NCBI GenBank assembly: GCA_943326765.2
Contig: CALPUN020000005.1
Coordinates: forward strand, 1-34,126
Direction: 5' to 3'
DNA from: Bifidobacterium breve
GTDB taxonomy: Bacteria > Bacteroidota > Bacteroidia > Flavobacteriales > Flavobacteriaceae
DNA length: 34,126 nucleotides
Shown: positions 1 through 34,126 of the stretch, piece after piece
How the letters are laid out: every line of letters begins with the position of its first letter
Numbering within the stretch: the first letter of the stretch is position 1
Notes under the pieces: model-generated
What the model was told of the DNA's origin: nothing
The model's input: only the letters and a program-made list of their open reading frames with translations
Database searches by the model: none
Position numbers and translations under genes: made by a program

Positions 1-268
1 AATAAAAAACGCGAGCAAATGTTAAAAATGTTAATTTTTTAAAGGAAGTTCTTAGTGAAATAATCCATTGTATAAGTCCCTCAACTGCTTTTTGGGAAGA
101 ATAACCAATAATAAATTTAATTGGTTCAATACTTTTTGTTTGATGAAGTACAGTCGAGATGGGCTTAGGGTTTTCATCTGCGTTCAAGCTAACAGTTGAA
201 TTAAAGAAGGTATATACTGAGGAATTAAACCAAATATGTTTGGAAGACCTAATGTAAAGAAAATGCGG
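1..268 (-). other. Stop-free frame running off the left window edge; possible gene fragment
   Basis: Minus-strand frame is open for 89 codons from the stop at 269-271 to position 1 (..NADENPKPISTVLHQTKSIEPIKFIIGYSSQKAVEGLIQWIISLRTSFKKLTFLTFARVFY). No ATG in frame; family not recognised. Confidence 0.3.
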
Positions 269-278
269 CTAGAAGATG

Positions 279-2051
279 CTACTTAGGAAGACAAATTTGA
301 ACAGTCGTTCCTTGTTGGTCTTGACTTTCTACAGCAAAAGTCCCTTTATAGAAAAGGATTCTTTTTTCTATATTTTCAAGACCAAATCCTTTTGCAAAAG
401 TAGCATTGTTAAAACCAATACCATTGTCACTATATTGAAAAACATAGGATTCAGGATAGCCATAAAATTCTATGGTTACAGTGGTCGCCTTGCCGTGTTT
501 AAAAGCATTATTAATAAGTTCTAAAGAAACAAGGTATAGGTCATAAACCCAGTCTTTATCAATTTTTTCTGGGAAGTCATAAGTAAAAAGTTCAACAACT
601 GTATTTTTTTTACCTGAATTTAAAATTCGTATCTGTCGCTTTAAACTGTTCAGTAGTGCACCATCATCTAGAGATTTTGGTAATATTTCATGGGAAATTA
701 CCCGAATATCAGTTGCTAATTCTTTAATACTTTCATAGGCAAGAGTACTGTTTTTGAGTTGAATCAATTGGAGAATATAGGCGATTTTACTACCTAAATT
801 ATCATGAATAATATTAGCAATCGTTCTTCGTTCTCTAATTTGAACCCGAGTTATGGTTTGTATCGCTTTGTCTTTTTCGGCACTAATTTCAGTAATTAAA
901 TTTTTGTTTTTAATAAAAGTATCGATATAGTTTTTATTTAAAATAAAACCAAAAAGGAATACTTCATGGAAAGTGATGATAATAAGCCAGTTCTCCGGTA
1001 AACTTTTTGGGATTATTTGAAAAGATCTTAAAATCACTGCCGACATCCATATAAACTGAGGTAAAAAACCTAAGAAAGTGGAAACCGATTTTACCTTATC
1101 TATTTTAAAATATTGAAAAGTGGACCAAATAACAAGTCCAATAATAAAAAGGAAATTAATGTATCCTAGAACAAAAAACATTTTTATGAAGGCTAATTTA
1201 TCCAAAAACAAGCAAATTAACGAACTAATTATTATGGAATAATTCACCTTGTTTAGCGTAAAAATAATTTTATTTTTTATAGGATAATATTTTTTAAAAT
1301 CGAGAAAATAAGAAGCGAAAAATCCTAAATTAATAAACCATAAGCTAGAAATATAAATACGACATTCGCTAAAATATAAAAAATCAGGCCAGAGGAAATT
1401 TTTAGCATAATTAGATGAAATCATAATATAAAAGGCACTCAAAAAAGTGTATATAATATAAAATCCGTACAGTTTTTCTTTGTAGATATAAAATAAGATG
1501 AAGTTAAAAACAATCAATAATAAAATAATACCTAGAAGGAAGGATACTATGGCAATTTTTACATGTGATTTTCTAGCCAGTGTTTGCTCTTCAGCCAGAT
1601 GAAAGGCAAATTGTAAAAATGAGATTTCTTTGATTATTTTTATATAGCAAACTCTTTCTTCATTTGGTTTTAAATTAATTTCAAAAGCTTGGGAATCTAT
1701 ATAAGGACTGGGAGTGGTTGTTCTATCTCCCAATACTTTTTCTTTATTAGGATTGTAAAATACTAAGCTGTCTATATGATTGTTATCAAAACACAACCAG
1801 GTCTTTCTATCGTTTTTAGAATCATTGTTTTTAATTTTAAAATAACACCAAACAGCAGACTGTTTATTATAACCAATATTTAAACTGTTGTTTTTGCTAA
1901 AAGGAATAAATTTTTTTGATTTGGCTTCCTTAAAGCTCCAAGTATTGTTAGAATTAACAGCATATTTTGCCTCAACAAGTATTGGCTTACTTTTTTGCCC
2001 AACCGAGAGATTGAAAACAAATAAAAGGCTAAGAAAATAAATTATTCTCAT
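279..2051 (-). CDS. Sensor histidine kinase with 7TM-DISM-like sensor region and NarL/LuxR-type kinase core
   Basis: Signal peptide, extracellular domain, about 7 hydrophobic helices, DHp-like RERRTIANIIHDNLGSKIA, HATPase motifs ELINNAFKHG / YSDNGIGF / GFGLENIEKRI. Second in-frame Met chosen as start (ORF track 279-2057). Confidence 0.85.
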   Translation of the reverse strand: MRIIYFLSLLFVFNLSVGQKSKPILVEAKYAVNSNNTWSFKEAKSKKFIPFSKNNSLNIGYNKQSAVWCYFKIKNNDSKNDRKTWLCFDNNHIDSLVFYNPNKEKVLGDRTTTPSPYIDSQAFEINLKPNEERVCYIKIIKEISFLQFAFHLAEEQTLARKSHVKIAIVSFLLGIILLLIVFNFILFYIYKEKLYGFYIIYTFLSAFYIMISSNYAKNFLWPDFLYFSECRIYISSLWFINLGFFASYFLDFKKYYPIKNKIIFTLNKVNYSIIISSLICLFLDKLAFIKMFFVLGYINFLFIIGLVIWSTFQYFKIDKVKSVSTFLGFLPQFIWMSAVILRSFQIIPKSLPENWLIIITFHEVFLFGFILNKNYIDTFIKNKNLITEISAEKDKAIQTITRVQIRERRTIANIIHDNLGSKIAYILQLIQLKNSTLAYESIKELATDIRVISHEILPKSLDDGALLNSLKRQIRILNSGKKNTVVELFTYDFPEKIDKDWVYDLYLVSLELINNAFKHGKATTVTIEFYGYPESYVFQYSDNGIGFNNATFAKGFGLENIEKRILFYKGTFAVESQDQQGTTVQICLPK

Positions 2052-2664
2052 AGACAAATTTTACAAGTGAGCTATTATTTGATATCTCTAATTTTTTATT
2101 AATATTTCGCCTATGAGTGTCCACGGTATTTTTAGTAATAGACAATAAACTAGCTATTTCTTTACTTTTTTTTCCTTCAATGACGTATTTAATAATTTGT
2201 TTTTCATGGTTAGACAACCTAAACCTATTGATGATAGATTCATCTTTGGTTAAAAAATCGTTGGTGAACCTAATTGAATTTTTATTAGTATAAAAAGGAC
2301 TGTTCCGTTCTAATTCAATGACAGTAATAAGTTCTTCTGCGGTAGTTTCCTTTTTCAAAAAGGCATTCAGATTCATTTTTTGCGCTTTTTGAATCAAAAA
2401 ATCTTCATAGTAAGCCGTAAGGATAATGACTTTGGTGTCTTTTAAATCAATTTTTAAATCTTCTATTAATACAAAACCATCTACATTATCAATATTTAAA
2501 TCACAAATAAAAACATCAATTTTATTTTCTTTAATATAAGTTTTACAGGATTCAGAATCATTGTATCCAATTACAGTATAGTCATTGCCAAATTTCTTTA
2601 GAATCTCTGTTAATCCACCTAAAAACAGGATATGATCATCGCAGATTAATATTTTTTTAGACAT
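2029..2664 (-). CDS. LuxR/NarL-family response regulator
   Basis: Receiver domain (KKILICDDHILF..VFICDLNIDNVDG..ILTAYY..FLKKE) plus C-terminal HTH (LSNHEKQIIKYVIEGKKSKEIASLLSITKNTVDTHRRNINKKL). ORF to 2685; internal Met at 2664 is the likely start. Confidence 0.88.
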   Translation of the reverse strand: MSKKILICDDHILFLGGLTEILKKFGNDYTVIGYNDSESCKTYIKENKIDVFICDLNIDNVDGFVLIEDLKIDLKDTKVIILTAYYEDFLIQKAQKMNLNAFLKKETTAEELITVIELERNSPFYTNKNSIRFTNDFLTKDESIINRFRLSNHEKQIIKYVIEGKKSKEIASLLSITKNTVDTHRRNINKKLEISNNSSLVKFVYENNLFS

Positions 2665-2690
2665 CTGAGGTAATGGGAATTGCAATTATT

Positions 2691-2708
2691 TTGAGTAAAT
2701 GTACTCAA
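2691..2708. promoter_or_regulatory. Inverted repeat TTGAGTA-AATG-TACTCAA upstream of the response regulator
   Basis: Perfect 7-bp arms with a 4-nt spacer, about 27 bp upstream of the regulator start. Confidence 0.35.
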
Positions 2709-2808
2709 TGAAATGGTTTTATATGTATTTAAACCGTTTTTTCCTATTTTTAAAATATTTTAATCAACAGAATCCTTCGAGTCTCTGGCCTCGGTGTAAT
2801 TCATTCCA

Positions 2809-2985
2809 TCAACCTAGAAATGGTCTGTAAATCGCTCTAAAAACAAAGTCATTAATACCGTCATTAATACCCAAATTATCAGAAAAAGCCTTAAAAGTAA
2901 CTTTTTTAGAAGATTCCTACTTCCCTTCTGTTCTCTTCCGTAATTGTATGATCATATCGAGTTTCAAAATTACTTGCTCCTTTTT
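2809..2985 (-). pseudogene. Degraded C-terminal remnant of an unidentified protein (possibly a beta-barrel)
   Basis: Minus-strand frames joined by one apparent frameshift read KGASNFETRYDHTITEENRREVGIF / KKVTFKAFSDNLGINDGINDFVFRAIYRPFLG*. No intact ORF. Confidence 0.35.
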
Positions 2986-3223
2986 AAAACTGATTTGATA
3001 GCTTAATGTTTAATGATTTTGAATTCAGAAGTGTGTTATCAATTTTTTTTTTTGCTGATTCCAATGAAGTTGTGTTATGGAAATTACTGAATTAAGCGTG
3101 TAAACTTATCTGTTGAGAGTTATCCTAAAGATAACACTGAAACATCCTTCCGATGTTTAACTTCTCGTATCCAAAAGGGCTTTCCTATTTGCCATAATTG
3201 AGTACAATTAAGGATTTGAAGTA

Positions 3224-3448
3224 CAATCATTTATCGAGAACACTTACTCCAAAGTAGAAAAATTAAAAGCCTTGATTCAAAGAAAGAACGCCAATACCCT
3301 AATTGAAATTGATGGTGGAGTCAACAATAAAAACGCAAAACAATTAGTGACCGCTGGCGCCGATGTTTTGGCAGCTGGCAACTTTGTTTTTAAATCGGAA
3401 AATCCAAGTCAAACTATTACCGATTTAAAGCAATTGACAAGCATCTAA
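3224..3448 (+). pseudogene. rpe: C-terminal fragment of ribulose-phosphate 3-epimerase
   Basis: Frame reads QSFIENTYSKVEKLKALIQRKNANTLIEIDGGVNNKNAKQLVTAGADVLAAGNFVFKSENPSQTITDLKQLTSI*, matching the Rpe C-terminus (GGQ.F / EIDGGV / AGAD..VAG). It begins abruptly inside the GFGGQSF motif, with no upstream coding sequence or start codon. Confidence 0.85.
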
Positions 3449-3461
3449 TCTTAGTTTCCAT

Positions 3462-3493
3462 AAAAAAACCATTCTTTTCAGAATGGTTTTTTT
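3462..3493. terminator. Bidirectional rho-independent terminator
   Basis: AAAAAAACCATTC-TTTTCA-GAATGGTTTTTTT hairpin with flanking A and T tracts, between the rpe remnant and the tRNA. Confidence 0.8.
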
Positions 3494-3569
3494 GGTGACC
3501 GCGGCAGGGTTCGAACCTGCAACCATCAGAGCCGAAATCTGATATTCTATCCAGTTGAACTACGCAGCC
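3493..3569 (-). tRNA. tRNA-Arg (anticodon TCG), CCA encoded
   Basis: Reverse complement GGCTGCGTAGTTCAACTGGATAGAATATCAGATTTCGGCTCTGATGGTTGCAGGTTCGAACCTGCCGCGGTCACCA. Cloverleaf: acceptor GGCTGCG/CGCGGTC, anticodon loop TTTCGGC, T-arm GCAGG-TTCGAAC. Confidence 0.92.
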
Positions 3570-3646
3570 ATTTTTTTATTTACGATTTTAGATTTTAGAT
3601 TGATGATTTTAAAATTGTCTATCTAATAGTGTCAATCGTACCTGTA

Positions 3647-4096
3647 TTATACTAATAATTTTTTGACGAGGGAAGAAATGGTTTTCCCTTCAGCAGTTCC
3701 GCCTAATTGCGCTGATGCTAAGCCCATGACTTTGCCCATGGCCGCGATTCCTGATGCTCCTGTTTCGGCAATAATTTTAGCAATCACCGCTTCTACTTCT
3801 GCTTCGCTTAATTGCGCTGGTAAGAATTTTTCAATTACCGCAATTTGCGCTAATTCGGGTTCCACCAAATCCATACGATTTTGTTCGCTAAAGATTTTAG
3901 CACTGTCTTTACGTGTTTTAACCAATTTTTGCAGCAATTTAATTTCGTCTTCTGCCGAAATTTCTTCCTTGCTACCCGTAGCGGTTTGCGCCAAAAGCAT
4001 TTCTGATTTGATGGCTCTTAAAGCTTCTAAAGCAACGGTGTCTTTGGCTCTCATGGCAGTTTTGATTTCTTCCATGATCTTAGCTGATAAACTCAT
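3647..4096 (-). CDS. GatB/YqeY domain-containing protein
   Basis: MSLSAKIMEEIKTAMRAKDTVALEALRAIKSEMLLAQT..GKVMGLASAQLGGTAEGKTISSLVKKLL is typical of the YqeY family. ORF to 4129; internal Met at 4096 preferred. Confidence 0.88.
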   Translation of the reverse strand: MSLSAKIMEEIKTAMRAKDTVALEALRAIKSEMLLAQTATGSKEEISAEDEIKLLQKLVKTRKDSAKIFSEQNRMDLVEPELAQIAVIEKFLPAQLSEAEVEAVIAKIIAETGASGIAAMGKVMGLASAQLGGTAEGKTISSLVKKLLV

Positions 4097-4323
4097 TTTA
4101 ATGTGCGTGTTATGGTTTCGGAATTGCATTTTTGCCCCAGATGGCAGTGGAAAACCTTTTTCTTGAAAGTGGATTTTTTCTTGAACTTAAAAAGCAACCG
4201 CAGAAGCTTTATTAATTTTTTTTAAAAAAACATTTTCAAGGAAAAGTTTGGAACGTACCGCTGGATTAAGGCCCAACAAAACTACAAAAAAAGTTTAGAT
4301 TATCGGCTCCCTTTTTTAAACAA

Positions 4324-4359
4324 AATAACCCGAAAACTTGAGGGGATTTTCGGGTTATT
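4324..4359. terminator. Hairpin terminator downstream of ftsZ
   Basis: AATAACCCGAAAA-CTTGAGGGGA-TTTTCGGGTTATT, 13-bp stem just after the ftsZ stop. Confidence 0.65.
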
Positions 4360-4378
4360 GGCAACTAATTCGGGAAAG

Positions 4379-6322
4379 TTAATCTACGTTGTCATGCAAG
4401 AACGAGTTGTTCGACCGCAATTGCGGATCGTCGTTGCTATCCGTTCCTAATGACGTACGAGAAGTAGTAGTATCATAAGAATTCGTTGTAATATCAATTC
4501 CTGATCGTTTGTAGGCCGGTTCTTTCTCGAACTCTTCCATACGAGATGGATTGTTGTGGAATTTATAGTTGAAATCTTTTAATTTTCTTCTTCTTTCATC
4601 GGCTCTAAATCTTAGGGTATCTTCAATAGACATTTCCATTGGCGATACTTCTTCAAAAGCAGAGGAGAAATGAGATACTTCTTCTACTTTTTTAACCGTA
4701 ATATTTAATTCTTCTGCAATCGGTTCTGGGGCCATATTTTCTACTGGCTTAGAGCTTAGCAATTCATTTTCGAGTTCCATGTATTCTTCCAACGAATACT
4801 TGATGATCCCGTTTTCGTTCAATTCGGTCATCGGAACCATTTGTATCGGTTGGTTTACAATGATGTTTTTTGTTTCACTAGTCAACTCGAAAAGGATTTT
4901 ATTTTCATCAACTTCTGCAACCACTGTAGCCAAAGGCATGTCGAACGAGAATGTAACTTGTTCTTCTTTGATTATTTTATGATCGATTACGGTAATTTCT
5001 TTAATATCCGTTGTTTTTGGGGAAGCGATTTCGAATGTAAATTCTTTTTCTGGTGATACGATTTCGAAAGTAACATCTAAATTTTTGATGAATTCAGAAA
5101 TCACCATTAGTTCGTTTTCATTGATCGCCGGTTCTTGTATCTCAGCAACTTCGTCCTCGATAAGTTCAAAAACAACTTTTTCTTCTTGATCAGCTACAGG
5201 AGAGTTCGAAATTGAAGCTTCGGCATCCAATTGAAAAGAAGCAAGCATTTTATTGGTCAAATCGCGTTCTAATTTATGTTCTCCGTCTAACGAATGAATG
5301 ATTTTTTTCGGTTCGTTATTTACGATTTCATTTTGTTGTTCTACGTTGAAGCCTGTTGCAATAATTGTAACTGCAATCGAGTCTCCAAGAGTTTCATCTT
5401 CACCAACACCCATAATGATATTGGCATTGAAGCCCGCTTCGGTTTGAATGTGGTCGTTGATTTCACCAATTTCGTCAATGGTAATTTCATTAGTTCCAGA
5501 AACGATAAGCAACAATACGTTTTTAGCACCTGAAATTTTATTGTCATTTAATAACGGGGAATCTAAAGCGGCAATAATAGCTTCTTTAGCTCGGTTATCT
5601 CCAATGGCTGTTGCCGATCCCATAATGGCAGTTCCACTATTTGACAATACCGTTTTAGCATCTTTTAAATCGATATTTTGAGTATAGTGATGCGTGATTA
5701 CTTCCGCAATTCCTCGAGAGGCCGTTGCTAATACTTCATCTGCTTTTGAAAATCCGGCCTTGAAACCAAGATTTCCATATACTTCTCTTAATTTGTTGTT
5801 GTTGATTACGATTAAAGAATCGACTTGTTTTCTCAGTTTTTCAACTCCTAACAACGCTTGATCCGAACGAACTTTTCCTTCAAATTGAAACGGAATCGTT
5901 ACAATTCCTACGGTAAGAATGTCTCTTTCTTTAGCCAATTGTGCAATAACCGGTGCTGCACCAGTTCCGGTTCCTCCACCCATCCCGGCGGTAATAAAAA
6001 CCATTTTGGTATTCGCGTCCAGCATCTTTTCGATATCAGCAATACTTTCGATCGCGGATTGTTGCCCAACTTCCGGATTCGCTCCTGCGCCAAGCCCTTC
6101 GGTAAGATGCATCCCTAATTGAATTTTATTAGGAACCGAACTGTTTTGTAATGCCTGCGAGTCGGTATTGCAGACGATAAAATCTACCCCTTTAATCCCT
6201 TGTTTAAACATGTGATTGATGGCATTACTTCCGCCGCCACCTACTCCGATTACTTTAATCACATTGGATTGATTTTTGGGTAAATCAAATGAAATGTTTC
6301 CAAATTCTGAGTTGCTTATCAT
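4379..6322 (-). CDS. ftsZ: Cell division protein FtsZ with long C-terminal extension
   Basis: IKVIGVGGGGSNAINHM, GGGTGTGAAPVIA tubulin/FtsZ signature; about 300-aa acidic linker ending RSNNSFLHDNVD. Confidence 0.98.
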   Translation of the reverse strand: MISNSEFGNISFDLPKNQSNVIKVIGVGGGGSNAINHMFKQGIKGVDFIVCNTDSQALQNSSVPNKIQLGMHLTEGLGAGANPEVGQQSAIESIADIEKMLDANTKMVFITAGMGGGTGTGAAPVIAQLAKERDILTVGIVTIPFQFEGKVRSDQALLGVEKLRKQVDSLIVINNNKLREVYGNLGFKAGFSKADEVLATASRGIAEVITHHYTQNIDLKDAKTVLSNSGTAIMGSATAIGDNRAKEAIIAALDSPLLNDNKISGAKNVLLLIVSGTNEITIDEIGEINDHIQTEAGFNANIIMGVGEDETLGDSIAVTIIATGFNVEQQNEIVNNEPKKIIHSLDGEHKLERDLTNKMLASFQLDAEASISNSPVADQEEKVVFELIEDEVAEIQEPAINENELMVISEFIKNLDVTFEIVSPEKEFTFEIASPKTTDIKEITVIDHKIIKEEQVTFSFDMPLATVVAEVDENKILFELTSETKNIIVNQPIQMVPMTELNENGIIKYSLEEYMELENELLSSKPVENMAPEPIAEELNITVKKVEEVSHFSSAFEEVSPMEMSIEDTLRFRADERRRKLKDFNYKFHNNPSRMEEFEKEPAYKRSGIDITTNSYDTTTSRTSLGTDSNDDPQLRSNNSFLHDNVD

Positions 6323-6368
6323 ACTTTTTGGTTTTTGATATTCTTATTCTATATTGATAAGGTTGCCC

Positions 6369-7778
6369 TTATTCTGCGTTATCTAAAAATTCTTTGATCT
6401 TATCGACGTATTTATCGAAAAAGGATCTTCTAATCTTGGTTTCGGTCGATTCTGGTTTGAAAACTGACGTTTCTTCCATTTTTACTTCTGCTTCGACTTT
6501 TTCATAAACCGAGTCCTCTACATTCTTAGGTTCGTCAACGATTTCAAACGTTCGTTCCTGTTTTGGTGTTACTTTCTCAGGCACCACGGTCGTTTCTTTT
6601 CTGACAGCACTTTGAGTTTTGTTTTCAATGCTGTTCATCACCAAACCAACTGCAGTCGCGTATAATGGACTTGAAATCTCTTCATCAGAATTCCCGGCCA
6701 AGTGTTCGTTTGGATAGCCAATTCTAGTATCCATGCCTGTAATGTATTCTACCAGTTGTTTGATGTGTTTCAAATTGGCACCACCACCAGTTAATACAAT
6801 CCCTGCAATCAATTTTTTGCGAGGATCTTCGTGACCGTAGGCTTTTATTTCTGCGAAAACTTGTTCAATAATTTCAACCACACGAGCGTGAATTATTTTC
6901 GATAAATTTTTCAGAGATATCTCTTTTGGTTCTCTCCCTCTTAACCCTGGAATCGAAACAATTTCATTGTCTTTGTTTTCACCAGGCCAAGCAGATCCGA
7001 ATTTTACTTTCAACAATTCCGCTTGCTTTTCTATAATCGAACAGCCTTCTTTAATATCGTCTGTAATTACATTTCCTCCGAAAGGGATTACTGCCGTATG
7101 GCGAATGATTCCGTCTTTAAAAATGGCCAAATCTGTTGTTCCACCACCAATATCGATCAAAGCCACACCAGCTTCTTTTTCTTCCTGACTCAAAACGGCA
7201 TCTGCGGAAGCTAAAGGTTCTAAGGTTAATCCTGACAATTCAATGCCGGAACTCTGAATGCATCGCCCAACGTTTCTGATAGAAGAAGCTTGTCCCACCA
7301 CAACGTGAAAACTACTTTCCAAACGGCCACCGTACATTCCGATAGGCTCTTTGATATCCGATTGCCCGTCGATTTTGAATTCTTGTGGCAACACGTGAAT
7401 AATTTCTTCTCCAGGAAGCATTGCTAATTTGTGCACTTGATTGATTAGCAAATCGATATCTTTCCCACCTATCACTTCTTCGGCATTGCTTCTGCTGATG
7501 TAATCACTGTGTTGAATACTGCGAATGTGCTGTCCGGCAATTCCCACTACTACATCTTTAATTTTATATCCTGAATTGTTTTCCGCTTCAAGGATAGCTT
7601 GCTGAATAGAATGAATGGTTTGCGTGATATTGTTCACCACACCGCGAGCTACTCCGAGACTTTTAGATTTTCCAACCCCTAAAATCTCCAATTTCCCATA
7701 CTCGTTCTTCTTACCAATCATGGCAACAATCTTAGTAGTTCCAATATCTAAACCAACTGCAATGTTTTCTTTTTCCAT
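6369..7778 (-). CDS. ftsA: Cell division protein FtsA
   Basis: VGLDIGTTKIVAMIG, ALIDIGGGTTDLAIF, GIVLTGGGANL actin-fold motifs; directly upstream of ftsZ. Confidence 0.97.
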   Translation of the reverse strand: MEKENIAVGLDIGTTKIVAMIGKKNEYGKLEILGVGKSKSLGVARGVVNNITQTIHSIQQAILEAENNSGYKIKDVVVGIAGQHIRSIQHSDYISRSNAEEVIGGKDIDLLINQVHKLAMLPGEEIIHVLPQEFKIDGQSDIKEPIGMYGGRLESSFHVVVGQASSIRNVGRCIQSSGIELSGLTLEPLASADAVLSQEEKEAGVALIDIGGGTTDLAIFKDGIIRHTAVIPFGGNVITDDIKEGCSIIEKQAELLKVKFGSAWPGENKDNEIVSIPGLRGREPKEISLKNLSKIIHARVVEIIEQVFAEIKAYGHEDPRKKLIAGIVLTGGGANLKHIKQLVEYITGMDTRIGYPNEHLAGNSDEEISSPLYATAVGLVMNSIENKTQSAVRKETTVVPEKVTPKQERTFEIVDEPKNVEDSVYEKVEAEVKMEETSVFKPESTETKIRRSFFDKYVDKIKEFLDNAE

Positions 7779-7784
7779 AATCTA

Positions 7785-8507
7785 TTATTTGGTGCACACA
7801 ACTTGCTGCGTAAACTTCAGATTTATTTTTTTGTATTTGTATAACGAACTATCCACTATCGCTTTTTGAAAAAAGGCTTTGTAATTGTTGAATTTCCGTT
7901 CGACATTGATAGTTTTTCCAAAATCAATCTCATAATTAAAATTCCGATTCAACATTTTCAAACTACCATTGGAGAGAATCTGCATTCCAATGATATTTTT
8001 TTTCAAAAAATCGTCGTCATAAACAAACCGTAATAATTTGTTTAAATCGTCTTTACTTACTGTGCTAATTTCCCCCGAAATAATTGGAACTCTCGCTGTA
8101 AATTCGTCCGACAAAGGCATTATACTTCCTTGATAGTCAATATAAAAAGACCCTTCTTCGTTGAACACTCGCGCTATTGGTGTTTTTTGTTTCACCAACA
8201 CTTTTAAAACCCCATCAATACTGACAAACACCTCTGATTTTTCAATCATAGGATTGGCATCGATGGATTTTTCCAACTTGTTCAAATCTAAATCAACTTT
8301 TTGAATGCTTGAAGCATCTTTTTTATTTTCTATTAACAATTTATTAACCGTTTCCTGTTTAATGTACGGACTCGAATCATCAACAAAAACAACCACGGAT
8401 TTCGTTAGTTTTCGGTTTTCATTTCGCAAAGAAGTAAATGAAAATAAGAAAACCACTAAGGCAAACATGAGTACTAATCGGATGTTGGTCCAGTTAAATA
8501 TTTTCAT
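7785..8507 (-). CDS. ftsQ: Cell division protein FtsQ/DivIB-like
   Basis: N-terminal TM plus POTRA-like region (NPMIEKSEVFVSIDGVLKVLVKQKTPIARVF); located between murC and ftsA. Confidence 0.88.
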   Translation of the reverse strand: MKIFNWTNIRLVLMFALVVFLFSFTSLRNENRKLTKSVVVFVDDSSPYIKQETVNKLLIENKKDASSIQKVDLDLNKLEKSIDANPMIEKSEVFVSIDGVLKVLVKQKTPIARVFNEEGSFYIDYQGSIMPLSDEFTARVPIISGEISTVSKDDLNKLLRFVYDDDFLKKNIIGMQILSNGSLKMLNRNFNYEIDFGKTINVERKFNNYKAFFQKAIVDSSLYKYKKINLKFTQQVVCTK

Positions 8508-9844
8508 AATAAGGCTTCTTTTATCGGTTTCACTAATTCTCCAATATCTCCAGCTCCGATGGTTACAACAACTGGAGCATCGCTCTCTAAAATGGTGGCA
8601 ATCAAATCCTTTTTGGAAACTAATTTCTTGTGTTCGCTTGTCATCATATTAAGCAACCATTGCGAAGTAATTCCTTCCATCGGTAATTCTCTAGCAGGAT
8701 AAATATCCAACAAAATCACTTCGTCAAAAGCCGACAAACTTTTAGCAAAATCGGCTGCAAAATCTTTAGTTCGGCTAAACAAATGCGGTTGAAATATGGC
8801 CAATACTTTTTTATTCGGATACAATTCGCGAACGGCTTGATGCACCGCGTTAATTTCGGTAGGATGGTGCGCATAATCGTCAATAAACACCAAATCATTG
8901 GTTTTGATTTGAAACGAAAATCGGCGGCGAATCCCTTTAAAGGTGGCTAATGTTTTGCGAATGTTTTCCGAAGAAACTCCATACGTTTTGGCCATTGCCA
9001 ATGCCATTAAAGCGTTTGTTAAATTGTGTGTTCCGGGCAAGCAAAATTCAAAATTCAACAAGGTCTCCGATGGTGTTTGCACATCAAAAACATACTGGCT
9101 GTTCTCGATTCGAACATGAAATGCTTTAAAATCGGCCTCACTATTCACAGCAACTGTAACACCTTTCAGAGCAAGACCTTTAGCGATAAATAAGCTGTTT
9201 TTATCCTCCACTTTAGCAGCAAATTCTTGAAAAGAGGCTTCAATAGAAGCTTTATCTCCGTAAATATCCAGATGATCCGCATCGGTAGAAGTAACACACG
9301 CAATGTTAGGATGCAAGTGCAAGAACGAACGATCAAACTCATCGGCTTCGACCACCGTAACGGTTTTTCCAGTTCCTATTAAATTGGAATCGTAATTTTC
9401 TACGATACCACCTACGAAAGCAGTAACATCAACGCCACTTTCATACAAAATATGTCCTAAAATACTAGACGTAGTCGTTTTTCCGTGTGTTCCTGCTACG
9501 GCAAAACAGAAGGTGTCTTTGGTAATGATTCCGAGAACTTCTGCCCTTTTCTTGATTTGAAAATCTCTTTCTACAAAATAATTCCATTCCGAATGCGATA
9601 CGGGAACCGCAGGCGTAATGATTACCAACGTATTTTCTTGATAATACTCTTGTGGAATCAAACTAATGTTGTCTTCAAAATGAATCGATATTCCTGTACT
9701 GACCAACTCTTTCGTTAACTCGGTTTCGGTTTTATCGTATCCACAAACGTTTTTTCCAATCGATTTGAAATAGCGCGCTAGGGCACTCATTCCGATGCCT
9801 CCGATGCCGATGAAATAGACGTTATGTATTTGATTTAGATTCAT
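8504..9844 (-). CDS. murC: UDP-N-acetylmuramate--L-alanine ligase
   Basis: VYFIGIGGIGMSALARYF, VAGTHGKTTTSS Mur ligase motifs. ORF track extends to 9868; Met at 9844 (MNLNQIHNVYF) is the likely start. Confidence 0.96.
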   Translation of the reverse strand: MNLNQIHNVYFIGIGGIGMSALARYFKSIGKNVCGYDKTETELTKELVSTGISIHFEDNISLIPQEYYQENTLVIITPAVPVSHSEWNYFVERDFQIKKRAEVLGIITKDTFCFAVAGTHGKTTTSSILGHILYESGVDVTAFVGGIVENYDSNLIGTGKTVTVVEADEFDRSFLHLHPNIACVTSTDADHLDIYGDKASIEASFQEFAAKVEDKNSLFIAKGLALKGVTVAVNSEADFKAFHVRIENSQYVFDVQTPSETLLNFEFCLPGTHNLTNALMALAMAKTYGVSSENIRKTLATFKGIRRRFSFQIKTNDLVFIDDYAHHPTEINAVHQAVRELYPNKKVLAIFQPHLFSRTKDFAADFAKSLSAFDEVILLDIYPARELPMEGITSQWLLNMMTSEHKKLVSKKDLIATILESDAPVVVTIGAGDIGELVKPIKEALL

Positions 9845-9874
9845 TTTATCACTGCCGGGCGAAGGCAAAATGTT

Positions 9875-10966
9875 TTATTTTATTAATTGGATAATTTGTT
9901 CAACGATATCTCTTGTCGCATTTGGTTTTGCCAATTGTTTGATATTGTGTGAAAGTTCTTTTTGCACTTCTTCATGATCTAGGACATCACTAAAAACACT
10001 TTCAAATTGTGCATCCAGTTCTTTTTCTCTTAACAAAATAGCCCCCTTTTTATCCACAATGGCTTGGGCATTTTTGGTTTGATGGTCTTCGGCAACATTG
10101 GGCGACGGAATAAAAATTACCGGTTTTCCAACGATGCACAATTCGGATACAGATGAAGCTCCGGCTCTAGAAATAACAATGTCTGCCGCTGCGTATACTA
10201 AATCCATTCGATCTATAAAGTCCATCACTTGGACCTTTTTTTCGGATTCGAAATGTTGGTACTCTTCGTAATAAAACTTTCCGCATTGCCAAATGACTTG
10301 AACGTTTTTGGTCTTAAAAAATTCTATTTCTTTCGCAATTAATTGGTTGATTCTTCGGGCTCCTAAACTCCCTCCTAGAACCAACAGTGTTTTTTTATTG
10401 GGATCTAATTTGAAGTAGGCAATGGCTTCCTCTCTTTTTCCGTCTATTGCAATTAAATCTTGACGAACTGGGTTTCCTGTTAGAATTACTTTCTCTTTTG
10501 GAAAAAACCGATCCAAATTTTCATACGCCACGCAAATGACTTTCGCTTTTTTGCTTAATAATTTATTGGTAATTCCTGGATAGGAATTTTGTTCTTGAAT
10601 AACGGTTGGAATCCCAGCGCTGTTTGCCATTTGCAATAATGGGCCGCTAGCAAAACCGCCTGTTCCAATAACCACATCGGGTTTGAACTCTTTGATAATC
10701 GCTTTTGATTTCAACAAACTGGTTGCCAATTTAAAAGGAAACATCGCATTGTCTATCGTGATTTTTCGTTGCAATCCGGCAATCCAAAGTCCTTGTATAT
10801 CGTAACCTGCTTGAGGCACTTTTTGCATTTCCATTTTATCTTTCGCGCCTACAAATAAAAACTCGGCGTCAGGAAAACGTAATTTTAATTCATTCGCAAT
10901 CGAAATCGCAGGATAAATATGTCCTCCTGTTCCGCCGCCGCTTAGTATGAATTTTAATTTTGTCAT
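9875..10966 (-). CDS. murG: Undecaprenyl-PP-MurNAc-pentapeptide-UDP-GlcNAc GlcNAc transferase
   Basis: [54 protein letters not shown]. Confidence 0.97.
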
Positions 10967-11015
10967 TTTCTTTGCTTGTAAACTAGTTTTGCTTTCTTGA
11001 ATTAAACTTCAAGAG

Positions 11016-12353
11016 TTAGTATCTATTTTTCAACACGGCATTCATCGGATTGGATTGATCTTCTATGGAATAACCGTTTGTTTTTTCAATTTTTTCGCTG
11101 GCTTCAATCGCTTGCAATGCTATCTCTGCAGCTTCTTCTCTTTCTATTTGGGCGTCGATCATGCGTTTTAAAGTAGCTTCTCTTTGCTCTTTTTCGGAAA
11201 GTTCTTGGGCAATTTCTTCTTCTTTTTTGGTAACGCCGATAATAATTCCTAAGGCAATGCAAGTCATCCAAATCGAACTTCCTCCGCTACTAATTAACGG
11301 CAATGTTTGTCCGGTTACGGGCAGCAGTTCTACGGCGACCGCCATATTGATTAGTGCTTGAAAAACGATTGGAAAGCCCAAGCCCACCACCACTAATTTC
11401 CCAAAAAGGGAATTGGCTTTGTGTGCGGCCACGATAAATCGGAAGAACAAAAGCAAGTACAATCCTAAAATGGTCAAGCCGCCAATCAATCCGTATTCTT
11501 CTACGATAATCGCGTAAATAAAATCGGAGGACGATTGTGGCAGGAAGTTTTTTTGCACACTTTTCCCAGGACCTAAGCCTTGAAATCCGCCCGAAGCGAT
11601 TGCGATTTTTGCTTTTTCAATTTGATAATCGTCTTCATCGGGTTTGTCGGTGGTGAAATTCTCTAACCGACTTTCCCAAGTTTTCACACGGCTGAAAAAT
11701 TTGGCATCTGGAAAGGCTTTACTTACCAATACAAATAATATGAATGCTAAGATTCCTGTACCGATGATAATTGCAATGTATTTTAAAGGATATTGTCCAA
11801 TAAACACCAACATTAGCACCATAGAAAACATTAAAGCTGCCGTAGAGAAATTCGCTGGAAGAATGAACATCAATGTTATAAAAACTGGGATCCAAAGTTC
11901 TATAAACGAGCTTTTGAACGTAATGGGATTGTCTCTTTTTTTGGATAAATAACGGGCTACGAAAACCATTAAAACGATGAAAGCCAAAGTCGATGTTTGA
12001 AACGTGATGCCAATGAACGGTACTTGAATCCACCGACTGGCATTGGCTCCGGCGATAACGGTTCCTTTGACTAAGGTATATCCCAACAACAACCAAACGA
12101 CTGGTAAGGCTACCAACGATATGGCTCGGAAATAATGATACGGCACTTTGTGTATCCAATAAATAATCATAAATCCGATGCAAATATGTCCGAAATGTTT
12201 CACCAAATAACCCAAAGTATTTCCGGTGCCGTGCCCCATATAGGCCAGATTGCTACTCGCACTAAAAACAGGCATAAACGAAAACAAAGCCAGCAAGGCC
12301 ACGAAGGTCCAGATTACTTTGTCTCCTTTTAAGTTATTTATTAGTTTCATCAT
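11016..12353 (-). CDS. ftsW: FtsW-type SEDS peptidoglycan polymerase
   Basis: Polytopic SEDS protein with LPVTGQTLPLISSGGSS motif; dcw position. Confidence 0.95.
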   Translation of the reverse strand: MMKLINNLKGDKVIWTFVALLALFSFMPVFSASSNLAYMGHGTGNTLGYLVKHFGHICIGFMIIYWIHKVPYHYFRAISLVALPVVWLLLGYTLVKGTVIAGANASRWIQVPFIGITFQTSTLAFIVLMVFVARYLSKKRDNPITFKSSFIELWIPVFITLMFILPANFSTAALMFSMVLMLVFIGQYPLKYIAIIIGTGILAFILFVLVSKAFPDAKFFSRVKTWESRLENFTTDKPDEDDYQIEKAKIAIASGGFQGLGPGKSVQKNFLPQSSSDFIYAIIVEEYGLIGGLTILGLYLLLFFRFIVAAHKANSLFGKLVVVGLGFPIVFQALINMAVAVELLPVTGQTLPLISSGGSSIWMTCIALGIIIGVTKKEEEIAQELSEKEQREATLKRMIDAQIEREEAAEIALQAIEASEKIEKTNGYSIEDQSNPMNAVLKNRY

Positions 12354-12419
12354 TTTGAAATACGATTTACAATTTTACTTTTTGTTAGTACTCGTGTTGC
12401 ATGCCCGTGTTTAAGACCT

Positions 12420-12455
12420 AGTCCTGATAGTAGCCGGTTTCTGGCTTCTATAAAT
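12420..12455 (+). repeat. Partial/degenerate copy (A) of the dispersed intergenic repeat
   Basis: AGTCCTGATAGTAGCCGGTTTCTGGCTTCTA resembles the 5' box AGCCCTGATGGTAGCGGC of copies B-D and contains a small AGCC-GGTTTCT-GGCT hairpin; ends at the murD stop. Confidence 0.45.
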
Positions 12456-13782
12456 TTTGAACGGCATTTTTAAATTGGCGTCCTCTGTCTTCGTAGTTTT
12501 CGAACAAATCGAAACTTGCACAAGCAGGAGATAACAAAACGGTATCCCCTTTTTCGGCTAAGCGTTGCGCCATTTTCACAGCGTCATTCATTGAATCTAC
12601 TTCGAGCATCACATCGACAATATTCCCGAAGGAGTCGATTATTTTTTTATTGTCGACACCCAAACAGACAATGGCTTTTACTTTTTCATTAACCAAGGAC
12701 ATCAGTTCCGAATAATCGTTTCCTTTATCGACCCCCCCGACAATCCAAATGGTAGGGGCATTCATGCTATCCAACGCAAAAAACGTGGCATTCACATTGG
12801 TCGCTTTGGAATCGTTGATATATTGTACGTTTTGAATTTTCAAGACTTTTTCTAAGCGATGTTCTACGCCTTGAAAATTAGATAAACTCTCGCGGATGGT
12901 TTCTTTACGAATTTGCATCAATTTTGCTACAGATGCAGCTGCCATTGCATTTTTCATATTGTGCTTCCCTTCTAGGGCAATATATTCGGTTTCCATGATG
13001 AACTCTTCTTCGTTGATGTTTACTTCCATTTTGTTGTCTTTTAAATAGGCTCCTTTTTTGAACGTTTGGGTTACAGAAAAAGGAATTAATTGGGCTTTAG
13101 TTTTGTTTGTTTGAAACCATTCTGAGATGGCTATATCATCGGCGTCATAGATGAAATAGTCGTCTTTGGTTTGGTTCATGGTAATTCTGAATTTCGCGGC
13201 AATGTATTTTTCATAGTTGTAATCGTATCGGTCTAAATGATCCGGGCTGATATTGGTTAAAATGGCGATGTGCGGTTTGTAGTTGACGATGCCGTCTAAT
13301 TGAAAACTGCTCAACTCCAACACATAATAATCATATTGATCTTCGGCCACTTGCCAGGCAAAGCTTTTTCCGATGTTCCCTCCCAAACCTACATTCAGTC
13401 CTGCGGCTTTTAGCAAGTGATAGGTGAGCATGGTCGTGGTGGTCTTACCGTTACTTCCGGTAATTCCTATCGTGATGGCTTTGGTAAACGGGGCTGCAAA
13501 TTCGATTTCAGAAATAATGGGAATTTTTTTTTCTTTGATCTTTTTTACAATCCCAGATTTATCTGGAATACCGGGACTTTTCATGACGATATCGGCATTC
13601 AAAATCTTTTTTTCGGTATGGGTTTCCTCTTCCCATTTGATTTCATTAATAGTAAGAACTTCTTTATAATGGTCTTTCATTTTCCCGAAATCGGAAATGA
13701 AGACGTCGTACCCTTTTTGTTTTCCGAGAATCGCTGTGCCCACGCCACTTTCACCTCCACCCAGTATGACTAGTCGCTTCAT
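12448..13782 (-). CDS. murD: UDP-N-acetylmuramoylalanine--D-glutamate ligase
   Basis: ITGSNGKTTTTMLTYHLL; KATNVNATFFALDSM; dcw context. Confidence 0.96.
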   Translation of the reverse strand: MKRLVILGGGESGVGTAILGKQKGYDVFISDFGKMKDHYKEVLTINEIKWEEETHTEKKILNADIVMKSPGIPDKSGIVKKIKEKKIPIISEIEFAAPFTKAITIGITGSNGKTTTTMLTYHLLKAAGLNVGLGGNIGKSFAWQVAEDQYDYYVLELSSFQLDGIVNYKPHIAILTNISPDHLDRYDYNYEKYIAAKFRITMNQTKDDYFIYDADDIAISEWFQTNKTKAQLIPFSVTQTFKKGAYLKDNKMEVNINEEEFIMETEYIALEGKHNMKNAMAAASVAKLMQIRKETIRESLSNFQGVEHRLEKVLKIQNVQYINDSKATNVNATFFALDSMNAPTIWIVGGVDKGNDYSELMSLVNEKVKAIVCLGVDNKKIIDSFGNIVDVMLEVDSMNDAVKMAQRLAEKGDTVLLSPACASFDLFENYEDRGRQFKNAVQNL

Positions 13783-15009
13783 TTATCTTAATTTTAAGGT
13801 CACAATCGATAAAATGGCCAATAAAATTCCGACAATCCAAAAGCGGGTTACAATTTTACTTTCGTGATATCCTTTCTTTTGATAATGGTGGTGCAAGGGT
13901 GACATTAGGAAAATTCTGCGTCCTTCTCCAAACCGCTTTTTGGTGTATTTAAAATAGGCCACTTGGAGTACCACGGAGAAATTTTCTACAAGAAATATCC
14001 CACACAAAAGCGGAATCAACAATTCTTTACGAACCGATATCGCTAAAACGGCGATAACTCCACCAATGGTTAAACTTCCGGTATCGCCCATAAAAACAGA
14101 GGCTGGATAGGAATTGTACCAAAGAAAACCAACCAATGCTCCTACAAATGCGGCGATGAAAACCGTCATTTCTCCCGAATTGGGGATGTACATGATATTG
14201 AGGTAACTGGAGAAAATGATGTTCCCCGATACGAAAGTAAAAATCCCCAAAGCGAGCACAGAGATTGCTGAAGTTCCCGCGGCTAAACCATCAATGCCAT
14301 CCGTTAGATTGGCTCCGTTGGAAACGGCTGTGATGATGAAAATTACGATGGGAATAAAGACTAGCCATGCCCAATTTTCGTATCCTTCACCGGTCCAAGC
14401 TAATAATTCTGCATAGTCAAATTCGTTGTTTTTGAAAAACGGAATGGTCGTCGCGGTGGATTTTTCTTCAAGCGGTTGCTGCGAAATCGTGTTTTCCGTT
14501 TGATTGAGAGCGATGGATTTTAGTTTTTCTTTTCTTAAAGTGACTCCCGGATGTAAGTACAAAACAGACCCAACGATTAATCCCAACCCTACTTGCCCGA
14601 TTACCTTAAAAATTCCTTTTAATCCTTGCTTGTCTTTTTTGAAAATCTTGATGTAATCGTCAATAAAACCAATGGTTCCCATCCAAAGCGTGGTTACAAT
14701 TAGCAGAATGATGTAAATATTATTGAGTTTGGTCAATAACAGTACTGGAATTAATGTTGCAATAATGATAATCAAACCCCCCATCGTTGGTGTTCCTGCT
14801 TTTTCATTTTGACCTTCCAAACCCAGCTCCCGAACCGTTTCTCCTACTTGTTGGTTTTTCAAAAATGCAATGATTCGTTTTCCATAAACCGTTGAAATCA
14901 TCAAAGAAAGTAACACTGCTAATGCCGAACGAAACGTGATGTATTGAAAAACGCCAGTTCCTGGGATGTTCATTGTTTTGTTGAGATATTCAAATAAATA
15001 ATACAGCAT
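13783..15009 (-). CDS. mraY: Phospho-N-acetylmuramoyl-pentapeptide-transferase
   Basis: [59 protein letters not shown] motifs. Confidence 0.97.
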
Positions 15010-15015
15010 AGTTTT

Positions 15016-16479
15016 CTATTTATGGAGTTGGTTTAATAGTTCTTTTACAATTTGCATATCGTCAAAATCATAGCGAACTCCTTGAATTTCTTGGTAGGTT
15101 TCATGTCCTTTTCCGGCAATCAGGATAATGTCATTGGGTTGTGCCAGTTGGCAAGCAGTTTTGATGGCTTGCTTTCTGTCGGTGATCGCTATTGTTTTTT
15201 TATAGTTTTGCGGAGCCACTCCTTTTTCCATTTCAGCAATAATGTCATCCGGATTTTCAGTTCTGGGATTATCGGAAGTGATGATTGTTTTGTCGCTTAA
15301 TGTCGAGGCGATGTCAGCCATTATCGGGCGTTTGGTTTTATCTCGATCGCCACCACAGCCTACAATGGTTATTAATTGTTCGTTTTTGGTACGGATGTCG
15401 TTGATGGTTTTCAAGACATTTTCTAAAGCATCCGGCGTATGAGCATAATCTACGATAGCCGTAATTTGACCGTTGGAAATTACATATTGAAACCGCCCGG
15501 AAACACTTTCCAATTCGGACAACAAGCGTAATACTTCAAAATAATCCAATCCCAATTCTACAGATGTTCCGTAAATGGCGAGCAAATTATAGGCATTAAA
15601 AGTTCCAATTAAGCGAACCCAAACTTCATTATCATTGATTTTCAGCAGCAAGCCCGACATTTGATTTTCCAAAATTTGCGCTCTATAGGTGGCATACGAT
15701 TTTAGGGCATACGTCAATTTTCTAGCCTGCGTATTTTGCAACATGACAGTTCCGTTTTTATCGTCTCCATTCGACAAGGCAAAAGCCTCTTTGGGGAGCT
15801 GATCGAAAAAGGATTTTTTCACATCGCGGTATTCGGAAAATGTAGGGTGATAATCCAAATGATCGTGTGATAAATTGGTGAAAACACCGCCAGTAAAATG
15901 CAAGGCTTCGGTTCGTTTTTGGTGAATTCCGTGGGAGCTTACTTCCATAAAACAATGAGTCACACCCGCATCAATCATTTCTCTCAAATAGTGATTGATG
16001 GTAATGGAATCGGGTGTGGTATGCGTTGCTTTGTATTCTTTATCCCCTACTAAAATTTTAACTGTTGAAAGCAATCCTACCTGGTATCCCGCTTTTTGAA
16101 ACAATTGATACAATAAGGATGCGATGGTTGTTTTGCCATTCGTTCCTGTAATTCCCACCAACTTTAAATGCTGTGATGGATTTCCATAATAATTCGCTGC
16201 CAAATAAGCCAAGGCGGTATTGGTGTCTTTTACTTGAATGTAGGTGATTCCTTCCAGGATGTTTTCCGGAAATGTATCACAAACGACAGCTACTGCTCCT
16301 TGCTGGATTGCTTTTTCAATGAACTGATGCCCGTCCGAAAGCGAGCCTCTAATGGCAATAAAAAGATCGCTTTCGGTTACCTTTCGGGAATCGAAATGAA
16401 GGGCATTAATAGCGATATCGGTCGAACCTTTTACCGCTTCGATACCTACTTTATATAATATGTCTTTAAGAATAATCAC
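15016..16479 (-). CDS. murE: UDP-N-acetylmuramoyl-tripeptide synthetase (meso-DAP adding)
   Basis: GITGTNGKTTIASLLYQLF; DNPRTENPDDI (DNPR motif of meso-DAP-specific MurE). Confidence 0.96.
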   Translation of the reverse strand: MIILKDILYKVGIEAVKGSTDIAINALHFDSRKVTESDLFIAIRGSLSDGHQFIEKAIQQGAVAVVCDTFPENILEGITYIQVKDTNTALAYLAANYYGNPSQHLKLVGITGTNGKTTIASLLYQLFQKAGYQVGLLSTVKILVGDKEYKATHTTPDSITINHYLREMIDAGVTHCFMEVSSHGIHQKRTEALHFTGGVFTNLSHDHLDYHPTFSEYRDVKKSFFDQLPKEAFALSNGDDKNGTVMLQNTQARKLTYALKSYATYRAQILENQMSGLLLKINDNEVWVRLIGTFNAYNLLAIYGTSVELGLDYFEVLRLLSELESVSGRFQYVISNGQITAIVDYAHTPDALENVLKTINDIRTKNEQLITIVGCGGDRDKTKRPIMADIASTLSDKTIITSDNPRTENPDDIIAEMEKGVAPQNYKKTIAITDRKQAIKTACQLAQPNDIILIAGKGHETYQEIQGVRYDFDDMQIVKELLNQLHK

Positions 16480-18500
16480 GATAATTCTAATATGATAGTC
16501 GTATTTTTATCTAAATTTTGGCCAGCAGGAATTGATTGATTTTTGACTTTCCCAATTCCAACCACTTTAACTTTCACCCCTAAATTTCCAAGCAAAGCCA
16601 CAGCATCCATCCCGGACATTCCTTTAAGGTTCGGTATTAGATTTTGTTTTTTCTGCGCTTTGGTGTAATAGTCGGTATAGTCATTTTCTTGTTTGGCGTT
16701 CTTTCTATTTAAGCTTTTGATGGTATTTGTGGAAGGCGCATCGGTAAAAATCTTTTGAGCAATTCGTTTGAAAACGGGTCCAGCTACATCTGCTCCGTAG
16801 TAATTGTTATTGGTTGTATTTGGTTCATGAACCACAACAATGCAAGAATATTTAGGTTCATCGGCGGGGAAATAACCCACAAATGAAGAAATATAATGTT
16901 TCTCGGTTCCTCCATTTTTAGCATAATTGGCTTGAGCCGTTCCTGTTTTTCCTGCCATGGAAAAATCTTTAGAATAGAGTTTCGCACCAGTTCCTTTTTT
17001 GACGACATTCTTCATCACCGCTTTAAGTTTGGCAATCGTTTCCATCGAGCAGACCTTTGGGTTGATGACTTCTTTGTTGAATTTTTTGATGGTTTTGTTC
17101 CATTCTTTAATTTCTGAAACGAATTGGGGTTTTACCATTTCTCCGTTATTAGCCACTGAATTGTAGAAGGTCAAGGTTTGTAGCGGCGTGATGGAAACCC
17201 CATATCCAAATGCCATCCATGGTAAAGAAATGGCGCTCCAATTTTTATCTCCTGGTTGCGGAACCTTTGGCATTCCTTCTCCTTTAATTGGTAGCCCTAA
17301 CGGTTTGTTTAGTCCGTAACCGTTTAAATGATTTACGAATTGCGCTGGGTTATTTTTATAATTATTGTAAACCGCTTGCACCATAACCGTGTTGGAAGAA
17401 ACTTCAAACCCTTTAGCCAAAGAAATTCTTCCATACCCTCCGTCATGAGAATCACGCACTTTTTCACCAAAGTAGGTAATGATTCCGCCTTGAGTATCAA
17501 AAACAGCGCTGGTATCAATTTTTTTATCTTCCAAAAGCGTCATTAAATCGGCCAATTTGTAGGTAGATCCAGGCTCGTGTGACTCCGCAATAGCGTAATT
17601 GGTAGTTTCAAAATAGGTGCTGTCAGCGGACTTGTTAATGCTCTTTGGATCTTTTCCAAGATTGGAAATGGCTTTGATTTTTCCCGTTTTGGTTTCCATA
17701 ACCACAACACAACCATGATCAGCGTTATAGGCTCGAAGTTGTTTTAATAAGGCATGGTGCGCAATATCTTGGATATAGACATCTATGGTAGAGATAACAT
17801 CGTAACCATCTTGAGGGTCGACTTCATTCACATCGCGAATTGGTTTCCACTGTCCTTTAGCAATTTTTTGTTTTAATATTTTTCCGTCTTTTCCGTTGAG
17901 ATACTTGCGAAAAGCCCATTCAATTCCTTTTCCATCTTCAATACCAGCTGGAGTAAGTCTTTCGTAACCAATGGTACGTTCTGCAATTTTTCCGATAGGA
18001 TGTTCTCTTACTGTTTTTTGTTCGATGATAATTCCACCTTTGTAGGCGCCCGAATTGAAAAGCGGATAACTCTTAATTTTGGAATATTGCGTGTAACTTA
18101 CATCTCTTGCTACTAAGAAATATCTGTTTTTTGTAGCTCTTGCTTTTCTTAAATCTGACAAAAATGTACTGCTTGACTTCCCTAATAAAATACCTAGGGA
18201 ATCGGCTAAGGATTTTACATTTTTTTCAAATGCTTCACTTTTGGGGGCCATTGCATCAAAACGTATGGTATATTTTGGAATGGAAGTCGCTAACAAACTC
18301 CCGTCAGCGGAATAAATATTTCCTTTATTGGCTGGAATAATGAAGTTGCGAACGGTTCTTTCTTTAGCCAGCTTTCTATAATAATCGCCTTCAACCCACT
18401 GAATATTTGTTAATTTCACAGTAATGGCTATCGCCATGACGAACATGGTGAATGCAACCAGATAGATACGGTAAGAAATATATTTATCTTCTACTGCCAT
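16476..18500 (-). CDS. ftsI: Division-specific transpeptidase (PBP, FtsI/PBP3) with C-terminal PASTA domain
   Basis: SxxK ESHEPGSTYKLADLM, SSN motif VSSNTVM, KTG motif AGKTGTAQANY; C-terminal PASTA-like NLIPNLKGMSGMDAVALLGNLGVKVKVVG. ATGA-type 4-nt overlap with murE. Confidence 0.95.
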   Translation of the reverse strand: MAVEDKYISYRIYLVAFTMFVMAIAITVKLTNIQWVEGDYYRKLAKERTVRNFIIPANKGNIYSADGSLLATSIPKYTIRFDAMAPKSEAFEKNVKSLADSLGILLGKSSSTFLSDLRKARATKNRYFLVARDVSYTQYSKIKSYPLFNSGAYKGGIIIEQKTVREHPIGKIAERTIGYERLTPAGIEDGKGIEWAFRKYLNGKDGKILKQKIAKGQWKPIRDVNEVDPQDGYDVISTIDVYIQDIAHHALLKQLRAYNADHGCVVVMETKTGKIKAISNLGKDPKSINKSADSTYFETTNYAIAESHEPGSTYKLADLMTLLEDKKIDTSAVFDTQGGIITYFGEKVRDSHDGGYGRISLAKGFEVSSNTVMVQAVYNNYKNNPAQFVNHLNGYGLNKPLGLPIKGEGMPKVPQPGDKNWSAISLPWMAFGYGVSITPLQTLTFYNSVANNGEMVKPQFVSEIKEWNKTIKKFNKEVINPKVCSMETIAKLKAVMKNVVKKGTGAKLYSKDFSMAGKTGTAQANYAKNGGTEKHYISSFVGYFPADEPKYSCIVVVHEPNTTNNNYYGADVAGPVFKRIAQKIFTDAPSTNTIKSLNRKNAKQENDYTDYYTKAQKKQNLIPNLKGMSGMDAVALLGNLGVKVKVVGIGKVKNQSIPAGQNLDKNTTIILELS

Positions 18501-18844
18501 AATTTTTTGAAAAAACTTTTCTCTACTTCTTTTAGTACTTTAATTTTTGTTGGCGGCACTGGTGAAGGATAGATTTGTTTCGATTCCATCTTCTCCGATA
18601 CGGTCGATTCCATTTTCAATTGCATCAATTCAGAGCGTCTGTCTACAAATTCCGACCGCAATTCTTTGACTTCATTAGTAAGTGCTACGATCTTAAACAC
18701 TTTTTGTTCGTAACGTTGGGTATTCGCAATCATGATAATGGCCAGAATGATAATGAATACGATGAACCTCCAATTTTTGGCGGCATTCGCTTCTTCATTA
18801 ATAAGGAATCTTGCTTTTAATATGTCGTAGACACCATTCTTCAT
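18491..18844 (-). CDS. ftsL: FtsL-like division protein
   Basis: 117 aa, single TM (FIVFIIILAIIMIANT) then coiled coil; located between rsmH and ftsI. Confidence 0.8.
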   Translation of the reverse strand: MKNGVYDILKARFLINEEANAAKNWRFIVFIIILAIIMIANTQRYEQKVFKIVALTNEVKELRSEFVDRRSELMQLKMESTVSEKMESKQIYPSPVPPTKIKVLKEVEKSFFKKLWQ

Positions 18845-18846
18845 TT

Positions 18847-19755
18847 TTATATTTTTTCAGCGATTCTTAACTTGGCACTTCTTGCTCTGTTGTTAATCTT
18901 GATTTCTGCGGCATCTGGAACAATTAATTTTCCGATTGTTTTAAAAGGAACCGAAAAATTCCCGAAGAAATCACGCTCGGGTTCTCCTTCAAATAGGCCG
19001 TTTTTGATGTATCTTTTTACTAATCGATCTTCTAAAGAATGGTATGATATCACGCTTAATCTGCCTGAAGGCTTTAAAATCTCAAGCGTTTGTTCTAAGA
19101 ATTCCTTTAACACATCCATCTCTTGATTGACTTCAATGCGAACTGCTTGATACATCTGGGCTAGTATTTTATGGCTTTTGTGAGCGGGTAAAAACCGACT
19201 TAAAACCACCTTCAACTGTTCTGTGTTTTTTATCGGACTTAATTCTCTTGCTTCTATAATTACTCGTGCAATGGCTGGTGCATTTTTCAATTCGCCATAG
19301 TCTAAAAAAACACGAATTAAATTGGCATTATCATATTCATTTACAACCTTATACGCATTGAGATCATTTTTTTGACTCATTCTCATGTCTAATTCAGCAT
19401 CAAATCGGGTTGAAAAACCTCGTTCTGCCACATCAAACTGATGGGAAGAAACTCCTAAATCAGCCAAAATTCCGTCAACACTTTTGATGTTATGAAAACG
19501 CAAAAACCGTTTTATGTACCGAAAATTCTCATTGATCAAAACAAACCGCTCATCAGGCAAAGCATTAGCTAAAGCATCTTCATCTTGATCGAAGGCAAAA
19601 AGTTTTCCGTTAGATCCAAGTTGCTTTAGGATTTCTTTCGAGTGACCGCCGCCGCCAAAAGTGACATCCACATAAACCCCATCTGGTTTGATATTCAATC
19701 CGTTAACAGAAGCCTGAAGCAGAACAGGATTATGATATTCCATTATCGTCATCAT
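18847..19755 (-). CDS. rsmH: 16S rRNA (cytosine(1402)-N4)-methyltransferase
   Basis: YHNPVLLQASVNGL, YVDVTFGGGGHSKEIL, GILADLGVSSHQFD, SYHSLEDRLVKRYIK. Start may be Met at 19743 or 19752. Confidence 0.97.
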   Translation of the reverse strand: MMTIMEYHNPVLLQASVNGLNIKPDGVYVDVTFGGGGHSKEILKQLGSNGKLFAFDQDEDALANALPDERFVLINENFRYIKRFLRFHNIKSVDGILADLGVSSHQFDVAERGFSTRFDAELDMRMSQKNDLNAYKVVNEYDNANLIRVFLDYGELKNAPAIARVIIEARELSPIKNTEQLKVVLSRFLPAHKSHKILAQMYQAVRIEVNQEMDVLKEFLEQTLEILKPSGRLSVISYHSLEDRLVKRYIKNGLFEGEPERDFFGNFSVPFKTIGKLIVPDAAEIKINNRARSAKLRIAEKI

Positions 19756-20203
19756 TTACATTTCCCATTACTTCTTCCGCCAAATCAGCGAAATCTATTA
19801 CCGAATCATCGATTGCTTTCTCATACAAGTCTTTATTCCAAATTTCAATGATATTCACCGCTGATGAAAGCACTATGTCTTTCGAAATCTGCGCAAAAAC
19901 CACTAAATCCTTTGGAATTAACAACCTTCCTAAATTGTCGATTTCTACCACTTTTACGCCAGCAGTAAAACGACGAATGAAGTCGTTATTTTTCTTTACA
20001 AACCGATTGAGCTTGTTGATTTTTTGCATCATTAAATCCCATTCTTGCATCGGATATAATTCCAAACAGGGTTGAAAAACCGAACGCTTCAAAACGAAAC
20101 CGTCTTGAAGAGAGGTTGCCAACTGCTTTTTTAAAGGGGCAGGCAATAGCAACCTTCCTTTAGCATCGACTTTACATTCGTATGTTCCAACAATTGAATT
20201 CAA
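19730..20203 (-). CDS. mraZ: Transcriptional regulator MraZ
   Basis: GTYECKVDAKGRLLLPAPLKKQL and VVEIDNLGRLLIPKDL: the two SpoVT/AbrB-like DxKGRxxLP repeats. Confidence 0.96.
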   Translation of the reverse strand: MNSIVGTYECKVDAKGRLLLPAPLKKQLATSLQDGFVLKRSVFQPCLELYPMQEWDLMMQKINKLNRFVKKNNDFIRRFTAGVKVVEIDNLGRLLIPKDLVVFAQISKDIVLSSAVNIIEIWNKDLYEKAIDDSVIDFADLAEEVMGNVNDDDNGIS

Positions 20204-20228
20204 AAAATGATATTTTATTGATTGAAAG

Positions 20229-20236
20229 CAAAAATA
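20229..20236 (-). promoter_or_regulatory. Candidate Bacteroidetes -7 element of the mraZ/dcw promoter
   Basis: Minus strand TATTTTTG fits TAnnTTTG, 26 bp upstream of the mraZ ATG. Confidence 0.5.
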
Positions 20237-20248
20237 TAAAATTTATTA

Positions 20249-20293
20249 CCACATTTTACCACAAAACCCCACTTTGTTGATAAGTTTTACCAC
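20249..20293 (-). promoter_or_regulatory. Candidate MraZ operator: GTGG boxes at 10-bp spacing
   Basis: Plus-strand CCAC at 20249, 20259 and 20269, plus one at 20290. Minus strand reads AAAGTGGTAAAACTTATCAACAAAGTGGGGTTTTGTGGTAAAATGTGGTAATAA. Confidence 0.7.
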
Positions 20294-20547
20294 TTTTTAA
20301 TTTTAAGCCAGCTGATTGCATTTTTTCTTACAAAGACTTATTTAGCAAATTGTTAAGATTATTTAAGGTTTAGAAAAGATATTGCGAAAATGACCTCCTA
20401 TTTGAAATAATGTTAGCTATAATTCAATAAAATTCATTTTCCATTTTTTTTATTTTTTTGCGGTAGTTAAGAGCGAAAAAACTCGTTAAAAAGGAGGGGA
20501 TTTTAGTAAATAAAACCGGTTTGGCTTTCCTTTTATCTTTAAAATCA

Positions 20548-20555
20548 TATATTTG
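20548..20555 (+). promoter_or_regulatory. Candidate -7 element for the alpha/beta hydrolase gene
   Basis: TATATTTG matches TAnnTTTG, 29 bp upstream of the ATG. Confidence 0.5.
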
Positions 20556-20583
20556 TGTCCGTTAGAAACGACATAAAAGCGCC

Positions 20584-21348
20584 ATGGATCACGAATTAAA
20601 AAAAGAAGGTAAGTACAAATATTTTGAAGCCGGAGAAGGAATTCCAATTATCATATTACACGGATTGATGGGTGGTTTGAGCAATTTTGAAGGTGTTGCC
20701 AATTATTTTCCAAAGCACGGCTACAAGGTCGTTATACCAGAACTGCCTATTTATTCTCAAAATATTCTAAAGACGAATGTGAAAGCTTTTGCTCGTTATG
20801 TAAAAGATTTCATCACGTACAAAGGTTTTGACCGCGTGATTCTATTGGGAAATTCTTTAGGGGGCCATATCGCTTTGTACCATACCAAAATGTATCCTGA
20901 AAAAATGCTTGGGCTTGTGATAACAGGAAGTTCCGGCTTGTACGAAAGTGCTATGGGCGACAGCTACCCTAGAAGAGGTGATTACGACTACATTCAAAAG
21001 AAAGCGGAAGCGGTATTTTACGATCCGAAAATAGCTACTAAAGAAATTATAGATGAAGTTTATTCCATGGCAAATGATCGCATTAAACTAATCAAAACAT
21101 TGACGATTGCTAAAAGTGCTATTCGGCATAATATGGCCAAAGATTTGCCTAAAATGCACGTTCCTACTTGTATTATTTGGGGTAAAAATGATACAGTAAC
21201 ACCGCCTGATGTAGCGGAAGAATTTCATAAATTATTACCTCACTCCTCCCTATATTGGATTGACAAATGCGGCCACGCAGCTATGATGGAACATCCTGAT
21301 GAATTCAATACGTTGATGCATCATTGGCTTCAAGAAAGCCATCTTTAG
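20584..21348 (+). CDS. Alpha/beta fold hydrolase
   Basis: IPIIILHGLMGGLSNFEGV, LLGNSLGGHIALYH nucleophile elbow (GNSLGG), C-terminal DKCGHAAMMEHPDEF. Confidence 0.9.
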   Translation: MDHELKKEGKYKYFEAGEGIPIIILHGLMGGLSNFEGVANYFPKHGYKVVIPELPIYSQNILKTNVKAFARYVKDFITYKGFDRVILLGNSLGGHIALYHTKMYPEKMLGLVITGSSGLYESAMGDSYPRRGDYDYIQKKAEAVFYDPKIATKEIIDEVYSMANDRIKLIKTLTIAKSAIRHNMAKDLPKMHVPTCIIWGKNDTVTPPDVAEEFHKLLPHSSLYWIDKCGHAAMMEHPDEFNTLMHHWLQESHL

Positions 21349-21367
21349 TGCCTAAGAAATGCTGAAA

Positions 21368-21414
21368 AACCACTATTCTCTTTAAAATTCTAAAGAAATA
21401 GTGGTTCTTTTTTT
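21368..21414 (+). terminator. Rho-independent terminator downstream of the hydrolase
   Basis: AACCACTATTCTCTTTA-AAATTC-TAAAGAAATAGTGGTT followed by a T-rich tract. Confidence 0.8.
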
Positions 21415-21417
21415 AGT

Positions 21418-21425
21418 TACCTTTG
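21418..21425 (+). promoter_or_regulatory. -7 promoter element of engB
   Basis: TACCTTTG exactly matches TAnnTTTG and overlaps the ORF-track start, supporting initiation at 21441. Confidence 0.6.
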
Positions 21426-21440
21426 CCGAAATTCTTTAAA

Positions 21441-22061
21441 ATGAAAATCACAACTGCTGAATTTATTATTAGCAACTCTGAAGTAGATAAATGCCCGAAA
21501 GAACTACTTCCAGAATACGCTTTCATTGGCCGCTCAAATGTGGGAAAATCTTCTTTGATTAACATGTTGACCAATCATAAAAATTTAGCAAAAACTTCTG
21601 GAAAACCAGGAAAAACGCAGCTAATCAATCACTTTAAAATTAATCATAATTGGTTTTTGGTTGATTTACCAGGTTATGGGTATGCGAAAGTTTCTAAAAA
21701 GACCAAGTCGGTTTTTCAACAATTTATTACTGATTATTTTGAGAATAGAGAACAACTGGTTTGCGCCTTTGTATTAATTGACATTCGCCATGAAGCTCAG
21801 AATATTGATTTAGAGTTTATGGCTTATATGGGCGAAAGTGAAATTCCGTTTTGTATTATATTTACCAAGGCTGATAAAATCAGTAAAGTAAAAATTGACG
21901 CGCATGTCGCCGCCTATAAAAAACAGATGTTTGCGAACAATTGGGCTGAAATGCCCCCTTTTTTTGTTACCTCAGCTACCGAGAGTACTGGAAAAGAAGA
22001 ATTACTAACCTATATTGACGATATCAATCAAGAGGTTTTTAAAAGTAACAGCGAATTTTGA
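21441..22061 (+). CDS. engB: Ribosome biogenesis GTP-binding protein (YihA/YsxC/EngB)
   Basis: AFIGRSNVGKSSLINML, GKTQLINHF, LVDLPGYGYA, FTKADK G motifs. Confidence 0.95.
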   Translation: MKITTAEFIISNSEVDKCPKELLPEYAFIGRSNVGKSSLINMLTNHKNLAKTSGKPGKTQLINHFKINHNWFLVDLPGYGYAKVSKKTKSVFQQFITDYFENREQLVCAFVLIDIRHEAQNIDLEFMAYMGESEIPFCIIFTKADKISKVKIDAHVAAYKKQMFANNWAEMPPFFVTSATESTGKEELLTYIDDINQEVFKSNSEF

Positions 22062-22076
22062 TTCTATATTAAAAGC

Positions 22077-22116
22077 AAAAAAATACCAAATTTTAAGTTA
22101 ATTTGGTATTTTTTTT
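22077..22116. terminator. Bidirectional terminator between convergent engB and gldC
   Basis: AAAAAAATACCAAATT-TTAAGTT-AATTTGGTATTTTTTTT; overlaps the gldC stop codon. Confidence 0.8.
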
Positions 22117-22450
22117 ACTTGTTCAATTCCAATTTTTCGGCGAAATAATCGCAAAAATCTTTCATCGTATCGGTCATTTTTTCATCGCCGGTCGCGCGTT
22201 TAAAAGTATCAGCCATCGCCACTAAAGTTTGATGAAAAAACAATTTCATTTCATCAACAGGCATTTCTTTGGTCCACAAGTCGATGCGTAATGTTTCTTG
22301 CGCTTTGCTGTCCCAAATGGAAAGCATCACCGCTTTGGCTTCTTCGACATCAATACCGCCATCTTGCGCGGTCCAGCTGAGTTTTTCCGGCACTCTATTT
22401 TCGTCTAGTTCCACTAGGAATTTAATTTCGGAGGTCATGGTTTTTGACAT
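22115..22450 (-). CDS. gldC: Gliding motility protein GldC
   Basis: 111 aa, MTSEIKFLVELDENRVPEKLSWTAQDGGIDVEEAKAVMLSIWD..; adjacent to gldB. Confidence 0.9.
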   Translation of the reverse strand: MSKTMTSEIKFLVELDENRVPEKLSWTAQDGGIDVEEAKAVMLSIWDSKAQETLRIDLWTKEMPVDEMKLFFHQTLVAMADTFKRATGDEKMTDTMKDFCDYFAEKLELNK

Positions 22451-23409
22451 TATTTCTTAGGTTTGTATTTTGATTTTTCAAAGATTTCTTTAGCGTCTAT
22501 TTTTAATAACTGTGGCAAAGATACTTCGTTATTATCCATAAAGGAACGAACGATTTGCCAGCCTATCCAACAACCCACTCTTCCTGGCGATTCGTTGTCT
22601 ATTTCCAAATAGAATTTTGAAAATGGTGCCGGGTTTATGAATCTAGGAATTAGTTTTTGGTCGGTATCATAAAGCAGTTTGTTTTCTATGAAGTTGCGCC
22701 AAATGTATCCTTCGTTTTCTTGACACCAAATAATTTGTTCTTTTTTATAACCTATTTTATCTTCATCGGTATATTCAGGCAACAGTTTGTCTTTTAGATA
22801 CAATTCTTTTCCTGCATCTATCATTTGGGAGAGGAACGTATGGTCGGTTGAAGGATTAATTTTGGTTTTAGCAAAACTCGAAGCGATATCAGGCAAGATC
22901 TGATTCTGTTCGAAATTTTGTTTTAAGTATTCTGGAAATTGGTAGAATTTATGCTCCTTCCCCAAATACAACTCCAATGAAATAACCAGCATGTCGTGTG
23001 TGTAGATTACTTTTGTTTGGTAATCCATTTCGGAAATTATCGTGTAGACTTTAGGTGTTTTGGTTTCTGGAAAATAATATTTGATGTGTTTGAAGAGCTC
23101 TTCAATCTTTGTCGTTTCTACATCGAAATTGCTGTATTTTTTTTCTACTTCTGTGAACAATTCCCGCCATTGTGGGTTTTTGCTTTTTTCAATCCAAACA
23201 TTATCGTCGTTCCCGGCAGGAAAGAAAAACGGATAGGCTGCCTTTAGTTTAGGTAAGTCTTCTGGGGCTGTTTCAAAGAACGCTTTGTCAAAGCGATGGA
23301 CTTTGATTTCGATTGGTATTTCTTCTACGGCTTTTTCTACTTTGCTTTTTTGATTGCAAGAAAGGAAAAAAAGCGAAAAAACTAGTGTCAAAAAAAGAGG
23401 TTGTTTCAT
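22450..23409 (-). CDS. gldB: Gliding motility lipoprotein GldB
   Basis: MKQPLFLTLVFSLFFLSCNQKSK lipobox; DIASSFAKTKINPSTDHTFLSQMIDAGKELYLKDKLLP; TAATG stop/start overlap with gldC. ORF track start 23508 lies inside the repeat; 23409 preferred. Confidence 0.9.
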   Translation of the reverse strand: MKQPLFLTLVFSLFFLSCNQKSKVEKAVEEIPIEIKVHRFDKAFFETAPEDLPKLKAAYPFFFPAGNDDNVWIEKSKNPQWRELFTEVEKKYSNFDVETTKIEELFKHIKYYFPETKTPKVYTIISEMDYQTKVIYTHDMLVISLELYLGKEHKFYQFPEYLKQNFEQNQILPDIASSFAKTKINPSTDHTFLSQMIDAGKELYLKDKLLPEYTDEDKIGYKKEQIIWCQENEGYIWRNFIENKLLYDTDQKLIPRFINPAPFSKFYLEIDNESPGRVGCWIGWQIVRSFMDNNEVSLPQLLKIDAKEIFEKSKYKPKK

Positions 23410-23425
23410 ATACAGTTTGTAAATT

Positions 23426-23503
23426 AGCCCTGATGGTAGCGGCATCCTTTTTCTCGCTTCTTTAGCGAGGAAAAGATAGAGCGAACAGCAGGAAATAGCT
23501 TCT
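23426..23503 (+). repeat. Dispersed intergenic repeat copy B
   Basis: TAGCCCTGATGGTAGCGGCATC - hairpin CTTTTTCTCGCT/TCTTT/AGCGAGGAAAAG - GATAGAGCGAACAGCAGGAAATAGCTTCTA. Confidence 0.85.
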
Positions 23504-23520
23504 ACCAATAATTATTTTGG

Positions 23521-23528
23521 CAAAGATA
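23521..23528 (-). promoter_or_regulatory. Candidate -7 element of the gldB promoter
   Basis: Minus strand TATCTTTG matches TAnnTTTG; places repeat B inside the gldB 5' leader. Confidence 0.5.
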
Positions 23529-23557
23529 CAGTGTGGTTTATTAAATATTCAGAAATT

Positions 23558-24358
23558 ATGTCTAAAAAAAGTACTCTTGCCGTTGAAAATGCAACTACCC
23601 AAATTGTAACTTGGTTGAAAACGTATGCGGAGAACGCAAAAGTGAACGGATTTGTTGTTGGAATTTCGGGCGGTATTGATTCGGCAGTAACCTCAACACT
23701 ATGTGCGCTCACGGGTTTAAAGGTTTTGTGTTTGGAAATGCCAATTCACCAAGCCCATTCGCATGTAACACGTGGCAGGGAACATATTGATCAATTGAAA
23801 AAAAGATTTCCCAATGTGAGCTCGATTGAAGCCGATTTGACTTCGGTTTTTGAAGATTTTAAAAAGCAAGTTCCCGAAACCAATGACAACCACACCGCTC
23901 ATTTGGCGTTGGCTAATACCCGATCGCGATTGCGGATGACCACTTTGTACTATTTTGCGGGCATTCATGGTTTGTTAGTCGCTGGAACGGGGAACAAAGT
24001 GGAAGATTTTGGAGTGGGGTTTTTCACCAAATATGGCGATGGCGGGGTCGATTTGAGTCCGATTGCTGATTTAATGAAATCAGAAGTATACGCCATAGGT
24101 ATTTATTTGAATGTTCCTGAAGCAATCCTAAAAGCGGCTCCAACTGACGGTTTGTTTGGAGACGACCGAACAGATGAAGACCAGATTGGTGCCAGTTATG
24201 ACGAATTGGAATGGGCGATGTTTCGAGAGGAAGAAGGAAAGTCGGTCGCTGATTTTTCAGGTCGTGAAAAGGAAGTTTTTGAGATCTACAAACGCTTCAA
24301 TAATACTAATCAACACAAAATGAACGCGATACCGGTTTGTTTACTTCATCGGAATTAA
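23558..24358 (+). CDS. nadE: NH3-dependent NAD+ synthetase
   Basis: GFVVGISGGIDSAVTSTLCAL P-loop (SGGxDS), GTGNKVEDFGVGFFTKYGDGGVDLSPIADLMKSEVY. Start at internal Met (ORF track 23531). Confidence 0.95.
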   Translation: MSKKSTLAVENATTQIVTWLKTYAENAKVNGFVVGISGGIDSAVTSTLCALTGLKVLCLEMPIHQAHSHVTRGREHIDQLKKRFPNVSSIEADLTSVFEDFKKQVPETNDNHTAHLALANTRSRLRMTTLYYFAGIHGLLVAGTGNKVEDFGVGFFTKYGDGGVDLSPIADLMKSEVYAIGIYLNVPEAILKAAPTDGLFGDDRTDEDQIGASYDELEWAMFREEEGKSVADFSGREKEVFEIYKRFNNTNQHKMNAIPVCLLHRN

Positions 24359-24448
24359 TAGTACTTTATCTAAAAAATTTTATTCATTAAGTTTTTTTTA
24401 ACTAAATTTATAGTCTCAAATAGCAATAATTTTTAAAAATCTACTATT

Positions 24449-25078
24449 ATGATTAGAGTTTGTTTAGCCGATAATTACCCTGTTGTCCATTTTGGAGTGA
24501 AATCATATTTCAAAGACCACTCCGATATTAGCATCGTGGCTAATGTTGGAAATTTTTCGATGGTGAAAGATGTTTTGTATACTAAAGAAATTGATGTTTT
24601 GGTATTGGATTTGGATTTAGATGGATTGTCTAGTATTTACGAATTGAAAGCCGTGATAAAAAATTATTCTAAAACTAAAATTATCGTATTTAGCAGTTAC
24701 TCGGAACAGATTTATGCGCCAAATGCTATAAAAGCTGGCGTTGCTGGTTATGTTCACAAAACTGCCAAATTGGAAACGTTGGGAATTGCCATTATGAAAG
24801 TGCATCAAGGACAAACCATTTTAAATGACACTATCAAAAGAAACTTGGCTTTGATTGCCAAACAAAACAAAAGCGAACGTCTGTACCGCAAATTATCCAA
24901 TCGAGAAATTGAAGTGCTTCGTTATTTAAGTAATGGTAAAAAAAACAATGAGATTTCCGCTATTTTAGGGCTAAATGAAAAAACGATTAGCACTTACAAG
25001 TTGCGTTTGTTAACGAAGTTAGACGTGACGAACTTAGTAGATTTGGTTAATAAAGCAAAAACCTTAGAAATCGTTTAA
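24449..25078 (+). CDS. Orphan LuxR-family response regulator
   Basis: Receiver (IRVCLADNYPVVHFGVKSYF..VLVLDLDLDG..VFSSY..GYVHKTA) plus LuxR HTH (LSNREIEVLRYLSNGKKNNEISAILGLNEKTISTYKLRLLTKL); no adjacent kinase. Confidence 0.88.
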   Translation: MIRVCLADNYPVVHFGVKSYFKDHSDISIVANVGNFSMVKDVLYTKEIDVLVLDLDLDGLSSIYELKAVIKNYSKTKIIVFSSYSEQIYAPNAIKAGVAGYVHKTAKLETLGIAIMKVHQGQTILNDTIKRNLALIAKQNKSERLYRKLSNREIEVLRYLSNGKKNNEISAILGLNEKTISTYKLRLLTKLDVTNLVDLVNKAKTLEIV

Positions 25079-27051
25079 TTATAACGCGACATTACTCTTC
25101 CCAATTTTTTAGAAAACGAGTGAATTAATTTGTAGTAATCCATAGCCATTGAAAGGGGTTCCGAATTATCGGCATCGACATCAGTACTGATGGAGCCTTT
25201 TAATTCTTCAATAATTTTATCTACCAAAAACCACCTTAAGGTTAGTATGGTTTCAGAAACGTATTGTCCAATGGTGCGGTCTTTTTGTTTTACGATAATT
25301 TGCTTCGATTCCCAGTTGTGGAGCGATTGCTGTTCTTCTAACATTAAAATATCGGTAACTTCTTGAGAAAACTCAGGATCTAAATGCATCAGGTATTGTT
25401 CCATTTGAAAGGTTTCGTTTTGATTAAAATAAGCAATCAAATGGTTGTATATGGATCGAAATAAAGGATTCGCCAATTCGACTTCATCTTCTTGCAAACT
25501 CAGGAAGATGCGTTGGTAGACTTTCCATTTTTTTCTCTCAATCGTATTTTCGATTTCGCCCTCGTCGTTGGTTTTTAGGAGAACATCTTCGAATTCTTCT
25601 ACTCTATCTCCGTATAACAATAGGATTTCGATGATTTTTCGCTCCAATTCATAAAGCACATCTACTTTTTGAATGTCAATTGGATTTTCATTCTTTACTA
25701 CTTCAAAAGCTTTTTGTTCTTGCTTTACTTTTTTTCCGGCTTCGGCGTTGTCTTTTTGAATTAATTGCGCTAGAGTATTTACTAAAACTTGTTCCGAAAT
25801 ATCCATAATTCGAGAACATTCCTGAAGGTAAATTTCTCTTTTAATTCGGTCTGGAATTTTGGAAATACTCGTTACCATATCCCGAATCAAATCGGCTTTC
25901 TTTATCGGATCATTTTTAGCTTCATCCATCAAAAGCGAGGCTTTAAATTGAATAAAATCCTTGGCATTTGTTTCCAGATAAAGCACCAAGTCTTCATAAG
26001 AAGTCTTCTTGGCAAAACTATCGGGATCATCGCCTTCGGGGAATGTGCAGACTTTTACGTTCATACCTTCTTCAAGAATCAAATCAATTCCGCGGATGGA
26101 AGCCCGTAATCCGGCTGCATCACCATCGTATAAAACAGTGATGTTTTTGGTTAAGCGATTGACCAACCGAATTTGATCGGGTGTTAATGCAGTTCCTGAA
26201 GAAGCTACAACATTTTCGATTCCGGCTTGGTGAAATTGAATCACATCGGTATAGCCTTCTACCAGAAAGCAATTGTTTAGTTTAGCAATGGCTTGTTTGG
26301 CTTGAAAAATACCGTAAAGGACTTTGCTTTTGTGGTAAATATCACTTTCAGGGGAATTGAGGTATTTTGCGGCTTTCTTATCGTTGGTTAAAATTCTTCC
26401 TCCGAAACCTAATACTCTGCCCGACATGCTTTGAATAGGAAACATGACTCTACCTCGAAAGCGATCGATTAGTTTGTCTTCTTTAGCAATGGTTAATCCG
26501 GTGCTTTCTAAAAATTCTAATTTGTACCCTTTCCCTAGGGCTTCTTTAGAAAAAGCATCCCATTGTTCGGGCGAATAGCCTAATGCAAATTTCTTGATGG
26601 TTTCGTGAGTGAAACCTCGTTCTTTGAAATAGGAATAGCCAATAGCCTTTCCTTCATCGGCATTTAGTAAAATATCTTGAAAGTAATTTTTGGCGAACTC
26701 GGAGACTAAAAACATACTTTCCCGAACATCGGTATTCGCTTTTTCTTCGGCAGTTTGTTCGGTTTCTTCAATTTCGATGTTGTATTTTTTAGCCAAATAG
26801 CGGATGGCTTCGGGATAGGTAAAATGTTCGTGTTCCATCAAGAACGCTACGACATTTCCTCCTTTACCCGAACTAAAATCTTTCCAGATTTGTTTGACAG
26901 GCGACACCATGAAAGACGGAGAGCGTTCGTCGGAAAACGGGCTCAGCCCTTTAAAATTGCTCCCAGCCCTTTTTAATTGAACGAAATCGCCAATCACCTC
27001 TTCTACACGAGCGGTTTCGAAAACGGTATCTATGGTTGCTTTTGTAATCAA
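25075..27051 (-). CDS. dnaG: DNA primase
   Basis: SPFSDERSPSFMVSPVKQIWKDFSSGKGGNVVAFLMEHE, ERGFTHETIKKFALGYSP, LVEGYTDVIQFHQAGIENVVASSGTALT, YDGDAAG TOPRIM. Confidence 0.96.
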   Translation of the reverse strand: MITKATIDTVFETARVEEVIGDFVQLKRAGSNFKGLSPFSDERSPSFMVSPVKQIWKDFSSGKGGNVVAFLMEHEHFTYPEAIRYLAKKYNIEIEETEQTAEEKANTDVRESMFLVSEFAKNYFQDILLNADEGKAIGYSYFKERGFTHETIKKFALGYSPEQWDAFSKEALGKGYKLEFLESTGLTIAKEDKLIDRFRGRVMFPIQSMSGRVLGFGGRILTNDKKAAKYLNSPESDIYHKSKVLYGIFQAKQAIAKLNNCFLVEGYTDVIQFHQAGIENVVASSGTALTPDQIRLVNRLTKNITVLYDGDAAGLRASIRGIDLILEEGMNVKVCTFPEGDDPDSFAKKTSYEDLVLYLETNAKDFIQFKASLLMDEAKNDPIKKADLIRDMVTSISKIPDRIKREIYLQECSRIMDISEQVLVNTLAQLIQKDNAEAGKKVKQEQKAFEVVKNENPIDIQKVDVLYELERKIIEILLLYGDRVEEFEDVLLKTNDEGEIENTIERKKWKVYQRIFLSLQEDEVELANPLFRSIYNHLIAYFNQNETFQMEQYLMHLDPEFSQEVTDILMLEEQQSLHNWESKQIIVKQKDRTIGQYVSETILTLRWFLVDKIIEELKGSISTDVDADNSEPLSMAMDYYKLIHSFSKKLGRVMSRYN

Positions 27052-27073
27052 ACTAAGTAGGGTTAGAAAACGT

Positions 27074-27081
27074 CAAAGTTA
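27074..27081 (-). promoter_or_regulatory. Candidate -7 element of the dnaG promoter
   Basis: Minus strand TAACTTTG, 23 bp upstream of the dnaG ATG. Confidence 0.5.
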
Positions 27082-27120
27082 CAAAGTTTTGCGGATGTTT
27101 GTTGTTTGTTTTGGGTTTTT

Positions 27121-27246
27121 AGCCCTGATGGTCGCGGCAACTCCCTATTCATAGAAAACAAGGCGTCTCGCCGTAGCTTTTCTTAATCGGGTATAGAGCG
27201 GACAGTGGACCCGAGCGGAGCGAACTGACAAAATAATTAGCTTCTA
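27121..27246 (+). repeat. Dispersed intergenic repeat copy C (extended)
   Basis: TAGCCCTGATGGTCGCGGCA - hairpin with AGAAAA/TTTTCT arms and GGCGTCTCGCC tip - GTATAGAGCGGACAG - insertion - AATTAGCTTCTA. Confidence 0.85.
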
Positions 27247-27250
27247 AAAT

Positions 27251-27279
27251 AAAAAAAGTGCTTCTTTCGAAACACTTTC
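27251..27279 (-). terminator. Terminator of the ECF/OMP operon
   Basis: Minus strand GAAAGTGTTTC-GAAA-GAAGCACTTTTTTT hairpin followed by a T tract. Confidence 0.65.
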
Positions 27280-27303
27280 TCTTACTAACTACTCTAACAA
27301 AAT

Positions 27304-28365
27304 TTAGTTAAAATCTAAACGAATCCCTACAGACAAGTTGTTTTGATTGACAGCGTTGTCGGTGAATAATGGACTGATGTCGTATTTGGCATACAAACTT
27401 ATTTCTTTGTATCCGATGTAAGCACTGGCTCCATAGATCAACTCATTTACATTGAAATCGCCTTTGGTTTTTTGTTGAACGGAATTTTCGTAAATATCAT
27501 TGAATTTCAGGATTTGTTTGGATTTGATGTTGGCACCAATATAACCTCCAATTCCGAATCGAAAACTTTGATGCGTTTTAAAAATAACTTTATCGTCTTT
27601 AGTCTTTTTACCCGAGAAATCGAATTCTAAATGCACTGGAACTACTATATAAACATTTCGGAATCGGGAATCTTTTAAGTAAATTGGACTCGCAACCAAA
27701 GGAGTTTGATTTCCGGTTTCCACAAAATAGCGGTTGTTGGTTGGTCTTAAATTGTTGTACATTACAGAAAGACCGTATTTTACGTGAAGCAAATTGGCAT
27801 TTTTCAGAAGTCGGGTATTGTAAGTAAATCCCCATTCGTAAAAGTGCGAACTCCAATAGCGATAATCTGAATTTGCCGCCGCTTTGTTTGTAACTAGATT
27901 ATTAAGTCCGGCAGCTAAGACTAGTTGAGTTGTGGTTCTGCTTTCACCGTCATCCCGTTTTTTGAATCTTTTGGGGTCAAAATGAAAAGTAAAAGTGCGG
28001 GAAGAATCTTGCTCAGCGATTTTTCCATCCACTTTTTGTTGGACTAAGTCTTTCAATTCCTGTTGCACATCAGCGATTCTTGATTCGATGTTTTTAGCTC
28101 TAGTGTCCGCTAATTTTAATTTTTTCTCGTCCGCTTGAGCGGCTGTAATAGTTCCTTTTTCTAAGTCAGAGTTAACGGCTTCCACTTCTGTTTTGAGTGC
28201 GGTTTTTTCTTCTTTGGTGATGCTTTCAATTTTAGAAGCAATCATTTTTGCTTTGGATTCGAAAGTTTGCGATGCCCGTTCTCCTTTCCAGCTCGTGTCT
28301 TGGGCGAAAATTTCAGTGATGACTAAGAATAGGAATCCGGTCAGGTAAATGGTAAAATTTTTCAT
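27304..28365 (-). CDS. Secreted coiled-coil plus outer-membrane beta-barrel protein
   Basis: Signal peptide; about 90-aa Lys/Glu-rich coiled coil; then alternating beta-strand region ending ..NLSVGIRLDFN with terminal aromatic residue. Confidence 0.7.
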   Translation of the reverse strand: MKNFTIYLTGFLFLVITEIFAQDTSWKGERASQTFESKAKMIASKIESITKEEKTALKTEVEAVNSDLEKGTITAAQADEKKLKLADTRAKNIESRIADVQQELKDLVQQKVDGKIAEQDSSRTFTFHFDPKRFKKRDDGESRTTTQLVLAAGLNNLVTNKAAANSDYRYWSSHFYEWGFTYNTRLLKNANLLHVKYGLSVMYNNLRPTNNRYFVETGNQTPLVASPIYLKDSRFRNVYIVVPVHLEFDFSGKKTKDDKVIFKTHQSFRFGIGGYIGANIKSKQILKFNDIYENSVQQKTKGDFNVNELIYGASAYIGYKEISLYAKYDISPLFTDNAVNQNNLSVGIRLDFN

Positions 28366-28376
28366 GATTGTTGATT

Positions 28377-29087
28377 TTAATTTTGAATACTGGATTGTTG
28401 ATTGCGATTGGCCAAAGCCACTTTTACCGTTTTAAAATTTTTGTCGATGGTATGAATTACTTTTTCACGAAAAGAAAGGTTTAGTTCCTGATCAACTTGA
28501 GAAAGCAGGAAAGACGCACTGACTTTAATAGGGGTTGTTTGCCGTTCCTTTTGTGAAGATGAACCAATGGCTAGCTGTTCGTCAACGGAAGCCCTGGTGT
28601 TTTTATTGGGATTGTTCTGTTCTGTTTTTTGATTAATGATGGAATTGTTTGCGATTGAATTTTGATTGTTGGAATTGTTTTGAATTACAATTTCCGTTAG
28701 TGCTGTTTTATTAATTGGAAACGCCGGCACTTTTTCCGGTTTTTTTGGTTGATCATTATTTGCAACTATGGATTTTGATTTAGGAGTTGTAGAAGGCAGT
28801 TTTACAGAATCTTTTGAAATGGGCTCGTTACTAGGTTTTGTCTCTATTGCCACTGTATTTTTTTTCGCGTCTACGAGACTTTCACTTTGATAAAAAAGAA
28901 TGGTGCCCACCAGTACGAATCCTAAAAAACTAGCCGCAATGAAAAGCCAATTGTAATTTGATTTTGGCTTTTTTTCTTCAGCAATGGTAAGCATCGCATC
29001 CAAACGGTCCCAACTCATGGGCGAAGGTGTGATTTCGCGGTGTTGCAATTCGCGTTTAAAGTGTTTTTCCATTTTATTTGGTTCCAT
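28377..29087 (-). CDS. Membrane-anchored anti-sigma-factor-like protein
   Basis: Short cytoplasmic N-terminus (SPMSWDRLDAMLTIAEEKKPKSN), one TM (WLFIAASFLGFVLVGTILFY), low-complexity periplasmic region; 14-bp overlap with the upstream ECF sigma gene. Confidence 0.6.
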   Translation of the reverse strand: MEPNKMEKHFKRELQHREITPSPMSWDRLDAMLTIAEEKKPKSNYNWLFIAASFLGFVLVGTILFYQSESLVDAKKNTVAIETKPSNEPISKDSVKLPSTTPKSKSIVANNDQPKKPEKVPAFPINKTALTEIVIQNNSNNQNSIANNSIINQKTEQNNPNKNTRASVDEQLAIGSSSQKERQTTPIKVSASFLLSQVDQELNLSFREKVIHTIDKNFKTVKVALANRNQQSSIQN

Positions 29088-29634
29088 TTTGGTATCCTTT
29101 TAATCTTGTAATTTCTTGTTGCAAAAATTTTCTAGCGTGACTCAATTGAGATTTCGATGTTCCTTCGGTAACCCCTAACATGGTAGCAATTTCTTGATGT
29201 TTGTAGCCTTCAATCGCATACAAGTTGAAAATCATTTTGTAGCCATCTGGCAATGCATCAATTAAAAATTGGATTTCATCTACGTTAAAAGAGCTGTCGA
29301 TGCTATTGAATCCTTCTTCTATGAAGGTTACTTCTTCTAAAAAGCTTACTTTCTTCAGAGCTCTTATGTAGGAGATGCATTCGTTGATGATGATGCGCCG
29401 AATCCAACCTTCAAAACTTCCTTTGTGTTCAAATTTTTTCAAATTCGCAAACACTTTCATGAAAGCTGTAATCATCAAATCTTCGGCATGATGAAGATCT
29501 TTTACATATTGGCGGCATACACCTAGCATTTTAGGAGCGAATTTGTTATAAATCAATTGTTGTGCTTGTCGGTTGTTATCGACAGCCAATTGAATTATTT
29601 CATTTTCTTCTTGATGTAGGGGAATTACTTTCAA
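29074..29634 (-). CDS. ECF-type RNA polymerase sigma-70 factor
   Basis: Sigma2 (HAEDLMITAFMKVFANLKKFEHKGSFEGWIRRIIINECISYIR) and sigma4 (LPDGYKMIFNLYAIEGYKHQEIATMLGVTEGTSKSQLSHARKFL). Confidence 0.93.
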   Translation of the reverse strand: MKVIPLHQEENEIIQLAVDNNRQAQQLIYNKFAPKMLGVCRQYVKDLHHAEDLMITAFMKVFANLKKFEHKGSFEGWIRRIIINECISYIRALKKVSFLEEVTFIEEGFNSIDSSFNVDEIQFLIDALPDGYKMIFNLYAIEGYKHQEIATMLGVTEGTSKSQLSHARKFLQQEITRLKGYQNGTK

Positions 29635-29655
29635 AATAGTTTGTAAAGAGGTTCT

Positions 29656-29699
29656 ATAGTTATAGACGCAATAGTTATAAAAAGGGTTGCAACCCTTTT
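29656..29699. promoter_or_regulatory. Direct repeat plus 20-bp perfect palindrome upstream of the ECF sigma gene
   Basis: ATAGTTATA at 29656-29664 and 29671-29679, then AAAAGGGTTGCAACCCTTTT at 29680-29699. Confidence 0.5.
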
Positions 29700-29779
29700 A
29701 AATTTATTTAGAAATAAATTTAATTTTTTTTTAAAATTCTGATTTTAAAGTTTTTATGCCTTTACGTTTTTTGAAAAAA

Positions 29780-30757
29780 TTAGATTTTTCTTTCAATTAC
29801 ATAATTTACCATTAAAATTAAGGCTGATTTGTATTCAGAATCGGGGTAATTCTGCAACAATTGAAGTGCTTCTTGTTGAAAGGCAATCATTTTTTGTTCG
29901 GCGTATTGCAGCCCTTGCTTGTCTTTTACAAAAGCAATAACTTCTTTAACGCGTTTTTTATCTTTATTATAATTTTTGATAGAGTTGATTAACCAACTTT
30001 TCTCTTTAGAAGTACAATTGTTCAAGACATAAATTAAAGGCAAAGTCATTTTTTGTTCTTTAATATCAATTCCTGTTGGTTTGCCAATAGCATCTTCGGT
30101 ATAATCGAATAAATCATCTTTAATTTGAAAAGCCATTCCGATTAGTTCGCCGAATTTTCGCATGTTCTCCACTTGCCCTTCATCATCAATAACCGATTTT
30201 GCTCCCAAAGCGCAACAGGAAGCAATTAGTGTCGCTGTTTTTTTTCGAATTATTTCATAGTATATTTCTTCTACAATATCCAAACGTCGCGCTTTTTCGA
30301 TTTGCAGCAACTCGCCTTCACTCATTTCTCGAACGGCTACCGAAATAATTCGCAACAAATCAAAATCGCCATTGTCTATAGAAAGCAACAAGCCTTTCGA
30401 AAGCAAATAATCCCCAACTAAAACGGCAATTTTGTTTTTCCACAAAGCATTGATGGAGAAAAAACCACGCCTCCTATTACTGTCATCAACCACATCATCG
30501 TGGACTAACGTAGCGGTATGAATTAATTCGATTACCGAAGCACCGCGATACGTTCTCTCGTTCACCGTTCCGTTTGCCAACATTTTTGCCGTCAGAAAAA
30601 CAAACATGGGTCGCATTTGCTTTCCTTTTCTATTGACAATGTAATAGGTTATTCTATTGAGCAGCGCCACTTTTGAAGTCATCGATTCATAGAACTTTTT
30701 TTCGAAAAGTTCCATTTCAACTTGTATGGGCTGTTTTATTTGGGAAGTGATGTTCAT
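29780..30757 (-). CDS. Polyprenyl synthetase family protein
   Basis: ELIHTATLVHDDVVDDSNRRRG (first DDxxxD) and GMAFQIKDDLFDYTED (second Asp-rich motif). Confidence 0.95.
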   Translation of the reverse strand: MNITSQIKQPIQVEMELFEKKFYESMTSKVALLNRITYYIVNRKGKQMRPMFVFLTAKMLANGTVNERTYRGASVIELIHTATLVHDDVVDDSNRRRGFFSINALWKNKIAVLVGDYLLSKGLLLSIDNGDFDLLRIISVAVREMSEGELLQIEKARRLDIVEEIYYEIIRKKTATLIASCCALGAKSVIDDEGQVENMRKFGELIGMAFQIKDDLFDYTEDAIGKPTGIDIKEQKMTLPLIYVLNNCTSKEKSWLINSIKNYNKDKKRVKEVIAFVKDKQGLQYAEQKMIAFQQEALQLLQNYPDSEYKSALILMVNYVIERKI

Positions 30758-30765
30758 TACTACTT

Positions 30766-30773
30766 CAAAGATA
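30766..30773 (-). promoter_or_regulatory. Candidate -7 element of the polyprenyl synthetase gene
   Basis: Minus strand TATCTTTG only 8 bp upstream of the ATG, implying a near-leaderless mRNA. Confidence 0.45.
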
Positions 30774-30879
30774 CTTATTAAGTTTAGAGATACAAACGTT
30801 AAAATTTGTAATTTTAAAATCCGAGTTAAACTTTTCTAATACCTTTCAGTCTTAAAACAAACTTTAAAAATTACATCTT

Positions 30880-31764
30880 ATGAAAACAAGCAAAATACTA
30901 GTACTTACTTTACTTTCTGTATTGACATTCAGTTGTAGTAAAAACGAAACCGAAACACCGAAATTTAGTTCTGATGAAACTGCGGTGAATGCCAAAATAG
31001 ATCTTATGAATGAAGATGTTTCCAGTATCGTTGAAGGTTTGGAAACCGATACTTACACTAATGCTTCGAATTTCACTTCTGAAAACAACACCCCTTCCCT
31101 ATCTAAAATTACCACTTGCGGCACCATTTCAAGAGATCCCGCATTTGGAACACCACTTACTCCAGGAACCGTAGTTACTAAAACCATCGATTTTGGAACA
31201 GACGGTTGTGCTTTAGCCAATGGAAACACTGTAAAAGGAAAAATTGTCGTGACTTTTACTTACCAACCCTCTGCCACGACCCATACTATTACCTATACTT
31301 TCACTGAATTTTATCACAATGGTATTCAATACAACGGTAGCGATATAATTACAAGAGAAATGTCGGTTGGAACACAAACCTCTCCAAGTCACCCCATCGT
31401 CACTATGAATATTAATATGGCTGCAACACTTGCTGATGGCAGAGTATTAAATCGAGTTGGGGAACGGGTTCGAGAAATCATGGAAGGTTACGGCACTGCA
31501 GGATTAGAAGATAATGTGTATCAAGTAACTGGAAGTTGGACTACTACTTATCCGAATAGTACTGTTTTAAGCAGCTCCATAACTTCTCCATTAATCATCA
31601 AGATGAGTTGTTTGGATGTTCACAAACCATTACTAGTTCAAGGCGTAATAACGCACACTCGAAATGGAAGAGTTTCTACTTTAAATTATGGAGAGGGAAT
31701 TTGTGATAATTTAGCAGTATTAACCATTAATGGAATTGCTTATAACATTATCATTGGGAACTAA
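30880..31764 (+). CDS. Hypothetical lipoprotein
   Basis: MKTSKILVLTLLSVLTFSCSKNE signal peptide II/lipobox; beta-rich body with two paired Cys-containing segments (TTCGTI..DGCAL; MSCLD..GICDN). Confidence 0.75.
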   Translation: MKTSKILVLTLLSVLTFSCSKNETETPKFSSDETAVNAKIDLMNEDVSSIVEGLETDTYTNASNFTSENNTPSLSKITTCGTISRDPAFGTPLTPGTVVTKTIDFGTDGCALANGNTVKGKIVVTFTYQPSATTHTITYTFTEFYHNGIQYNGSDIITREMSVGTQTSPSHPIVTMNINMAATLADGRVLNRVGERVREIMEGYGTAGLEDNVYQVTGSWTTTYPNSTVLSSSITSPLIIKMSCLDVHKPLLVQGVITHTRNGRVSTLNYGEGICDNLAVLTINGIAYNIIIGN

Positions 31765-31780
31765 AACTCCTGAATATATT

Positions 31781-31813
31781 AAAAAAAGGTCTCGAAATTC
31801 GAGACCTTTTTTT
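31781..31813. terminator. Bidirectional terminator between the lipoprotein and rlmN genes
   Basis: AAAAAAAGGTCTCG-AAATT-CGAGACCTTTTTTT; overlaps the rlmN stop codon. Confidence 0.85.
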
Positions 31814-32852
31814 ATGCTTTATTGGCTAATTGTCCGCAGGCAGCGTCAATATCTTTACCGCGACTTCTTCGAACTTTAGCAACTATTCCGCTTGCGGCTA
31901 ATGCCTTTATATAGGCGTTGATGGATTCTTCAGATGCTTGTTGAAATTCACCATCATCAATCGGATTGTATTCGATTAAATTGACTTTACAAGGAACATA
32001 TTTACAAAATTTAACCAAGGCGTCAATCGATTCTTTAGTATCATTGATTCCTTTCCAAACGACGTATTCATAGGTGATCTTGCTTTTTGTTTTTTGATAC
32101 CAATACTGCAAGGATTCTCTCAAATCGGCAAGCGGAAAATTAGTACTAAAAGGCATAATTCTCGAGCGAATCTCATCTATTGCCGAGTGCAAGGAAACGG
32201 CCAATTTAAATTTCACTTCATCATCAGCCATCTTTTTTATCATTTTGGGAATGCCTGATGTGGATACCGTAATGCGCTTTGGCGACATCCCTAATCCTTC
32301 ATTCGAGGTAATCATGTCGATGGCTTTAATGACATTGTTGTAATTCATCAATGGCTCGCCCATTCCCATAAAAACAATGTTAGATAACGGGTGATTGTAA
32401 TACAACCTGCTTTCTTTATCAATAGCAATGACTTGGTCATAAATTTCATCCGGGTTCAAATTTCGCATCCGTTTCAGTCGGGCTGTGGCGCAAAAATTAC
32501 AATCCAAACTGCAACCCACTTGACTAGAAACACAGGCCGTAGTTCTAGTGTTGGTGGGAATTAAAACCGATTCGACTACCAACCCATCGTGCAAACGAAC
32601 CGCATTTTTAACGGTGCCGTCCTCGCTTCGTTGCATTTGATCGACCTTAATGTGGTTGATAACAAAATTTTCTTCGAGCATTGTGCGCGTTTCTTTAGAG
32701 ACATTCGTCATGTCTTCAAAATGGTGTGCTCCTTTGCTCCAAAGCCACTCATAGACTTGATTGCCCCGAAAAGCTTTGTCACTTTGAGTCACAAAAAATT
32801 CTCGTAATTGTTCTTTGGTTAGGGCACGAATGTCTTTTTTCTCGGTTTGCAT
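31812..32852 (-). CDS. rlmN: 23S rRNA (adenine(2503)-C(2))-methyltransferase, radical SAM
   Basis: SSQVGCSLDCNFCATARLKRMRNL (CxxxCxxC), FMGMGEPLMNYNNV, KRITVSTSGIPKMI. Confidence 0.96.
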   Translation of the reverse strand: MQTEKKDIRALTKEQLREFFVTQSDKAFRGNQVYEWLWSKGAHHFEDMTNVSKETRTMLEENFVINHIKVDQMQRSEDGTVKNAVRLHDGLVVESVLIPTNTRTTACVSSQVGCSLDCNFCATARLKRMRNLNPDEIYDQVIAIDKESRLYYNHPLSNIVFMGMGEPLMNYNNVIKAIDMITSNEGLGMSPKRITVSTSGIPKMIKKMADDEVKFKLAVSLHSAIDEIRSRIMPFSTNFPLADLRESLQYWYQKTKSKITYEYVVWKGINDTKESIDALVKFCKYVPCKVNLIEYNPIDDGEFQQASEESINAYIKALAASGIVAKVRRSRGKDIDAACGQLANKA

Positions 32853-32879
32853 GCTGCAAATTTAATGACAATTTGTTGA

Positions 32880-32908
32880 TTTGTTGATTTGATAATTTGA
32901 TAACTTTG
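32880..32908 (+). promoter_or_regulatory. Promoter of the O-methyltransferase gene
   Basis: TTTG (32880-32883), 17-nt spacer, TAACTTTG (32901-32908). Confidence 0.6.
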
Positions 32909-32932
32909 ACGCAAATTGAAAAAAGATACCTT

Positions 32933-33574
32933 ATGCACTTCATTTCTCAAGATTTAGAAGATTATATTGAACAACATTCGGCTGCAGAACCCGAATTGTT
33001 AGCAGCACTAAATAAGGAAACCTACCAAAAAGTTTTGTTGCCTCGAATGTTGAGTGGGCATTTTCAAGGTCGGGTTTTGAGTATGCTTTCTAAATTAATT
33101 CGACCAGTTCATATCTTAGAAATTGGAACCTATACTGGTTATGCGACGTTGTGTTTGTGTGAAGGCATACAACCCAGTGGAAGCATTCATACTATTGACA
33201 TTAAAGAAGAACTGGTTGGTTTTCAACGAAAATATTTTGACCGTTCGTCATGGGGAAATCAAATCGTACAGCATTTGGGGGAAGCTTTAACTATTATTCC
33301 GAGTTTGGATTTAAAATTCGATTTGGTTTTTATTGATGCCGACAAAGAAAATTACCTGAACTATTTTGAAATGATTTTGCCGAAAATGAATCGAGGTGGC
33401 GTTATTTTATCGGATAATGTGCTTTGGAGTGGAAAGGTTTTGGAGCCTTTACAACCGAATGATGTAAGCACTAAAATTCTAGTAGCATACAACCATCTTT
33501 TAAAAACAGATCCTCGTGTAGAAACGGTTTTACTTCCTATTCGCGATGGTTTGACCGTTAGCAGAGTGCTCTAG
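32933..33574 (+). CDS. Class I SAM-dependent O-methyltransferase
   Basis: HILEIGTYTGYATLCLCEGI, FDLVFIDADKENYLNYFEM, GGVILSDNVLWSG. Start at Met 32933, because the promoter overlaps the ORF-track start 32897. Confidence 0.92.
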   Translation: MHFISQDLEDYIEQHSAAEPELLAALNKETYQKVLLPRMLSGHFQGRVLSMLSKLIRPVHILEIGTYTGYATLCLCEGIQPSGSIHTIDIKEELVGFQRKYFDRSSWGNQIVQHLGEALTIIPSLDLKFDLVFIDADKENYLNYFEMILPKMNRGGVILSDNVLWSGKVLEPLQPNDVSTKILVAYNHLLKTDPRVETVLLPIRDGLTVSRVL

Positions 33575-33673
33575 CCCAGATGGGAGCGGCATCTCCCGGT
33601 TATAGAAAACAAGGCTTCTAGCCGTAGCTTTTCTTAAACGGGAATATAGCGGACAGCTGGAAATAGCTCCTAA
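33573..33673 (+). repeat. Dispersed intergenic repeat copy D
   Basis: TAGCCCAGATGGGAGCGGCATC - hairpin CCCGGTTATAGAAAA..GGCTTCTAGCC..TTTTCTTAAACGGG - AATATAGCGGACAGCTGGAAATAGCTCCTAA. Confidence 0.85.
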
Positions 33674-34126
33674 TTAAACTTTTGGAAAATATTTTGGCTG
33701 TAAATAGCAGTACACTTTGTAAAACAAAAACCCGTACAAAGCCCCGAAAAAATATCCTGTTAGAATGTCTAATGGAAAGTGTAACCCTAGATAAATTCGA
33801 CTATAAGCGAATATCAGCGGGAATAAAAACAGCAAGAGTCCGTATTTGTAATAGCGTTTGAAAAACAGAAAAATAAAAACGGTCGTAGCCATCGAATTTG
33901 TGGCGTGACCCGAGTAAAAACTGAACGATTTACTGTCTTTTACGATTCGGATGATGTCTTTAATTTCTGGGTCGTTGCAAGGCCGCAACCGTTGCACTGC
34001 ATTTTTGAAGATATTTGCTGTTTGATCGGCAACTAAAATTAAAACGGCAAGAAAAATTAGGATAATTCCGAGATTTTTCCAACCCACTTTTTTTTGCAAA
34101 AAGTAAAACACCAGCAGGAAAAATGG
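33674..34126 (-). CDS. PAP2-family phosphatase (5' end beyond window)
   Basis: KNAVQRLRPCNDPE, SFYSGHATNSMATTVF, RIYLGLHFPLDILTGYFFG PAP2 signature; the frame stays open to the window edge. Confidence 0.9.
   Translation of the reverse strand, partial: PFFLLVFYFLQKKVGWKNLGIILIFLAVLILVADQTANIFKNAVQRLRPCNDPEIKDIIRIVKDSKSFSFYSGHATNSMATTVFIFLFFKRYYKYGLLLFLFPLIFAYSRIYLGLHFPLDILTGYFFGALYGFLFYKVYCYLQPKYFPKV

Follow-up and report, generated by a model that had tools for sequence, protein, structure and literature searches.

Between the genes of one contig (C5) of a 2.4-Mb Flavobacterium-type genome, assembled in 227 contigs and 92% complete, lie short repeats whose ends are conserved and whose middle changes in sequence and still folds. 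The question is what recognises such repeats, and whether it does so in RNA or in DNA. The window, that is, the whole stretch analysed, is 34,126 nucleotides long. A preliminary description listed three copies and offered two readings, a REP- or MITE-like element mobilised in trans or a structured RNA; it also described similar boxes as common in Flavobacterium. That spread was right, and the family already has a name: the window repeats belong to Flavo-1, Rfam RF01705, and are not new. Flavo-1 was reported as a candidate Bacteroidetes RNA with no assigned function (Weinberg 2010). The present analysis adds a fourth copy, quantitative covariation, a second subtype and a case for a single-stranded DNA fold, as well as evidence that speaks against a RAYT partner, a terminator or an autonomous sRNA as the general explanation. 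The four copies, all on the + strand, and one insert are:

4126..4279, + strand: copy A, with a long core (Rfam RF01705, 48.3 bits; model R1, 39.2 bits)
23425..23504, + strand: copy B, TCTTT-loop type (Rfam, 76.4 bits, E 2.3e-15; comparison of occupied and empty sites)
27120..27246, + strand: copy C, GGC..GCC core type (model R1, 19.7 bits, E 0.038; boxes read directly)
27206..27235, + strand: insert in the 3' arm of copy C, containing a GC(GGA)GC mini-hairpin (by comparison with the consensus 3' arm)
33572..33673, + strand: copy D, GGC..GCC core type (Rfam, 49.9 bits; ORF ends)

Copies B, C and D lie within one or two bases of where they had been placed, with their TAG at 23425, 27120 and 33572; copy A had not been listed, and its Rfam match spans 4130-4271. 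The family was searched with the Rfam release 15 covariance model at its curated threshold. Copies A, B and D pass this gathering threshold (42 bits). Copy C is below it, yet has both boxes: Rfam does not report it at the curated threshold, nor with the cut-off relaxed to E = 1, and its 5' box, its core and its 3' end can be plainly seen by eye. Its 3' arm is split at about 27206-27235 by an insert of some 30 nt, TGGACCCGAGCGGAGCGAACTGACAAAATA, which had no second occurrence in the own-genome stretches fetched. The 3' box of copy B is ATAGAGCGAACAGCAGGAAATAGCTTCTA; the one quoted in the preliminary description is the consensus.

The surroundings of the copies differ, gene names being readings of the ORF translations. 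Copy A is antisense to both its neighbours, a yqeY-like gene and ftsZ, which are on the - strand. Copy B occupies the divergent gldB-nadE intergenic region, between the promoter and gldB and antisense within the presumed gldB leader. Copy C lies upstream of dnaG, in antisense, with an outer-membrane-protein-like gene on its other side; both genes are on the - strand. Copy D takes up the space between two genes that converge; an O-methyltransferase ORF (32897-33574) ends on the first TAG of the copy, which serves as its stop codon.

Beyond the window, the host genome holds 105 Flavo-1 matches and 14 control genomes hold none, so that the repeat is not due to chance. A complete genome, G202, has 97 copies. 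Among 40 congeners, the copy number runs from 0 (G167 and G192) to at least 89. Matches occur in 98 of 151 Flavobacteriaceae genomes, sampled at nearly one per genus, and thin out across the phylum (45/297 genomes, mostly of the same family and order). By pattern scan, the element is present in named genomes of Flavobacterium, Chryseobacterium, Halpernia, Polaribacter, Algibacter and others.

In an oriented alignment, the + strand folds into a single long interrupted hairpin, with a variable top over a conserved stem. From the base, the stem reads CC n1 G, an A-G mismatch, T n2, a GnA/GGA mismatch, n4 n5, a third mismatch loop and (A)ATC; above these come a bulged C and TTTT, and then a variable upper stem, mostly 10-11 pairs long, with the loop. 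The pairs n1, n2, n4 and n5 are freely exchangeable, and the mismatches are fixed bases. Under a strict parse (a looser one let in copies of subtype B and others out of register), the variable arm pairs of 269 copies comprise 1039 Watson-Crick pairs out of 1076, with 17 G-T, 4 A-C and 16 other. In 45 own-genome copies, 98.8% of stem cells are paired, two-sided changes are seen in 181 cells (52 in shuffles), and covariation scores 0.658, compared with 0.209 +/- 0.014 when shuffled; with the partner strand shifted by 1-3 columns, the score falls to 0.06-0.10. The earlier proposal that structure is selected while sequence changes is thus strongly supported. Scarcity of copies, lack of covariation and local duplication, which had been named as findings that would speak against that proposal, were looked for and not found. 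The combination of fixed mismatches with exchangeable pairs tells against a reader of ordinary duplex sequence, and argues that what something reads is the folded form.

The core had been called hypervariable. Its sequence does change, less randomly than that term implies, since loops and cores recur as types: 50 of 257 apical hairpins have TCTTT pentaloops and about 30 have GNGTT pentaloops, and there are also the long type of copies C and D, which occurs in G229 too, and long inserts. In the same 257 hairpins, GNRA loops number 3 and UNCG loops 0; the loops are T-rich or are GNA triloops, and the RNA counterpart of GNA mini-hairpins is much weaker. Closed by G-C pairs, GNA loops form extraordinarily stable DNA mini-hairpins (PMC4686876 and references therein). 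Mini-hairpins of the form GY(GNA)RC number 23 against 2.75 in shuffled cores, and the GNA triloops come mostly from one GC-richer genome, G202. Judged by composition, the loop repertoire would suit single-stranded DNA better than RNA.

Some copies match the model in their inner part only, and share different outer ends. The ends of this second subtype, B, are 5' GCGTnAG|GGAT and 3' AGCC|CG(G/A)CC..GG..n'ACGCC. Its outer helix, P1, covaries in 35 copies: the fifth pair is T-A in 19, G-C in 11 and C-G in 4, and the fourth is T-A in 29 and C-G in 4. These counts lean towards pairing, because complementarity to the 5' strand was used to find the 3' strand of P1; better support comes from what the aligned rows show, a fixed spacing and the sequence context. 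A short hairpin, P3, mostly C(GNA)G, stands on the 3' side. The covarying P1 together with P3 gives subtype B a three-way junction, which the Rfam consensus structure does not contain. Several subtype B copies nevertheless pass the threshold with the Rfam model, via the shared hairpin.

Comparison of relatives reveals both occupied and empty sites. At the gldB-nadE site of copy B, 3 of the 30 closest congeners carry a copy, 26 have a short intergenic region without one, and 1 is ambiguous owing to its differing neighbourhood. In G187 and G229, whose aligned DNA averages 87% identity, seven Flavo-1 sites are common to both. Two of these have kept arms and flanks and exchanged the entire upper hairpin, in place, for another that is equally well paired; at two others, several pairs have changed, with compensation. 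The same changed core, GGTGGGGTTCACC, stands at two different G187 sites, and GCCGGGGTTCGGC at both G229 counterparts, which suggests exchange between copies. For 90% of copies, against an expected 50%, the nearest neighbour comes from their own genome; hence copies have been amplified or homogenised within lineages; base composition may contribute. Near-identical recent copies were absent from the two genomes examined, so that present-day mobility is conjectural.

The reading tentatively preferred here makes Flavo-1 a non-autonomous DNA repeat, dispersed through the genome, whose recognised form is a folded single strand; it is plausible and stops somewhat short of being probable. The relevant folded form would be the + strand as single-stranded DNA; an enzyme would recognise the fixed mismatches and the junction, and would copy or rewrite the element into intergenic DNA. 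The substrate would then be DNA rather than RNA, the copying enzymatic, and the enzyme would act in trans. A search for partners, directed at Y1_Tnp alone, found no mobilising enzyme. The closing pairs at the element ends are short (AGC/GCT, or GCGTn/n'ACGC in subtype B), and no outer inverted repeats were seen. It is possible, if doubtful, that Flavo-1 represents a new class of DNA element and not an RNA gene, spread or rewritten by a non-RAYT enzyme of the Flavobacteriia; such a class would be marked by G-A mismatch loops between stems, GNA-capped hairpins and, in one subtype, a three-way junction.

Two known systems that are read as folded single DNA strands offer partial parallels. Integron attC sites likewise conserve structure over sequence and have a variable terminal structure on a conserved stem. 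As a candidate identity, attC is not supported: the consensus has no R/L boxes with core AAC/GTT (RYYYAAC/GTTRRRY), no cassette array was seen, and copies are singly dispersed. The end hairpins of IS200/IS605 elements are also read as single-stranded DNA on one strand; unlike them, Flavo-1 has no transposase gene between paired ends and no lagging-strand bias.

The current annotation in Rfam is that of an sRNA gene, and the window copies share its sequence, strand, stem and mismatch pattern. On this account, somewhat unlikely in our judgement, Flavo-1 would be an sRNA or untranslated-region element whose + strand is transcribed, the folded RNA being bound by protein or acting on mRNA. Covariation is as expected of such an RNA, and RNA commonly has symmetric internal loops closed by G-A. 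The upper stem contains 84 G-T against 6 A-C pairs, which identifies the + strand fold as the selected one. Part of this excess is inherited within subfamilies (T-G 72, G-T 12), and the corresponding difference in the arms is not significant on unbiased copies alone (7 against 3). An excess of G-T, or G-U, over A-C is compatible with RNA as well as with DNA.

Orientation and promoter evidence stand against an RNA. Copies occur in every orientation to genes: of 198, placed with a simple longest-ORF gene caller, 48 are tandem-sense, 68 tandem-antisense, 48 convergent and 34 divergent. Upstream in sense, the -7 promoter box of Bacteroidetes, TAnnTTTG, is not enriched (21/303, against 34, 48 and 52 of 303 at three control positions); being rarer than in controls, it led to rejection of a dedicated promoter. 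Some Flavo-1 hits in the Flavobacterium psychrophilum transcriptome do coincide with structured 5' transcripts; hits there are nonetheless sense or antisense without preference, and many lie outside transcripts (PMC9723704). The indifference to gene orientation, the scarcity of promoter boxes and the loop types, with GNRA and UNCG nearly absent, lean towards DNA, so that of the alternatives first offered, structured RNA agrees with the annotation and less well with this evidence.

Host-kept DNA signals are a further alternative to a mobilised element. Copies would be domesticated sites for a protein that binds single strands or hairpins, at chromosome, replication or transcription boundaries, and their mobility would be ancient; this is unlikely. 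In its favour, orthologous copies in G187 and G229 remain structured as their flanks diverge, and copies kept at one site between species could have a host function. Searches by blastn found no Flavo-1 on plasmids or in INPHARED phages, and a pattern scan of IMG/VR gave one match in 2.9 million viral contigs. In G202, copies are denser in the origin half. Against it, a single genus spans copy numbers from 0 to about 100, the complete genome G192 having none, and positions differ between species. Orientation to replication is lacking as well: 44 of the 97 copies in complete G202 are on the leading strand.

Mobilisation as a REP element by a RAYT (Y1 HUH) transposase, one of the earlier proposals, fares much worse and is very improbable. 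Flavo-1 does resemble REP/BIME sequences in being a short extragenic imperfect hairpin with conserved mismatches, in high copy number, without a gene of its own and folded as a single strand, and its 5' foot, TAGCCnGAT, resembles that of the REP element of E. coli. It is longer, however, and has no GTAG foot; the base preceding TAG is C in 57%, T in 30%, A in 8% and G in 4%. Six genomes rich in copies, G202 (complete, 97 copies), G152, G172, G173, G187 and G188, have no Y1_Tnp gene, and a search of the host genome, which is incomplete, found none either. Around strong Y1_Tnp matches, 30 loci contained one Flavo-1; around weaker RAYT-like genes, 20 loci (130 kb) contained four clear matches, about background. 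The flanks of four RAYT genes examined carry other palindromes, of the CGCGGATTTGCAATCCGTG or CCGCTACCGCACGAAT types. Bacteroidetes RAYTs of subclass 2.6, which could be cited in support of the proposal, have been reported with atypical flanking structures (PMC6006769); the four genes agree with that report and indicate that these structures are not Flavo-1. Over 61 genomes and 50 loci, with Flavo-1 at about background density, a RAYT partnership was rejected. The suggestion of a MITE-like element, at least in its classical form, is not supported either, as no target-site duplication was seen (flank words of at least 7 bases were shared in 12 cases, against 12.0 in shuffled pairs).

A bidirectional transcription terminator is the least credible reading: a strong hairpin in intergenic DNA and a modest excess of convergent sites (48/198 copies against 316/2014 gene pairs) fit it, but 34 copies lie between divergent genes, copy B lies between promoter and gldB, and an A-run rather than a T-run follows the hairpin on the + strand (T5 in 18/303; - strand equivalent in 28/303), which ruled out an intrinsic terminator.

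Flavo-1 has stood among the listed sRNAs, without a function, since 2010, and surveys rank it among the most abundant sRNA families (PMC9029176). If it is a DNA element, these survey tallies are mistaken, and a widespread class of repeat in flavobacteria would have a mobiliser yet to be named; the subtype B junction, the copy-rich genomes that lack RAYT and the swapped cores at orthologous sites are specific points from which to start. Should Flavo-1 prove to be an RNA, these alignments show which bases to mutate.

Two smaller observations concern the G187/G229 comparison. Copies coincide with 5 of 56 alignment gaps, too few for a conclusion on rearrangement breakpoints, and between two copies one gene differs in presence or absence between G229 and G187.

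A second Flavo-1 subtype (subtype B), with ends of its own and a three-way junction, is seen at loci L334, L338, L325, L320, L346 and L353, among others. Its outer helix P1 follows the pattern GCGTn/n'ACGC, with covarying pairs, and its P3 hairpin carries a GNA loop; the Rfam Flavo-1 model (RF01705) includes neither the subtype B ends nor the junction. In one Flavobacteriaceae genome (G229:C5:314102-314865), a gene of about 600 bp has a subtype B copy on one side and a canonical copy on the other, whereas the corresponding site in G187 holds a single Flavo-1 copy and lacks the gene.

In some Flavo-1 copies, a different widespread hairpin repeat (the CCCTGAGCGnAGTCGAAGGG type) or a variant of it lies within the apical loop, as if the loop were receptive to insertion of other repeats. 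Copies with this repeat in the loop are:
L367:2753-2841
L028:1497-1617
L374:6519-6665

Flavobacterium RAYT-like (REP-associated transposase) genes have flanking palindromes of their own: CGCGGATTTGCAATCCGTGCCC in two cases (L410, L427) and CCGCTACCGCACGAAT/ATTCGTGCGGTAGCGG in two others (L413, L421).

At 23505-23535 of the window, a palindrome-like TATTTTTGCAAATATACA motif is kept across the genus; the divergent gldB and nadE promoters appear to overlap within it.

The sole Flavo-1 match on a viral contig (L200:4912-5014; IMGVR_UViG_3300032329_000153) is weak, at 20.7 bits. In the complete genome G202, Flavo-1 density at 0.4-1.3 Mb, around the skew-inferred origin, is about twofold that of the rest.
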